Shown piece by piece: positions 1-64,000 of a stretch of DNA of 64,000 bases. The notes beneath the pieces were generated by a model. The model saw only the letters and a program-made list of their open reading frames with translations, was not told the DNA's origin and searched no databases. Both the position numbers and the translations under genes were made by a program. The DNA is taken from positions 62,001-126,000 of the forward strand of contig JADYZV010000046.1 of the NCBI GenBank assembly GCA_020852965.1, given 5' to 3'. This stretch comes from Pirellulaceae bacterium. GTDB lineage: Bacteria > Planctomycetota > Planctomycetia > Pirellulales > Pirellulaceae. The first letter of the stretch is position 1, and every line of letters begins with the position of its first letter.

Positions 1-1346
1 TCCTGCGGACCCGTCGCCCAAGCCGCGATGGGTTGCGGTGCTTGTTGGTCCGAGTACCGAATCGCGTACAGTTTCCCCTCGCCGGTCGGACCGGTTCCCC
101 AGTCGGGCCCGCCGCTATGGCAAGCCACGATGAGATCGCCTCGCGGCGAAATGCAACAATCGACTGTCAGCATGCTCAGGCAGGCGATCAAATGATTCCG
201 TGCGATGTATTGCCCTCGCTCGGTTCTCGCCAATTCGGTGCGCCACAGCTTGCCGCGCGATTCGCCGGTGACAAACACGTTTCCTCGCCAGTCGGCTGGG
301 CCGAACAGCGCCGCCTGTTGAATGTTGGGATTTGTCTTATTCGACAGTGAAAATTGTCGCGGTAAGTTAAACGCCATGCCGCAAGTCGATTGGTGCTGCG
401 GTGCGTAGTTGAACAGGCTCGGTTCATCAAACACGTTGGGAAGATGGGTGGGGTGACTGGGTGGAAAACCAAAATGCTGTTTGCTCTCACCACCCCTGGT
501 CCGAATGTGCAGTAGTTCGTCCAATGGGTTACCGTTGGGTAGCCAGGTTGCTCCCTCTTGATCGGTGGCGAACAGTTCGCCGTGTTCGTCAAAACCGATG
601 CCGATGGTAAAGCGAACTCCCGTGCAGACGATCGAACGCTGCGACAAGTCGGGTTCGATGCGCAGGATCGTGCCACGTTCACTCTGCAAATCGTACTGCG
701 ACCGGCCATCGTCGTCGATCAAGTAGGCGTTGTTGTAAGCCGCCGTGCCGAGTCCGAAGTAGATCGCTCCATCGGCAGCGATAGCCACACCAATGGCGTC
801 CACGTTCGGTGGTATTTCTTGCCAACCGTCGGCGATCATTCTTTCTTCTTCCGCCACCCCGTCGCCGTCCATGTCTAGGATGGCGGAGACCTTTCCTTTG
901 GATGCAACGACAACGCCAGCCGGCCGCTTCGCGTTCAAGCCGTTTGGCGCGGCAGTGGCGGTATCGGATGGATTGTCAAGCGGTTTGTGGGGTTTCAGTA
1001 ACTCGTGCCCTGCGGGGATGACCGCCATGCCGATGGGACCGCGCAGCCGTCCTTGGTTGTCAAAGAACAAACTGGCCGAGTCTTCGAAGCTGTCTCCATC
1101 GGAATCGCTCAGCAGCCAAATGTTGCCGTTGTAGCCCAGTGCAATGAGCTTCCCGTCGGCGCGGTAGCGGACGTTGTTGATGTTAGGTAATTGCACAGGC
1201 AATTCGACCACGGAAAATCCGGGTACAAGCATCTGTATTGGCGTTTCAGGCGACTTGTGAGCAGGCTCCTGTTCGCTGTCGGCCCGCGTCAGAGTTGCGT
1301 TGAACATCACGCTGGTGATGACAAGGATTATTCGAAATCCGACCAT
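1..1346 (-). CDS. PVC-type secreted beta-propeller dehydrogenase, 3' part beyond window
   Basis: The minus-strand frame is open from an ATG at 1346 to the window edge (448 codons, no stop), so the gene is partial at its C-terminus. It starts with a hydrophobic leader (MVGFRIILVITSVMF...) ending near ADSEQE, which implies export. The mature part begins MLVPGFSVVELPVQLPNINNVRY, the usual opening of planctomycete/verrucomicrobial propeller domains of the sugar or sorbosone dehydrogenase type (DUF7133-like). It continues with repeated propeller blades such as GVAIAADGAIYFGLG, GTILRIEPD, GFDEHGELFATDQEG and GNVFVTGESRGKLWRTE. In this family the propeller is commonly followed by HEAT-like repeats and a cytochrome c domain, but that part lies outside the window. 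Substrate unknown. All plus-strand reading frames across this stretch are shadows. Confidence 0.75.
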   Translation of the reverse strand, partial: MVGFRIILVITSVMFNATLTRADSEQEPAHKSPETPIQMLVPGFSVVELPVQLPNINNVRYRADGKLIALGYNGNIWLLSDSDGDSFEDSASLFFDNQGRLRGPIGMAVIPAGHELLKPHKPLDNPSDTATAAPNGLNAKRPAGVVVASKGKVSAILDMDGDGVAEEERMIADGWQEIPPNVDAIGVAIAADGAIYFGLGTAAYNNAYLIDDDGRSQYDLQSERGTILRIEPDLSQRSIVCTGVRFTIGIGFDEHGELFATDQEGATWLPNGNPLDELLHIRTRGGESKQHFGFPPSHPTHLPNVFDEPSLFNYAPQHQSTCGMAFNLPRQFSLSNKTNPNIQQAALFGPADWRGNVFVTGESRGKLWRTELARTERGQYIARNHLIACLSMLTVDCCISPRGDLIVACHSGGPDWGTGPTGEGKLYAIRYSDQQAPQPIAAWATGPQ

Positions 1347-1434
1347 TGTGTTCGCTTCTGTGTTTATTATTGAGCGGACGAAAAGAAGAATTAATTGTAG
1401 TCGCTCTTGGGAGTGGAGTTGTTCGTGGTACTCG

Positions 1435-2148
1435 TTACGAGCCTGCTTCAGGACGCAGGGAGCGCAGTTGCTGGGGAGTGTTGAAGGTCCAGGCTTGAGG
1501 GTTGTCGGACGATTTAACAGCGACGGTTCGTGAGGCTTGAAACAGAGTTTGCAATGAGTATTGTTCGCGTCGCAAGTTCGTGAGGGCTTGGGGTAGCAAT
1601 CGCGTGTGCAACAAACTGGGGAATGGCTCCCATACTTGCTTCTCAACTCTCAAATCACTTTTCATGTCGCCAACGAACGCGATCGCGTCGACTGGCTGTG
1701 GGGCATTGCCATTTGGACTTGGCTGGTGTTCTATCGCCATTTTCGCTAACGACTTAAACCATTCCGCGTGCCACACGTACAGGTCGCAACTGATGAGTAG
1801 CAACCAACCGGGCCGTTGTTGTTCGCGATGCTGCAAGGCGGTAGCCACGCCTGCCAGTGGGCCTTGGCCAATCAGTCGATCGACTAAGCATTGCACGCCG
1901 AGGTCGTCGTAGCGATCGGCTCGATCGGCAACGATCTCGACGGTATGTCCCTGTCGGCTGAGGCTGCGGCGAAGAGCGAGCAGCAATGGCTCAGAAGTGC
2001 CTTCAATGCGGTCCTCAACGCACGCGACTTCTACACGAGCTTTGTCACTGCCGAAGCGAGAGCTGAGTCCACCCGCCATAATGTATGCGGGACAATTGGC
2101 AGGCTGTAGTGACCGAGGGGGCTTTGCTGTAGGTGGGCTACTGGGCAT
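1435..2148 (-). CDS. mobA: molybdenum cofactor guanylyltransferase-like protein
   Basis: 237 residues. The nucleotidyltransferase signature is clear at residues 22-37: YIMAGGLSSRFGSDKA matches the LAGGxSxRMGxDKA loop of MobA, which transfers GMP from GTP onto molybdopterin to make the bis-MGD cofactor of DMSO-reductase-family enzymes. A central LLISCDLYVWHAEWFKSL matches the metal-binding region that is usually DxP; here it is CDLY, so the Pro is absent. The start codon overlaps the end of the upstream carboxymuconolactone-decarboxylase-like gene by 11 bp, indicating one transcription unit. No other molybdenum-cofactor gene is visible nearby, so the GTP and molybdopterin specificity is inferred from the family; a related NTP transferase is the alternative. 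Confidence 0.8.
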   Translation of the reverse strand: MPSSPPTAKPPRSLQPANCPAYIMAGGLSSRFGSDKARVEVACVEDRIEGTSEPLLLALRRSLSRQGHTVEIVADRADRYDDLGVQCLVDRLIGQGPLAGVATALQHREQQRPGWLLLISCDLYVWHAEWFKSLAKMAIEHQPSPNGNAPQPVDAIAFVGDMKSDLRVEKQVWEPFPSLLHTRLLPQALTNLRREQYSLQTLFQASRTVAVKSSDNPQAWTFNTPQQLRSLRPEAGS

Positions 2149-2485
2149 CTTCTTGTCGGTTGCGTTCGAACTGCACGCGCGCCCAGCTCCACGCGGCTAC
2201 GGTCTTTGGAAAGCCGATCGTATTCATCCCTTGAAAGACCGCTTGTACGATCTCTTCCTCGGAAGCACCCGCCTGCATAGCGCGGCGCACGTGGCTACGC
2301 AACGCCGACTCAAGTCCTGCGCCAACCGATACCCCGATTTTGATCAGCGCACAGGTCTTTTCGTCGAGAGGTCCCGAGCGTTCAACCGCGGTGGCCATTT
2401 GGTCGTGGGCTGCAGTAACCTCGGGAAACGCTTCTTGTAGGTTGCGGTAGGTTCCCGGTATGTTTGACTTCGCTTCTCGGCTCAT
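2138..2485 (-). CDS. carboxymuconolactone decarboxylase family protein
   Basis: 115 residues, small all-helical protein. The core LDEKTCALIKIGVSVGAG...HVRRAMQAGASEEEIVQAV is the typical CMD/AhpD helix-turn-helix with the conserved His and the GA-x-EEEI motif. The CxxC pair that makes AhpD a disulfide reductase is missing (the position reads GLESALRSH), so alkylhydroperoxidase activity is unlikely. It is followed by mobA with an 11-bp overlap. In other planctomycetes such single-domain CMD proteins accompany redox genes; the reaction here is not predictable. Confidence 0.8.
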   Translation of the reverse strand: MSREAKSNIPGTYRNLQEAFPEVTAAHDQMATAVERSGPLDEKTCALIKIGVSVGAGLESALRSHVRRAMQAGASEEEIVQAVFQGMNTIGFPKTVAAWSWARVQFERNRQEDAQ

Positions 2486-2513
2486 GCTTGTTGTCTTTCA
2501 AATGTGTAAAAGC

Positions 2514-2918
2514 TCAGGTCACAGCGCTGCGTTTCCAGGCCAGGCTGGCGGTGAACAGCCAGCCTAGTATAAAGCACAAGCCTCCTGAGGGCACGATGGC
2601 CCAATGCCCCATCTGGCCCAAGTAGACCATACTGTATAACCCGCCGCTAAAGAGCATAATTCCCAGCAGGAAAAACGAGGCCGCGCAGGCGCGACGTTTC
2701 GTCCCGAGTCCGTCAGCGAGTAGGCCTAAAGATAATAACGCTAGGCAATGCAGCATGTGATAGCGCGACGCCACGTCGCACTGGCTCAATCTCTGTGCGA
2801 CTTGTTCCCCAACAACTCCCTGCTGAAGCAACATCGCCTCTAAGCCATGCGCCGCATGTGCGCCAATGGCGACTCCAACCGCGCCCAGCAAGCCAGCTAT
2901 TAATACAATCCAGCGCAT
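2514..2918 (-). CDS. DUF423 family inner membrane protein
   Basis: 134 residues with four predicted membrane helices: an N-terminal helix in MRWIVLIAGLLGAVGVAIGAHAAHGLE, then LHCLALLSLGLLADG, FFLLGIMLFSGGLYSMVYLG, and the C-terminal SGGLCFILGWLFTASLAW. The GAxGVxxGAxxAHGL opening, the YHMLHCLALL stretch and the SGGLY motif are diagnostic of DUF423 (YgdD/YwdK). Function of the family is unknown. It lies 28 bp upstream of the CMD gene on the same strand, so it probably heads the DUF423-CMD-mobA transcript. Confidence 0.85.
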   Translation of the reverse strand: MRWIVLIAGLLGAVGVAIGAHAAHGLEAMLLQQGVVGEQVAQRLSQCDVASRYHMLHCLALLSLGLLADGLGTKRRACAASFFLLGIMLFSGGLYSMVYLGQMGHWAIVPSGGLCFILGWLFTASLAWKRSAVT

Positions 2919-2961
2919 GAGTGGTTACTCCATATCGGCCAATCTTTTAGTGTCGCAATCG

Positions 2962-3013
2962 GTAGTGGACGAGGTTACGAGTCCCCGTGCTTAGGGACTC
3001 GAAGCATCGTCCA
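2962..3013. repeat. palindromic intergenic repeat, GTAGTGGACGAGG family
   Basis: The left arm begins GTAGTGGACGAGGTTACGAG and the right arm ends CATCGTCCAC, with the central complementary parts CGAGTCCC and GGGACTCG. The same outer sequence and the same GAGTCC/GGACTC core occur at 32562-32645. It lies between the DUF423 and M32 peptidase genes. Confidence 0.7.
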
Positions 3014-3042
3014 CAACGACAAGAAAACGGATTTGCCGATAC

Positions 3043-4547
<1,505 letters not shown>

Positions 4548-4551
<4 letters not shown>

Positions 4552-4581
4552 TTGGGAGTGCTGGTCATTTGGGAGTGCTGG
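4548..4581. repeat. 17-bp tandem duplication over the M32 start codon
   Basis: TCATTTGGGAGTGCTGG occurs twice back to back (4548-4564 and 4565-4581). The first copy contains the M32 start codon (CAT on the plus strand at 4549-4551). The second contributes an out-of-frame ATG at 4568 that opens a six-codon reading frame whose stop overlaps the real start. Confidence 0.75.
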
Positions 4582-4728
4582 GGTTTGCCACAGCTTGGGA
4601 CTTCAGGGCGGAAGAGCGCCGCGAGGAAGCTGAGGAAAATCGTGTGTGCTCAAGTCTTAAGTGAGGTCGACAGTATATTGAGTTTCGTTCGATTTACACC
4701 AGGGACAACTGCCGGTCGAGTTTTAATG

Positions 4729-5325
4729 CTACTCAGGTGTTTTGGTTTGCGGGCGGACCAGCATGACGATACCGAGTACGACAGTCATGTATCCGAACAA
4801 TACAATGTTGAGTACCACACCTTGCACGAGTGTGATCAATAGGGCACCAAGGAAATTAACTTGCCCTCCCAGATAGTCTGAACCGCCGGAATAACTGTGA
4901 TCCATGGGGAGGATTACTTCAATGATTCCAACCGACATCAGGCCACAGATCACATCGATAGCTGCACCGACTGGAAACACGATCGAGATTAAGATGCGGG
5001 AGATGTAGCCGATTTTCAGCGTCAATGCGACATTTCGAGATTGTCGCCATGGGTGAAGCAGGGGCCATTGATCGGCAAGTGTGTAGAGCCCGATGAAAAT
5101 GGCGATCCCCAAGCACATGGCCGCGACTTGCTCCTGGGCGATGGTGCCATATCCAAAATAGAAGCTGGGAGCTGCGCTGATCACACATACGACAGTCCAT
5201 AACGCTAGAGATGCGATGGGGCGACGCAGTTTTTTTGCCGTAGGCGCTGATTCGGCTGAATGGCCGGAAGGGAAGAGCTCGCTGGTGGCCGGCGGCGGAG
5301 CGAAGGGGTTGGTCGACTCTTGCAT
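4729..5325 (-). CDS. hypothetical membrane protein with N-terminal NPFAPP motif
   Basis: 198 residues. The first 35 residues are polar and contain STNPFAPPPATSE, close to the NPYxSP-type N-terminal motif found on many planctomycete membrane proteins. About four to five hydrophobic helices follow: IASLALWTVVCVISAAPSF, VAAMCLGIAIFIGLYTLA, ILISIVFPVGAAIDVICGLM, and GALLITLVQGVVLNIVLFGYMTVVLGIVMLV. No catalytic motif was seen and the function is unknown. It is transcribed leftwards and separated from the M32 gene by about 180 bp. Confidence 0.7.
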   Translation of the reverse strand: MQESTNPFAPPPATSELFPSGHSAESAPTAKKLRRPIASLALWTVVCVISAAPSFYFGYGTIAQEQVAAMCLGIAIFIGLYTLADQWPLLHPWRQSRNVALTLKIGYISRILISIVFPVGAAIDVICGLMSVGIIEVILPMDHSYSGGSDYLGGQVNFLGALLITLVQGVVLNIVLFGYMTVVLGIVMLVRPQTKTPE

Positions 5326-5904
5326 GGGTGGGGAGGGGTTGAATTTCGGTTGATATGGACAGATGTGCTAGCCCTTTCGGGTTTTCAGAGGTAAGTTCCA
5401 GCGTGGTAATTGTAGTGGCTGGGCAGCTTCGTGAGGTGAATCTGTCAAATTGGCAAAGTCAGCTCGCTTTCGCTCCTCACCTCCAACCCTTTCTCCCCTG
5501 GGTACTGAGGCGAGGGGGAGCAAGTAATGTGGAGGTGGCCACCGCTGCCAAGGAGTGGACGGCCTGTTTATGGCTTTCGACTCTACCGCATGGCGACGCT
5601 GGCTACCGACTTCTGAGCTGCCGACAGGCGTTCGCGCGCCAGCGAAAACCAGCCCTTGCGGCATGTGGCACAGGCTTTGCAATGCGTGAACCCAATCCCC
5701 GCGACTGCCAGGTTGGCTGAGACGATTGCTCTCGGCTCGAACTGGCGTCGACTGAGTTGGCGGCTCGTAGACTCGGCAGATTGACCTGTTCGAGGCGGTA
5801 GCCGTCGGCTCTGGCGCACGCAAGTGGCGGCCTCCCCCTACACGATTAACAAATCACCCCTTCGGTTCAGACCAAACCCAGATCCACTTTGGAGGATATT
5901 GAAC
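5326..5904. other. intergenic region between divergent genes, no gene supported
   Basis: About 580 bp between the leftward membrane-protein gene and groEL1. The reading frames present have no family resemblance and biased composition. It contains one copy of a quasi-palindromic repeat (5483-5520). No CIRCE operator (TTAGCACTC-N9-GAGTGCTAA) was found ahead of groEL1. Confidence 0.5.
5483..5520. repeat. quasi-palindromic intergenic repeat
   Basis: The stretch CCCTTTCTCCCCTGGGTACT followed by GAGGCGAGGGGGAG resembles 36481-36520 (CCCCTCTTCCCTGAGTACTA then GGGCGAGGGAAG). Both have a C-rich arm, a central GTACT and a G-rich arm, so they can fold back on themselves. Both lie in intergenic DNA. Confidence 0.5.
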
Positions 5905-7608
5905 GTGGCAAAGCAAATGGTATTTGATGACGAGGCCCGGCAACCGCTGTTGGCTGGCGTCTCTAAATTGGCTCGTGCAGTTCGCAGCACCTTGGGCCCT
6001 CGCGGTCGCAACGCGGTGCTCGACAAAGGCTGGGGTTCTCCCAAGGTCACCAAGGATGGGGTGACGGTTGCTGAAGATATCGATTTGGACGACCCGTTCG
6101 AGAACCTCGGTGCACAGCTCGTTAAGGAAGCGGCCAGCAAGACCAATGACGTGGCTGGCGACGGTACGACCACGGCCACAGTCTTGGCCGAAGCGATATT
6201 CCGCGAAGGGCTCAAGATGGTTGCCGCTGGCGGTGATCCCATGGCCTTGTCACGCGGAATCGCCAAAGCCGTAGATGCTGTCGGCGAAGCGCTGACGAAG
6301 ATGTCGATCAAGATCGACGAAAAGAGCAAGAAAGAGATCAAGCAAGTTGCCACCATCGCTGGTAACAACGATCCGGCGATCGGCGACGTACTAGCGGACG
6401 CTTTCCTGAAGGTTGGCAAGGACGGCGTGATCACTGTCGAGGAAGGGCGCAGCAGTGAAACCACTGTCGAGGTGGTCGAAGGCATGCAGTTTGACCGCGG
6501 CTTCTTGTCGCCTCATTTTGTCACCAATGCCGACAATGTCAGTGTTGAGCTCGATGATTGCCATGTGTTGCTCTTCGAGGAAAAGATCAGCTCGAACAAG
6601 AAGTTGATTCCGCTGCTGGAGGCGGTCAGCAAGGCCAAGAAGCCGTTGTTGATCATCGCTGAAGACGTAGATGGCGAAGCGTTGGCTACCTTGGTGGTCA
6701 ACAAGATGCGTGGCATCCTCAGTGTGGTAGCCGTCAAGGCGCCTGGCTATGGCGATCGCCGTAAGGCAATCATGGGGGACTTGGCGGTACTGACCGGTGG
6801 CCAGGCCATTTTCAAGGATCTGGGGGTTGATTTGGAAAGCGTCAAGCTCTCCGACTTGGGCCGTGTCAAGAAAGTACGCATCACCAGTGAGCAGACCATT
6901 CTGGTCGGTGGCGCTGGTAGTAAAGAAGCGATCGCTGGTCGCGCCGATCAAATTCGCCGCGAGATCGACAATACGGACAGCGATTACGATAAGGAAAAGC
7001 TGCAAGAACGCTTGGCCAAGCTGGCGGGCGGAGTAGCTCAAATCTCCGTCGGTGCCGCTACCGAAACTGAAATGAAAGAGCGCAAGTCGCTGCTCGACGA
7101 CGCCAAGGCGGCTACTCAGGCTGCGCTGCACGGGGGGATTGTGCCAGGCGGCGGTGTGGCTTTGATTCGCTGCGAGTCGGCGATCAAGAAGTTGAAGCTC
7201 GAAGGAGACGAGGGGATGGGGGCTCAGATTATTGCCAACGTGCTCGATAATCCGCTCCGCGCCATCGCCAACAATGCCGGCGTAGACGGAGCCGTCGTGG
7301 TCAATCGTGTTCGGCAGCAAAAGTCTGCCACCGAAGGCTATGATGCCAACACGGATACCTACACCGACATGGTTGCGGCTGGCATTATTGACCCAACCAA
7401 GGTCGTTCGTACGGCCTTGCAGAATGCTGCCAGTGTGGCTTCGCTATTGCTTACAACCGAATCTCTGGTCGCCGATATTCCAGTCGAAGAGGAAGAGGGT
7501 GGCGGCGACCATCATGATCACGGCATGGGCGGAGGCATGGGCGGCATGGACCCGATGGGCGGCATGGGCGGCATGGGTGGCATGGGTGGCATGGGCGGCA
7601 TGATGTAG
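5905..7608 (+). CDS. groEL: chaperonin GroEL, paralogue 1 (Gly-Met tail)
   Basis: 567 residues from the GTG at 5905 ([18 protein letters not shown]), preceded by GGAGG at 5891-5895 with a 9-nt spacer. The frame is open further upstream to 5824 but those codons are not GroEL-like. The ATPase residues are present: [20 protein letters not shown], and the D in LLDDAKAAT that corresponds to catalytic Asp398 of E. coli GroEL. The C-terminus is acidic (PVEEEEGGG), then HHDHG, then a long repeated GGM tail, the flexible segment that sits inside the folding chamber. It is the first gene of the cluster groEL1-groES-groEL2-dnaJ-grpE. The symbol is used for the family; paralogue numbering is mine. Confidence 0.97.
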
Positions 7609-7614
7609 CGTAGC

Positions 7615-7631
7615 TCGGCGGTCCCCGCCGA
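7615..7631. other. short GC hairpin between groEL1 and groES
   Basis: TCGGCGG-TCC-CCGCCGA is a perfect 7-bp stem with a 3-nt loop, starting seven bases after the groEL1 stop and followed by ATTTAT. It may attenuate transcription or protect the groEL1 mRNA end; it has no long T-run. Confidence 0.45.
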
Positions 7632-7766
7632 ATTTATACCGGCGGGTCGCAGTCCTGTATCCGATTCGCGCCGATTGCTATCGATGGCAGTTGGCGCCCG
7701 CAAACTGAATTAATAGTCAACGTTCAACCAATACAGCATCCTTTATCAAAGCAGGAACCATAGAAC

Positions 7767-8066
7767 ATGGCCAAACTAAAAATTCGCCCATTGGATGACC
7801 GAGTCGTCGTTAAGCCCGAGGAAGCCGAGGAGACCACAGCGGGTGGGATCGTGCTTCCCGGTTCAGCTCAAGAGAAGCCACAGCGTGGTACTGTCGTAGC
7901 TGTTGGTCCTGGCAAGCTGCTCGACAATGGCAATCGCGGCACGCTGTCGGTGGCTGTTGGTGATGTCGTCATCTACGGCAAGTATGGCGGAAGCGACATC
8001 GAAGTCGATGGCGACGAAGTCAAGATTTTGCGCGAGAGTGATATTCTCGCCAAGGTTCTCGCCTAA
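7767..8066 (+). CDS. groES: co-chaperonin GroES
   Basis: 99 residues, normal length. [45 protein letters not shown] covers the N-terminal beta-barrel and the mobile loop ([13 protein letters not shown]) that docks to the GroEL apical domain. The ending [14 protein letters not shown] is also typical. GroES caps the GroEL chamber with ATP. It is placed between two groEL genes (158 bp after groEL1, 56 bp before groEL2), so it could serve both. Confidence 0.97.
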
Positions 8067-8122
8067 TTCCAATCGTTCCCCAGAAAACTGAAATTACCTG
8101 AGTAAAGTAAAGGATCAATAGC

Positions 8123-9742
8123 GTGGCTAAACAGCTTATGTTTGAGGATCACGCTCGCGCTCGCATGCTGCAAGGCGTCGAGAAGCTGGCGGATGCTGTC
8201 GCCGTCACGATGGGGCCCACCGGTCGCAACGTGATTATCGACAAGAGCTTTGGCGGTCCGACGGTGACCAAAGACGGTGTGACCGTAGCCAAAGAGATTG
8301 AATTGGAAGATCGCTTTGAGAATATGGGTGCCAAGCTGGTAGTCGAGGTGGCTCAGAAGACGAGCGACTTGGCTGGTGACGGTACGACCACGGCCACGGT
8401 TTTGGCGCGTGCCATTTTCAAAGAAGGCCTGCGCAACGTGGTAGCGGGTAGCAATCCGGCTGCCATCCGTCGCGGCATCGAAAAGGGTGTCGAAGCGGCG
8501 GTCGCCAAATTGCACGAGTTGGGCAAGCCGGTGAGCGATCGCCAGCAAGTGGCCCACGTCGGTGCTATTAGCGCCAACAACGACATGAAGATCGGTGAGC
8601 TGTTGGCCGAAGCGCTCGAACGCGTTGGCAAAGACGGTGTGATCACTGTCGAAGAGGGCAAGACAGCCGACACGACCGTCGAGTACGTAGACGGAATGCA
8701 GTTCGACAAGGGCTACATCTCTCCCTACTTCATCAACACGCCGGCCGACATGACGTGTACGTTCGAAGACGCGTTGGTATTGCTGTACGAGAAGAAGATC
8801 AGCAACATTCGCGATCTCGTGCCGGTACTCGAGAAGACGAGCCAAAGCGGGCGTGCGCTATTGATCATCGCCGAAGACATCGACGCCGAAGCGTTGACAT
8901 TGCTGGTCGTTAACAAACTGCGTGGCACTCTCAATGTTTGCGCGGTTAAGGCACCTGGCTTCGGTGATCGTCGCAAGGCCATGATGGGCGACATCGCCAC
9001 ATTGACTGGCGGAACGTTCATCAGTGAGGACTTGGGAATTCAGCTCGAAAAGCTGTCGCTCGATCAACTGGGGCGTGCGAAGAAGGTGGTAGTTGACAAG
9101 AGCAATACCACAATCGTCGAGGGCTCGGGGGATCGCAAGACGATCGATCAACGCGTGGCACAGATTCGCACTCAAATTGAGCAGACCGACAGCGAGTACG
9201 ATCGCGAGAAGTTGCAAGAACGCCTGGCCAAACTGGCTGGCGGTGTCGCGGTCATCAGCGTTGGTGCGGAGACCGAAGCGGACATGAAGCAGAAGAAGGC
9301 GAGAGTCGAAGATGCTTTGCATGCGACTCGAGCGGCTATGGAGGAAGGCATTTTGCCCGGTGGTGGCGTGGCTTTGATCCGCTGTAAAGAAGCGGTGGAA
9401 GCAGCTATGAGCAAGTGCAAGGGAGACGAAAAGATCGGTGCGCAGATCATCCTGCGTTCGCTCTCCGCACCACTGCGTCAGATCGCGGACAATGCTGGTA
9501 TTGACGGATCGGTTGTGGCTGACGAGGTTAGCAATAAACCACTTTCTACCGGCTATGATGCCAATAAGGGTGCCTATGTCGATATGCTCAAGAGCGGTAT
9601 TATCGATCCTGTGAAGGTTGTCAGGACCGCTTTGGCCAATGCGGGAAGTATTGCCGGATTGTTGCTGACTACCGAAGCCCTGGTGACGAACTTCGATAAG
9701 GAAGACAAGAGCAAGTTGCGGGCTGAAGGGGCCGTGTCGTAA
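8123..9742 (+). CDS. groEL: chaperonin GroEL, paralogue 2 (no Gly-Met tail)
   Basis: 539 residues from a GTG start at 8123 with AAAGGA about nine bases upstream. It is a full chaperonin with [19 protein letters not shown] and [12 protein letters not shown] containing the catalytic Asp. Unlike paralogue 1 it ends in a short charged tail ([17 protein letters not shown]) without any GGM repeat. The segment KFGVIS-type intermediate-domain residues are replaced by [18 protein letters not shown], still conventional. GroEL paralogues in one genome generally differ in substrate set; here the tail difference suggests a different chamber interior. A terminator-like hairpin follows at 9793-9823. Confidence 0.97.
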
Positions 9743-9792
9743 GCCAAGCCGCGACTGCAAGCTGCTCTGGCGCGGTTTGTTTAAAACCCATC

Positions 9793-9823
9793 AAAGGCCA
9801 CTCTCGTAAGGGAGTGGCCTTTT
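9793..9823 (+). terminator. intrinsic terminator after groEL2
   Basis: AAAGGCCACTC, loop, GAGTGGCCTTTT forms an 11-bp stem beginning 50 bp after the groEL2 stop and running into a T-tract on the plus strand. It ends the groE transcript just ahead of dnaJ, so dnaJ-grpE likely has its own promoter or is expressed by read-through. Confidence 0.8.
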
Positions 9824-9858
9824 GTTCAAGAAAAGCTAGTTTTTTAGAGACGTATCCC

Positions 9859-11004
9859 ATGGCCACAACGAAACGCTGCTACTACGAAGTGCTGGAAGTG
9901 AGCAAGACGGTTTCAAGCGCGGAACTTGCGCGGGCCTATCGCAAGCTGGCGATCAAGTATCATCCCGACAGCAATCGCCACGACGAAGACGCAGTCGCCA
10001 AGTTCAAGGAAGCTGCTGAAGCCTACGAGGTCTTGAGCGATGAGCACAAGCGGGCGCGATACGACCAGTACGGACACGCCGGTGTAAGCTCCGATGCGGG
10101 GGGCTTTCAGGATATGGGCGACATCTTCGAAGCCTTTGGAGACATGTTCGGAGGCACCATCTTTGGCGACTTCTTCGGCGGGCGCGGGGGGCGTAATCGC
10201 GTGCGCCGCGGTGCCGACATTCGCTGCGATGTGACGCTCGATCTAGAGGAAGCTGCCAGGGGTACCAGGAAAAAGGTTTCGTTGACTCGACACGAGCTGT
10301 GCGCGACGTGTGAGGGGAGCGGTGCCGAACCCGGTTCCCAGCCACAGGTTTGCAATCGTTGCCGGGGCCAGGGACAAGTCGTGCAGGCCAATGGGATTTT
10401 GCGCGTACAAACCACCTGTCCGCAGTGCCGAGGCAAAGGCAAGATCACCACGTCACCTTGCAAAGAATGCGACGGCTCGGGAGCGCTGCCGCGCGAAGTA
10501 TTGCTGGAAGTGGCTATTCCGGCCGGGGTCGATGATGGGATGCGGGTGCGACTGGCGGGCGAGGGGCAAGCCAGTCCAGATGGTGGACCACCCGGCGATG
10601 CCTATTGCTTCATCAAAGTGCGTGCACACAAGATGTTCCATCGCGAAGGGAGCGATCTGGTGCTACAGCTTCCACTGAGTTATTCGCAGGTCGTGCTGGG
10701 AACCGAAATTGAAATACCAACGTTAGGCGGACGGCACACAATCCAAATTCCCAAGGGAACGCAGAGCGGCGAAGTCTTCCAGCTTCGCGGACTCGGTGTG
10801 CCCGACCCTCGTAACAATCAGCGAGGTAGCCTGTTGGTGCAGACTTTTGTCGAAATTCCGAAAAAGGTGAGCGCCCAACAGGAAGAGTTGCTGCGCAAGT
10901 TGGCTGAGCTCGAAGATGAGCACGTGACCCCGCATCGCAAGTCGTTCTTCGAGCGGGTGTTGACTTACTTTCGACACGAAGAAGACAAAGCTGTTAAGGA
11001 GTAG
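9859..11004 (+). CDS. dnaJ: chaperone DnaJ (Hsp40, type I)
   Basis: 381 residues from ATG 9859 (MATTKRCYYEVLEVSK). The frame extends 15 codons upstream into the terminator hairpin, so the later ATG is preferred. Domains in order are: J domain at residues 1-70 with the HPD motif at 35-37, which stimulates DnaK ATPase; a Gly/Phe linker (GDMFGGTIFGDFFGGRGGR) at about 95-112; and four CxxCxGxG zinc modules at about 148-208 (CATCEGSG, CNRCRGQG, CPQCRGKG, CKECDGSG). The C-terminal substrate-binding domains follow. It is followed 7 bp later by grpE. No dnaK is in the window. Confidence 0.96.
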   Translation: MATTKRCYYEVLEVSKTVSSAELARAYRKLAIKYHPDSNRHDEDAVAKFKEAAEAYEVLSDEHKRARYDQYGHAGVSSDAGGFQDMGDIFEAFGDMFGGTIFGDFFGGRGGRNRVRRGADIRCDVTLDLEEAARGTRKKVSLTRHELCATCEGSGAEPGSQPQVCNRCRGQGQVVQANGILRVQTTCPQCRGKGKITTSPCKECDGSGALPREVLLEVAIPAGVDDGMRVRLAGEGQASPDGGPPGDAYCFIKVRAHKMFHREGSDLVLQLPLSYSQVVLGTEIEIPTLGGRHTIQIPKGTQSGEVFQLRGLGVPDPRNNQRGSLLVQTFVEIPKKVSAQQEELLRKLAELEDEHVTPHRKSFFERVLTYFRHEEDKAVKE

Positions 11005-11011
11005 TTGAAAG

Positions 11012-11626
11012 ATGTCCCAGAACAATCCCAAGCCTGAATTCGAGTCGACCAGCGATCAAGAGCTCGATCAAGCATTGCAGGCGGCACTCGAACAGGAGGC
11101 TACTATGCAGTCGGCCAGCGCAGATGAGTTGCCGAGCGATGGTCAAGGTACGCTCGAATCGCAGTTGGCGGAATCCACGCGCGAAGTACTACGTGTACGC
11201 GCCGAGATGGAGAACTATCGCAAGCGTATGCAGCGCGATTCCGATCAGCAGCTCAAGTACGCCAACGTTCCTCTGGTGCGAGATTTGATCGAGGTTGTCG
11301 ATAATTTGTATCGTGCCTTAGAGGCGGCGAGCCAGGAATCAACCGACGGCCCTCACTCAACAGGTGCTACACAAACCGCAGCTCTACGCGATGGCGTGCA
11401 AATGGTCATCGACCAATTGGCTGGCGTGCTGGGCAAGTATGGTTGCAAACGCATCGAATCGTTGGGACACGAGTTTGATCCGAATTTCCATGAGGCGATA
11501 ACGCAGATGTCCAGCCCAGAGTACGCGGCAGGTGTGGTCATGCAAGAGGTAGCCGCTGGATACTTGCTACATGATCGCGTAGTAAGACCAAGCAGCGTAA
11601 TTGTCAGTACCGGTCCTGCAAAATGA
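11012..11626 (+). CDS. grpE: nucleotide exchange factor GrpE
   Basis: 204 residues. A polar, probably disordered N-terminus (about 50 residues, rich in E, Q and S) precedes a long coiled coil starting near LESQLAESTREVLRVRAEMENYRKRMQRD. The C-terminal beta domain has GVQMVIDQLAGVLGKYGCKRIESLGHEFDPNFHEAI and GYLLHDRVVRPSSVIVS, the GrpE signature. It releases ADP from DnaK. It is co-transcribed with dnaJ (7 bp apart). Confidence 0.95.
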   Translation: MSQNNPKPEFESTSDQELDQALQAALEQEATMQSASADELPSDGQGTLESQLAESTREVLRVRAEMENYRKRMQRDSDQQLKYANVPLVRDLIEVVDNLYRALEAASQESTDGPHSTGATQTAALRDGVQMVIDQLAGVLGKYGCKRIESLGHEFDPNFHEAITQMSSPEYAAGVVMQEVAAGYLLHDRVVRPSSVIVSTGPAK

Positions 11627-11825
11627 AAGTATGCGGTAGTTTCCGTCACTGTGGCGCTAAGCTCACTCGGTCGCTCTGACGCGGTTTAACAGACCACATT
11701 GAATCAGGCATTCAGCGAGAAGTTATGGTATTTATTCCATTGAATTAGACAAGCCATTTCCTTTTAACCTCACTTCAACGCTCCGATGAAACGGGGCCTC
11801 ATTCTTAAACTGCGGATCACTAACT

Positions 11826-12158
11826 ATGCCAACCTATGATTATCAGTGTGATGCGTGCGATCATAAATTCGAGCACTATCAAGGGATCAACGACGCGAAA
11901 TTGCGGAAATGTCCCGAGTGTGGCAAGCTGAAGCTTAGACGGTTAATCGGTACGGGGGCGGCGATCGTCTTCAAGGGCTCGGGCTTCTACCAAACCGACT
12001 ATCGCAGCGACTCGTATAATAAAGCCAAGGCGGCTGACAAGCCGAGCGATAGTGGCGGATCGAGTGAGGGTAAATCGAGCGGCGGCAAGAGCGAATCAAA
12101 GTCGAGCAGCTCGGATAAGTCCAGTACATCTAACAAATCGGGTGGCAGTTCGGACTGA
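11826..12158 (+). CDS. FmdB-type zinc ribbon protein
   Basis: 110 residues. The N-terminal MPTYDYQCDACDHKFEHYQG carries Cys at 8 and 11, and CPECG supplies Cys 29 and 32, the CxxC...CxxC zinc ribbon of the FmdB family (named for a putative regulator of formamidase). GSGFYQTDYRS at about 57-67 is the usual FmdB continuation. The last 40 residues are almost entirely Ser, Gly and Lys, a low-complexity tail common in planctomycete members. Function is unproven in the family; nucleic-acid or protein binding is inferred. Confidence 0.88.
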   Translation: MPTYDYQCDACDHKFEHYQGINDAKLRKCPECGKLKLRRLIGTGAAIVFKGSGFYQTDYRSDSYNKAKAADKPSDSGGSSEGKSSGGKSESKSSSSDKSSTSNKSGGSSD

Positions 12159-12335
12159 AATACTCCCTGGCAGCCGAAGTCGCAAGGCTTCGATTGTCGT
12201 ACCATTGTCTCAATGGTTTGGGGGATCGAACCATTGTAGAACGGTTGTCCCAATAGCTCACCGCTTCGGGTTGCTCGGCGGCGTCATAATCCCAAACAAT
12301 TGGGGACGAATGTTCTACCTTCCAAAGGCATCTTC

Positions 12336-13580
12336 ATGGAACAACGATTGCTCCACAAGCAATTTGACAATGGGTTGGTCTTGCTGGGCGAGCACATGCC
12401 CTGGCTGCGCTCGGCGGCATTTTCGTTTTTGCTTCCAGCGGGAACTTGCTTCGAGCCCGATGGACTCGACGGCTTGTCGGGGATGAGCAGTGAGATGGTC
12501 CAACGCGGCTGTGGCGATTTGGACAGCCGCGCCTTCTTGGAGCGACTCGATGAACTGGGCGTCGAGCGAGGTAGCTCGATAACCACTAGCCATAGTTCGT
12601 TTAGTTGTGCGATGCCAGCCGAAGTTCTGGGGACGGTGCTGGCACTATACAGCGATCTGGTACGGCGTCCCCACTTGCCCGCCGATCAACTCTCCGACGC
12701 TCGGCAATTGTGCTTGCAGGAACTGCGCGCCCTGGAGGACGAGCCCTCGCACCGCTGCTTTAGCGAGTTAAAAAAGTTTCGATACCCGCTCCCGTTTGGT
12801 CGCATATCACAGGGGAGCAAGCAGGGGCTCGAACATATTGACATCGCGGCGGTCGAAGCTTTCTTTCGCGATAACTACAAGCCAGCAGGGAGCATTTTGG
12901 CGGTAGCGGGGAATTTCCAGTGGGAGCAAGTTTGCAAGGTTGTCGAGCAACAGCTTGGCGATTGGCAGGGGGCACCCGAAATTGAATTGCCTGTTTTGTG
13001 TTCGAACTATGGTAGTCGGCACGTCGATCACGCTACCAATCAAACCCATTTGGCGTTGGCCTACGACTGTGCGTCGTACGAAAGTCCCCAGTACTACGAA
13101 GCGCGTGCCCTGGTGGGGGTGCTGAGCGATGGCATGAGTTCCCGCTTGTTTTCTGAAGTTCGCGAGAAGCGTGGCTTGGTATATTCCGTATTCGCAACTT
13201 GCTTTTCCATGGCCGGTCAGGGGAGTGTGATGTGCTACGCGGGCACGACCACCAACCGCGCCGAGGAGACGCTGCAAGTGCTGTTGGAGACCGTGCATTC
13301 GCTGGGCAGTGGTATCACGCAGGACGAACTCGAACGACTAAAGAACCGTATCAAGAGCTCGTTGGTTTTTGAACAAGAATCGTCGGCCGCACGCAGCAGC
13401 CAAATCGCTAGCGATTGGTTTTATCTGGGGCGCGTCCCAGATCGCGCGGAGGTTTGCGCCCGAGTCGACAATCTGAGTTGTGAATGCCTGCTCGAACACT
13501 ACTGCAACTATTTACCGAAGAATCTTTCGTTGGTAACCGTTGGTTCGCAATCGCTAGAACTACCGGAAGGGACCTCCTAG
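12336..13580 (+). CDS. M16 family peptidase homologue lacking the zinc site
   Basis: 414 residues from ATG 12336; an in-frame codon at 12300 is possible. It has the M16 fold pattern (FSFLLPAGTCFEPDGLDGLSGMSSEMVQRG, then VREKRGLVYSVFATCFSMAGQGSVMCYAGTTTNRAEETLQVLL), but the zinc motif HxxEH is replaced: the aligned positions read GMSSE, with no His. It should therefore be catalytically dead and act as the regulatory or substrate-binding partner, as alpha-MPP does for beta-MPP. The next gene, an active M16 peptidase, starts on the last base of this gene's stop codon (TAGTG), which supports a 1:1 heterodimer. Confidence 0.88.
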   Translation: MEQRLLHKQFDNGLVLLGEHMPWLRSAAFSFLLPAGTCFEPDGLDGLSGMSSEMVQRGCGDLDSRAFLERLDELGVERGSSITTSHSSFSCAMPAEVLGTVLALYSDLVRRPHLPADQLSDARQLCLQELRALEDEPSHRCFSELKKFRYPLPFGRISQGSKQGLEHIDIAAVEAFFRDNYKPAGSILAVAGNFQWEQVCKVVEQQLGDWQGAPEIELPVLCSNYGSRHVDHATNQTHLALAYDCASYESPQYYEARALVGVLSDGMSSRLFSEVREKRGLVYSVFATCFSMAGQGSVMCYAGTTTNRAEETLQVLLETVHSLGSGITQDELERLKNRIKSSLVFEQESSAARSSQIASDWFYLGRVPDRAEVCARVDNLSCECLLEHYCNYLPKNLSLVTVGSQSLELPEGTS

Positions 13581-14803
13581 TGGAATTATTGACACACAAA
13601 ACCGGTTCGGGACCCGAGATCGTGGTGCTCAGTGATCCCGCCGCTTTCACCGCTTCCTTTGGTTGGTTCGTGAAGACGGGAGCGCGCGACGAGCAAATGG
13701 AGGTCGCAGGTGTCAGTCACTTCTTAGAGCATATGGTCTTCAAAGGAACCCAACGGCGAACCGCCGAAGAGGTCAATCGCGAACTCGATCACCTGGGCGC
13801 CCAGTCCAACGCTTACACCTCCGAGGATTCGACCGTGTTCTATGCGTCGGTGCTGCCCGAGTGTCAAGCGCACGCCGTAGATTTGCTCACCGATCTAATG
13901 CAGCCACTATTGCGAGAGGAGGATTTCGAGACGGAGCGCCAAGTTATTCTGGAGGAGATCGCCATGTATGACGATCAACCTCCCTACGGTGCATTCGAGC
14001 GGGTTACCGAATTGTTCTTTGGCGATCATCCGCTCAGCACGCGAGTTTTGGGGACCACCGAAACGGTCTCCGATATGCTGGCCACGCAGATGAAGGACTA
14101 TCATCGATCTCGTTACACTCGCGAGAACATGTTTCTGGTCGCCAGTGGCAAGGTCGACTTTACCCAGTTGGTCGAATACGTGGCCGAGGCTACTGCCAAT
14201 TGGCCTTCGCATCCCAACTTGCGTCAGCCGCAGCTTCCGACCTATGGCAGTGGTGAAGTCCTAATCGAGCGAGAATCGACCCATCAACACTACGCAGCTC
14301 AATTGTGGCCTGGCGTGAATTGCAATGCACCCGAGCGCTACGCGCTTCGCATGTTGTGTTCCGTGCTGGCCGATGAAGGTGGTAGTCGTCTGTTTTGGGA
14401 ATTGATCGACACGGGGCGCGCCGAGACCGCTACACTGTGGCCGCAGTTTTTTGACGAGTGTGGATGCGTGGTGGGCTATCTTTGCTGCGCCCCTGAGGAC
14501 GCTGACGAGAATGAAGAGATCTTGCGCAACGTCATCGAACAGACTCTGCGTGACGGCATCACGCAAAAGGAGATTGATCTGGCTCGCAATAAGATCGCCA
14601 GCAGTTTGATTTTGTCCGATGAACGCCCCAGCAACCGTTTGTTTGCTCTGGGACAGTCTTGGCTCAATCGCAAAAACTATGAACCACTCGGTGTCGTTTT
14701 GGGACGCTATGCAGCCGTCACCGCCGACGACATGATGGCGGTGGCCGAGCAGACGCTGCGCCAGCCCTGTGCCACGGTGAAAGTCGTCGGGCCCCCGGAG
14801 TAG
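13580..14803 (+). CDS. M16 family zinc peptidase (active subunit)
   Basis: 407 residues from GTG 13580. The start shares its G with the upstream TAG stop (TAGTG), and GGAAGGGA lies just ahead; the frame is open to 13484 but that part overlaps the upstream gene. The zinc motif HFLEH is present (GVSHFLEHMVFKGTQRRTAEE), with the distal ligand Glu in ERQVILEEIAMYDDQP, so it is a full inverzincin site. Family members degrade or process peptides; many bacterial ones are periplasmic or cytosolic two-chain enzymes. No signal peptide was seen. It forms a coupled pair with the zinc-less homologue upstream. Confidence 0.9.
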   Translation: MELLTHKTGSGPEIVVLSDPAAFTASFGWFVKTGARDEQMEVAGVSHFLEHMVFKGTQRRTAEEVNRELDHLGAQSNAYTSEDSTVFYASVLPECQAHAVDLLTDLMQPLLREEDFETERQVILEEIAMYDDQPPYGAFERVTELFFGDHPLSTRVLGTTETVSDMLATQMKDYHRSRYTRENMFLVASGKVDFTQLVEYVAEATANWPSHPNLRQPQLPTYGSGEVLIERESTHQHYAAQLWPGVNCNAPERYALRMLCSVLADEGGSRLFWELIDTGRAETATLWPQFFDECGCVVGYLCCAPEDADENEEILRNVIEQTLRDGITQKEIDLARNKIASSLILSDERPSNRLFALGQSWLNRKNYEPLGVVLGRYAAVTADDMMAVAEQTLRQPCATVKVVGPPE

Positions 14804-14907
14804 GCTTCGAGGCGATTTATAGCCCACAAGTCAAGATGCATCGGACCCCTGCCAGCTTGCCTGGCTTTACGAGTTAGTCATCGCCACATGCGCCGTGTCG
14901 GACCTTA

Positions 14908-14950
14908 TTTCCGATCGAATTGCCGCTTCCAGCGGCAATTCGATCGGAAA
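14908..14950. terminator. perfect 20-bp hairpin between convergent genes
   Basis: TTTCCGATCGAATTGCCGCT (14908-14927), loop TCC, then the exact reverse complement (14931-14950). It lies between the M16 gene (plus) and the GH10-like gene (minus), which converge, and can act in both directions since both ends are A/T runs of three. Confidence 0.7.
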
Positions 14951-14983
14951 CAAAGGTGGTGGGACAGTTAACTTCAAAACTTC

Positions 14984-15012
14984 TTCACCTGCGAGCAAGC
15001 TCGCAGGGGTCT
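14984..15012. repeat. GCGAGC-AA-GCTCGC hairpin repeat
   Basis: TTCACCTGCGAGCAAGCTCG then CAGGGGTCT; the same element in the form TTCACCCGCGAGGCAAGCTC then GCAGGGGTCT occurs twice at 23615-23700. The core GCGAGC/GCTCGC forms a 6-bp stem. Confidence 0.65.
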
Positions 15013-15068
15013 TGAAAAGTTGCGGGTGTTATACGGCTGGAAGCCTATCCACTTAGCCAGTTTGCCAC

Positions 15069-16622
15069 TCAGTGCAGCAGCACTTTTCGGAGCGAGGCCA
15101 TGCTGGTGAGCAGTGGTTTGGCCTTGCCTGCTTGGTCCCACAAGCCGCGTGTGGAATTGTCTTCGACCACCATTTTGTTCCAGATGATCGCATGCACCGA
15201 GGGTTTTGCGAGCAGCAGACGCACGAGGCTGTCGGGCGTAATCTTACCGGCCCGCTCACTGGTCGTTCGCCAGGCCGATACGCGCTCGGGTGGGCTGGTT
15301 TGCCGATCGACCGTATCGCGGTCGTCGCCGCTAGTGCCATCATCCACACTCTGGTCGCTGCGGCTAGCTGCGTCATCCTCCGTGTCGGCATCGGGTTGAC
15401 TATCGGTAGGGCTATTGAGGCTGACCATCAAAGGCAGCCCAAGCATCGACCAACGGTCGATCAGCCGATTGACTTCTATCGGGTCGCGTGGAAATGAACC
15501 GTCGGGCCAAGTGTCCATATTGAAATCGAGCGCCAAGCCGCTCAGGCCCAAGTCGGCTCGAATCAACGCATCGGCAAAGTGAAGCGGTGAGATACCGTTG
15601 GCATCGTCGCGCAAGTATTCGCTCCAGGGTTGGTCGATCGTCAACAGTACGGGGCAACGATCGTCGGCGCGACGCACGGTCTCAATCAACGATACGGCCA
15701 TTCGCAAAACTTCTTCATCCGACCAGTTCATTTCACTCGGTATATTCAGCCCTGCAGCCGCATTCCAAATATGCACTCGTCCGCGATAGCGCTCGACGGT
15801 CGCTCGCGCGAATTCGCACGCGCCCTGCAAAATGCTCTCGAAGCCTTCATCGAGCAGGAACATCCATTGCGGCAAGCCACCCGAGCGAAAATCGATCAAG
15901 GGGCCGATGCAGATTTTCTTGTTGACTCGTTGGGCCCAATCGAGCTGCCGGTCAAACGCCTCGTAGTCGGGTTTTCCTGAGGCCGATTCGACGGATCCGT
16001 AATCGGCGCGGATGTTCACCAGATTGAATGTCTTCTGAAGAGCATCTTGATAGGGGCTCAACGACAAAGTCGATGGGAGTTCGACACCCAGCAGAGTCGC
16101 TAGTCGCCCCTCGCTCTGCCGGCGCGCTTCGAGCGATTGAGCGGCGAAGGTATTGCACAGTAACACCGACGCTTCGAGCGCCAGATCAATGGCCTGCTGA
16201 GCATGTTTGAGTTGCTGGACAGGATCACCACCCGTCGTCAACGCGCGCAACAATTGAGACAATGCATCTTCGGCCAACGGATAGAACTTGTCCGGCAGGC
16301 GCAGTCCCACTCGCTGCCACTCCGAAGTCTGATTGCGTAAGCGGCAGATCGTGCCACGCGCGACTTCTACGGCCAAAGCGTAGGGGGCTTCTGCAATGCG
16401 TAGGCTCGTCGTGGCCAGGCAAATATTTCCGAATTGACGAGTCGGCCAAACGATGTTCAGCTTGCCAGACTCGTCAATCTCTCGTCCGATGCTAAACTGT
16501 TCCCCATCGAATTGGGAATGGCAGTGCCAGGGAATCCCTTCGATGCCTGTAATGTAGGCGGTTTCCCAAATGCGTGGATCGAAGTCCAATGCTGCAGGAA
16601 CCGTGAAACGCAGGTCACCCAT
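15069..16622 (-). CDS. GH10-like TIM-barrel protein without catalytic glutamates
   Basis: 517 residues, no signal peptide. Residues 1-110 form a beta-rich domain of unknown type. From about 198 the sequence follows the GH10 xylanase barrel: FNLVNIRADYGSVESASGKPDYEAFDRQLDWAQRVNKKICIGPLIDF, then GGLPQW (as in HxLVWHxQxPxW), then VERYRGRVHIWNAAAGLN at 277-293, which aligns with RYxGxxxxWDVVNE but has no Glu acid/base. The strand carrying the nucleophile (TELD in GH10) reads GLPLMVSLNSP at 395-405, again without Glu. A low-complexity Asp/Ser stretch (DSQPDADTEDDAASRSDQSVDD) interrupts the barrel after it. It is probably a carbohydrate-binding or structural pseudoenzyme; role unknown. Confidence 0.65.
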   Translation of the reverse strand: MGDLRFTVPAALDFDPRIWETAYITGIEGIPWHCHSQFDGEQFSIGREIDESGKLNIVWPTRQFGNICLATTSLRIAEAPYALAVEVARGTICRLRNQTSEWQRVGLRLPDKFYPLAEDALSQLLRALTTGGDPVQQLKHAQQAIDLALEASVLLCNTFAAQSLEARRQSEGRLATLLGVELPSTLSLSPYQDALQKTFNLVNIRADYGSVESASGKPDYEAFDRQLDWAQRVNKKICIGPLIDFRSGGLPQWMFLLDEGFESILQGACEFARATVERYRGRVHIWNAAAGLNIPSEMNWSDEEVLRMAVSLIETVRRADDRCPVLLTIDQPWSEYLRDDANGISPLHFADALIRADLGLSGLALDFNMDTWPDGSFPRDPIEVNRLIDRWSMLGLPLMVSLNSPTDSQPDADTEDDAASRSDQSVDDGTSGDDRDTVDRQTSPPERVSAWRTTSERAGKITPDSLVRLLLAKPSVHAIIWNKMVVEDNSTRGLWDQAGKAKPLLTSMASLRKVLLH

Positions 16623-16857
16623 TCAATATCGGCTTTCAATTCAGCGTTGATGTTGATGTTGTGTGGGAAGTGAATCACAGAGCTTCGGGCCTGCTCGGAA
16701 GCTAAAATATTCACCAGCCTTGTTTTATGTCGAAGCAGCGAATCTAACCCAATAATGGATAACGTTCAATCAAGCTGAGGTTAGAGTTTGCGAATTTCGG
16801 CCAGATGCCTGCTACTTTGAATCATTGAGCGGCATTGTACTTGAATTCTTGAGACGT

Positions 16858-16865
16858 ACGGAGGT
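16858..16865 (+). promoter_or_regulatory. Shine-Dalgarno site deciding the purC start
   Basis: ACGGAGGT lies seven bases ahead of the TTG at 16873, while the other in-frame candidate (TTG 16825) has no such site. This places the purC start at 16873. Confidence 0.7.
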
Positions 16866-16872
16866 CGTTAAA

Positions 16873-17775
16873 TTGTCAAACCTTGGCACATGTCTACTTA
16901 CCACTTCGCTTCCCTATCCAAAGCGGCAAGGGAAAGTTCGCGATGTCTACGATCTGGGAGGCGAATTGCTGATCGTCAGCACCGATCGCATCAGCGCATT
17001 TGACTGGATTCTACCCTGTGGAATACCTGGCAAGGGGATCGTACTGACGCAGCTTAGCAAGTTCTGGTTTGATAAATTGACGGTTAACCACCATTTGTTG
17101 TCGACCGAGCTGCCTGGGGCGCTCCAGCTTTCAGCCGAGCAGCAGCACAGCTTGCAAGGGCGCGTGATGCTCACCAAAAAAGCGGAAGTGATTCCCTTTG
17201 AGTGCGTCGTGCGTGGCTACTTGGAAGGCTCTGGCTGGCGCGAATACAAACAGCACGGGCAGGTTTGCGGCGTCCGGCTGCCGGCTGACTTGGAACAGTG
17301 CGACGCGCTCCCCGAGCCGATCTTTACGCCAACCACCAAGGCCGAGCAAGGGCACGATATGAACGTGACCTTCGAAGAAATGGCCAATCAGCTCGGCAGC
17401 GATCTGGCTCGGCAGCTCCGCCAGCAGAGTTTGGACGTCTATCGCCAGGGGGCCGAGTGGGCTCGGTCGCATGGCATCATCATCGCCGATACCAAATTCG
17501 AATGGGGCTGGCTGGGGGAAGAAGTCATTCTCATCGATGAAGTGCTGACCCCCGATAGCTCGAGGTTCTGGCCGCTCGACGATTACGAGCCTGGCCGTTC
17601 ACAGTCCTCGTTCGACAAGCAGTTTGTCCGCGAGTGGCTCATGGACAGCTCTTGGGACCGCAATAGTTCACCGCCAGAGTTGCCGCCCGATGTGATCGCT
17701 GGAACCCAACAGAAATACTTAGAGGTCTACGCGCGATTGACTGGGCTGCCACTATCGAAAGCCAGCTATGAGTAG
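16873..17775 (+). CDS. purC: phosphoribosylaminoimidazole-succinocarboxamide synthase
   Basis: 300 residues from TTG 16873. SAICAR synthase joins aspartate to CAIR with ATP in purine synthesis. Seen: [32 protein letters not shown] (ATP-binding N-domain), [22 protein letters not shown], then [14 protein letters not shown] and [12 protein letters not shown]...[16 protein letters not shown], the conserved catalytic and substrate-binding blocks (SAICAR signatures). Length matches the monofunctional single-domain enzyme. The gene overlaps the downstream MFS transporter gene by 8 bp. No other pur gene is adjacent. Confidence 0.96.
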
Positions 17776-19168
17776 ACCGCAACATGCGGCCATCGCCTTT
17801 ATTTTTGTTACGGTCGTGCTCGATGTGCTTTCACTCGGGGTCACCATTCCGGTCGCCCCCAAGTTGATCGAGGGGATGGTGCTCAACAGCTACTTGAGCT
17901 CCTCGGGTCAGACCTCAGCGCGCATCTCGGTGGAGATCGCTTCGGAAGTCATTGAAACCATTCGCCAAGCTCCCGACCTCGACACTGCCCGAGAGTCCCT
18001 CCTGAGCGACTTTGCGGAATTGTCGGACACGCAGCGCGAGCACATGTTGGAAGTGCCCCTGGACCGCATCACGGGGCGTGCATCTTACTTTTTCGGTGTG
18101 TTCGGGGCGGTATGGGCGCTGATGCAATTCATATTCTCGCCAATCATGGGAGCCTTGTCCGATCGCTTTGGACGCCGACGTGTGATCTTGATCTCCTGTT
18201 TGGGCTTGGGGTTGGACTATATCCTAATGGCTCTGGCGCCGAATCTGCTCTGGCTGTTTATTGGTCGCATCTTATCCGGTATTACAGCCGCTAGCTTCGC
18301 TACCGCCGGTGCCTACATCGCCGACGTCACGCCTCCCGAAAAGCGCGCGGCCAGCTATGGATTGTTCGGAGCAGCCTGGGGACTTGGCTTTGTGATTGGT
18401 CCGGGGTTGGGCGGCCTGCTGGGCGAATCGTGGCTGCGCCTCCCCTTTTGGGTCGCGGGGGGGCTGACGCTAGTCAACGCCGCCTATGGCTTTTTTGTAT
18501 TGCCCGAATCATTGAGCGAAGAGAACCGCTCGAAATTCTCCTGGAAACGAGCCAATCCGCTCGGGGCGCTGAAGCTACTGCGTTCACACCCTGAATTGCT
18601 GGGCCTGGCCAGCGTGCTGCTGGTTTATCAATTGGCTCATCAAGTATTGCAAAGCGTGTTTGTGTTGTACGCAGGATACCGATACAACTGGGGGCCTGAA
18701 AAAGTCGGTACAACGCTGATGGTCGTCGGCATCTTCGGCATCCTCATGCAAGGCGTCGTGGTTCGTCGCACCGCACCTATGCTAGGCGAACGCCGCATGC
18801 TATTCATCGCACTGGTTTTCGGTGGATTGGGCTATCTGATCTACGGAGTGGCCAACACGGGCTGGCTATTTTGGGCTGCCATTCCCGTCTTCTCACTGGT
18901 CGGTTTCTTCAATCCCGCCATCCAGGGTTTGATGACTCGACGCGTCAGTCCGCGCGAACAAGGGCAATTGCAGGGAGCCAACAGTTCGCTGATGGGGATT
19001 GCTGGCATGGTCGGACCGCTGATTTTCACCGCCGTTTTCTCCGCAGCCATCAGCCCCACGGCAGCGGTTCAAATTCCCGGTGCTCCTTTCCTGCTAGCCA
19101 GCGGACTACACCTGCTCGCGATTATCGTCGCACTGGCCGTATTGAAAAAAGCTCGGTCGATCCTCTAA
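17768..19168 (+). CDS. MFS transporter, TetA-like, with long first loop
   Basis: 466 residues, about 12 membrane helices. Motif A is clear ([16 protein letters not shown] at about 128-143), followed by [60 protein letters not shown], the TetA/drug-antiporter pattern. TM1 (8-30) and TM2 (105-125) are separated by a hydrophilic segment of about 68 residues (37-104), much longer than in TetA. Substrate cannot be told. The ATG start lies inside the end of purC (8-bp overlap), so it is translated from the same message; it may export a nucleotide-related or unrelated compound. Confidence 0.88.
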
Positions 19169-19184
19169 TTCGCCCCCAGGTAAC

Positions 19185-19214
19185 TTGTTTACACCCCAGG
19201 TAGTGACTTATAAT
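19185..19214 (+). promoter_or_regulatory. possible sigma70-type promoter for the Gfo/Idh gene
   Basis: TTGTTT (19185-19190) and a consensus TATAAT (19209-19214) are 18 bp apart, about 100 bp ahead of the ATG at 19313; TTTACA at 19188 with a 15-bp spacer is an alternative -35. Confidence 0.45.
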
Positions 19215-19312
19215 GATAGCCGCGTTTGCAGTCCCACCAATTTTGGGGAACATAACTCACCTTCATACTCCCCAAGACTTCTAGTTTATTGACAACTCAA
19301 AGGTATTATCGA

Positions 19313-20722
19313 ATGTCCAATCGCAAATCTCGACGCGAGTTTATGGGTCAATCAGCCGCACTGAGTGCTGGCGTATGGCTGGGCACCAGCGTTGCCGGTC
19401 GTACTCACGCTTCACCATTACAAGGCTTGTCAGCCGCCTGCGTGGGAGTAGGTGGTAAGGGAAGCAGCGATACCAGTCACATCGCCGAACAAGGGGTAAA
19501 CATCGTTGGCCTGTGCGACGTAGACAAGGGGACGCTCACGAAGAAGGGACGCGAGTTCGAAAGCGCCCAGCAATTCCAAGATTTTCGCGAGATGCTCGAT
19601 AAGCTGGGGGACAAGGTCGATATCGTTACCGTCAGTACCCCGGATCACACCCACGCCTGCGCAGCCATGCAAGCCATGAAGCTCAAGAAGCATGTCTACT
19701 GCCAAAAGCCGCTGACATGGTCCATTGCCGAAGCACGCTTGCTGAGTGAAACTGCCAAAAAGATGGGTGTCGTCACCCAAATGGGCAATCAAGGAACCAG
19801 CGAAAATGGACTGCGAGAAGCGGTTGAAGTCATTCGCTCGGGTGTCATCGGCGACGTCAAGCAAGTTCACGTTTGGACCAACCGACCGATATGGCCACAG
19901 GGTGAAGGTCGTCCCGAGGGGACCGATCCTGTGCCCGAAGATCTGAACTGGGACGCCTGGATTGGACCGGCACCCATGCGTCCGTTCAAGGAAAAGATCT
20001 ATCACTCTTTCAACTGGCGCGGCTGGCTGGACTTCGGAACCGGTGCCTTGGGCGACATGGCCTGCCACACGACCAACATGCCGGTCATGGCAACCAACCT
20101 CTGGGATCCGATCGCGGTCACTGCCATCAAAAACTCGGGGATTGTCGACAACGAACAATACCCATCGACGTCGAGCCTCAAATTCGAATTCCCAGAGCGC
20201 GACGGCTTGGCGGCCACAGATCTCTACTGGTACGACGGTGGCAATTTACCACCTGACGAAATCCTCGAGCAATTGCCTGCGAGTTTCCAGCAGAGAGTCG
20301 CCGACTGGCGCGCCGGAAAAACCGATCGCAAGACCAGCGGTGCGGTGTTGGTTGGAACCGAGGGGATCATCTTCTCCCCCGACGACTACGGTGCGCGATA
20401 CGACGTGATTCGCAATGGCAAAGTCACGAAGGACTACACCATCCCCGAGCAGAGTTTGCCTCGAGTTCCGTTTGAAGGCGGTACTGACGAGCGTCAAAAG
20501 TGGGAATTCGTCAAGTCCATCACCGGCGAACACAAAGCCGGTACGATGTCCAATTTCGGCTATGCGGGCCGCTTGACCGAGACCATGTTGGTCGGCATCC
20601 TGGCTCTGCGTGGCGAGACCGGCAAACGCTACGAGTGGGACGCCAAGCAGCTCAAGTGCACGAACGACGATTCGGTGAACCAGTTCGTTAGTCGCGAGTA
20701 CCGCGAAGGCTGGACGCTCTAA
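19313..20722 (+). CDS. Gfo/Idh/MocA family oxidoreductase with Tat signal
   Basis: 469 residues from ATG 19313. The leader SRREFMGQSAALSAGVWLG has a twin-arginine motif (RRxFMG), so the folded NAD(P)-bound enzyme should be exported by Tat. The Rossmann start is LSAACVGVGGKGSSDTSHI with the usual glycines, then IVGLCDVD. The EKP-like motif reads YCQKPLT (Gln instead of Glu), followed by VTQMGNQGTSENGLREAVE, RPIWPQGEGRP and DMACHTTNMP, typical of the large planctomycete secreted subfamily. Substrate unknown, probably a sugar or cyclitol. It is monocistronic: a promoter candidate upstream and a hairpin downstream (20759-20794). Confidence 0.9.
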   Translation: MSNRKSRREFMGQSAALSAGVWLGTSVAGRTHASPLQGLSAACVGVGGKGSSDTSHIAEQGVNIVGLCDVDKGTLTKKGREFESAQQFQDFREMLDKLGDKVDIVTVSTPDHTHACAAMQAMKLKKHVYCQKPLTWSIAEARLLSETAKKMGVVTQMGNQGTSENGLREAVEVIRSGVIGDVKQVHVWTNRPIWPQGEGRPEGTDPVPEDLNWDAWIGPAPMRPFKEKIYHSFNWRGWLDFGTGALGDMACHTTNMPVMATNLWDPIAVTAIKNSGIVDNEQYPSTSSLKFEFPERDGLAATDLYWYDGGNLPPDEILEQLPASFQQRVADWRAGKTDRKTSGAVLVGTEGIIFSPDDYGARYDVIRNGKVTKDYTIPEQSLPRVPFEGGTDERQKWEFVKSITGEHKAGTMSNFGYAGRLTETMLVGILALRGETGKRYEWDAKQLKCTNDDSVNQFVSREYREGWTL

Positions 20723-20758
20723 GCGTTCGCCAAGTCTATCATTTGCTGACCACCAGGA

Positions 20759-20794
20759 GGTAGGCCGTCGCAGCTCGTTCTGTGACGGCCTACC
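20759..20794 (+). terminator. hairpin terminator after the Gfo/Idh gene
   Basis: GGTAGGCCGTCGCAG, loop CTCGTT, CTGTGACGGCCTACC: a 15-bp stem with a single G-T pair, 36 bp after the stop and followed by GCCATTTTG. Confidence 0.7.
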
Positions 20795-20862
20795 GCCATT
20801 TTGCTGACCGCGCTCTGAGGCTGCGAAAAATGCCTGCCGAAGGGAGTTTCTGTTTAACGGCG

Positions 20863-21012
20863 CCAGCGCTTGGGTGGTCCAATAGTCAAGTTCTCCAGCG
20901 GCGCGAAATCGCTACCGATGAGAGGTTCTCTATGGTCAGGCCAGCGCTACGCGGTTGAACAGACAAGTTCTTCGACCGCACGAAATTGCCACCGACGAGA
21001 GGTTCTGCGTGG
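20863..21012. repeat. two tandem copies of a ~73-bp imperfect repeat
   Basis: Copy 1 (20863-20935) and copy 2 (20941-21012) share CCAGCGCT, then CAAGTTCT, then a CGAAAT(C/T)GC(T/C)ACCGA core and GAGAGGTTCT. They lie in the 384-bp gap upstream of serS, which otherwise holds only the terminator hairpin. Confidence 0.7.
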
Positions 21013-21106
21013 CCTCCCCATAAGCGTGGAAATTCCGTAGAATCAAGTCATTCAATTCCCCCTGTGCTCTCTGCACCAATTACCGCCCACAAGCCTGACT
21101 CGCAAC

Positions 21107-22390
21107 ATGCTCGATCGAAAATTTATCGTAGAAAACGCCGAAGCGGTCAAGCAGAACTGCTTGGCTCGAGGGGCCCACGCCGATGTCGATCAACTGGTCA
21201 AGCTTGAATTGGTCCGCCGTACCAAACTCATCGACGCGCAAGAGCTCAATCGCCAAGCCAACGAGACGAGCAAGCTGATCGGCAAAGCCGGCTCGGAACA
21301 AGAGCGCGAATCGCTCAAAGAGCAGGGACGTCAACTGCGTGAACAAAAGGATCGGGCTCAGGTCGAGCACGATCAGCTTGAATCGCAGATACACGAGCTA
21401 CAAGCGCACATTCCCAACGCGACGCACCCGGACGCTCCCATCGGTTCCGACGATACGGCCAACACCCAAGTCAGCTTGGGGAAGACGCCGGTCCCCAAAT
21501 TCGATTTCAAAGCCAAAGACCACGTAGAGCTCGGCAAGTCGCTCGACTTGATCGATTTCGAAGCGGGGGCGCGCGTCGCTGGGGCTGGCTTTTACTTTTT
21601 GCGCAACGAAGCTGTCCTGCTCGATTTGGCGCTGCAGCAATTTGCCGTCCAGCAATTGGTCGCGCGAGGTTTTACACCCATCACGACTCCCGATGTGGCC
21701 CATACGCAGATATTGCACGGCATTGGCTTCATGCCAAGAGGTCCCGAGACGCAAATCTATTCGCTCGAAAATACCGACTTGAATTTGGTAGCGACCGCTG
21801 AGATTACACTCGGCGGAATGATGGCCGATCAAACGCTCGACGCGGAGAGCCTACCGCTGAAATTGGTTGGGATTAGCCATTGCTTCCGCACCGAAGCGGG
21901 CGCTGCCGGGCGCGCGTCCAAAGGACTGTATCGCGTTCATCAATTCACCAAGATTGAAATGTTCGCCTTCACACTACCCGATCAAAGCGACGCGATGCAT
22001 GAAGAGTTGCGGCAGATCGAATGCGATCTGTTCGATGCGCTCGACATTCCCTATCGCGTAGTCGACACGGCCACCGGTGACCTGGGAGGTCCCGCGTATC
22101 GCAAGTACGACTTAGAAGCCTGGATGCCCGGACGTGGAGATGCGGGCGAGTGGGGCGAAGTGACCAGTACCTCCAACTGCACCGACTACCAGGCGCGACG
22201 TTTGAATATTCGCTACAAGGTCAAGGGCGAGAAGGGGACGCACTTGGTACACACGCTCAACGGCACCGCTTACGCTATCAGCCGCGCGCTGATTGCCGTG
22301 CTCGAGAATCACCAACAGGCCGACGGCTCAGTCCTCATTCCCAAAGTACTACAGCCTTGGGTTGGTAAGGAACGAATCGCTGCGAGGTAG
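21107..22390 (+). CDS. serS: seryl-tRNA synthetase
   Basis: 427 residues, class II synthetase. The N-terminal long coiled-coil arm that grips tRNA-Ser runs over about residues 25-100 (KLIDAQELNRQANETSKL... QVEHDQLESQIHELQ). Motif 2 is ISHCFRTEAGAAGRASKGLYRVHQFTKIEMF, and motif 3 is GTAYAISRALIAVLENHQQADGSVLIPKVLQPWVG. The TSxSNCTDYQARRLNIRY block is the serine/adenylate region. holA follows after 21 bp on the same strand, so the two are probably co-transcribed. Confidence 0.97.
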   Translation: MLDRKFIVENAEAVKQNCLARGAHADVDQLVKLELVRRTKLIDAQELNRQANETSKLIGKAGSEQERESLKEQGRQLREQKDRAQVEHDQLESQIHELQAHIPNATHPDAPIGSDDTANTQVSLGKTPVPKFDFKAKDHVELGKSLDLIDFEAGARVAGAGFYFLRNEAVLLDLALQQFAVQQLVARGFTPITTPDVAHTQILHGIGFMPRGPETQIYSLENTDLNLVATAEITLGGMMADQTLDAESLPLKLVGISHCFRTEAGAAGRASKGLYRVHQFTKIEMFAFTLPDQSDAMHEELRQIECDLFDALDIPYRVVDTATGDLGGPAYRKYDLEAWMPGRGDAGEWGEVTSTSNCTDYQARRLNIRYKVKGEKGTHLVHTLNGTAYAISRALIAVLENHQQADGSVLIPKVLQPWVGKERIAAR

Positions 22391-22411
22391 TCGCCTACAC
22401 CGAGAATTGCC

Positions 22412-23452
22412 ATGCACTGTTTCGACATTCTGTTGGCCAACAAGCTCCCCAGTGAGCTACCTGCGGTGGTGGTCGCCTTTGGTGACGATGCATTCTTGCG
22501 CAAAGAAACGGTCTCTACGGCACTCGCTCTAGCCAACATAGAACACGATGCGCCGCGCGCGTTTGACGGTGAAGAGTGCCAGTGGATCGACGTACACGAT
22601 GAGCTGGCAACGCTCTCACTGTTTGAACCCGATGCGCGGCGGATTGCAGTTGTAAGCCAAGCAGATCGACTGATCAAAGACAGCCGGCCACAACTTGAGA
22701 AGTGGTGTACCGCTCCGGCCGCCAATTCGCTGTTGATCCTGCAAGTCGCCACCTTTCCATCCAACACCAAGCTGTTCAAACTGGCCGACAAGCAGGGCTG
22801 GTGCGTCGCCTGCTCGCTGCCGACCGGAGGCGGGCGTAGCAAAACGCCGAATCTGAGCGAAGTCAAGAAGTGGATCGTCGCCTGGGCTAAGAGTCGACAC
22901 GCGTTGCAACTTACCGGCGCACAATCCACGCTGGTCCTAGATGCGGTCGGGCCCGACTGCGGGTTGTTGCATCAGGAGCTGGCCAAGCTGGCGCTCTACT
23001 CGGAGCATGGCAAGTTGTCCGACGAGCAAATTCGAGCTAACGTCGGTAGTTGGCGCACGCGCACCATGTGGGATATTGCCGATGCCATCGTCGACGGTCG
23101 CATCGTAGATGCGCTACAACAGCTCGAAAAAGTTTTCGCCGCCGGCGAGCATCCCGCTGCCGTCATTCCTCAGATTTCCTGGAGTCTACGACGTTTTGGC
23201 AATGCAGCCCAGTTGATTCTGCAAGCCAAGCGAACTGGCCATCCGCTCAGCGTGCAAGCCGCCATTGGGCAATGCGGGTTTTGGGGGGCCGACGCCAAGT
23301 TGGCCGAGGGGAGACTGCGGCGCCTGGGCCTGCGCCGGGCGGGTAATTTGCTCGATTGGTTGCTCGAATTGGACTTGAAAATCAAACTCAGTCATTCGCA
23401 AACCGACCGCGCCATCTTCGCGCTCGAAGAACTCTGTCTGCGCTGTTTGTAG
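22412..23452 (+). CDS. holA: DNA polymerase III subunit delta
   Basis: 346 residues, the usual length. The opening AVVVAFGDDAFLRKETVSTAL matches the HolA pattern (Y/F-G-x-D/E-x-F-L-x-x-E), followed by a degenerate AAA+ core (ARRIAVVSQADRLIKDSRPQLEKW) with no Walker A. Later come RTMWDIADAIVDGRIVDALQQLEKVFAAGEHPAAVIPQISWSLR and the helical collar domain. It opens the beta clamp as part of the clamp loader. Its stop codon lies at the first base of a 55-bp direct repeat. Confidence 0.88.
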   Translation: MHCFDILLANKLPSELPAVVVAFGDDAFLRKETVSTALALANIEHDAPRAFDGEECQWIDVHDELATLSLFEPDARRIAVVSQADRLIKDSRPQLEKWCTAPAANSLLILQVATFPSNTKLFKLADKQGWCVACSLPTGGGRSKTPNLSEVKKWIVAWAKSRHALQLTGAQSTLVLDAVGPDCGLLHQELAKLALYSEHGKLSDEQIRANVGSWRTRTMWDIADAIVDGRIVDALQQLEKVFAAGEHPAAVIPQISWSLRRFGNAAQLILQAKRTGHPLSVQAAIGQCGFWGADAKLAEGRLRRLGLRRAGNLLDWLLELDLKIKLSHSQTDRAIFALEELCLRCL

Positions 23453-23574
23453 ATGCGACGTGGCCCCATGTTAGCTTGTCTGACATGAGCCAAAGTTTTG
23501 GAGGTAGATGCGACGCGGCCCCATGTTAGCTTGTCTGACATGAGTCAAAGTTTTGGAGATAGATGCGACGCAGG
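23450..23574. repeat. 55-bp direct repeat, two copies plus a partial third
   Basis: Units 23450-23504 and 23505-23559 begin TAGATGCGACG and contain CATGTTAGCTTGTCTGACAT and CAAAGTTTTGGAG; they differ at a handful of positions. A third start (TAGATGCGACGCAGG) follows at 23560. The TAG of unit 1 is the holA stop codon. Confidence 0.85.
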
Positions 23575-23592
23575 GAAAAACGGGCGCGTGTT

Positions 23593-23701
23593 CGCCGGCT
23601 AGCGACAAAACTGATTCACCCGCGAGGCAAGCTCGCAGGGGTCTGGATCGCCGGCTAGCGACAAAACGGATTCACCCGCGAGGCAAGCTCGCAGGGGTCT
23701 G
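23593..23701. repeat. 53-bp direct repeat, two copies, with GCTCGC hairpin core
   Basis: CGCCGGCTAGCGACAAAAC then GATTCACCCGCGAGGCAAGC and TCGCAGGGGTCTG occur at 23593-23645 and 23649-23701, nearly identical. The second half matches the repeat at 14984-15012. Confidence 0.8.
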
Positions 23702-23708
23702 AGAGCTA

Positions 23709-25583
23709 TCACTTAGCAGGCATTTCGATGGGGCGGAAACCTTGGATGATTCCGCGCGGCGCTAACCCTCGGACGTCGATCGGAAGATCGAGCCGGTGGG
23801 TGCCAATGTTGCCCGCTTTATCGACGCATTCGAGCTTGAGGAAGATCTTGTCGGGTAGGGATGGATCGGCCTTCCACAAATAGATTCCGGTGTTGGCCAA
23901 TCCCGTGGCAATCGATGTCCAAGGCCCGTCCACTCGATCGCTGAACGAAAGCGCAATGGGGCGATCAACCAGGTGGCCATCTTCGCATTGGTAGTCGATA
24001 ACCAGTAGTCCGTCCTCGGGACCTTCGCCATACACGGCGCGTGTAATCTTGGTCGCTGGTGAGACGGTATCGACATTGATCCACACGTCGGCGCTGTCAC
24101 CTTCGCGCGGTCGATTGCTGACCACACCGTTGGCACCCACGATAACCATGCGAAACCCAAACAATCCATCATTGCCGACTTGTACGTCAAATGGGCTGGT
24201 TCGATCGGGATCCGATCCCCATTTCTGCCACTCGCGGCCACCGTCCTCAGTACCCCATAATTCGACATCTGCCAGCACGCTACCACCGAGCGCTTCGACG
24301 GAATAGTCGAGGCTAAATGCGCGCGACTTGCAGTGAAACGCGCGTCCGATCGTCGTTGCTGGAGAGTTTGCGTTTAGGTCGCTAGGATGCCCATTGCCGC
24401 TCGGACGGTTGTCAGGCCTGGTTTGCGGCTCAGTCGCCAGCCCGTCCAAACTAGATTCCAACGCATTGGGCTGCGACGACGTGAATTGGGGAGCTTGGCC
24501 TGGATTGCGATTCTGTACGGATGTAGGGACCTCGCCCAGATCGGCTGGCTGCAGTTCATTCGCTGGCTGGGCGCCACTATCTAGAGCGGCCGGCAGCGGC
24601 AATTCCTCGGTGTCATTGTTGCCGCCTCTATTGCTGCTACTACTGCCGACACTACTACCGAATGGCTCGAGGGATAGCCCGCTATCGGCGACCAAGCGTC
24701 CGGGCGAAGGTTTGTTAGAGGCATTCGCGTTCGTGGGCGTCGGATTCCAGCGAGTTGCTCCGGGAGTCGATGTCAATTGGGGCCGAGTCAGAGTTCTGGA
24801 GGCCACGTCACTTCCGCCGCCGGCATTGGTGCTGGCCAACGTCATGTCGTGCGGGGCCGATGCCGTGCGTGGCATACTGTACTGACACGTCGCCTCGCTC
24901 TCGTTGAGCGAACGGTCCTTGATCGCGAACACAACAGCCACTTCGCGACAGGGCGCCAAGTCGGCGACCACTTGGCCACGATAAACACCGTCCTCTGAGG
25001 AGTGCAGCTCGATAGCCAGATCGCGCCAACGCGTTTCGTGGTCCGAGCGAATGCGCAAAACGGCTGTATTGGTATCGAGATGTTCGTCGACGACGCGCAC
25101 TTCGACGACCAGTTGTCCCATCGTATTGACGTCGGCTCGGATCTCCGAATGCGGCTTGGTGGTATCGACCAAGACCCTCAGCGGTGGGCCCGGGTTGGGG
25201 AAGCTCGTGCCCGCAGCATCAATCGTGGCCACTTTGAAGAGGTAAACCCCTTCGGCGGCCGCACGAAACTCGAACGATTTCTTGTCAGCCGGTACGCTAC
25301 CGAATGTTTGCCACGTGGAGCCATCGTCGGCCGAAACCCACAATTGAACCTGCAGATCTTCGCGGCCTCGTGCGTCGACATTGAAGGGGATCTTGAACTG
25401 GGCTGTCTGCACGTGTGCCAGTGCGCTGGAATCGTCATGTGCTGGCAGTGGGCTAGTCCAACTGGTAGCGGTGGCCAAAATCGCCATGCTCAATGCCGAG
25501 CGCTTGGCTATGGATTTCCACTGGCGAGGTAGCAGGTTTCGCTTGCTTGCATATTTCGGCACGGTCAAATAACTCCGTCGCAC
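23709..25583 (-). CDS. secreted Ig-like domain protein, hypothetical
   Basis: 624 residues. A long basic leader (to about residue 50, SALSMAILATATSWTSPLPAHD) indicates export. Two similar beta-sandwich regions are seen: residues about 60-240, with LQVQLWVSADDGSTWQTFGSVPADKKSFEFRAAAEGVYLFKV and VDTTKPHSEI; and about 415-600, with DVELWGTEDGGREWQKWGSDPDRTSPFDVQVGNDGLFGFRMV and VDTVSPATKI. Between them is a Ser/Pro/Asn-rich linker of about 170 residues. Each half ends in a phrase of the type KDRSLNES or VDKAGNIG, as in Ig-like repeats. Function unknown; surface or periplasmic adhesion or structure is plausible. No enzyme motif. Confidence 0.72.
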   Translation of the reverse strand: MRRSYLTVPKYASKRNLLPRQWKSIAKRSALSMAILATATSWTSPLPAHDDSSALAHVQTAQFKIPFNVDARGREDLQVQLWVSADDGSTWQTFGSVPADKKSFEFRAAAEGVYLFKVATIDAAGTSFPNPGPPLRVLVDTTKPHSEIRADVNTMGQLVVEVRVVDEHLDTNTAVLRIRSDHETRWRDLAIELHSSEDGVYRGQVVADLAPCREVAVVFAIKDRSLNESEATCQYSMPRTASAPHDMTLASTNAGGGSDVASRTLTRPQLTSTPGATRWNPTPTNANASNKPSPGRLVADSGLSLEPFGSSVGSSSSNRGGNNDTEELPLPAALDSGAQPANELQPADLGEVPTSVQNRNPGQAPQFTSSQPNALESSLDGLATEPQTRPDNRPSGNGHPSDLNANSPATTIGRAFHCKSRAFSLDYSVEALGGSVLADVELWGTEDGGREWQKWGSDPDRTSPFDVQVGNDGLFGFRMVIVGANGVVSNRPREGDSADVWINVDTVSPATKITRAVYGEGPEDGLLVIDYQCEDGHLVDRPIALSFSDRVDGPWTSIATGLANTGIYLWKADPSLPDKIFLKLECVDKAGNIGTHRLDLPIDVRGLAPRGIIQGFRPIEMPAK

Positions 25584-25737
25584 TGCGATTCGCAGGAAAA
25601 GTGGCTAGTCCTGCTAGTTAAGTCGGTCGCGTAGATGGGTCCGCATAAGTAAAATATGCCGAACCTTCTGAGTAGAAGTGTGCGATAGCGAGTGTCCTCG
25701 CATAGAAATCCGTCGTAGTGCCAGCATTGTGAGATTC

Positions 25738-27660
25738 ATGTCCGATTTGCAGTCATTTTGTGCTGTCTACGATTTCGATGTCGTCGTCGTGGGTGCCGGG
25801 CATGCTGGCACAGAAGCTGCCGCTGCCGCCGCGCGACTGGGCGCGCGCGTCGCGCTGCTGACTGGCAATTTGGATACCGTGGGACAAATGAGCTGCAATC
25901 CGGCCATCGGGGGTGTTGCCAAGGGACAGATCGTGCGCGAGATCGATGCCTTGGGGGGCTTGATGGGCCAAGTGATCGATCAAACCGGAATTCAATTCCG
26001 TATGCTCAACCGTCGTAAGGGGCCCGCGATGCACAGTCCGCGTGCGCAGGCAGACAAGAAGGCCTATCAGCACGAAGTCAAGCGGCTCATTGAACTCGCT
26101 CCCGGCATTAGTCTGGTCCAAGAGCTCGTCGAAGACCTAGCCGTCGAAGACCTAGCCGTCGAAGACTCAGCGGTTAATGACTCAGCCGCCGAGTCGCTGT
26201 CCACCGAAGACAGTTCGGAACGATCGTCGCGCCCGAGACAGCGTATCGTGGGAGTCATCGTGCGCGGCGGTGCCTGCTACCGTGCGCCGGCAGTCGTATT
26301 GACGACTGGAACCTTTCTGCAAGCCATCATGCATACTGGCGAAGCGAAGACCGCTGGGGGTAGAGCAGGGGAGGGGACTACGCAAGGTATCAGCGGTGCG
26401 CTATCGCGTCTTGGTATTCAGCTCGCGCGTTTCAAGACAGGCACGCCACCGCGTCTAAATGGCAAGACCATCGATTTCGCCGCGACGGAACTGCAGCCTG
26501 GCGATGATGATCCGCAGCCTTTTTCTTATTTATCCGGTGCTATCGTCGCCCCACAAATACCGTGTTACATCACCTATACCAACGAAGCCGTCCATGAGTT
26601 GATCCGCGATAACTTGCATCGCGCACCGATGTACAGTGGCCAAATCAACTCGACCGGCCCACGCTACTGTCCATCGATCGAAGACAAGGTCGTGCGGTTT
26701 GCCGACAAGGATCGACATCAACTGTTCCTCGAACCCGAAGGCCGAAACACTTCCGAGATCTACGTCAACGGTATCTCGACTAGTCTTCCGCGCGATGTGC
26801 AGGACGCCATCCTCAAGTTGATTCCTGGGCTCGAACGGGCCGAGATCATGCGCTACGGTTATGCGGTCGAATACGACTACAGTCCCCCAGACCAATTGTT
26901 TCCCAGCCTCGAGACCAAGGCCGTCGCCGGTCTGTATCTCGCCGGACAAATCAACGGCACCACAGGCTACGAGGAGGCCGCCAGTCAAGGGTTACTCGCC
27001 GGAGCCAATGCCTGCTTGCAACTCCAGGGTAAAGATCCACTAGTCCTCTCGCGCGACTCGGCTTACATGGGAGTGCTCATCGACGACCTCGTCACCCGCG
27101 GCGTCGACGAACCCTATCGTATGTTTACCAGCCGCGCCGAGTATCGTTTGTTGCTCCGTCAAGACAATGCAGATCGGCGACTCACGCGTCTCGGGCATCG
27201 CATGGGCTTGGTCGACGACCATCGATTGAGTGTGCTCGAATCCAAAGAGGCCGCTATCATCTCCGCTGCACAGCAGATCGATGCAGCGCGCATCGACCAA
27301 GTTAGCGGTACCAAATACTTGCGTCGTGCCGAGGTGACCTGGGAGGAGATGTGTGGCCACATTCCGTCGCTCCAACAATTCACTTCGGAAGTCGCAGACC
27401 AAGTTTTATGGGACATCCGTTATGAAGGCTATATTCAGCGGCAGCAGCTCCAAGTAGCTCGACAGCAACGTATGAGCGCAAAGCGTATTCCCATCAGCTT
27501 TGATTACGAGCGCATCGGTGGCATGCGCAACGAAGCCAAGCAAAAGCTGGCCAAGATCCGCCCCGCCAGTTTAGATCAAGCCAGTCGCATTAGCGGCATC
27601 ACCCCCGCCGACATCGCCCTGCTCCTCGCCCACCTCGAAAGCCCTCGCCTCACCCCGTAG
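25738..27660 (+). CDS. mnmG: tRNA uridine-5-carboxymethylaminomethyl enzyme MnmG
   Basis: 640 residues from ATG 25738; an in-frame GTG at 25678 is less likely. MnmG with MnmE modifies U34 of tRNAs (cmnm5U). The FAD motif is [30 protein letters not shown], followed by [25 protein letters not shown], RTPxxxxP-type [12 protein letters not shown], then GFTxG and [10 protein letters not shown], and the C-terminal [20 protein letters not shown]. An insert of about 35 residues near 130-165, built from repeats of [10 protein letters not shown] and then an acidic Ser-rich stretch, makes it longer than the common ~625. Folding should tolerate it, as it sits in a loop after [13 protein letters not shown]. 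Confidence 0.96.
26128..26172 (+). repeat. 15-bp tandem repeat inside mnmG
   Basis: GTCGAAGACCTAGCC twice and then a variant (GTCGAAGACTCAGCG) at 26128, 26143 and 26158 encode V-E-D-L/S-A repeats. The reading frame is kept. Confidence 0.75.
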
Positions 27661-28076
27661 AGTACAAAATTAAAAAAGCTTTGCCCACGAATCACACGAA
27701 TCAGCGCGAATAGAGAATGTGGCCCGACGCTCCGCGTCGGTCGTTTTCGACCGTGGCGTAAGATTTCAGCTTGCGATTTCTGGACCGCAATCTGGAATCC
27801 TTACACCTCTTATTTTCCGCACTAGGCTTAGCCGAAGCCTGAGAATCACCAGACGGTCAGATAAAATTAATTTACGAATCTGGCACTATGGATGTCTTCA
27901 GAAACTCTGGCTGACAAAGCTCCTCAAAATCGATTCGCGCGGTAAGACATCTCCGTGCCCTCTGTGGCCACCGTGTTTCACAAACGAAACGAGACGCTTT
28001 ACGGTTGCTTGGCTTGTTGAACAGGAAATGTAAACACAAAGGCACCGAGAACACAGAGTCGCCTATTCGCGTTCAT
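27661..28076. other. intergenic region bounded by inverted repeats
   Basis: 416 bp between mnmG and the leftward membrane-protein gene. It holds two adjacent hairpins (CCGACGC-TCC-GCGTCGG near 27722-27739 and GGTCG-TTTT-CGACC near 27738-27751), then a piece resembling the 58062-58117 palindrome (GTGGCGTAAGATTTCAGCTT), and is flanked by a 32-bp imperfect inverted repeat. No gene was supported. Confidence 0.5.
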
Positions 28077-28109
28077 TTATTCGCGTTCATTCGCGTGATT
28101 CGTGGGCAA
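27681..28109. repeat. imperfect 32-bp terminal inverted repeats (27681-27712 and 28078-28109)
   Basis: The left arm begins TTGCCCACGAATCACACGAA and the right arm is its near reverse complement (three mismatches in 32). The right arm covers the last codons and stop of the minus-strand gene that ends at 28077. A second TATTCGCGTTCAT copy lies next to the right arm at 28064. Confidence 0.6.
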
Positions 28110-28913
28110 CATTGTCTGGTCCGTAGCCTGTTGTTGCAGTAGTTCGCGTTGGCGGCGGGCGTAGCTGGTGAGCGCTACGACGTAACCGGAACTTACGAGA
28201 CCTGAGACGATCGCGATGGTGATTGTCAAACCGAGCGATATGGTTAGCATGTCAAGTCTACCAAAGGCACCACCGAACCCCAGCCCGAATCCCCGCCCGA
28301 ACCCGCCTCCATTAAACAGGATTAGGCTGGCGACGTTGGAAAAACCAGAGAATTGGAGTGCGAGCGCGGTTAGGCTACCGATGGCGTAGGCTCGCAAGTA
28401 GCCGTCATGGGTGAAGATCATGGTGGCGAGCAGCCCAGCGCCAATCAACATTAGAGGACTACCAACGGCTGCGGCAATGGCACCGAATCCCCAGCCAGCG
28501 CACAGCAACACGGTCCAAACTGTGCCGAGCCCAATCAGATTGGAGAATACAAATCCACGGTAGCCGCAAAACACAACGGCTCGTCGTCGAGCGCGGCGTT
28601 GCGGTTGGCTGAGCATCGAGCCGATGCGAAAGGAAACCAACACGCCGGCCAAAGCTAACGCAAGGACCACGCCGCCAAATCGGAAGATGCCAACGGAGAC
28701 GCTATAGCCACCGGAATTATAACCGAACGTTGCCGTCATGACCGAACCGATCAGCAGCACGACGGTGGCTAAAGCGGCGACTCGTAGACTAGGCTTCAGA
28801 AGCGGCTGATAGGCGATGCTTGGCGTGGCAGATTCCTTCGACCAGCGGCTTTTTGTACTAGTGTCATCGTCGTCGCTAGCATCAAGCGGATGAGGGCGTG
28901 AGGATTGTTGCAT
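28077..28913 (-). CDS. hypothetical multi-pass membrane protein
   Basis: 278 residues. The first 40 residues are polar. About seven hydrophobic segments follow, for example VAALATVVLLIGSVMTATFGY, GGVVLALALAGVLVSFRIG, LIGLGTVWTVLLCAGWGFGAIAAAVGSPLMLIGAGLLATMIF, AIGSLTALALQFSGF, and LTISLGLTITIAIVSGLVSSGYVVAL. A Gly/Phe-rich loop (GGGFGRGFGLGFGGAFG) precedes the last helix. The final residues (PTNHANERE) and the stop codon are encoded by the inverted repeat at 28078-28109, so the original C-terminus was probably different. Function unknown. Confidence 0.65.
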   Translation of the reverse strand: MQQSSRPHPLDASDDDDTSTKSRWSKESATPSIAYQPLLKPSLRVAALATVVLLIGSVMTATFGYNSGGYSVSVGIFRFGGVVLALALAGVLVSFRIGSMLSQPQRRARRRAVVFCGYRGFVFSNLIGLGTVWTVLLCAGWGFGAIAAAVGSPLMLIGAGLLATMIFTHDGYLRAYAIGSLTALALQFSGFSNVASLILFNGGGFGRGFGLGFGGAFGRLDMLTISLGLTITIAIVSGLVSSGYVVALTSYARRQRELLQQQATDQTMLPTNHANERE

Positions 28914-29077
28914 GACAGGAGGACTCGCGCGACGATGGAGAGGGCGGGATTGCAGCGGCTACAGATTGAATTGTAATGTGAAAAAGTTGTCCATGGGGTG
29001 AGGTAATTGTACGTGACATATCAACTGACAGAATAGGCACGCGGCAGCGCAGTTTGCTTTGTCTGTGTATAATCTTC

Positions 29078-29131
29078 CTAGTGCTCGTCCACTACCTACA
29101 ATCCTCGGGTTAAATGGGGATGAGGCACTAG
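29078..29131. repeat. CTCGTCCACTAC repeat ahead of the phosphatase-cytochrome gene
   Basis: CTAGTGC at 29078 pairs with GCACTAG at 29125-29131. The 48 bases 29084-29131 align with 32634-32681 (both CTCGTCCACTAC ... GCACTAG), and that copy also lies just upstream of a plus-strand gene. Confidence 0.6.
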
Positions 29132-29207
29132 CTGATTAACAGAAAGCCGCTGGTCGCTCCTCCTTCCGTTATTCCCTCCCGCGTTTACACTATCGGGCTG
29201 TCTTGCT

Positions 29208-30257
29208 ATGTCCTCTTCCCGCGTTTGTTTCGACGTGTCGCGACAACTTGTTGCATTGTGTGTCGCAACGCTGGCTTGTGGGTTGGCAGCAGCGTCCTCA
29301 GTCGCGCAGTCAACTTCACCACAAAAAAGCGTGGCATCCACCAATGAGCCCGCCTCGGCGACTGCGGACATTGCGACACGCAACGCGGCTGGCCCGCATC
29401 GGTTGGAGTCGACCCATTTGCCGAATTTGGTTTGGATTCACCCACGAGTCTTGTCGGGCGGATTGCCCGAGGGAGCGGCGGCGTTTAACGAATTGGTTCA
29501 ATTGGGAGTGAAGACGATCATCACGGTCGACGGTGCCCAGCCCGATGTCGCGACGGCCAAGCAGTTCGGCTTGCGCTACGTTCACCTACCACATGGCTAC
29601 GATGGTATTCCAGAGAATCGCGTAGCGGAGTTGGCCAAAGCGGTGCAAGTGTTGGACGGACCGATTTACATTCACTGCCATCATGGCAAGCACCGCAGTC
29701 CGGCAGCGGCCAGCGTAGCGTGCGTGTCGGCAGGTTTGCTCCCAGTCGAACAGGCTGTCGCCGTGCTGGAAGTGGCGGGAACGAGTCCCAACTATCGCGG
29801 ACTGTTTCGCGCGGCGGCACAGGCCGAGCCAATCGCGTCCGAAGCGTTGCACGCTCTGGAAGTCGAGTTTCACGAGTTGTCGGAGGTTCCACCATTGGCC
29901 CAGGCAATGGTCGATTTGGAACATCTACATGACCAGCTCGTACAAACATCTAAAGCGGGGTGGTCGGTTCCAGCCAGTCAGGTTGACTCGGAGGTAGCCC
30001 ACCAAGTGCTACTGCTTCGCGAGCAATTTACCGAACTTTTGCGGAGCGAAGCGGCGCTTCAGCAATGCGACGAGTTTCGCGAATTGCTACAGGACTCCGA
30101 ACAGGCCGCGTTGGCTTTGGAGAGCGCACTACGGGTATGGAAGCCGACTCCAGGCAAGCTACCACCGGCAGAGTTCGATTTGTTTGGCAAACGCATTGCA
30201 GACAATTGCAAAGCATGTCATGTCAAGTATCGTGACAACCTAGCGTCCGCTCGCTGA
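29208..30257 (+). CDS. secreted dual-specificity-type phosphatase fused to cytochrome c'-like domain
   Basis: 349 residues. Residues 1-33 are a signal peptide (SRQLVALCVATLACGLAAASSVAQ). Residues about 65-200 form a cysteine-phosphatase domain: LPNLVWIHPRVLSGGLPEGAAAF, then GVKTIITVDGAQPD, then the P-loop HCHHGKHRS with Cys157 and Arg163. Residues about 215-349 are predicted helical (LAQAMVDLEHLHDQLVQ, VAHQVLLLREQFTELL, ALALESALRVW) and end in CKACH (Cys334, Cys337, His338), a C-terminal haem c motif placed as in class II (c'/c556-type) cytochromes. The protein would sit in the periplasm with one covalent haem. It is monocistronic. The substrate is unknown; the fusion suggests redox-linked dephosphorylation or a sensor. 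Confidence 0.8.
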   Translation: MSSSRVCFDVSRQLVALCVATLACGLAAASSVAQSTSPQKSVASTNEPASATADIATRNAAGPHRLESTHLPNLVWIHPRVLSGGLPEGAAAFNELVQLGVKTIITVDGAQPDVATAKQFGLRYVHLPHGYDGIPENRVAELAKAVQVLDGPIYIHCHHGKHRSPAAASVACVSAGLLPVEQAVAVLEVAGTSPNYRGLFRAAAQAEPIASEALHALEVEFHELSEVPPLAQAMVDLEHLHDQLVQTSKAGWSVPASQVDSEVAHQVLLLREQFTELLRSEAALQQCDEFRELLQDSEQAALALESALRVWKPTPGKLPPAEFDLFGKRIADNCKACHVKYRDNLASAR

Positions 30258-30260
30258 AAT

Positions 30261-30402
30261 GGTTAAACCCGGATAATTCATAGCCCGCAGAGTCAGCAAG
30301 GACGTTTGAGTCTAAATCGAATCTCTAAAGCATGAATTACCTTAGTTTTACGCAACCCATTTGCAGTCAAGTCAAACTTCCTTGCTGACGCTGCGGGTTA
30401 CG
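30261..30402. mobile_element. MITE-like element, copy 1
   Basis: The ends TAGCCCGCAGAGTCAGCAAG (30281) and CTTGCTGACGCTGCGGGTTA (to 30400) are inverted repeats with two mismatches. The inside has no reading frame. A second copy, with the same interior (ATCTCTAAAGCATGAATTAC, CAGTCAAGTCAAACTTCCTT), lies at 55578-55718. Similarity begins at GGTTAAACC about 20 bp ahead of the inverted repeat in both copies. Confidence 0.75.
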
Positions 30403-30625
30403 AATCACTCGTGGTAAACTATGAGAACGGCATACGGGGTGTGCTTGCTACTTTGAGTAGGTTGGCGAAGTAGACGATTTGGGGGAGGGAACGGCAGCGC
30501 AAGTGTCTGAGGGAGATGGAGGTAGTTGAACGATGGCGGTGGCGGGGAACATTTTTTCTTGAGCCGTTTGTAACGAATCAGCGCAAGTTATTGTGCCTAT
30601 TGATTTTACGTCATTAGTTTCGATA

Positions 30626-30653
30626 TTGACCCGACCTGGTAATCCGCTATAAT
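30626..30653 (+). promoter_or_regulatory. sigma70-type promoter ahead of the HTH-receiver gene
   Basis: TTGACC (30626-30631), 16-bp spacer, consensus TATAAT (30648-30653). It leaves a leader of about 195 nt before the start at 30856. Confidence 0.6.
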
Positions 30654-30855
30654 CCGGCAGTTCAGTTAAGCTTGGCAAACTTGGCTGAAGCGGGTATTGC
30701 CGGAGGATATAGAACAAGAACAGTTTATAGCTGGCTTGTTCCCAGGTTCAAAAGAGGCTAGTTAATCTGAGGTCAGATTGAAAAGCATCGGCCAAGGAGG
30801 GATGTTGTTCCCTGTCATAACCGTATGCGGCTAGCGTGGCCATCGATCAGGAAGG

Positions 30856-31461
30856 ATGGTGGAAAGCATGTCGACTACTACCAAGACCGTATTTACCACA
30901 GGCGAAGCGGCGAAGATCTGCAAGGTCAGTCAGCAGACAATCATTCGCTGTTTCGACAATGGCAGCTTGAAGGGATTTCGAGTCCCTGGAAGCCGCTTTC
31001 GGCGCATTCCGCGCGACCAATTGTTCTCCTTCATGAAGGACAATGGCATACCAACCGACGCACTCGAAAATGGCAAAAAGAAGCTACTGATCGTCGATGA
31101 CGAACAGGATTTGGTCGAGCTGATGGCCGACGCATTTGCTCGCGATGGTCGTTTCGAGATTCGCACAGCCAACAACGGCTTTGATGCCGGAATGCAGGTC
31201 AGAGAGTTCCGCCCAGACGTGGTGGTGCTCGACGTGATGTTGCCCGACATCAACGGTCGTGAAGTCTGTCAACGCGTCCGCAGCGATACCACGCTCGACT
31301 CCGTGAAAATCATCTGCATTTCGGGGATGATCGAGCAAGACAAAGTCGCCGATCTTCGCGCGGCGGGTGCGGATGATTTCGTGCAAAAGCCGTTCACGAT
31401 TGATCGCTTGATCGAGCGTGTCTGTGATCTGCTCGAAATCGACAAACCGGTAACTCACTAG
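30856..31461 (+). CDS. response regulator: HTH domain fused to receiver domain
   Basis: 201 residues. Residues 12-65 are an excisionase/MerR-like helix-turn-helix (TTGEAAKICKVSQQTIIRCFDNGSLKGFRVPGSRFRRIPRDQL). Residues 75-195 are a receiver: LLIVDDEQD with D81/D82, phospho-acceptor D126 in VVVLDVMLP, Ser156 in CISGM, and Lys178 in VQKPF. The order is reversed from common OmpR/NarL regulators, with the DNA-binding domain first. It is followed 41 bp later by a soluble histidine kinase, its likely partner. The regulon is unknown. The start ATG at 30856 is used; ATG 30868 (MSTTTK) is also possible. Confidence 0.88.
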   Translation: MVESMSTTTKTVFTTGEAAKICKVSQQTIIRCFDNGSLKGFRVPGSRFRRIPRDQLFSFMKDNGIPTDALENGKKKLLIVDDEQDLVELMADAFARDGRFEIRTANNGFDAGMQVREFRPDVVVLDVMLPDINGREVCQRVRSDTTLDSVKIICISGMIEQDKVADLRAAGADDFVQKPFTIDRLIERVCDLLEIDKPVTH

Positions 31462-31502
31462 TGTTTTGTTGGAATTTCACAAAGCATTAAGTCTGCGGAG
31501 AC

Positions 31503-32555
31503 ATGAGCTTGACTGCCGGGGCCTCTGAAATTGCCAAGTCGTTTTCGGAGGCTACCTGTCAAGCTCTATGTGCCCTGGTGCTGCGCAGCAGCGGGCTCTC
31601 ATGTTCGGCCACGCCTCCTGACGATTTTGTAGTTCGTTTGCGCAGTTTGGCAGAGACGGATGCGGCGCTAGCTGAATGGGTTGGCGTGATGTGTGATGGT
31701 CACTGTCAGCATTCGTCTGGTCGTTGCGCAGACCCGTGGCGAACGGTTGCTGCACAATTTCCGAAGTGGCTGATCGAAAGCGGGCCAGTCAGTGGGGACG
31801 ATGCTCGCCGCAGTTCAGCCTGGCAGCAGCTCCAAGCGCTGTGTCACCTTGTCGTTCGACTGCAGACGCTCGAGAGTCGCTTTACCAGCGAGTTGCATCG
31901 CCAAAAGCAGGAGGCGATCTATCAGTTCGCCTATGGGCTGAGTCACGAGCTGAATAACCCATTGGCGAATATCGCTACGCGAGCCGGTGTGCTTGCGCAG
32001 CAGGCGTCTCAGCCTCAGCACAAAATACTTTTGGAAGCGATCGTAGCCAACGCCATGCGCGGTTGCGAAATGCTGGGCGATCTGATGTTGGTCGCGCGCC
32101 CTCCGATACTTCAATACAAGTCCACGTGCATCGACGAACTGATCATTGCGGTGGTAGAGCAAGCGCGGCGCTGGGCCAGCAGCTTGGAAATCGAGATTAC
32201 GCTTGAAGTCGATTCGAAGCAAATTCTGCAGCTCGATGCTGTGGCAATGCGCGAAGCGTTGTGGGCACTGCTGCGCAACGCCTTGGAAGCCATGCCCAAT
32301 GGTGGAACCGTCAACGTGAGCGTCACCGATCTAGATACTTGCCGAGTATGCATCGAAATCGCCGACCAAGGGGGGAGCCTGAGTCGCGCAGCGCTGGAAT
32401 ATTGCTTCGATCCATATTATAGTGGTCGCGAGGCGGGACGCGGGCTAGGTTTGGGGCTCGCCAAAACGCTGAGAATCATCGAACTGCACCAGGGAGAATT
32501 GTCACTTACAAATCGTCCTGGCGGTGGAGCTATTGCGAGGATCGTCTTGAATTAG
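31503..32555 (+). CDS. soluble histidine kinase
   Basis: 350 residues with no membrane helices or signal peptide. Residues 1-125 hold no recognised sensor domain but contain several Cys and His (MCDGHCQHSSGRCADPW at about 62-79). The dimerisation helix carries His148 in YGLSHELNNPLANIATR, typical of NtrB/PAS-type kinases. The ATPase domain has the N box (LWALLRNALEAMPNGG), G1 (EIADQGG, shortened) and G2 (GRGLGLGLAKTL). It should phosphorylate the adjacent HTH-receiver protein in the cytoplasm. The Cys/His stretch could bind a metal or sense redox state, which is inference. Confidence 0.88.
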   Translation: MSLTAGASEIAKSFSEATCQALCALVLRSSGLSCSATPPDDFVVRLRSLAETDAALAEWVGVMCDGHCQHSSGRCADPWRTVAAQFPKWLIESGPVSGDDARRSSAWQQLQALCHLVVRLQTLESRFTSELHRQKQEAIYQFAYGLSHELNNPLANIATRAGVLAQQASQPQHKILLEAIVANAMRGCEMLGDLMLVARPPILQYKSTCIDELIIAVVEQARRWASSLEIEITLEVDSKQILQLDAVAMREALWALLRNALEAMPNGGTVNVSVTDLDTCRVCIEIADQGGSLSRAALEYCFDPYYSGREAGRGLGLGLAKTLRIIELHQGELSLTNRPGGGAIARIVLN

Positions 32556-32561
32556 CTTTAG

Positions 32562-32645
32562 GTAGTGGACGAGGCCCGCGAGTCCGAGTGATTTCGTAAA
32601 CCGTTTGGGACTCGCGGGCCTTGTCCACGACACCTCGTCCACTAC
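32562..32645. repeat. nested palindrome, GTAGTGGACGAGG family
   Basis: Outer arms are GTAGTGGACGAGG (32562-32574) and CCTCGTCCACTAC (32633-32645). Inside, GTGGACGAGGCCCGCGAGTC (from 32565) pairs with its complement ending TTGTCCAC at 32628 with one mismatch. It lies 7 bp after the kinase stop and may act as its terminator or as an mRNA stabiliser. Confidence 0.75.
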
Positions 32646-32714
32646 AACCAACCTCCAAATTAAAGTTGGGTGAAGCACTAGGCAATTGCGCCCAACACCT
32701 AGGAGTCAGAACGC

Positions 32715-34364
32715 TTGGCTGAAACATTTCCATTGGGGTGGCTGTGCGTGCTCCCTCCACTGTTGACGATTCTTTTGGCGATTGTTTCGCAACGCGTAGT
32801 GGTCTCGTTAGTGCTTGGAATCATGTTGGCCGTGGGGCTAATGCAAACACTTCCCGCCACTCCGTCCCAAACGGACTGGTTGACCAATTTTGTTTATTCA
32901 CTGTGCGAAGAGCACTTGTGGAAATCGTTGGTCGACGAAGACCACTTGAGAGTCTTTGCCTTTACCAGTTTGCTCGGCATGCAAGTCGCTTTGATTCACC
33001 GAGCGGGAGGCATGCAAGGTATCGTGGCCCTGACAATGCCGCTGGCGCGTTCGCGACGCGGCGGCCAAGTACTCACTTGGTTTCTGGGCCTGGTTATCTT
33101 TATCGACGACTACGCCAATACTCTGCTACTCGGATCGACGATGCGCCCAGTGACAGATCGATTGAAAATCAGTCGCGAGAAATTGGCGTACCTGGTGGAT
33201 AGCACCGCTGCGCCGGTATCTGGGCTGGCGCTGGTGAGCACTTGGGTAGCCACCGAAATCAGTACGATGCAAATTGGTTACACCGACGCAGGGATCGACA
33301 TCGGTAGCGATACGTTTGGAATCTTTATTCAAACGATCCCTGGGCGCTTCTATATCCTGTATACGCTGCTGTTTGTATTGCTATGCGGTCTCATGTGTCG
33401 CGACTTCGGGCCGATGCTACAAGCCGAACGGCGCGCACAACGCAAGTCAGCGGGCACCACCGCCTCAGACGATTCCTTGCACAGTGGTCCACCCCCACGC
33501 GCGTTGAATGCCATTGTGCCCATCGTACTGACAGTAGCTGTTGTCGTCTGGCTATTGGTTGTGACGGGCTGGCAAAAGCTGGGGGGCGGCGAACCGCTGC
33601 CGAGCACCATTCAGGATTGGGGCAAACTGATTGGTCAGGGCGATACCTATGTCAGCTTGCTATACGGTGCGCTGGCTGGGTTGTTGTCGATCCTGCTATT
33701 GATCCGCTTTCAGAAGTGTGTGGACCTCGACGGAATCCGTGCGGGATTGGTCGAAGGATTCTTGCACGTGCTCCCTGCTATGGTCATCCTATGGCTGGCC
33801 TGGACGCTGAGCGGTTTAACCGGCAATGACCAATTGCGCACGGGTGCCTACGTCGCCGCCCAGCTCACGGAGCTCAATGTAGCCGTCGGCTGGATGCCGA
33901 CCATCGTCTTCCTACTCGCGTCAGGCATTGCCTTTTCTACAGGGACGAGCTGGGGGACGATGGCGATTGTGATGCCAATCGTTATCCCGCTGGTATACGG
34001 GTTGCTAAAAAGCCAATTGGGGATTGAACCGCCAGCCGATCACTATGTTCTGATCGCGTCGATCGGCAGTGTACTGGCTGGTGCCATTTTCGGCGATCAC
34101 TGTTCGCCGATTTCCGACACGACCATCCTTTCGTCCCGCAGCAGTTCCTGCGATCACATCGCCCACGTGCGCACCCAAATGCCATACGCATTGACGGTTG
34201 GCTTGGTGTCGATCGTGTTCGGAACCCTACCAGCCGGTTTCGGTGTCAGCAGTTGGTTCATACTGCCCACCGGAACCGTCGCGCTAGTGGCGATTTTATT
34301 GGTCGTAGGGAGAGACGCCGGGGCACGGGTGACGGGGACCGAGGACGATCTAACGAATATGTAA
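32715..34364 (+). CDS. NhaC-family Na+/H+ antiporter-like transporter
   Basis: 549 residues from a TTG start with AGGAG nine bases ahead (32701-32705). About 11-12 membrane helices. Diagnostic blocks are LGLVIFIDDYANTLLLGSTMRPVTDRLKISREKLAYLVDSTAAPVSGLALVSTW, VILWLAWTLSGLT, IAFSTGTSWGTMAIVMPIVIPL and GSVLAGAIFGDHCSPISDTTILSSRSSSCDHIAHVRTQMPYA, all typical of the NhaC family. It exchanges Na+ or organic anions for protons across the inner membrane. The repeat at 32634-32681 lies directly upstream. Confidence 0.92.
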   Translation: MAETFPLGWLCVLPPLLTILLAIVSQRVVVSLVLGIMLAVGLMQTLPATPSQTDWLTNFVYSLCEEHLWKSLVDEDHLRVFAFTSLLGMQVALIHRAGGMQGIVALTMPLARSRRGGQVLTWFLGLVIFIDDYANTLLLGSTMRPVTDRLKISREKLAYLVDSTAAPVSGLALVSTWVATEISTMQIGYTDAGIDIGSDTFGIFIQTIPGRFYILYTLLFVLLCGLMCRDFGPMLQAERRAQRKSAGTTASDDSLHSGPPPRALNAIVPIVLTVAVVVWLLVVTGWQKLGGGEPLPSTIQDWGKLIGQGDTYVSLLYGALAGLLSILLLIRFQKCVDLDGIRAGLVEGFLHVLPAMVILWLAWTLSGLTGNDQLRTGAYVAAQLTELNVAVGWMPTIVFLLASGIAFSTGTSWGTMAIVMPIVIPLVYGLLKSQLGIEPPADHYVLIASIGSVLAGAIFGDHCSPISDTTILSSRSSSCDHIAHVRTQMPYALTVGLVSIVFGTLPAGFGVSSWFILPTGTVALVAILLVVGRDAGARVTGTEDDLTNM

Positions 34365-34370
34365 GCCGTA

Positions 34371-34524
34371 GGTTCTTGGTTCTTGGTTCTTGGTGCTTGG
34401 TTCTTAGTTCTTAGTTCTTAGTTCTTGGTTCTTGGTTCTTGGTTCTTAGTTCTTGGTTCTTGGTTCTTGGTTCTTGGTTCTTGGTTCTTGGTTCTTGGTT
34501 CTTGGTTCTTGGTTCTTGGTTCTT
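34371..34524. repeat. heptanucleotide array, GGTTCTT orientation
   Basis: About 22 units of GGTTCTT (with AGTTCTT and GGTGCTT variants) start 7 bp after the antiporter stop. The second array at 34763-34902 is its inverted counterpart, with the same substitutions. Confidence 0.9.
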
Positions 34525-34762
34525 AGCCGACAAGCACTTTGCACCAATCATTGAGAAATGCAAAGTGAAAAATGCAAAGTGGAAAATGAAGTGTAGGAGC
34601 CAAGAGCGGTTTGATTTTGCATTTTGCAATTATCAATTCTCATTTTGCATTCCCTGGGTGTGCGATCCCTTCCGACGATCAAGTCCAAATTAACCCTAGT
34701 AGGAAACTCAACCAAACTCTACAGCTCTCATTAGACCAATTGCAAGGCTAGGCGAGGCGTTG
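34525..34762. other. loop between the heptanucleotide arrays
   Basis: About 240 bp, A/T-rich, with direct repeats AATGCAAAGTG and inverted ATTTTGCATTTTGCA; no gene supported. Confidence 0.5.
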
Positions 34763-34902
34763 CACCAAGCACCAAGCACCAAGCACCAAGCACTAAGCAC
34801 TAAGCACTAAGAACTAAGAACTAAGCACCAAGCACCAAGCACCAAGAACCAAGAACCAAGAACCAAGAACCAAGAACCAAGAACCAAGCACCAAGCACCA
34901 AG
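34763..34902. repeat. heptanucleotide array, CCAAGCA/CCAAGAA orientation
   Basis: About 20 units of CCAAGCA, CTAAGCA, CTAAGAA and CCAAGAA, ending exactly at the base before the gltD stop codon. They are reverse complements of the units at 34371-34524. Confidence 0.9.
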
Positions 34903-36408
34903 TCAAACGGTCATGGCGGTGGCGGTCCCGAGGGTGATGCCAGGGGCGGGGAGCATGCTGGAGCCTTGTAAATAAACGTCGATAGCTCGCGCTGCTCCAC
35001 GGCCTTCATTGATGGCCCACACGACCAGCGATTGTCCGCGGCGGCAATCGCCCGCAGCGAACAGGCCTTCCACGCTGGTGCTGAACTGGCCATGTTGTGC
35101 GGCGTAGTTGCTGCGTGGATCGGTATCAAAACCAAGGGCTTCTACCAGGTACTGCTCGGGACCCAGGAAACCCATAGCCAGTAGTACCAGGTCGGCGTCG
35201 ACCACGTGCTCCGAACCGGCCACCTCTTCCATGGTCATGCGTCCGTCGGCACCCTTGCTCCACTTTACCCGTACGGCGCTAATGCCTTTGACATTGCCCC
35301 GGCCATCACCCAAGAACTCTTTGCTGAGCAAGCAATAGTCGCGTGGATCGTGACCGAACTTCTCGGTGGCCTCTTCATGGCCGTAGTCGACGCGAAAAAT
35401 TCGCGGCCATTGTGGCCAAGGGTTATCATCGGCTCGATCCTTGGGAGGTTGGTCCATCAATTCAAAGTTGACCAACTGTGAGCAGCCATGTCGAAGACTC
35501 GTAGCGATGCAATCGGTACCGGTATCGCCGCCGCCAATGACCACCACTTTCTTCCCCTTGGCGGAAATGTACTTTCCGTCCGCATGCTTGCTATCGAGTA
35601 GGCTCTTTGTATTGGCTCGCAGGAAATCCATGGCAAAGTGAATGCCATTGAGGTCGCGGCCTGCGATGGGCAAGTCACGAGGCTTGGTAGCACCGGTAGC
35701 CAGTAGCACCGCGTCGTAGTCTTTCATCAGTTGCTGGGGATCGACATTTTTGCCAACATCTGCACCCGTGATGAACTCGACCCCTTCTGCGGAAAGTAGA
35801 TCGAGTCGTCGTTGCACTACCCCTTTGTCGAGCTTCATATTGGGAATGCCATACATTAGCAGACCACCGATGCGATCCGCTCGCTCGTAGACGGTTACAG
35901 TGTGCCCTACTTTGTTGAGCTGATCGGCGGCAGCCAAGCCCGACGGTCCACTGCCAACGATGGCCACTTTTTTACCAGATCGTTGCGCAGGAGGATTGGC
36001 TTGTATCCAACCTTCGGCGAACGCTCGATCGACGATGGCGTTCTCGATGTTCTTAATCGTGACGGGTGGATCGGTAATGCCCAACACGCACGCACCTTCG
36101 CAGGGGGCGGGGCAGGTTCGACCGGTGAACTCGGGAAAGTTGTTGGTCTTGTGCAATCGCTCGCTTGCCTCTTGCCAACGCCCGTTGTAGACCAAGTCAT
36201 TCCATTCGGGGATCAAATTGTCGACGGGGCAACCGCTGGCCGACTGGCAAAACGGAATGCCGCAATCCATACAGCGCGCTCCCTGTTCGCGCAATTGCGT
36301 CTCGTCGGGTTCGGTGTAGACTTCGTTGTAGTCTTGCAGTCGGACGACTGGCAAACGCCAAGGGACTTTTTTTCGATCAAATTCGCGGAATCCGGTTGGC
36401 TTTCCCAT
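34903..36408 (-). CDS. gltD: glutamate synthase, small (beta) subunit
   Basis: 501 residues. The N-terminal cysteine cluster for the 4Fe-4S centres is [27 protein letters not shown] and then [17 protein letters not shown] binding: [55 protein letters not shown] binding: [24 protein letters not shown]. The C-terminus has [33 protein letters not shown]. With GltB it makes two glutamates from glutamine and 2-oxoglutarate using NADPH. It is downstream of gltB, 132 bp away. The stop codon abuts the CCAAGAA array. Confidence 0.97.
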
Positions 36409-36480
36409 AGTTGGCTCTTTGTTGCAAAGTGGTTTGATTTAGTTTGTTGTGTGGTTTGGTTTGAAGGGCTAGCAGCCGTC

Positions 36481-36520
36481 ACCCCCGCCCCCTCTTCCCT
36501 GAGTACTAGGGCGAGGGAAG
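36481..36520. repeat. quasi-palindromic intergenic repeat between gltB and gltD
   Basis: CCCCTCTTCCCTGAGTACTA followed by GGGCGAGGGAAG, related to 5483-5520. It lies in the 132-bp gap of the gltBD unit and could lower gltD expression or stabilise the gltB mRNA. Confidence 0.5.
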
Positions 36521-36540
36521 CCAGGGATACTTTGGGGGAG

Positions 36541-39500
36541 TTAGTCATTGTCTGAGCCGACGAGGGCCGGTTCGCGAAGTCCGGCTTGTTCTTCGAGCAC
36601 TCGTTTGTAGTCGATGGGCATGACCTTGACGCATTGCGATAGGAAGGTGGGCCAATCGGACAATGCCTCGGCGGCGGGTGCGCTGCCCGTATACTGTTGA
36701 TGACGGCTGATCAGATCGCGGACTTCCGCTTCCTCGTCGGGCGATTCAATGCGTTCGAGCACGACCGTGCCGAAATTGCATTTCAAATCGAAGTCACCCA
36801 CGCGATCCCAGATGTAGGCGATGCCACCCGACATACCAGCGGCAAAGTTGCGACCGGTAGTTCCCAGGACTACTAAGCGACCACCGGTCATGTACTCGCA
36901 GCCGTGGTCCCCGATGCCTTCAATCACCGCATGGGCACCTGAATTGCGAACGCAGAATCGCTCCGCAGCGCGACCTCGGAAAAAGGCTTCGCCACTGGTG
37001 GCACCGTACAAGCAGACGTTGCCCACTAAGATGTTGTGCTCGGCGGGGAAGCTACTCTGCTTGGGCGGGTAGACAATCACGCGACCGCCGGACAGCCCTT
37101 TACCGACATAGTCATTGGCATCCCCTTCCAACTCGATAGTGACACCGTGGGCCAGGAAGGCACCCAAGCTTTGTCCGGCAGAGCCCTTCAAACGGATATG
37201 GATCGTGTCGTCGGGCAGACCAGCTTGGCCATGTACTTTGGCGATTTCATGGCTGAGGATCGTCCCCACGGTGCGATTGATGTTGATTATGTCCGACGCG
37301 ATTTTCACCGCTTGCCCACTGGCGATCGCCTCGCGAGCGGCGGGAACTAACACGGTTACGTCGAGCGATTTTTCCAAGCCGTGGTCCTGTGCAATGGCGT
37401 GACGGGTGATGACATCCGGGCGCAGCTTGCGAGCCGGCGTCAACATGGCGGTTAGATCGAGCCCATCAGCCTTCCAGTGCTGAATGGCCTTGCGGGCGTC
37501 GAGCGCGTCGACGCGCCCAACCATTTCATCGATCGAACGGAAGCCGAGTTGCGCCATGATTTGACGCGCATCCTCGGCCACCATGAACAGGTAATTGACC
37601 ACATGCTCGGGCTTGCCCTTGAATTTTTTACGCAGTTCGGGATCTTGGGTAGCCACTCCAACGGGACATGTATTCAAGTGGCATTTGCGCATCATGATGC
37701 AACCGAGCGTGATCAGCGGAGCGGTGGCGAAGCCGAATTCTTCCGCACCCAACAGTGCGGCGATGACCACATCGCGCCCCGTTTTCAAGCCACCGTCTGT
37801 TTGCAGGACGACTCGGCTGCGCAAGTCATTGAGGACCAACGTCTGATGGGCTTCGGCAATTCCGAGCTCCCAAGGCAAGCCCGCATGTTTGATGCTCGTT
37901 AGCGGTGAGGCGCCCGTGCCCCCCACATCGCCAGCGATGACGATATGTTCGGCGTGCGCCTTGCTGACTCCCGATGCGACCACTCCCACACCCACTTCGC
38001 TGACCAGTTTGACGCTGATGCGTGCCGACGGATTGGCATTCTTTAAGTCATGGATCAATTGAGCCAAGTCTTCGATGGAATAGATATCGTGATGAGGTGG
38101 TGGGCTGATCAAGCCCACACCGGGAGTGCTATAGCGAATACGTGCGATGTTTTGATCGACTTTCTTGCCCGGCAGCTCACCACCTTCGCCCGGCTTGGCA
38201 CCTTGTGAGATTTTGATTTGAAGTTCGTCGGCGTTGGTCAGGTACTCGATGGTAACACCAAACCTCCCCGAAGCGACTTGTTTGATTGCGGAGCGTTTGG
38301 AGTCGCCATTGGCCAGTGGCAGGAAGCGCGCGGGATCCTCGCCACCTTCGCCGGTGTTGCTTTTTCCGCCGAGACGATTCATGGCTATGGCCAACGACTC
38401 ATGCGCTTCGGCGCTGATCGAACCGAAGCTCATCGCGCCCGTGCAAAAGCGTTTTACTATTTCGCTGGCCGGCTGCACTTCTTCGATCGGCAATTCGGGG
38501 CCGGCCGCTCCGAGTTTGAATTCGAGCAAGCCGCGTAGCGTACACTTCATCTTCGTGTCGCGGTTGATATGTTCGGCAAAACGCCAATAAGCATTCTTGT
38601 CGCCCCCCCGTGCGGCAACTTGCAGGTCAGCGATAGCGGCTGGATCCCACCCATGACGTTCCCCTTCAGCCCGCCAATGAAATTCGCCCGGGTTGGGTAG
38701 CGAAGGGTGTTGCCCCGAGGTATCGAGCGGATAGCCGAGCGCGTGGCGACGGAGCATTTCTTCAGCCAGTACGTCGAAGTTAACACCTTGAATGCGACTG
38801 GCGGTACCGGCAAAGCACTTGTCGATGACTTCATCGCGGAGGCCGAGAGCTTCAAAGATCTGGGCTCCTTTGTAGCTTTGTAAGGTACTGATGCCCATCT
38901 TGGCCATCACTTTGAGCATCCCCTTGGCAACCGCTTTGCGGTAGGCCATGACGATCTTCTCATCGCTGTCGTACTTGTCACCCGGCAGCAAGCCTTCTGC
39001 GCGAGCTTGCCAAAGTGATTCGAAGGCCAGGTAGGGATTGATTGCATCGGCGCCATAGCCGATCAACAAGCAGTGATGGTGGACTTCGCGAGCTTCGCCG
39101 CTCTCGAGCACAATACCGATTTGAGTTCGTTTCTGTTGACGAACCAAATGATGATGCACGGCTCCAGTGGCAAGCAGCGAACTGACCGCCACGCGATCTT
39201 GGCCTACAGCTCGATCGGATAGAACGATCAGCGTAAACTTTTCATCGATGGCCGCTTCCGCTTCGGCACAGATGCGATCGAGCGTCTGTACCAAACCGGT
39301 CTTGCCCAATTCGCGAGCGAAGGTGATGTCGATCGTCCTGGTGCGCCAGCCGCGTTTGGTCATGTGTTCAAGGGCAGCTAGCTCCTCATTGGTCAAAATG
39401 GGATGCGGGACCAATAGTCGATGGCAGTGCTCAGGGGTCACATCCAACAAATTCTGCTCGGGACCAATGTAGCACTCGAGCGACATGACCACTTCTTCAC

Positions 39501-41121
39501 GAATAGAATCGATGGCCGGATTGGTGACTTGCGCGAACAACTGCTTGAAGTAGTCGTAGAGCATGCGCGGTTGATCGCTGAGACAAGCCAGCGAGGAATC
39601 GTTGCCCATCGAGCCCACCGGGTCGCGCGCTTGCTGAATCATGGGGAGCAGCATGAACTGCATCGTTTCGACTGTGTAGCCAAAGGCCTGCATGCGCGAC
39701 AAGAGCGTGTCGGGATAAAACCCGTGCGGCTCGTTCGTAGGTGCCAGCTCGTCGAGCGTAATGCGTTGCTCGCGCAGCCACTGTGCGTAGGGGCGCTCGG
39801 CAGCAAACTGCTGCTTGAGTTCCTCGTCGGGAATCAACTTGCCTTCTTTGAAGTCGACCAAGAACATACGCCCCGGTTGCAAGCGTCCCTTCTCCTTGAC
39901 CAGCGCCGGGTCGACGGGTAGCACACCCACCTCACTAGCCATAATGACGCGATCGTCGTGCGTGATGTAGTATCGGCTTGGGCGCAAGCCATTGCGATCG
40001 AGCACTGCTCCGATGTAATGACCGTCAGTAAAGGCAATCGAGGCGGGACCGTCCCAGGGCTCCATCATGCAACTGAAGTATTCGTAGAACGCGCGGCGCT
40101 CCTCCGACATCGTCTCGTGTTTTTGCCAAGCTTCGGGAACCATCATCATCACGGCTTCTTGCAGTGTGCGGCCGTTCATCAGCAGAAATTCGAGTACATT
40201 GTCGAACGTGCCACTGTCGCTGCAATGTGGTTCGACGACCGGAAACAGTTTTCTCAATTCGGCACCGAACAGCGGATTGGCCGCGTTGCCGACTCGTGCG
40301 CGCATCCAGTTCGAATTTCCGCGTAGCGTGTTGATCTCGCCATTGTGGCTCATGAACCGAAGCGGTTGCGCTCGGTCCCAGCTCGGGAAGGTGTTGGTCG
40401 AAAAGCGGCTGTGAACCATCGCCAGGTGGGTTTCATAGTCGGTGTCGGTCAAGTCGGGGAAGTACGGGAGCACTTGTCCGCTGGTCAACATTCCTTTGTA
40501 GATGATAACTTTGGTCGACAAACTACAGATATAGAACTGCAATGCGTGCTTGAGCTTTTCGCTGCCGCGCAATGCATGGCTGGCCGATTTGCGAATGATG
40601 TATAGTTGACGTTCGAATGCGTCGGGATCGATGCCATCGGCAGCCGCTACAAACAGTTGCTCGATGGCAGGCTCGGCCGCGAGCGCCGTGGGGCCGATGT
40701 CTGCTTTCTTGGCGTCGGTAGGCACGATGCGCCAGCCGAGCAACCGCTGGCCTTGTTCGGCAATGATGCGCTCGAGCGTCTCTTTACAGTGCGCTCGTTC
40801 ACTAGGCTCCTTGGGGAAAAACACCAGCCCGGCTGCGTATCGCCCCGGGGCTGGTAGATCGATCTTCAAATCGTCCCGAGCCACTTTGCGCAGCAGTTTG
40901 TGCGGCAGCGCCGTGAGCATGCCCGAACCATCGCCCGTATTGGCTTCGCATCCACACGCGCCGCGATGGTCCATGGCGATGAGCATCGTGGAAGCATCGA
41001 GCACGAATTGATGGCTGGTCTGCCCCTTGATGTGAGCGATAAAGCCCACGCCACAATTCTCTTTTTCATTGGCTGGATCGTATAAGCCATGACGCTCAGG
41101 CAAGTGGAGTAGTGGCTTCAT
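36541..41121 (-). CDS. gltB: glutamate synthase, large (alpha) subunit
   Basis: 1526 residues, full length. The N-terminal glutamine amidotransferase domain is class II: after a propeptide, NCGVGFIAHIKG gives the catalytic Cys (about residue 23). MDHRGACGCEANTGDGSGML follows. The synthase domain holds FMN sites (PGEGGELPGKKVDQNIARIRYSTPGVGLISPPPHHDIYSIEDLAQLI) and the 3Fe-4S cluster CIMMRKCHLNTCPVGVATQDPELRKKF. The C-terminal GXGXG beta-helix domain is present (GGRVIVYPPKQSSF, GATSGEAFFRGRAAERFCVRNSGAHAVIEGIGDHGCEYMTGGRLVVLGTTGRNFAAGMSGG). It is the main ammonium-assimilation enzyme with GltD. A LysR gene lies 50 bp upstream on the same strand. Confidence 0.98.
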   Translation of the reverse strand: MKPLLHLPERHGLYDPANEKENCGVGFIAHIKGQTSHQFVLDASTMLIAMDHRGACGCEANTGDGSGMLTALPHKLLRKVARDDLKIDLPAPGRYAAGLVFFPKEPSERAHCKETLERIIAEQGQRLLGWRIVPTDAKKADIGPTALAAEPAIEQLFVAAADGIDPDAFERQLYIIRKSASHALRGSEKLKHALQFYICSLSTKVIIYKGMLTSGQVLPYFPDLTDTDYETHLAMVHSRFSTNTFPSWDRAQPLRFMSHNGEINTLRGNSNWMRARVGNAANPLFGAELRKLFPVVEPHCSDSGTFDNVLEFLLMNGRTLQEAVMMMVPEAWQKHETMSEERRAFYEYFSCMMEPWDGPASIAFTDGHYIGAVLDRNGLRPSRYYITHDDRVIMASEVGVLPVDPALVKEKGRLQPGRMFLVDFKEGKLIPDEELKQQFAAERPYAQWLREQRITLDELAPTNEPHGFYPDTLLSRMQAFGYTVETMQFMLLPMIQQARDPVGSMGNDSSLACLSDQPRMLYDYFKQLFAQVTNPAIDSIREEVVMSLECYIGPEQNLLDVTPEHCHRLLVPHPILTNEELAALEHMTKRGWRTRTIDITFARELGKTGLVQTLDRICAEAEAAIDEKFTLIVLSDRAVGQDRVAVSSLLATGAVHHHLVRQQKRTQIGIVLESGEAREVHHHCLLIGYGADAINPYLAFESLWQARAEGLLPGDKYDSDEKIVMAYRKAVAKGMLKVMAKMGISTLQSYKGAQIFEALGLRDEVIDKCFAGTASRIQGVNFDVLAEEMLRRHALGYPLDTSGQHPSLPNPGEFHWRAEGERHGWDPAAIADLQVAARGGDKNAYWRFAEHINRDTKMKCTLRGLLEFKLGAAGPELPIEEVQPASEIVKRFCTGAMSFGSISAEAHESLAIAMNRLGGKSNTGEGGEDPARFLPLANGDSKRSAIKQVASGRFGVTIEYLTNADELQIKISQGAKPGEGGELPGKKVDQNIARIRYSTPGVGLISPPPHHDIYSIEDLAQLIHDLKNANPSARISVKLVSEVGVGVVASGVSKAHAEHIVIAGDVGGTGASPLTSIKHAGLPWELGIAEAHQTLVLNDLRSRVVLQTDGGLKTGRDVVIAALLGAEEFGFATAPLITLGCIMMRKCHLNTCPVGVATQDPELRKKFKGKPEHVVNYLFMVAEDARQIMAQLGFRSIDEMVGRVDALDARKAIQHWKADGLDLTAMLTPARKLRPDVITRHAIAQDHGLEKSLDVTVLVPAAREAIASGQAVKIASDIININRTVGTILSHEIAKVHGQAGLPDDTIHIRLKGSAGQSLGAFLAHGVTIELEGDANDYVGKGLSGGRVIVYPPKQSSFPAEHNILVGNVCLYGATSGEAFFRGRAAERFCVRNSGAHAVIEGIGDHGCEYMTGGRLVVLGTTGRNFAAGMSGGIAYIWDRVGDFDLKCNFGTVVLERIESPDEEAEVRDLISRHQQYTGSAPAAEALSDWPTFLSQCVKVMPIDYKRVLEEQAGLREPALVGSDND

Positions 41122-41171
41122 AGTGGTCTACTTTCGGATTCGATACTGTCTATTTGAATGGTTCTTCGTAA

Positions 41172-42140
41172 TCAACCTGTTCTACTGGTGAGCGAGCGGC
41201 CGATTGGTGCCAATTGTGGTTGGTCGACGGACGTCTCGTTGGTAGCCCCAGTCGCGTTTTGGCTCAGCTCGAAAATCAACTCGATAATTCCACGCGCTGT
41301 TCGCCCTAAGGTACTGTTGCGACGTTGGATCAGTCCGAGCGGTCGAGTGAGTTTGAGCCAGGGGCAATTGAGTATGATGGCCGAGCCAGCTTCGAGCTCC
41401 TCTTGAACGGTTTGTTCGGGTAGAAAGGAGACCGCCGAATTGACTTCCATCGCGTGCTTGACCGAGTCGATATTGTCGAGCTCGGCGGCGATTTGCATGG
41501 TGATTCCCAAGTGCCGTAGGTAACGATCGATCTCGTGTCGAATGCGCAAATTGGGAGCAAAAGCCACCAAGTTTTCGGAGACCAAATCCTCGGGACGCAC
41601 CACCGGTTTATCTCTCAACGGGTGATCTGCAGGAGCTACCAGACGCATGGTCTCCACCAGCCAATCGGTAGCACTGATGCTCTTGGAAGATTCTGGATAG
41701 CTGACTAAGCCGAAATCGACCATCCCTTGCTCGACCAAGCGATAGATTTCGTCAGGATGAGCGAATTGATAGCGCACTTCCGCTTGGGGATGTCGCGTTT
41801 TGATCGCGCGCTGCAGAGCGGGCAGGTAGCTCAGGCCAACACTATAGATGGCTGCGAGCGAGGCGCGGCCGGTCATTTCATGCCCGATGGCGCGCACCTC
41901 CTCCGTCAGCGTCTCGTACTGACGCAGAATCTGCACGCTGCCAGCGTGAAAGGCGGTCCCTTCCGCAGTCAGAATAAAAGGGCGTTTGCTGCGATCGATA
42001 AGCTGCACCTGCAATTGCTCTTCGAGCTGCTGAACAGCTTGGCTGGCGCCGCTCTGAGTCATCGAGTTGTCCGCAGCCGCTTTCGAAAAGCTGTGACGCC
42101 TGACGACGTCACAAAACACTTTTAGATTTCGCAAGTTCAT
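41172..42140 (-). CDS. LysR family transcriptional regulator
   Basis: 322 residues. N-terminal winged helix: MNLRNLKVFCDVVRRHSFSKAAADNSMTQSGASQAVQQLEEQLQVQLIDRSKRPFILTAEGTAFH. The effector domain (about 90-300) has the expected DFGLVSYPESSKSI and LVAPADHPLRDKPVVRPEDL blocks. LysR regulators are usually divergent from their target; here the gene is upstream of and in line with gltBD, with 50 bp between, so it could be the first gene of that operon and control it (GltC of Bacillus is a precedent for LysR control of gltAB). Target and effector are inferred. Confidence 0.9.
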   Translation of the reverse strand: MNLRNLKVFCDVVRRHSFSKAAADNSMTQSGASQAVQQLEEQLQVQLIDRSKRPFILTAEGTAFHAGSVQILRQYETLTEEVRAIGHEMTGRASLAAIYSVGLSYLPALQRAIKTRHPQAEVRYQFAHPDEIYRLVEQGMVDFGLVSYPESSKSISATDWLVETMRLVAPADHPLRDKPVVRPEDLVSENLVAFAPNLRIRHEIDRYLRHLGITMQIAAELDNIDSVKHAMEVNSAVSFLPEQTVQEELEAGSAIILNCPWLKLTRPLGLIQRRNSTLGRTARGIIELIFELSQNATGATNETSVDQPQLAPIGRSLTSRTG

Positions 42141-42549
42141 GAGTGATCGACCGGATTATTGACTATTGACATGTGAGCGGCTAAATCTGCCGGCCACCAT
42201 TAGGAAAAGTAATTTACTTCTGCCGATTATCAATTTGGCAGATTTAGGAATCTATTCAAGCTGGCGCGCCAAGTCAATGCGACAAGGGAGAATCTGACAA
42301 AAAAGGTGGCTGTGGCCGGATAACTGCGGGAGAATCGTGCCTACAAGAAGTATTGTGCGAGTTGTAGGGTTGCCCAAAAGTACTAGATTCCTCCGAAGAG
42401 AGGAGGAAGGCCGCGATACCCTGTAGCAACTGTCGCCAGGCGGTCATTTCTGCGGGCGGGCGACCGCAGCTACTTTGGAGAATGGAATCACTCGTAGAAA
42501 TGCACGTGCGAGCCAGTCGGTCAGCACGTCTCGATCGACCTTCTAACGG
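42141..42549. other. 409-bp intergenic region, nothing recognised
   Basis: It separates LysR from the next minus-strand gene. It begins with the LysR upstream region (AT-rich around 42200-42240). No gene and no repeat shared with the rest of the window was found. Confidence 0.4.
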
Positions 42550-42936
42550 TCAGCCTCCCCCAGCACCCCAGCGCCGTGGAAGAGTGAATGCATATAGCAG
42601 GACGACGGCACCTGAGGCGAGCGAGCTCCAGGGGATCCATTCCTTAGGGCGAAACACCTTACCAGTACTCACTTGCATGGTAGTTGCTGGCTGGAACCAA
42701 CCATTATTAACCTGCACCACTTCGGTTCGGTCGGATGCAAAGGTTGCGCTGTCGATCAACAAGCACTCGACGCCGATGATAATGAGCATTGCACCGATCG
42801 CCAAAAAGAAAGCTCGCCACACGTCATCCGCCCCCTCAAATGATGAATCGAAATGCGGCATCAGCGCTCGCTGATCGGCGCGCTGACGCCGCGTTTCTAC
42901 ATTCATCGGTTGATTGCTAGCATTGGCTTGAGCCAA
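42550..42936 (-). CDS. small hypothetical membrane protein
   Basis: 128 residues. There are two membrane helices, residues 42-61 (AFFLAIGAMLIIIGVECLLI) and 103-119 (WSSLASGAVVLLYAFTL), separated by a polar loop (about 40 residues) with WFQPATTMQVSTGKVFRPKEWIPW. N-terminal part polar. The hydrophobic pattern and absence of frame rivals favour a real gene. Function unknown. A planctomycete-specific family is likely, by inference. Confidence 0.6.
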   Translation of the reverse strand: MAQANASNQPMNVETRRQRADQRALMPHFDSSFEGADDVWRAFFLAIGAMLIIIGVECLLIDSATFASDRTEVVQVNNGWFQPATTMQVSTGKVFRPKEWIPWSSLASGAVVLLYAFTLPRRWGAGGG

Positions 42937-42941
42937 ACTAT

Positions 42942-42978
42942 GGAGTGCGGGGATTTATCCCCGCTTTGGCCCTCTCCA
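42942..42978. repeat. GGAGTGCGGGGATT repeat, copy A
   Basis: GGAGTGCGGGGATTTATCCC followed by CGCTTTGGCCCTCTCC; the inverse form (GGAGGACCAAAGCGGTGATG then AATCCCCGCACTCC) is at 52304-52339, and two more copies are at 63073-63150. Confidence 0.65.
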
Positions 42979-43114
42979 GAGTCTGAAGTAAGCGGAAACT
43001 TCGCGTCGCCAACGCCGACGGAAGCATCGAAGTTGACTGTCCCCCTTGCTTCTCCCTTGCTTCTCCCTCCCGTGTAGCGATTGGTGGGCGGGGCCAATCG
43101 GCTAGTAGGCGACT

Positions 43115-46100
43115 TTATATGTCGCGATGACGTTCGCCGCTTGCAAAACCGTCGTTCCCCAAGCCACCAAACAACCAATCGTAACCATCGCCACCGTCGA
43201 GTGTGTCGTCGCCGAGTTCACCGTAAAGCCAGTCATCGCCCTCGTCGCCGAATAGACCATCGTCACCGATTCCTCCGAAGAGGCGATCGTTGCCAGCGCC
43301 ACCGAGTAGCAAATCGTGCCCCTCTTCGCCAAACAAGTGGTCATCGTGTGCGCCCCCTTCAAGCTGGTCGTTGCCTTGTTGGCCATAAAGAAAGTCCCGT
43401 CCCTCGCCGCCAATGAGCAAGTCATCATTTTGGCCGCCAAAGATATAATCTGTGTCCGCACCGCCGAACAGCCAATCGTTGCCGGCTAAGCCATACAAGT
43501 AGTCGATGCCGGGGCCGCCGTAGAGCTCATCGTTGGCCCAACCTCCAATCAGGGTGTCAATTCCCGTGCCGCCCCACATGGTTGTCGGTACCGCGATCGG
43601 CCCATGAAGCTTGGCAGAATCGTTTCCATCTCCAAGGTAAACTGCAATCCGATCGACGTCCTCGAAATTGGCGATTAAAACGGACATTTCCAAGCCAGGG
43701 GCATGCCGCAGAACCTTGAGTTTGCCATCGCCGATGTCAAACACGTCCACAATGTCGTGTTTTTGCGAACCGACCACCGACAGTAGGCCATCGACCAGGT
43801 TGGTGCCGGAGATAAATGCAAAGGTTGAGTCGTCGTAGGTAACGGCCCCAGATGTCAATGAAAGCTTAATTTCATGAACGCCGCCGGCATGGTAGACATG
43901 CTCCAGCGACAAGAGCGCCTCTGAAGGGGTTTGCGGTCCAGCCGTCAGCGTTTGAGCAGTGCCATCTCCCCAGTCCAACGTAAGGCTGTATCCTGCCGAG
44001 ATACCAACTAGCGTTCCGGTCAGCTGCGTTACTTGTCCCGGAAGAACAAACCAATCGGGTTGTGAGTTGGTACCCAGGTTCTCGATCCCCAGCGGCCCCA
44101 CGACACTCACGGACGATTCGAACTGAGTCGCCTTGTAGAGCCCGGTGGTATACACATCCGCAATTGACGTAGCGCTGGCACCGAAGATGAACAGGTCCTT
44201 GACGAAATAGGGACCATCCGCACCGCTTTGTCCAATGCTGCTTCCGTTGAACCGCAGCGCGATCTCGGCGTCCACACCAGAAAGGAAGCCGTTGCCCGAA
44301 TCGAAACCGATTTCGTTGCCTGCTGCATCTTCCAGTCGGGCCGACCAATTGTAGTTTCCAGGGTTGGAAACGGATACGACAGTCGTTACATCCAAGCGAT
44401 CGAACAAGCCATTGCCGTCCAGGTCGATTCCTTCGTCCGAACCGATGCCGGTCGACAGGATCTCATCATGTTCGAATTCGGCGAACGCATAGGCCTCAGT
44501 CTGAAACGCGGGAGAAACGACTTCACCAACGGGTAGGAATCCGAGCGTACTATCCTCGGCTAAGCGTACGAAACGCAGTTGATAAGGGCCGTCCACTCCG
44601 CTTTCGTAAATCAGGTTGCCATCAAAAGACAAAGTTGCCGTCTGAGAACTGCCGTTTGAAGTGAACTCGGTTGAGGACTCGGCCACCAAATCACCCGTCA
44701 CCGTTTCCAATACGGCGCGTAGTTTCACATCGCTGGGCGAGGAACTCACCAACTCGACGTCGATAAGAAGCGCGTCGTGCAGCGTGTTGCCATTGGTGTC
44801 GACAACTCGAGCGCTGAAGTTGTTGCCCACGTCGATGTCGGCCTGGGCGACGCCGATGACCAGTAGCTGGTCGCGATAAAACGCGCCTGGACCCGCGGCG
44901 CTGGCGTTGACTTGTGCCCGGTAGATGCCGGACTGCGTGGCGGGAACAGCAGCAGTATAGATACCGTCACCTGCCGCTGCGTCGGCCCCCGTTCCGTCGT
45001 CGAGCAATTCTGCCGTGCTAGTATCGCCGCTCGGCGAGATCAACCAAACTTGCGCAGCGCCGCCTGGGCGCGGAGCTCCCCCGTCGGTCACAACAGCCTG
45101 GACAATAATGTCCTGTCCTACGCTTGGGAACTCAGGTGCGGTCTGTGCCAACATGTTGACTCGGCTGCCAGTCGAGAAGGCGGAAACGGTAAACGGCTCT
45201 GCGCCTTGCGGATTGGTCACGCTGGTGCCAGTCACTGTCACTTCCCACGTACCTTCTTCAAAGGCCGCATCGCGAACTTCGATCGTCTGCAGCTTGAGCC
45301 CCTCCACTGAAAACGCTACTTTTTCGACGTTGGCAGCGGCAGCTATGGCTGCGTCGTCATACACGATTCCCGAGGGGGATCGCAGGCTGTAATCCAATTC
45401 TCCACCGAAATGAATCAACGCGAGCTGTGCAACGCCGCTGCCATCCAAAATCATGGGGAATGTAAGACTCTGAGACTGCGCCACCGCCAATCCCTTAGTA
45501 GACAGCAAGCTGAGCATCTCACCGCCTTCGCCCGAAGCTTCCGCCGCCGTGATCGGATCGGATGCAAGCCCCTTTAGGCGTGCGTAAACTGCCTGTGCCG
45601 GAACCAGTCCGGTGTGCATCGCTGACATGTCGTTACCGGTACTGGCAATCGGCGATTGCGAGTTGATGCCACTGATCGAATAGACGGAGGAAACCGGTAC
45701 AACCGCGTCGCTGGCTCCACCCATTAGCCCAGAAAGCAAGAAGTCTGCGACCGAGGAACCCGTCGAGTAATCACCCGCCAAGGCGGAATACTCGGTGTTA
45801 GGGTTCAAACCGTGAATCCAGTTGTAGCCCAACATAAAAGGCGTGGTGAGTTGTACTCCGGCCGCACCAAGCAAGCCGTTCAAAATCGCCGAGCCACCGG
45901 GAATTCCCAGGGCGACCGACGCCCCAATGGCACCGACTTGTATCAAATCGGCCAGCGGGCTACCTGCATTGGGTGTCCCGATCTGAATCAAGCTGTGAAT
46001 TGTGTCGTTGCTTTCTGCGTAGTGCCGCGAGTCTAATCCGCCTTTGCTGTGAGAAACAATGCTGATTTGGTCTACGCCCAGTCGGGCGATCATATCCTCG

Positions 46101-47089
46101 ACTCTGGCGGCGATGTCAGCTGCGTTTTGTTGAATCGAATCCAATTCCAACCCCAGCCCCTGATCGGAGCCGAGATCAATCCCTTCGGCAGGAATGCCCA
46201 AGTCGGTCAATCCGGCGATCCAGGGAGTATTCCAACCGCTTGAATTGCTCAAAATCCCATGCACCAGCAGCACGGGGGCTGGGACTTTGTCGATGGTCAG
46301 AGAGGCCCAATCAATTTCGGTACACCATGTGTCGTCGCCCGGGGGTGACAACGTATCGACAGCGATTTCCACCACGTTCGTCGCAGGTGTCGATGCGTCT
46401 GTCGGGAAATTAATGAATTCAATCGGCACATCGAACTCATTGAGCTTCCAGACATTGTTGGCACCCGTTAGGAAATTGCTGGGAACGACGTGCCCGTTGA
46501 TCCGCACCACATCTCGTTCTTGAGGAGATTGAGGCGCGTTGAAGTCTACATCGAAGGCTGGCATCTCCAACTTAATCGTCGGCGAGATGAGATTGTTAGA
46601 GAGAAGTTTTCCGATATCACCGACAACTCGATCGACGGGGATTTCAAATCGAATCGTCCCGTTAGCCAAGTCATCGCGAAACACACAGCCGGAATCCAAA
46701 TCGCCTCCGCTGTCAACCACGAATACATGATCGTTCATCTCGGGGGGAGCGACTGGTGAACGCCCCACCCGGGGACCAGATTCACCGGACGCGAGGGGAC
46801 CAACGAAGCGCAGTGGCTCGCTGGCTAACCCCGACCTGCCCGAATTCAAAAAGTTGACAACCAGCAGCACGTCAAGTGGCGAATTCATTTGGTCGCCATT
46901 GATGTCGAGTTCGGGCGCGTACGCGGCTTCACCCTCCCGGTTCAAGTGGTTGATCACCATCAGTGCATCCATTGGGGAGACGTAGCCGTCATCGTTGACA
47001 TCAATTTGCACTGGAACCAAATCCGCCGCCAGCAGATTGCGTTGTTCCAGTTGCTCCAAGATCCTTCGTCGTCTAGCGTGCAGTCTCAT
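43115..47089 (-). CDS. large secreted lipase-like protein with dockerin and RTX repeats
   Basis: 1324 residues. The N-terminus [17 protein letters not shown] is the planctomycete-type export/sorting motif found on giant cell-surface proteins. Dockerin-like Ca repeats follow at 28-50 and 61-82 ([42 protein letters not shown]). An alpha/beta-hydrolase domain spans about 272-500: [15 protein letters not shown], nucleophile Ser348 in [12 protein letters not shown], and [15 protein letters not shown]. Further on come a [22 protein letters not shown] segment, a PKD-like domain ([13 protein letters not shown]...[15 protein letters not shown]), and, over roughly the last 160 residues, RTX nonapeptides of the GGxGxDxLxG type that bind Ca and guide type I export. 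It probably cleaves esters outside the cell. Monocistronic. Confidence 0.85.
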
Positions 47090-47899
47090 GGTGATTTTCC
47101 TTCTGTGAGTAAAACGGATCTATCGTGGTTTACGCAACTTTGGCTGGAGTCTTGCACAAGCTCCCGACCTTTAGCAGCTTCGAATTCCCCAGTTTGGCCC
47201 TGGGATTCTAGGAGGGCGGTAGCGGTTAAGCAATATGGCCAAAGGGGTTGGATGGACATTGCTGAGAATGTTGTGGTATTGATCAGCGCAGAGAATCCCC
47301 ATGAGGTCCTTCACCCGGTTCTCAATTTTCAACCGGAAAACGTTGTCGCTTGGAACAATCGCGACGTCTCCTAGTGCTTGTTGATGCTTTTGTCTCAACC
47401 GTCAAGCCGTGGCGACGGCATGACTAGCGGGCATGCACCGCGATCAGACAAGTTAGCAATCGGCTTCGTCACCCCTGACGTTCTTATGCACCGGTACTTC
47501 GGCCAAGCGCAATCGGCTCTACTCGTGCCTGCAGTTCGATCTTCGGTGCTCCTGCCTAAGCAAAATACCGTTACAATGCACTACTCCAAGGCCGCATGAT
47601 TCTCCAGGCGTGAAGAGTACCTTGCGTATGCTATTTGTAACTAGATACCAGAGGAGATTCCCGACGATGAATCGGGCACCATTTCTATTTCTGTCTGCAC
47701 AACCGTGCACCAGCATGCCACATCCCGCTGACAAATCGGTTCACAACGCCATCCAACAAGCCGCCATATTCCGGGCGAAATTGGGTTTCACCCCATCCGC
47801 GCGAGCTAAGGTTAACGACTCATTTACCGGTGCTGCCACTTTCATGATTCGCGATCTCTAAACTTTCACACTTCGCTTCCCGCACTAGGAACGATCACA
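47090..47899. other. 810-bp divergent intergenic region, no gene supported
   Basis: It lies between the lipase (minus) and the zinc metalloprotease (plus), so it must hold both promoters. A plus frame at 47610-47861 (83 codons) is open, but its protein has no pattern I recognise and no good start. No repeat of the families seen elsewhere. Confidence 0.4.
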
Positions 47900-50401
47900 A
47901 TGCATAGACGCATTTATCTTCCCTGGATCTGTTTGTTAGGTCTCTTACTCGGCCACAGCCAGAGCGGATTACCGTTGCTCCCAGCCGAAGAGATTGAATC
48001 ACTAGACGTTCAGGCCATGCAACGCGAAGAGGGTATGATTCGTTTTTACTGGGATGACGCACATGGAAGAGTCTACCTGGAACTTAAGGAGTTTGACGAG
48101 CCGTTTTTGTATGTGAGCTCGCTCGCCAGTGGGCTTGGCTCCAATCCAGTGGGACTCGACCGCGGACAGATGGGTGACAGTCGTGTCGTCGCGTGGAAGC
48201 GAGTTGGCGACAAAGCGTTTCTTGTTCAGCAAAATCTAAAGTTTCGAGCGACCACTGATAGCCAGGCCGAGCGCAGTTCCGTTCGCGATTCGTTTGCAGA
48301 ATCGATCCTGTGGGCCGGCAAGCTCAAACCGATTTCGGGCGGTGCGGCCATCGTCGACATGACCGAACTACTGTTGCGCGACGCGCACCATTGCGTGGCC
48401 ACGCTAGCCAAGAGCGGCCAAGGCAGTTTCAGCCTTGACAAAGACCGTTGTTTTATCCATCGTGCTCGAACCAAAGGCTTTCCCAGCAACTGTGAGTTCG
48501 AAGCAACATTGACGTTCGCGTCGGACAAACCTGGCACTCTGGTCGAACAAACGGCCGCAGATGGTACGGCTGTCAGCCTTCGCCAGCACCATTCGTTCGT
48601 ACGTCTACCCGACCAAGCCTATCGACCACGACGATTCGATCCGCGCGCCGGGTGTTTTGACATCGTTTATTCCGACTACGGTGTTGCGCTGGATCAGCCA
48701 CTCGAACAGCGGTTCATCACCCGGCATCGCTTGCATAAAAGAAATCCGGAATTGTCGCTCAGTCCCCCTGTGTTGCCGATCGTGTACTACGTCGATTCGG
48801 CCGTGCCGCAACCCATTCGCGATGCCCTGCTGGAAGGCGCTGGCTGGTGGAGTAGCGCGTTCGAGTCGGCCGGATTCTCTGACGCATTCGAGGTTCGCCT
48901 GTTACCCGAAGATGTCGATCCGATGGATGTTCGTTACAACGTGATTCAATGGGTCCACCGTTCGACGCGTGGTTGGTCTTACGGTCAGTCGGTCGTCGAT
49001 CCCAGGACCGGTGAGATTATCAAAGGACACGTGTTGTTAGGTTCTTTACGCGTACGGCAGGACCAATTGCTGTTTGACGGGTTGATGAATTCGTCTGCCG
49101 CGCCCCAGGGTATTGCCAGCAGTTGCGGAATGGGAGAGTATCCAGGTGTCGCCTATCTGACACAATTGAATCCCGGGTTCTCGACCACCGAGCTGGCGTT
49201 GGCTCGAATTCGTCAGTTGGCCGCTCATGAAGTGGGGCATACGCTAGGGTTTGCGCATAACTTTGCGGCGAGCACTTTCGGCGACCGCGCCTCGGTCATG
49301 GACTATCCGCCGCCGCGCGTAAGAATCACCGATGGAGAAATCGACCTTAGCGACGCATATGCTGTGGGCATAGGCGCTTGGGATCGGTTTACAGTGGCCT
49401 ATGCCTACTCTCAGTTTTCGCCCGATGAAGAACAATCGGCGCTGGACCGATTAGTCGCGCAATCCATCGAAGGGAACATGCGATACGTCACCGACGCCGA
49501 TGCGCGCTCCGCCGGGGCAGCCCATCCGCTCGGAAACTTGTGGGACGATGGCTCGGACTCCGTGACCGGCCTGCGGCATGCCATGCAGGTGCGTCGCATC
49601 GCACTCAGCAGATTCAATAGTTCCGCATTGGCCAATGGTCGTCCCATGGCAGAACTGGAAAAAATCTTTGCTCCACTTTATCTGCATCATCGGTATCAGG
49701 TGGACGCTGCAGCGAAGCTGATCGGTGGCGTCGACTATACCTATGCAGTCAAGGCAGATGGCCAAGTGCCGCTCACTCCCGTCCCGCCGGCTCGCCAGCG
49801 GGCGGCGCTCGCCGAACTACTGGGGACGTTGCAGCCCGACGTGCTGGTAATTCCTCAGCCCATCCTTGATCTGCTCTCGCCCCGTGTCGTGGACTCAGCG
49901 ACCGACCGCGAGCGATTTGCCTCGCAAACCGCTCCATTGTTCGATGCCGTGGCCGCCATGCGAGCCGCCGCCGACTTAACGCTGGCGAATCTGTTGCAAC
50001 CACAACGCGTCTCGCGGCTGGCCGGTCTGCATGCCGAGGAATGGGGACTGGCCTCCGTGCTCGATGCCATCATGCATCAAGGTTTTCAGAGCCCCCTTCC
50101 GCAGGGTATGCGCGAACGGCAAGCTCGGCGAGTGGTCCAACAAGTCGTGGTGGAGAGATTGCTGAAGCTGGCGGATGACCCACAAGTCGCTGCGGATGCG
50201 CGCGCGATGGTCAACCTGTATTTGCAGCAATTGTCCAGCGCCCTCCAAAGCGAAGCAGGCTCCACTGCGGACGATCTAGGCCAAGCCCATGCCGCATACT
50301 TGGTCGACCAGATTGATCGCTTTCGCAATCGACCTCATCAATCCGCTGCATCTCTCCCGACGATCGAATTGCCACCCGGCAGTCCGATCGGGGCCCACTA
50401 A
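47900..50401 (+). CDS. secreted zinc-dependent metalloprotease (DUF5117/DUF5118 type)
   Basis: 833 residues. The signal peptide is at residues 1-28 (IYLPWICLLGLLLGHSQS). The N-terminal half has the DUF5118/5117 pattern (EEGMIRFYWDDAHGRVYLELKEFDEPFLYVSSLASGLGSNPVGLDRGQ). Zinc site: HEVGHTLGFAHN with His443, Glu444, His447 and third ligand His453, a metzincin HExxHxxGxxH-like site, followed by the Met-turn-like SVMDYPPPRV. The C-terminal part is helical. It should digest proteins in the periplasm or outside. Start ATG 47900 is preceded by a short leader without a clear ribosome site. Confidence 0.88.
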   Translation: MHRRIYLPWICLLGLLLGHSQSGLPLLPAEEIESLDVQAMQREEGMIRFYWDDAHGRVYLELKEFDEPFLYVSSLASGLGSNPVGLDRGQMGDSRVVAWKRVGDKAFLVQQNLKFRATTDSQAERSSVRDSFAESILWAGKLKPISGGAAIVDMTELLLRDAHHCVATLAKSGQGSFSLDKDRCFIHRARTKGFPSNCEFEATLTFASDKPGTLVEQTAADGTAVSLRQHHSFVRLPDQAYRPRRFDPRAGCFDIVYSDYGVALDQPLEQRFITRHRLHKRNPELSLSPPVLPIVYYVDSAVPQPIRDALLEGAGWWSSAFESAGFSDAFEVRLLPEDVDPMDVRYNVIQWVHRSTRGWSYGQSVVDPRTGEIIKGHVLLGSLRVRQDQLLFDGLMNSSAAPQGIASSCGMGEYPGVAYLTQLNPGFSTTELALARIRQLAAHEVGHTLGFAHNFAASTFGDRASVMDYPPPRVRITDGEIDLSDAYAVGIGAWDRFTVAYAYSQFSPDEEQSALDRLVAQSIEGNMRYVTDADARSAGAAHPLGNLWDDGSDSVTGLRHAMQVRRIALSRFNSSALANGRPMAELEKIFAPLYLHHRYQVDAAAKLIGGVDYTYAVKADGQVPLTPVPPARQRAALAELLGTLQPDVLVIPQPILDLLSPRVVDSATDRERFASQTAPLFDAVAAMRAAADLTLANLLQPQRVSRLAGLHAEEWGLASVLDAIMHQGFQSPLPQGMRERQARRVVQQVVVERLLKLADDPQVAADARAMVNLYLQQLSSALQSEAGSTADDLGQAHAAYLVDQIDRFRNRPHQSAASLPTIELPPGSPIGAH

Positions 50402-50652
50402 GCGATATTGGTGTTATTGGCGCGTAGTGTTATTGGCGTGGAGCGCTCCACGATCTGACGCCAGTCAGTTGCTCGCCAACTCGCAGAACAACAACACAGC
50501 CAAGAACGAAATCCAAGTGAAAAGATTGATTTTCTTGACTGCGCTTGGAAGTTGCCAAGCGGTGTGATGTAGATGATAGAATGCGCGGTGGGCTGCAGTG
50601 CAGAGATTGTTTGATCGATATCACTATGTGCAACACACGCTGGAGAAGCCTA

Positions 50653-51993
50653 ATGTCTAAGTCGTCTCGCCGCACGTTCCTGCAGGGTACTTCCTCTGTC
50701 GCCGTCACAACACTGGCATCCGCCGCCATCCACGGAGCCACGGCTCAGCCCAGCGAACGAGTTCGTGTCGGCATTATGGGTGCCAGTGGTCGAGCGCACT
50801 CATTGATCAGTACATTCTCTTCGAACCCGAATGTGGAAGTTGTGGCGATCGCGGATCTCGACCCGTCCCACATCCCCAAAGGTCTGGCCACGGCTGAAAA
50901 GAATCAGGGCCGTTCGGTTCGCACCGAAAGTGATTTCCGGCGACTGATCGACGATGATTCCATCGATGCTCTAGTCATCGGCACGCCCGATCACTGGCAC
51001 GCGATCCCCACCATTCTTGCCTGTCAGGCGGGCAAAGATGTGTACGTCGAAAAACCCGACAGTCATAACATTGTCGAGGGTATGACGATGGTGGCCGCGA
51101 TGAGGAAACACAACCGCATCGTGCAGATGGGATCTCAACATCGATCGACCGAACGACTGCAGTCTGCCATAGAATTTGTGGAAACCGGAGCACTCGGTCG
51201 CTGCGTGTTCGCCAAGGCATGGGAAAGCACCAAACAGGAAAACATCGGTTTCCCTCCGGATGGCACGCCTCCGACCGGAGTCGACTATGACATGTGGATG
51301 GGATCGGCTCCCGAACGTCCGTTCAATCGCAATCGCTTCCACGGACGTTGGCGCTGGCTGTACGATTATGGCACAGGCGATCTGGGCAACGACGGCGTGC
51401 ATCGGCTGGACATGGCGGTCGCTCTGCTAAATGCTGCCTGTCGCGCTCAGAAGGAACGGCCTGTGGGTTTGCCGACGAAAGTGTCGGCTCATGGCGGCAA
51501 GTGGTACTTCAATGATGCTCAGCAGTTTCCCGACACCATGCAAGTGACGTACGAATTTGCGGATGGTGACGATGGGCGACATTCCAAACTGCTGACGTAT
51601 GAAATGCGGGTCTGGGTGCCGTATCATTATCTGGGGGAATCCGAAGGGGCCATGGTGTTTGGCGACCAGGGGTCCATCACGATCGGTAACACTCGTTGGG
51701 TGGCTCATGGTCGTGGGGGCAAAGTATTGGCCGAAGGTACCGGCGATAGCCATGAAAAGCCGCACGTGCAGAATTTCATCGACTGCATCAAGTCACGCAA
51801 TAAACCGTACTGCGATTTGGAAACTGTCGGACACCCGGCGTCAGTGCTGTGTCATGCGGGAAACATTGCCGCACGAGTCGGGCGGACCCTGCAGCTGGAC
51901 GCTGCAACGGAGACTTTCGTCAATGACGAGGAAGCGAATGCTCTGCGAACCCGTTCTGAGTATCGCAAACCATGGACACTGCCGGTAGTTTGA
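50653..51993 (+). CDS. Gfo/Idh/MocA family oxidoreductase with Tat signal (second copy)
   Basis: 446 residues from ATG 50653. The leader SSRRTFLQGTSSVAVTTLASAAIHGATA has RR and a hydrophobic core, so Tat export is expected. Rossmann: RVRVGIMGASGRAHSLISTF, VVAIADLDPSH; the EKP motif is intact (DVYVEKPDSHNIVEGM). It then has QMGSQHRSTERLQSAIEFVETGALGRCVFAKAWES and PFNRNRFHGRWRWLYDYGTGDLGNDGVHRLDMA, typical of the planctomycete secreted subfamily. A piece of a very similar gene (residues about 162-205) is found as a fragment at 62798-62937. Substrate unknown. Confidence 0.9.
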   Translation: MSKSSRRTFLQGTSSVAVTTLASAAIHGATAQPSERVRVGIMGASGRAHSLISTFSSNPNVEVVAIADLDPSHIPKGLATAEKNQGRSVRTESDFRRLIDDDSIDALVIGTPDHWHAIPTILACQAGKDVYVEKPDSHNIVEGMTMVAAMRKHNRIVQMGSQHRSTERLQSAIEFVETGALGRCVFAKAWESTKQENIGFPPDGTPPTGVDYDMWMGSAPERPFNRNRFHGRWRWLYDYGTGDLGNDGVHRLDMAVALLNAACRAQKERPVGLPTKVSAHGGKWYFNDAQQFPDTMQVTYEFADGDDGRHSKLLTYEMRVWVPYHYLGESEGAMVFGDQGSITIGNTRWVAHGRGGKVLAEGTGDSHEKPHVQNFIDCIKSRNKPYCDLETVGHPASVLCHAGNIAARVGRTLQLDAATETFVNDEEANALRTRSEYRKPWTLPVV

Positions 51994-52447
51994 CGTTACC
52001 AGCGAAAACGCACTTATAGAATCGTATCGAGGTGCGACCATCGGAGCCACAGGTCGAGGCGACTATGGCCACGGTGTTGATGTCCCCTTCACGAAAGTTC
52101 CTTGAGTCGACTTAGCCATCAGTAGTTGAAGAGAATTTTCCCCTTACCCGACGATTGGAGGCTTGTGAAACTCCGTGGCTGACGAAAGTGACGCGACCAT
52201 GTCGACTTCCGTCCCTGGCATCCGTGCTCCGGCCCCGCCATCCGTGCGTGAATTCGTGTCATTCGCTACCGGTTACCCGGAATCTCAGGTTGGTGTGAAC
52301 TTTGGGGAGGACCAAAGCGGTGATGAATCCCCGCACTCCAAATCCAAGTGTAGCCGGCCACTCTGCAGCCTAGTTCGATGCAAAACGGATTGAGCTGCCT
52401 AGACGATCGCTCGTTGAGTTGCAGCGGATGGAGAGGAAAAATAAGTA
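51994..52447. other. 454-bp convergent intergenic region
   Basis: It contains the repeat at 52304-52339. The plus frame 52175-52393 includes the translated repeat (QSGDESPHSK), the same peptide as at the 63.1-kb copies, which argues that this frame is not coding. Nothing else recognised. Confidence 0.4.
52304..52339. repeat. GGAGTGCGGGGATT repeat, copy B (inverse)
   Basis: GGGGAGGACCAAAGCGGTGA then TGAATCCCCGCACTCC: near reverse complement of copy A at 42942-42978 and near identical to 63073-63150. Confidence 0.65.
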
Positions 52448-53599
52448 CTATTGCTCCACTGATTTCTTTGAATCGAGCTCTTCGAGTACGCCTCGCTTTA
52501 ATTCTACTTGAGAGTTACGAAGGGAATTGAGCCCCAATAATACTGGCAAGTTGAGTTCAGTCGTATCGTCGATCTCAACCGTTATGTTTTCAAGGACATT
52601 GCCGGTCAGGGTGGTTTGTCCTCCGCCTACCTTGACACGCGAGGTGCCATGCTCTGCGCTGATGACGTTGCCCGTCACGGTAGCTTGCATACCACGCAGG
52701 TCCATCGCCAGCCCGCATGCGCCTCCATTGTCGACCGTTAGCACGTTGCCGGAAATCGAATGTCGCAACGAACCCGCCCAGGAGCGAAAACCAATATCGA
52801 GGATCGCCCCGGTCCGCACTCGCACTACATTGTCGGCCATGATTATGTCATTGGCTCGATCTGTTCCAATCGCGACGTGTGTTTTTCCAACAATGTCAAT
52901 CATATTGCCACGAATGATTCCTGGCCCTGTCAGGATTTCGACCACATCCGATCCAGCGTCTCCTAGAGCATTGTCCAAGACGCGCATGTTGCTCCCTTCG
53001 AGCATAATCCCTAGTCGGTGAGCCTCCTTGACTTGGCAGTTTCGAATCGTGATGTCGTGACAATCTTCATCGGCCGAGGGACCAGCCGGTGCTTGTCGAA
53101 AGGCCTTGATGCCGCAAAACTCGAAGCGATCGTGTGAAAGGTTAGGGTCTCCTGCACCTTGGTCGTTTTCTGTTCGGTTGGCATCGATGGCGAGATCGCG
53201 GATCGTAACATGCCCCACACCGGAGCCAATGATCCGGATCACGTTGGTATTCTGCCCAGCGGCCAACCGAAGGCGAGTCGCCGCCCCCTGTCCGGCTAGC
53301 GTGACAAAGCTGCGGTCGATGATAATGCCACCCAGCGTTTGCGGGACTTTGTGAATTTCAAAGTTACCAGCAGATAACTGGACCGTTCCACCGCTGGAAG
53401 GCAATGCCAATATTGCTTGGCGGATCGTCAGTTGATCCTCGACTCCAGTGCAACAAAAGTCTGCGGAGCTTCGAGTCTCTTCTGGAGAATCATAAGCGGC
53501 TACCGTAATCGATCTCACCTCCGCCAAACAGTGACTCGCCATCGCGCAGAACAGCAACACAGTCAACAACGAAGTCGGAGCAACGAATTGAAGTTTCAT
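52448..53599 (-). CDS. secreted right-handed beta-helix protein
   Basis: 383 residues from ATG 53599; an in-frame codon at 53650 is possible. Signal peptide at 1-25 (LLTVLLFCAMASHCLA). The body shows many short repeats of the pectate-lyase-like beta-helix type: VTIRDLAIDANR, ITIRNCQVKEAHRLGIML, MRVLDNALGDAG, IIRGNMIDIVG, IIMADNVVRVRTG, ATVTGNVISAEHG. It opens with TIRQAILALPSSGGTVQLSAGNFEI, as in pectate-lyase and glycoside-epimerase-like helices. Catalytic residues cannot be assigned; polysaccharide binding or cleavage is likely. Start preceded by GGAG-like CTGGAGGGTCAT in the upstream strand. Confidence 0.8.
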   Translation of the reverse strand: MKLQFVAPTSLLTVLLFCAMASHCLAEVRSITVAAYDSPEETRSSADFCCTGVEDQLTIRQAILALPSSGGTVQLSAGNFEIHKVPQTLGGIIIDRSFVTLAGQGAATRLRLAAGQNTNVIRIIGSGVGHVTIRDLAIDANRTENDQGAGDPNLSHDRFEFCGIKAFRQAPAGPSADEDCHDITIRNCQVKEAHRLGIMLEGSNMRVLDNALGDAGSDVVEILTGPGIIRGNMIDIVGKTHVAIGTDRANDIIMADNVVRVRTGAILDIGFRSWAGSLRHSISGNVLTVDNGGACGLAMDLRGMQATVTGNVISAEHGTSRVKVGGGQTTLTGNVLENITVEIDDTTELNLPVLLGLNSLRNSQVELKRGVLEELDSKKSVEQ

Positions 53600-53683
53600 G
53601 AATGTGCCTGGAGGGTCATAGGTTTTAGGGGGAATGCTGAGCGGGAACATTCGAGGGCGGCTCGTTCCAATTCGTGATTGGAT

Positions 53684-55291
53684 TCAAGGCTGTTGATCTC
53701 TATCTGATGCAACTGGCTGCGTCTGGGGTAGGGTCTGCGAGTCAGCGATCGCCAGTGGGTCGCTCAGAGTTCCACTCCACTTACCGTACACGCCTTGCCC
53801 CCACTGGATGTGACTCGGCTGGAACTCCGAAAGCAGGTGTTCCGGTATCTCGACTTGGCCCAAAGTACGTCCGTCCTGAGACACTCTCAGTATTGTTCCC
53901 GCCAATTGAACTGAGATTTTGGTCGGCTCGGGTTGCCAATCAATGGGCACAGCCAAATTGCCCGGAAGCACGGCAAGGTAAATGGCTCCATAGTCGGCCA
54001 ATTGTCGTTCGGTAAGAAACGAAAATTTTGGATCCCAGGGACCGCTCGACTTAGAGGACGTGGTAATCACTAGTCCCGTACCGTAAGGTTGCAGGCCAGT
54101 GACACGCTGTCCCCAAAGATTCGCAACCGGATCAACTTGCTTGGTTTCCAATTCGTAGGGATGGATTGAGGAGTCGGTGGGGAGTGGGTGCTCGAACATC
54201 CGCTGCGCGAAAGCCCAATTATTTCGCTGCGTATCATAGCGCCAGACCTCAGCCCAGGGCCAAATGCCCGCAAACAGGTCGCCACCGTAGATTGCCAGCG
54301 TCTGAGCTTCGCGAGCTGAAGTCGAGACGCCTGGTAAAATCGGAGGCCAACCCGATAACAGTTTGAGTTCTGAGTTGGCGTATTCGTAGAGTTCACCCGT
54401 TGGATAATGTCCCAACAACAGTCGGTCGTAAAAGGTCAGGATCGAGTAGACTTGGTAGCTGACCGCGGGCACAGGTGGAGTACGCAACGTCGTCCAGCCT
54501 TGCGAATCAAACTTGATGACTCTGCCATTATTGGAAACCGCTAGGACTTCGCCGTCCAACTGGCCAAACGCGTACATGAACTCAAAGGGTATTGGCAAAT
54601 CGAATTGCCAACTCGGCTCGGGGGACAGCGGTTGGTCCAATGCGGGCGTCCAGCGACAAGCGATCAAACGATTTAAGGGAGGATCGAGTTGCTGGTTCGA
54701 CTCCTTAATGAAGAGGATTCCGTTGGCGAAGTAGTGTTCACCGAAGCGGGCGCCTGGCTGCGGTTCAAGCAGTACTTTCTGATCGTAGCTGACAGCCGTT
54801 CCGGAGACCGACAAGATCTTACCAGCGATGCGTTCGCTATAGGGCTGCATGGAATGTTCACCGATCCACTGACGCTGTTGGTTGTCCCATCGGTATACCC
54901 GTGGGTCGGTTGGCTGCATCCCCTTTTCGCTGCGATTGTGAATGTACAGTTCCCCGTGCATCGAAAACGGGTAGAAGCCCGTGGCCGAGCTGGCGATATC
55001 TGGCAATCTTTCCAGTTGCCAATTTAGTGAGCCAAGGATCGGGCGCATGGAGACCTGCAGCAGTTCTCGATCACTGCGTGGCTGAGTGTTGTATGCAGCC
55101 ATAAAGCCGGCTGTCATCAGTGTCTGTCCGTCAACACCGATCACTTCAAACAGAGTCCCATAGTCTTGCCCTCGGTCTGGTCCCAATTCCACTATGGCGG
55201 AGGCTTCAAGCTGCTTGGGCGTTTGGGAAAACGTCGGTGGGCAGGCTGCTGTCACAATCAGCAGCGCACCTAGCAAGAGTCGCTTGCTCAT
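53684..55291 (-). CDS. secreted hypothetical protein, probably beta-propeller
   Basis: 535 residues, signal peptide at 1-22 (LLLGALLIVTAACPPTFS). Repeating short phrases with W or Y, such as MHGELYIHNRSEKG, VYRWDNQQRQW, YFANGILFIKES, EFMYAFGQLDGEVLAVSNNGRVIKF, LTFYDRLLLGHYPTGELYEY and LAIYGGDLFAGIWPWAEVWRYD, suggest a kelch- or WD-like propeller of six to seven blades. It lies 85 bp from the beta-helix gene on the same strand, so the two may be co-expressed. No catalytic motif was seen. Function unknown. Confidence 0.7.
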   Translation of the reverse strand: MSKRLLLGALLIVTAACPPTFSQTPKQLEASAIVELGPDRGQDYGTLFEVIGVDGQTLMTAGFMAAYNTQPRSDRELLQVSMRPILGSLNWQLERLPDIASSATGFYPFSMHGELYIHNRSEKGMQPTDPRVYRWDNQQRQWIGEHSMQPYSERIAGKILSVSGTAVSYDQKVLLEPQPGARFGEHYFANGILFIKESNQQLDPPLNRLIACRWTPALDQPLSPEPSWQFDLPIPFEFMYAFGQLDGEVLAVSNNGRVIKFDSQGWTTLRTPPVPAVSYQVYSILTFYDRLLLGHYPTGELYEYANSELKLLSGWPPILPGVSTSAREAQTLAIYGGDLFAGIWPWAEVWRYDTQRNNWAFAQRMFEHPLPTDSSIHPYELETKQVDPVANLWGQRVTGLQPYGTGLVITTSSKSSGPWDPKFSFLTERQLADYGAIYLAVLPGNLAVPIDWQPEPTKISVQLAGTILRVSQDGRTLGQVEIPEHLLSEFQPSHIQWGQGVYGKWSGTLSDPLAIADSQTLPQTQPVASDRDQQP

Positions 55292-55904
55292 GGAGATTGC
55301 TCGTGGATATCAAAAAGGCAGGTTTGAATGAAAGCCTCGCGCGGCCAACATTAAAGTTTGGAGCTTTGCGGGGAATTTGGAAGGCTTGGAATGTAATTCT
55401 AACTCTGAACGATTCAGTTTTATAACGAATCCCCAGAAAACCAGGACTGATGGTAGCATAATTGTGTCAGAATCATATTCTGTATGCATTGCTCCACCTG
55501 TCCGCACACTTTCAAAAGCGCTGAAATCAACAGCACCCAAGTGTTGTTTGATTGCATTCTCGGTCGGGGCAGCGTAAGGTTAAACCTGGATTATTTATAA
55601 CCCACAGCGTCAGCAAGGACGTTTAAGTCGAAATCGAATCTCTAAAGCATGAATTACCTTAGTTTTACTCAATCCATTTGCAGTCAAGTCAAACTTCCTT
55701 GTTGTCGCTGCGGGTTACGATCTCCTAGCACACTGTTTTCAGCTTCTATGACGTAAACGTAGTCGCATCATCGTTTACTTCATTTTCGTGGAAACTCATG
55801 AATAATCGGAGTGAAACACATTCAGGGCAGCCAGCCAAAGGGAATTCAGCCTGGCACCTGCACCGGCTACGGGAAACTGCTTGATAGAACAGGGATATCA
55901 AACC
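55292..55904. other. 613-bp divergent intergenic region with MITE-like copy 2
   Basis: The region holds the 120-bp element (55578-55718). No gene is supported in the remaining frames. Promoters for both flanking genes should lie here. Confidence 0.5.
55578..55718. mobile_element. MITE-like element, copy 2
   Basis: Ends TAACCCACAGCGTCAGCAAG (55598) and GTTGTCGCTGCGGGTTA (to 55716) are inverted repeats. The interior matches 30301-30380 closely. Copy 2 has more mismatches in its right arm (TTGTTGTCGC against TTGCTGACGC). Confidence 0.75.
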
Positions 55905-58043
55905 ATGAAACACTTCATCGCTCTATGCGTTCTACTGTGCGTTACGGTGACGGCTTTGGCCGCCGACATCCGCGATCAGCCGCTCAAGGATTTGGACGGC
56001 TATTTTCCTTTCAATCCACCGGATTCGCTCGACCAATGGGAGTCTCGGAAGGCGTATGTGCAGCGGCAAATTTTGGTGGCGACCGGTCTCTGGCCGATGC
56101 CGACGAAGACTCCTCTCAATCCGGTGGTTCACGGCAAGATCGAGGGGGATGGATACACGGTTGAGAAGGTCTATTTCGAGAGTGCTCCCGGTTTCTTCGT
56201 CACGGGCAACCTATACCGCCCGACCAACATCCAGGGCAGAGTGCCGGGAGTCCTGTTCGCGCACGGGCACCGCAAGGATGCGCGTTTTCATTTGACGCCC
56301 GAGGAGACGCTGCGCAATCAAATCGCCGACGGTGCGGAGCGGTTTGAGAGGGCTGGTCGCAGCACTTACCAATCGCAATGTCGACAACTGGCCAAGATGG
56401 GCTGCGTGGTATGGCAGTGGGACATGCTCGGCGATTCCGATTCGATTCAGTTTTCGCGTGAGCTTGTCCATGGTTTTGCGAAACAGCGGCCGGAGATGAA
56501 TACGACTCAGGGCTGGGGGTTGTTCAGTCCACAGGCTGAGTCGCATTGTCAGAACGTCATGGGCTTGCAAACACTCAATGCCGTCCGTGGGCTCGATTTT
56601 CTGCTCAGCCTGCCGGAGGTCGATCCACAACGTGTCGCCGTCACCGGCGCGAGCGGCGGCGGTACCCAGACGATGATTTTGGCGGCGATCGACGACCGCA
56701 TCAAACTCTCCTTCCCGGTTGTCATGGTCAGCACGTCCATGCAGGGTGGATGCACCTGCGAGAACGCGAGCTTATTGCGCGTGAATACGGGCAATGTCGA
56801 GTTCGCCGCTTTGTCCGCACCGAAGCCCCAAGGTATGAACTCTGCACACGACTGGACCAAGGAGATGGCCACCAAGGGCTTCCCCGAGTTGCTGCGGCTC
56901 TACGCGGCTTACGGCAAGCCGGATAACGTCATTCTGAAACGGGGCGAGCACTTCCCGCACAACTACAATGCCGTAACTCGCTCCGCCTTCTATACGTTCC
57001 TGAATAAGCATTTCAAGCTCGGTTCCCAGGCGCCCGTGATCGAGCAGGATTTCGATCCACTGCCGCGCGAGCAGCTCACGGTTTGGGACGACCAGCATCC
57101 CGCGCCACAGGCCGCCGATCCGAATTTCGAGCGTAAGTTGCTTACATGGTTTACCGAGGACGCCGAGCGGCAACTTCGGGCTGCTGCAGCCACACCCGAG
57201 GGCTTGGAAAACGTCATCCGCCCGGCCGCGGAGGTGCTCATCGGTCGCACCTACGACGAAGCGGGTGACGTGCAGTGGACGCTGCATGACGAGCAGGATC
57301 GCGGCGACTACGTGAAACGAAACGGGACGTTGCTCAACAAGTCCCACGACGAGGAAGTGAACGTCGTCTGGTTGTGTCCCAAGCAATGGAATGGCCGCGT
57401 CGTCATCTGGCTCGATGATCTGGGCCAGGCGGCAGTTTGCAATGACGACGACAGCGTGAACTCTCAAGTTAGAGAACTGGTTCAAGCGGGCACTGCCGTG
57501 CTGGGCGCCGATCTGTACCGTCAGGATGGCGAACCGGTCGAGCAGGCTCGCGTCGTTGACAATCCTCGCGAATTTGCAGGCTACACGTTCGGTTACAACC
57601 ATGCGTTGTTTGCCCAACGCACGCACGATGTGCTGAGCCTTGTGAGTTTCCTCCGCCACGCGAAAGAAGGGCCATGTCCAAATCCAGATCTAAAAGCCAT
57701 TGCCATTGCCGGGTGGCACGGCACTGGCCCCATCGTTGCTGCTGCAGGCGGGCTGGCCGGCGATGCCATTGACCGCATCGCGATCGACACTCAAGGATTT
57801 CGCTTCGGCCAACTGCTCGACTATCGCGATCCGATGTTCTTGCCTGGTGGAGCGAAGTATCTCGATCTGCCCGGCCTGATCGCACTGCGGGCTCCACGTC
57901 CACTTTGGCTGGCCGGCGAGGAGCAAGAGCCTGAGATTATCACCGCTGCCTACCACGCCGCTTCCCTGCCCGATCGACTGACCACCTTTACCGGCGAGCC
58001 CGCACAACAGCAATCTGCGGCCAGGCAGTGGCTGCTGGAGTAG
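55905..58043 (+). CDS. secreted acetylxylan-esterase-like alpha/beta hydrolase
   Basis: 712 residues from ATG 55905. Signal peptide at 1-20 (FIALCVLLCVTVTALAA). The N-terminal domain has RVPGVLFAHGHRKDARFHL, then QLAKMGCVVWQWDMLGDSDS and the nucleophile elbow VAVTGASGGGTQT with Ser250, as in acetylxylan esterases (AXE1/CE7-like). ILKRGEHFPHNYN supplies a likely catalytic His region. The C-terminal 300 residues contain a second, weaker hydrolase-like half (VIWLDDLGQAAVC, LVSFLRHAKEG, IAIAGWHGTGP). It likely removes acyl groups from plant or algal polysaccharide. The ceramidase-like gene follows after 157 bp. Confidence 0.82.
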   Translation: MKHFIALCVLLCVTVTALAADIRDQPLKDLDGYFPFNPPDSLDQWESRKAYVQRQILVATGLWPMPTKTPLNPVVHGKIEGDGYTVEKVYFESAPGFFVTGNLYRPTNIQGRVPGVLFAHGHRKDARFHLTPEETLRNQIADGAERFERAGRSTYQSQCRQLAKMGCVVWQWDMLGDSDSIQFSRELVHGFAKQRPEMNTTQGWGLFSPQAESHCQNVMGLQTLNAVRGLDFLLSLPEVDPQRVAVTGASGGGTQTMILAAIDDRIKLSFPVVMVSTSMQGGCTCENASLLRVNTGNVEFAALSAPKPQGMNSAHDWTKEMATKGFPELLRLYAAYGKPDNVILKRGEHFPHNYNAVTRSAFYTFLNKHFKLGSQAPVIEQDFDPLPREQLTVWDDQHPAPQAADPNFERKLLTWFTEDAERQLRAAAATPEGLENVIRPAAEVLIGRTYDEAGDVQWTLHDEQDRGDYVKRNGTLLNKSHDEEVNVVWLCPKQWNGRVVIWLDDLGQAAVCNDDDSVNSQVRELVQAGTAVLGADLYRQDGEPVEQARVVDNPREFAGYTFGYNHALFAQRTHDVLSLVSFLRHAKEGPCPNPDLKAIAIAGWHGTGPIVAAAGGLAGDAIDRIAIDTQGFRFGQLLDYRDPMFLPGGAKYLDLPGLIALRAPRPLWLAGEEQEPEIITAAYHAASLPDRLTTFTGEPAQQQSAARQWLLE

Positions 58044-58061
58044 GCACCGACGGAACATTGA

Positions 58062-58117
58062 GTGGCGTAGTTTTCCAACTTGCGATTCAGGAAGCGCAAG
58101 CTAGGGGCCTACGCCAC
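58062..58117. repeat. two-tier palindrome between esterase and ceramidase genes
   Basis: GTGGCGTAG (58062-58070) pairs with CTACGCCAC (58109-58117), and inside, CTTGCG pairs with CGCAAG. A shorter relative (GTGGCGTAAGATTTCAGCTT) lies near 27755. Confidence 0.6.
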
Positions 58118-58200
58118 GCGAAGAAACAGACTGAGTCATTGTCCTCAGCTTCACGGGTGGCTATTTCCTGCATAAGCAAGCATCTCAAGGAGAAAAAGAT

Positions 58201-59661
58201 ATGTGCCGAATCACATGGTTGGCATTGGCCCTGGCAGCAACTTCGTTGCCGATCGCTTCGGCCGCGGAAACAACGGACCAGAAACCGCTCCAGAATCCGC
58301 TTCTGGCCGGAGCGGCGACCGCCAATATTACCCCCTGGTTAGGCGATGGCCTGGTCGGTAACTTCGGCACCCCACCCCCTGCTAAGTACGTCCACGACGA
58401 ACTGCACGTGCGGTGCTTTGTGCTGGACGACGGCGAGACGCGTATCGCGCTGGTCGTTATCGACAACATCGGCATCAACCGCGAAGTGTTGGACGAGGCC
58501 AAAAGGCAGGTGACTGAGGCGACCGGTTTGCCGGCGGATCGAATGCTCATGTCCTGCACGCATACGCATTCGTCGGTGAGTACGCGTGGGAAGAATTCAG
58601 ACCAGCCTGAACAGGAATTCACTGAGTACCAGCAATTCGTCGCCCATCGAATTGCCGACGGAGTGCAAAATGCGATTTACAACCTCCAGCCGGCCAGGGT
58701 GGCCTGGGGCACCGTCGACCTGCCCGGACAAGTATTCTGCCGGCGCTGGTTATTGCAACCCGGCAGCGCGGTGTACAACCCATTCGGAGAACTGGAGCAG
58801 GTCAAGATGAATCCTGGGAGGCGTCCCGATCTGCTGGAGCCCGCCAGTCCTGTCGATCCCCAGATTGCGTTTCTAGCGATCGAGACACTCGATGGCCGCC
58901 CTCTGGGGTTGTTGGCCAACTACTCGTTGCACTACGTGGGCGGGGTTGGACCCAATGACATCTCCGCCGATTACTTTGCTGTGTTTTGCGATCGAATCCA
59001 GGAGTTGTTGACCGCCGATCGGTTAGATCCGCCCTTTGTGGCCGCCATGAGCAACGGTACCAGCGGCAATGTCAACAATAACGACTACTCGAAGCCCTAC
59101 GTGCGGCACAAGCCGTACGAAAAAATCCGCTTGGTCGCCGACCAATGCGCCCAGGCAGTACGCGGAGAGTATGGGAAACTTGTATGGCACGACCGCGTGC
59201 CGCTGGACATGCGGCAGCAGGAACTAGAATTGGGCGCACGCAAGCCTACAGCCGCGCAGCTCGAACACGCCAAGAAGGTCCTGGCCGATCCAGATCCCGA
59301 TCGAAAAGATGAGTTTCCACACGAGCGGAACTACGCCCAAAGAGCAGTTCGCATGCAGGAGTCGCCCGACAAGGTGAGCATCATACTTCAAGCGGTGCGA
59401 ATCGGCGAATTGGGAATTTCTGCCATCCCCTTCGAGGTGTTCACCGAAACCGGCCTGGAGCTAAAGGCCTCCAATCCCTTCCAGCCGAGTTTCACGATGG
59501 AACTGGCCAACGGCAGCAATGGCTATCTGCCCACACCCGAGCAGCACCGACTTGGGGGCTACGAGACTTGGCTGGGCACCAACAGGGTAGAAGTACAGGC
59601 CACGGTCAAGATCGTCGATGTTCTGCAGAAGATGTTCGCGGAGCTGGCCGAAACACCCTAA
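58201..59661 (+). CDS. neutral/alkaline ceramidase-like secreted hydrolase
   Basis: 486 residues. Signal peptide at 1-21 (ITWLALALAATSLPIASA). AGAATANITPWLGDGLVG is the usual start of the neutral ceramidase N-domain, followed by MSCTHTHSSVSTRG (zinc His pair), LLANYSLHYVGG (third His) and AMSNGTSGNVNNND (the Ser-containing loop, in ceramidases NxGDVSPN). In planctomycetes this family is large and its substrates are probably not ceramide. It begins 157 bp after the esterase, forming a likely two-gene transcript, and its 3' end meets a truncated nuclease gene. Confidence 0.85.
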   Translation: MCRITWLALALAATSLPIASAAETTDQKPLQNPLLAGAATANITPWLGDGLVGNFGTPPPAKYVHDELHVRCFVLDDGETRIALVVIDNIGINREVLDEAKRQVTEATGLPADRMLMSCTHTHSSVSTRGKNSDQPEQEFTEYQQFVAHRIADGVQNAIYNLQPARVAWGTVDLPGQVFCRRWLLQPGSAVYNPFGELEQVKMNPGRRPDLLEPASPVDPQIAFLAIETLDGRPLGLLANYSLHYVGGVGPNDISADYFAVFCDRIQELLTADRLDPPFVAAMSNGTSGNVNNNDYSKPYVRHKPYEKIRLVADQCAQAVRGEYGKLVWHDRVPLDMRQQELELGARKPTAAQLEHAKKVLADPDPDRKDEFPHERNYAQRAVRMQESPDKVSIILQAVRIGELGISAIPFEVFTETGLELKASNPFQPSFTMELANGSNGYLPTPEQHRLGGYETWLGTNRVEVQATVKIVDVLQKMFAELAETP

Positions 59662-59662
59662 A

Positions 59663-60301
59663 GCTAGCTTTCCACATCGCAACGGAGTTGTGCGCAACGG
59701 CGGAACCGGCCTGATGCTTTGGAGTCGCATCCCGCTGGTGAATAGCCAAATTCGCTACCTCGTCTCCAACTCGCGTCCCTCCATCTTTGCTCAGGTAAAG
59801 CTGGACGACTATGGGGTGCTCAATTACGTTGGGCTTCACCCACTGCCGCCCGGATTGCCGGTTGACGACGACGCAGGCCGGCACGATAGTCGCATTCGCG
59901 AGGCGGAGTTGATGCTGGTGGCGGAAATGGTGGCTGATCAACCCGATGCGACTTGGATTGTGTCCGGAGATTTCAACGATGTTGCCTGGAGTCATACGAC
60001 TCAGATGTTTCAAAGAATCAGTGGACTAAAAGATCCACGGGTCGGACGCGGCTTTTACAATACCTACCACGCGATGTATCCCTGGCTGCGTTTTCCGATC
60101 GACCAGGTATTCATATCCTCAAACGGCAGTATTGCGGAAATGGGCAGATTTCATCCGGCCGGTTCCGATCATTTCGCAATCACCGCAGCGATCAAGTTTG
60201 CGCATCAGCCGATGGCGTATCCCACCGCTAGCTCAGCCGACATGAGGCAAGCGGAAGAGATGATTGAGGCTGGAAGGGAAGATGCACATCAGCATAAGTA
60301 G
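59663..60301 (+). pseudogene. 5'-truncated endonuclease/exonuclease/phosphatase family gene
   Basis: The readable protein starts abruptly at FPHRNGVVRNGGTGLMLWSRIPLVNSQIRYLVSNSRPSIFAQVKL and then has LHPLPPGLPV, VSGDFNDVAWSHTT, GFYNTYHAMYPWLRFPIDQVF and AGSDHFAI, the C-terminal two-thirds of an EEP fold. The N-terminal part with the first metal ligands (Asn and Glu) and the membrane segments of this family is missing. No ribosome site precedes it and the start overlaps the end of the ceramidase gene, so it is probably a remnant. Confidence 0.72.
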
Positions 60302-60559
60302 TCAAAGCAGGGAGGCCCTAGTGTTTTTGCTTTCAAAGCCGGTCGACGGCAACCATCTTGGTTGGGTACAATGTAACTATCGTGGGAGCTTTCCCTTGCG
60401 CACGGATTTCTATCTGTGGAGGTCAAGGACTTGGTTCAACCTCATATCGCATCAGCTATCGCATCAGCGAATTTTTTGCTCTTCACACTACTGTCGAATG
60501 CAACCGAGGATGTCGGCAAGTATGCAGTTCGCCATACCCCATCTCCGATTGAGTACCGT

Positions 60560-62137
60560 GTGAGCGAACGACGACAAACCGATGATGCTGACAACGGTAG
60601 GAACGTGATATCCTACCGATGCTCTTGCGGCGCCGAGGTTTTAATATCCCACCAGAGCGAGGGGTGGTGTGCCAGCTGCGGTCAACAGACGGCATTTCGG
60701 GATTTGAATGCGACCCAGACGCTATCGTTCGGCGACGATATCGATCGTGACACTTCGTTCTCGGTTGCGAACAGCCCCGATCGTTCGGGAGAGGAGCTTG
60801 GGCATTTTCGCCTGTTGTCGAAAATTGGCCATGGAGGTATGGGAGCCGTCTATCGCGCGATGGATCAATCGCTTGAGCGGCTGGTGGCAGTCAAGGTGAT
60901 GCGCGCCGCTGGTCAAGGAGCGGATGGCTCGCTCGAGCAAGTGCAAAAACTGCTGCATGAAGCGGTCGTGCAAGCCCGCTTGAATCATCCCAACGTAGTG
61001 ACGATTTACTACGTTGGACGCAACGATGAAGAACCTTTTTTTGCGATGGAGTTGTTAGCCGGACCGACGCTGGGCCATTTGATCCGCGAAGACCAATTGC
61101 CATTCAATGCGGTGATCAGTTACGCGCAGCAAGTAGTTGCCGCACTCAAGCAAGCCAGCTTATTGGGATTGGTGCACGGGGATATTAAGCCCGGAAATCT
61201 AATTCTGGCTGACAAAGAAACAGTGAAGCTCTGTGACTTTGGGTCGGCAAAGACCGAACAGTGTGTTCCTGCGCAAGTGATTAGCGGTACCTTATGCTAC
61301 ATGGCGCCCGAGTTGGCGACGGGCACGGAGCCGAGTATCCACAGCGATATGTACTCGCTCGGCGTGACATTGTTCGAGCTCACCTTTGGCCGGAGACCCT
61401 TTACGGTAACTGGCACAACGCTTCAAGAACAAATCCGCAGCCAACGTATCGCCAAAATTGAGTTCCCTACTAAATGGCCCGCCAAAGTGCCCGAGCGTTG
61501 GAAAGAACTCCTGACGCGCTTGCTAGCGCCCGAGCCAGAGGGTCGCTTTCCCAGCTACGAGACATTTGAAGCCGCCTTGCAGGAGCTCTCGCCGATGGGT
61601 TTCACGAATGCGGGACTACTCAGTCGCAGCATGGCGTTTGCGGTCGACTTGGCCTGTGCGGGACTATTGATGGCACCTTTCATTTTGCCCGGTCAGTTCG
61701 AAGGGCAAATCTCGGCTCAGATAGCAGCGGTAGGGCAGGCGGGAGAAGAACTTTCAGCGTACCTACTAAAAATTTTCGGTCGCATGGGAGTAATTGGCAT
61801 TCTGGCACCCATCGTCCCCGCTATTGCGACCTGGATCGACTGGAAGGGATGGAGGACTCCTGGTCGATATATGTTTCAGTTGCGAGTCGTCGATCCCCAT
61901 GGTCTCAAACTTGGCAGACGGAAACGAGTGCTCAGAGGCTTGATGCGCAATACTCCGATTTGGGTGACAGCTTTTATCGCCGCCGTGCTTGGTTTGCAAA
62001 TGGATATGTTCGCGCTGATGCTGTCGCCTTTGGACGAAATCGTTCTCTTGATCGACACGATTCCAGTGCTGGGACTAAAGCGTCAAGCGCTGCACGATCG
62101 CTTGTTTGGTAGCCATGTTGTGTTGGACACCAAATAG
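60560..62137 (+). CDS. Ser/Thr protein kinase fused to RDD membrane domain
   Basis: 525 residues if the GTG at 60560 is used; the frame is open to a GTG at 60416 and no ATG is available. Residues 20-40 are a zinc ribbon (YRCSCGAEV...WCASCGQQT; Cys 21, 23, 37, 40). The kinase domain spans about 80-345: glycine loop KIGHGGMGAVYRA, VAVKVM (Lys112), catalytic loop HGDIKPGN (206-213, Gly in place of Arg of HRD), DFG at 226-228 and CYMAPEL. It has no transmembrane helix after the kinase until the C-terminal RDD domain (about 357-525) with helices such as MAFAVDLACAGLLMAPFIL, VIGILAPIVPAIATWIDWKGWRTPGRYMFQLRVVDP and LHDRLFGSHVV. It anchors a non-RD kinase to the membrane; substrates unknown. Confidence 0.88.
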   Translation: MSERRQTDDADNGRNVISYRCSCGAEVLISHQSEGWCASCGQQTAFRDLNATQTLSFGDDIDRDTSFSVANSPDRSGEELGHFRLLSKIGHGGMGAVYRAMDQSLERLVAVKVMRAAGQGADGSLEQVQKLLHEAVVQARLNHPNVVTIYYVGRNDEEPFFAMELLAGPTLGHLIREDQLPFNAVISYAQQVVAALKQASLLGLVHGDIKPGNLILADKETVKLCDFGSAKTEQCVPAQVISGTLCYMAPELATGTEPSIHSDMYSLGVTLFELTFGRRPFTVTGTTLQEQIRSQRIAKIEFPTKWPAKVPERWKELLTRLLAPEPEGRFPSYETFEAALQELSPMGFTNAGLLSRSMAFAVDLACAGLLMAPFILPGQFEGQISAQIAAVGQAGEELSAYLLKIFGRMGVIGILAPIVPAIATWIDWKGWRTPGRYMFQLRVVDPHGLKLGRRKRVLRGLMRNTPIWVTAFIAAVLGLQMDMFALMLSPLDEIVLLIDTIPVLGLKRQALHDRLFGSHVVLDTK

Positions 62138-62153
62138 TGATCATTATGGTAAG

Positions 62154-62507
62154 TCATTGAGGAAGCTCGGGTAGCTCAAACAGTGGTCGGATCTCGACGG
62201 TGCCCTTCTTGGCAGGCGGTATTCGCGCGGCGATGGCGATTGCCTCGTCCAGATTGTCCACGTCGACGATGTAATAACCTCCGAGCTGTTCAGTCGTCTC
62301 GGCAAACGGCCCGTCAGTTATCTGTCGCATGCCATCGCGGACTCGGACGCTCGTGGCGGTTTCGACGGAGTGAAGTGGCGAGGAGGCGATCCATTTGCCT
62401 TGAGCTTCAAGTTCTTTGCAAATGCCCATCGATTCGATCATGCACGATTGGCGTTCATCGTCCGTCCACGACGATTCGGCACCATAGATCAGTAACATAT
62501 ACTTCAT
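62154..62507 (-). CDS. YCII/DGPF domain protein
   Basis: 117 residues. MKYMLLIYGAESSWTDDERQ, the conserved His-containing loop (SSPLHSVETATSVRVRDG) and DGPFAETTEQLGGYYIVDVDNLDEAIAIAARIPPAKKGTVEIRPLFE identify the YciI-related DGPF family, small dimeric ferredoxin-like proteins often found beside ECF sigma factors and glyoxalases. Here the upstream neighbour is a truncated VOC gene 18 bp away. The gene ends 16 bp from the convergent kinase gene. Function unproven. Confidence 0.9.
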   Translation of the reverse strand: MKYMLLIYGAESSWTDDERQSCMIESMGICKELEAQGKWIASSPLHSVETATSVRVRDGMRQITDGPFAETTEQLGGYYIVDVDNLDEAIAIAARIPPAKKGTVEIRPLFELPELPQ

Positions 62508-62525
62508 AGTTTGTATCCACCTATC

Positions 62526-62801
62526 TCAGTTCGCCTTTTCACTGGGAGGCATTGCCGACATGTCCATCCACATCATTTCCCAAACGTGGCCGTCCAAGTC
62601 GGCTAGGTTGCGGTTATACATAAATCCGTAATCTTGCATTGCGTTGATGTCGGCGGTGCCGCCGTGCTTGGCTGCCAAGTCGTTCAACTTGCCAACTACT
62701 TCCCGCCCCTCGCAGGACAAGCACAGCATCACTTCGCTCGATGTCGTTGGCGGAATGGGACGGGTGGTGAAAGTGCGCCACTTGTCGTGAGTGAGTAACA
62801 T
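62526..62801 (-). pseudogene. N-terminally truncated VOC (glyoxalase-like) gene
   Basis: The frame MLLTHDKWRTFTTRPIPPTTSSEVMLCLSCEGREVVGKL...DYGFMYNRNLADLDGHVWEMMWMDMSAMP is the C-terminal half of a VOC protein of the PhnB/glyoxalase group (compare VMLLTHDKFREF and DPDGHIWEVMWMDP in the family). The N-terminal ~60 residues, with the first metal ligand, are missing. Directly upstream the DNA becomes a piece of a Gfo/Idh gene, so the break is an insertion or deletion junction near 62800. The open frame into the Gfo/Idh piece (to 62978) encodes no VOC residues. Confidence 0.78.
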
Positions 62802-62937
62802 CGATCGACGGAACGGCTGCGATCCGCCATGGAATTTGTGGAAACCGGAGCACTCGGCCGCTGTGTGGTCGCCAAGGCATGGGAAAGCAGCAAGCAGGAA
62901 AACTCGGCTTTCCTTCGGACGGCACGCCGTCGAATTC
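62798..62937 (+). pseudogene. fragment of a Gfo/Idh/MocA oxidoreductase gene
   Basis: The plus-strand stretch starting AACATCGATCGACGGAACGG aligns with 51138-51278 of the Gfo/Idh gene at 50653-51993, including GAATTTGTGGAAACCGGAGC and GCCAAGGCATGGGAAAGCA exactly. One base is missing (after GGAAAAC), which breaks the frame. It encodes a relic of HRSTERLxSAxEFVETGALGR. Confidence 0.8.
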
Positions 62938-63072
62938 ACGAATGCACCGCGCTGTGCTAAATCGACTTGTCTCTCCACTGGACATGCATTGGCAAGCTAC
63001 TCCCAGACTACAATTAATTCATTTGCGTCGAATGTGACTGGTCCCCCAAGGTTTCCGCTTGGTGCGGACTGT

Positions 63073-63150
63073 GGGGAGGGCCAAAGCGGTGATGAATCCC
63101 CGCACTCCAAAAGAAGAGGCCAAAGCGGTGATGAATCCCCGCACTCCAAA
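63073..63150. repeat. GGAGTGCGGGGATT repeat, two tandem copies (C)
   Basis: CCAAAGCGGTGATGAATCCC then CGCACTCCAAA occurs twice (63073-63111 and 63116-63150). The same element is at 52304-52339 and, inverted, at 42942-42978. It ends just before the stop codon of the LRR gene. Confidence 0.75.
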
Positions 63151-63151
63151 A

Positions 63152-64000
63152 CTATTCGACGACTTCTAATTTCGGATGGGCGGCGAGCAGTTCGTCAACG
63201 CCGGTGTAGCCGATGCCACTATTGCGTACATTGATCCATGCCAACTTGGGCAAGTCTTTCAATTTGCTGGCCGCTTCGTCGTCGAGTCGCGTGCCAGAGA
63301 TGTTGAGACGCTCGAGGTTCTGGAACTTCAACAACGTCTCGACCGACTTGTTGGAGATCTTGGTCGCTTCCAGATTGAGATCCACCAAGTTGGTCAAGCC
63401 GCTCATGGCAGCCAGAGCCGCGTCGTTCGTTTTTGTTTCTAACAGATTAAGCGTGACCAAGCCGGGAAGCTTGCCAATTTCCGACAGGCCAGCTTCGCTG
63501 ATCAAACGGCATTCGGTCAATTCGAGATAATTCAGCTTGGGAAAGCCGCTGATAACCGCCATGGCCTGGTCGTCAGTGGAAGTCAGGCGTAGTTCGAGAC
63601 GTTCGAGATTCTTCAACTCTTTGATCTTCTCAAAGCCTTCGCCGGTGATGTCGCACTCGCGTATCCGCAGTCGTTTGAGGTTCTTCAACTTGGCGATATC
63701 TGACATGCAGGCATCGGTAATCTTAGCTTGGTCCAATTGTAGTGACTCGAGCGTTGTCATCTCACCAAGTACGGCAATCACCTCATCGCGGATAAAAGTC
63801 GTATTGAGATTGAGTGACTTGAGTCTTTTCAAACTGGTCAATTCGGCGACGCCTGCCTTGGTCACTTTGGCCCGCTCCAATTGCAGATCGACCAGTCCAG
63901 TCAACTGTCCCAGCGGTGGCATGCCGGCATCGGTCAGGTTGGTATTGCGTAAGTCGAGCGCGCGAAGTTTCTTCAGCCCCACTAGCGACTTCATGCCCGT
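63152..64000 (-). CDS. leucine-rich-repeat protein, 5' part beyond window
   Basis: The minus frame is open from the stop at 63152 to the window edge, more than 280 residues, so the N-terminus is missing. It consists of at least ten LRR units of about 24 residues, e.g. LRALDLRNTNLTDAGMPPLGQLTGLVDLQLERAKVTKAG, LKRLRIRECDITGEGFEKIKELKNL, and LVDLNLEATKISNKSVETLLKFQNL. The repeat class (LxxLxLxxTxITDxGLxxL) is the bacterial/planctomycete cysteine-less LRR. It is likely a protein-binding, possibly secreted scaffold. It ends with HPKLEVVE. Confidence 0.85.
   Translation of the reverse strand, partial: TGMKSLVGLKKLRALDLRNTNLTDAGMPPLGQLTGLVDLQLERAKVTKAGVAELTSLKRLKSLNLNTTFIRDEVIAVLGEMTTLESLQLDQAKITDACMSDIAKLKNLKRLRIRECDITGEGFEKIKELKNLERLELRLTSTDDQAMAVISGFPKLNYLELTECRLISEAGLSEIGKLPGLVTLNLLETKTNDAALAAMSGLTNLVDLNLEATKISNKSVETLLKFQNLERLNISGTRLDDEAASKLKDLPKLAWINVRNSGIGYTGVDELLAAHPKLEVVE

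Follow-up and report, generated by a model that had tools for sequence, protein, structure and literature searches.

The gene at positions 29208-30257 of the forward strand of the window, i.e., the whole stretch of 64,000 nucleotides from a Pirellulaceae bacterium that was analyzed here, encodes a predicted exported protein in which a phosphatase-like domain is joined to a C-terminal haem-c domain. The architecture of this protein, by which we mean the fusion of phosphatase and haem domains, its conservation, its motifs and its range among the planctomycetes, is firm as a matter of sequence comparison. The first-pass annotation of this DNA did not know the pairing as a described system, and we found no description of a phosphatase-haem-c fusion in the open-licence literature, as represented by titles and the starts of abstracts (preprints and most subscription papers being outside the scope of that search). 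The case appears to be one of known domains in a new and widely kept architecture, with a possible coupling between them that is taken up below. The features to which the text refers are as follows.

29208..30257 (+), whole gene, 349 residues and stop, from the translation
29208..29309 (+), probable export leader, residues 1-34, hydrophobic, with the cleavage site placed by eye
29421..29825 (+), dual-specificity-phosphatase-like domain, about residues 72-206, from weak Pfam matches and from TpbA and DUF442 structures matched by profile
29673..29696 (+), P-loop HCHHGKHR, residues 156-163, with putative catalytic Cys157 (C157, G160 and R163 in 288/288 rows)
29826..29897 (+), linker, about residues 207-230, coupled to the phosphatase (K118-E223, Q147-H215, L149-F221)
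29898..30236 (+), class II-like haem-c helical domain, about residues 231-343, from PF01322, profile matches and couplings
29907..29909 (+), Met234, probable sixth haem ligand (280/280 rows)
30207..30221 (+), haem-attachment motif CKACH, residues 334-338, with proximal His338 (280/280 rows)

The signal peptide, P-loop and CKACH motif that the first-pass annotation had assigned to one protein of 349 residues are all present in the translation of 29208-30257 (+), in which the hydrophobic leader reads LVALCVATLACGLAAASSVAQS, the P-loop lies within IHCHHGKHRSP (residues 155-165) and the haem motif within NCKACHVKYRD (residues 333-343). From its leader, the product is predicted to be exported, either as a periplasmic protein or as a lipoprotein. 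A hydrophobic leader was likewise detected in 223 of 249 relatives, 88 of them with a lipobox pattern, by a simple scan that had no negative control.

Conservation of the fused protein

Residue conservation was counted in an alignment of 288 rows, consisting of the query and 287 distinct relatives from all loci. C157, G160 and R163 of the P-loop occur in every row, and the loop histidines are kept in most of them (H156 in 286, H162 in 283, H159 in 280 and H158 in 246 of the 288), as is K161 (198/288). The haem motif was counted over 280 rows, namely those in which the fused protein can be read in frame to its C-terminus. Within these rows C334, C337 and H338 of the CxxCH motif are invariant, R342 is present in 278, and a methionine, M234, is kept in 280/280 at a median distance of 99 residues (79-120) from the haem histidine. 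Conservation in 288/288 and 280/280 rows excludes a chance motif. The eight rows that were left out, all without CxxCH or M234, comprise four that run into contig ends (L133, L192, L193 and L194), one that is frameshifted (L225) and three divergent phosphatases without a haem motif (L347-L349). Loss of CxxCH in homologues that otherwise stay conserved, an outcome that the first-pass annotation had named as counting against its proposal, was looked for in the 288 rows and not found; haem-less fused homologues were sought among the same rows and there were none, L225 being explained by its frameshift, since its haem end (CVRCHQAYRD) is readable in another frame. Most of the rows had been fetched for matching both domains, and this selection does not account for the conservation of CxxCH, because every haem-less row below E 1e-40 in the phylum-wide search described below ended at the end of a contig. 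Trees of the phosphatase and haem halves agree with one another (r 0.71 over 241 rows, as against 0.09 for the best of 200 permutations): the halves share a long common history, and the fusion is an old one that has been passed down as a unit.

Distribution among bacterial genomes

With the single protein as the query, matches were obtained in 69 of the 196 genomes of the order, and inspection placed the fused protein in 58 of the 196, one of which (L058) has a loop that reads YCHHG. The 11 remaining matches were weak, partial or confined to the phosphatase, and the five of them that were fetched all lack the haem motif. A profile of 39 rows (A1) was used for the search of the phylum (392 genomes), in which it found some match in 227 genomes and, counted from rows below E 1e-40, the protein itself in 135. 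A search for the same domain pair across planctomycete genomes, as suggested in the first-pass annotation, found it widely. There are 136 rows below E 1e-40, of which 133 span both domains (including G389, after inspection) and the remaining three (G335, G385 and G404) end at contig ends. At the level of the class, some match was obtained in 344 of 397 genomes, lone domains counted. In the phylum of G606, whose record is titled Verrucomicrobiota, there was some match in 63 of 240 genomes and the fused form in just two of the 240, G606 itself and G847; the listed rows from that phylum otherwise match mostly in the phosphatase part, some over a short stretch only, and a few, in frames of roughly 130-157 residues, match just in the haem part.

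Among the best 80 of 500 confirmed relatives, a sample that leans to close relatives, the named genera and species include Rhodopirellula baltica, Stieleria, Neorhodopirellula, Rubripirellula, Botrimarina and Thalassoglobus. The named strains in this sample include Rhodopirellula baltica BR-MGV, Stieleria tagensis TO1_6 and Botrimarina hoheduenensis Pla111, and their possession of relatives makes the system testable. Two contigs, G749:C12 and G808:C121, each carry a haem-less phosphatase, about 200 residues long, in two adjoining copies. Two loci, L104 and L107, are titled Candidatus Kuenenia stuttgartiensis in their records; their contig coordinates are those of G1094 and G1005, which belong to the window's own class, and the titles look wrong.

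The phosphatase domain

The N-terminal domain is predicted to be a cysteine-based phosphatase of the dual-specificity type. It carries the HCxxxxxR P-loop of such phosphatases (HCHHGKHR, residues 156-163), and although the window protein itself falls short of the Pfam PTP-SAK model (19.9 bits against a cut-off of 27), the cut-off is exceeded by relatives, e.g., L190 (33.6) and L031 (29.9). In searches of the PDB with a profile, the best matches were to TpbA (2m3v, 1.4e-8; 4r0s, 1e-7), followed by a DUF442 structure (3gxg, 1.5e-6). Membership in the TIGR01244/DUF442 family of sulfur transferases was considered and rejected, the score being 24.2 bits (E 2.7e-5) against a curated cut-off of 85.85. 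A possible general acid, D132, lies upstream of the P-loop and is present in 209 of 288 rows; in some known members of the phosphatase family the general-acid Asp is dispensable, according to the available part of one report (PMC9038691). C157 is the sole conserved cysteine of the domain, C172 being present in 133 of 280 rows, and a thiol-disulfide switch was rejected as a family-wide mechanism for want of a second conserved cysteine.

TpbA (PA3885), the periplasmic dual-specificity phosphatase of Pseudomonas aeruginosa, is exported and has an HCxxGxxR loop, as does the window protein, in addition to being its best PDB profile match. The two differ in that the TpbA loop, HCKHGNNR, lacks the K-H that precedes the arginine here, in that Asp105 is proposed as the acid of TpbA whereas D132 is not strictly kept, and in that no haem domain is described for TpbA in the available part of its report (PMC4409338). 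A loop of the C-x-x-G-K-H-R type that is present in the window protein is also that of the PFA-DSP/Siw14 phosphatases. With the corresponding model, PF03162, the window protein scores 12.8 bits and does not reach the cut-off of 27; 14 of 64 relatives match this model weakly at E<=0.01. AtPFA-DSP1 is an inositol-pyrophosphate phosphatase without a WPD-loop acid, and its loop residues C150, K154, H155 and R156 fit those of the window protein, residue 153 being outside the comparison; here too the available part of the report (PMC9038691) describes no haem domain, unlike the situation in the window protein. The basic, histidine-rich P-loop suggests that polyanionic phosphate esters would suit the enzyme as a class of substrate.

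The haem domain and the linker

A search of the PDB with the single sequence of the haem domain gave nothing useful, whereas a C-terminal profile matched cytochrome c-prime (3vrc, 2.5e-5, the top match) and, over about 100 residues, b562-derived chains (5awi, 4.9e-4). Against Cytochrom_C_2 (PF01322), the window protein scores 12.8 bits with a cut-off of 26.5; in an alignment of 64 rows (A2), 47 members match this model at E<=0.01, and the curated cut-off is exceeded by L184, L190, L191 and L376. With the class II cytochromes (c-prime, b562 and c-556) the domain shares a C-terminal CxxCH followed by an arginine and a helical domain of about 110 residues; it differs from them in being fused behind a phosphatase. 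The likeness to b562 and c556 extends to a methionine about 100 residues before the histidine, and we take the helix-1 methionine of those cytochromes, which lies roughly at the position of M234, to be their sixth ligand. Local alignments with b562 place its methionine three residues off M234, so that the helix-1 register in which the two would correspond is suggestive. Cytochrome c-prime proper is not known to have an axial methionine. Because M234 is invariant in 280/280 rows, we read the haem as probably six-coordinate, with H338 and M234 as ligands, and as redox-active, and not as the open c-prime site of an NO or O2 sensor; the invariant methionine points to the six-coordinate b562/c556 subtype of a class II-like domain. 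What the first-pass annotation had called a cytochrome c'-like domain can stand as a class II-like one, and the same methionine speaks against the five-coordinate c-prime proper. The genome to which the window belongs has one partial ResB match above the cut-off (31.6 bits against 24.6), which makes the attachment of haem c plausible. A second class II cytochrome is found in the same genome, in an open frame of about 335 residues without a phosphatase domain (L198, at G000:C79).

Mean-field couplings were computed from 280 rows and 278 positions (effective number 246) and were compared with those from 20 coupling-free alignments simulated along the tree, which lead one to expect 0.4 chance pairs among the best 14. 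We placed no reliance on pairs beyond about rank 20, since the simulated alignments reach similar values. Within the haem domain, 247-263, 244-267 and 271-305 are among the best 14 pairs and 293-341 stands at rank 16; these fit successive antiparallel helices, as a weaker test than a structure model. The strongest coupling of all, K118-E223, joins the linker to the phosphatase, as do Q147-H215 and L149-F221, also within the best 14, and by these three pairs the linker appears to pack against the phosphatase. The pairs that join helix 1 of the haem domain to the phosphatase, V81-H241 (rank 21) and I105-V235 (rank 32), fall below the reliable range.

Domains added at the N-terminus

Extra N-terminal domains were found in nine of 20 long open frames (6/7, 3/4 and 0/9 by Pfam), and the remaining long frames without an extra domain may be spurious open frames. 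In one genus (L374-L376), an alkaline phosphatase (PF00245) stands directly before the phosphatase-haem module in one frame with a leader, and in another two loci of a single genus (L031 and L043) a sulfatase precedes the module. The other additions are an NPCBM domain (L051), a 3-keto-disaccharide hydrolase together with a GDSL hydrolase (L054) and, ahead of the module in the same frame, two transporters, i.e., a nucleoside transporter (L185) and a Na/Ca exchanger (L188). These few events would fit an enzyme that hydrolyses esters outside the cytoplasm, as the alkaline phosphatase and sulfatase cases suggest.

Proposed mechanism and alternatives

The best reading of this protein, which we hold tentatively and with somewhat less than even confidence, is that of an extracytoplasmic phosphatase coupled to the redox state of its haem. 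H338 and M234 would hold the iron of a class II haem-c helical bundle, a packed linker would fasten that bundle to the phosphatase, and the haem would swap single electrons with periplasmic carriers, i.e., with the redox pool. The redox state of the haem would then set the activity of the phosphatase by way of conformation, with the methionine coming on and off the iron as has been proposed for sensors of Geobacter; alternatively, the haem would keep C157 reduced. By either route, the hydrolysis of phosphate esters outside the cytoplasm would be tied to respiration. The Geobacter proteins GSU0582 and GSU0935 can be likened to the window protein in that they carry a periplasmic haem c for which control of output by redox-linked Met ligation is proposed, with Met release on oxidation as the signal (available part of PMC8396549); they differ in having a PAS-type fold and a chemotaxis output, as against a helical domain with a phosphatase here.

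A more far-reaching version, which we regard as doubtful, is that these proteins form a class of haem-wired phosphatases, extracytoplasmic enzymes whose P-loop cysteine phosphatase is gated directly by a His/Met haem c. Planctomycetes would then release phosphate (or another group) from esters outside the cell only while the electron transport chain is in a particular state, and in some lineages the module would serve as a redox-controlled unit on alkaline phosphatases, sulfatases and transporters. Whatever its function, this incorporation of a haem c in a cysteine phosphatase has been retained widely across a major environmental phylum, and the pairing could link extracellular phosphate release to the redox state of the cell. 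If the haem controls the phosphatase, the protein would provide a direct and testable link from respiration to phosphoester turnover outside the cytoplasm, and a case of cysteine phosphatase regulation without thiol-disulfide chemistry.

The alternative that survives best, which we nevertheless think unlikely, is that two independent functions lie side by side, the haem domain being an ordinary electron carrier or a docking module to which an exported enzyme is tethered. Planctomycete-specific cytochrome (PSCyt) domains, which are haem-c domains from the same bacterial group as the window protein, are known to occur in varied combinations with other domains (available part of PMC5615132), the phosphatase and haem parts are each also found alone, and some relatives carry the module C-terminal to unrelated domains, transporters among them. 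A PSCyt model is absent both from the listed matches of the window protein at E<=1 and from the 10 families matched by 64 relatives. Loose tethering would not require the coupling of the linker to the phosphatase, and it sits poorly with a fused form that is old and inherited as a unit and with a haem motif that no fused relative has lost.

It is improbable, in our estimate, that the P-loop cysteine carries out redox chemistry in place of phosphate hydrolysis, as a sulfur transferase or as an oxidase or reductase of sulfur, phosphite or arsenic oxyanions, and that the haem gives or takes electrons. The weak TIGR01244 match and the DUF442 structure 3gxg would fit such an activity, as would a general-acid Asp that is not strictly kept, and with no second cysteine kept the protein would have no built-in electron partner other than the haem. 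By profile, however, the closest relative is the phosphatase TpbA, and the loop is of the HCxxGxxR phosphatase type; moreover, the reactions of sulfur, phosphite and arsenic oxyanions need two electrons, whereas a single haem handles one at a time. Least probable of all is the gas sensor that the first-pass annotation had envisaged, in which an open-site cytochrome c-prime haem would bind NO or O2 and control the phosphatase: c-prime chains do top the C-terminal profile list, PF01322 is the cytochrome c-prime family and an axial Met that is released on oxidation, as proposed in Geobacter, could open the site (available part of PMC8396549), but M234 in 280/280 rows argues against an open site. 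Redox control of the phosphatase or electron transfer to it, which the first-pass annotation had also put forward, may apply.

Gene neighbourhood

Among 116 loci, the gene neighbourhood contains no neighbour common to most of them and no conserved operon. In 13 of the 116 loci, a HemN/HemW-like radical SAM gene is found no more than about 3 kb away. Eight of the nine radical SAM loci that share one gene arrangement belong to close relatives (L034, L035, L037, L038, L041, L042, L045 and L046), and L043 has a different radical SAM member at a distance of 179 bases. In L125, L126 and L130, there is a start-stop overlap between the end of the HemN/HemW-like gene and the phosphatase-haem gene, and in L131 a radical SAM gene with an uncertain start adjoins it. 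The best curated models for the HemN/HemW-like gene all score below their cut-offs. This neighbour is only a weak lead, because nearly every genome of the order has a relative of the gene (51 of 57 at E<=1e-60) and because in the genome of the window it is on another contig. In the window itself, about 600 bases downstream of the phosphatase-haem gene, there is a gene for a protein with HTH_17 and Response_reg domains (30856-31461, +), followed by one for a histidine kinase with HisKA and HATPase_c domains (31503-32555, +).
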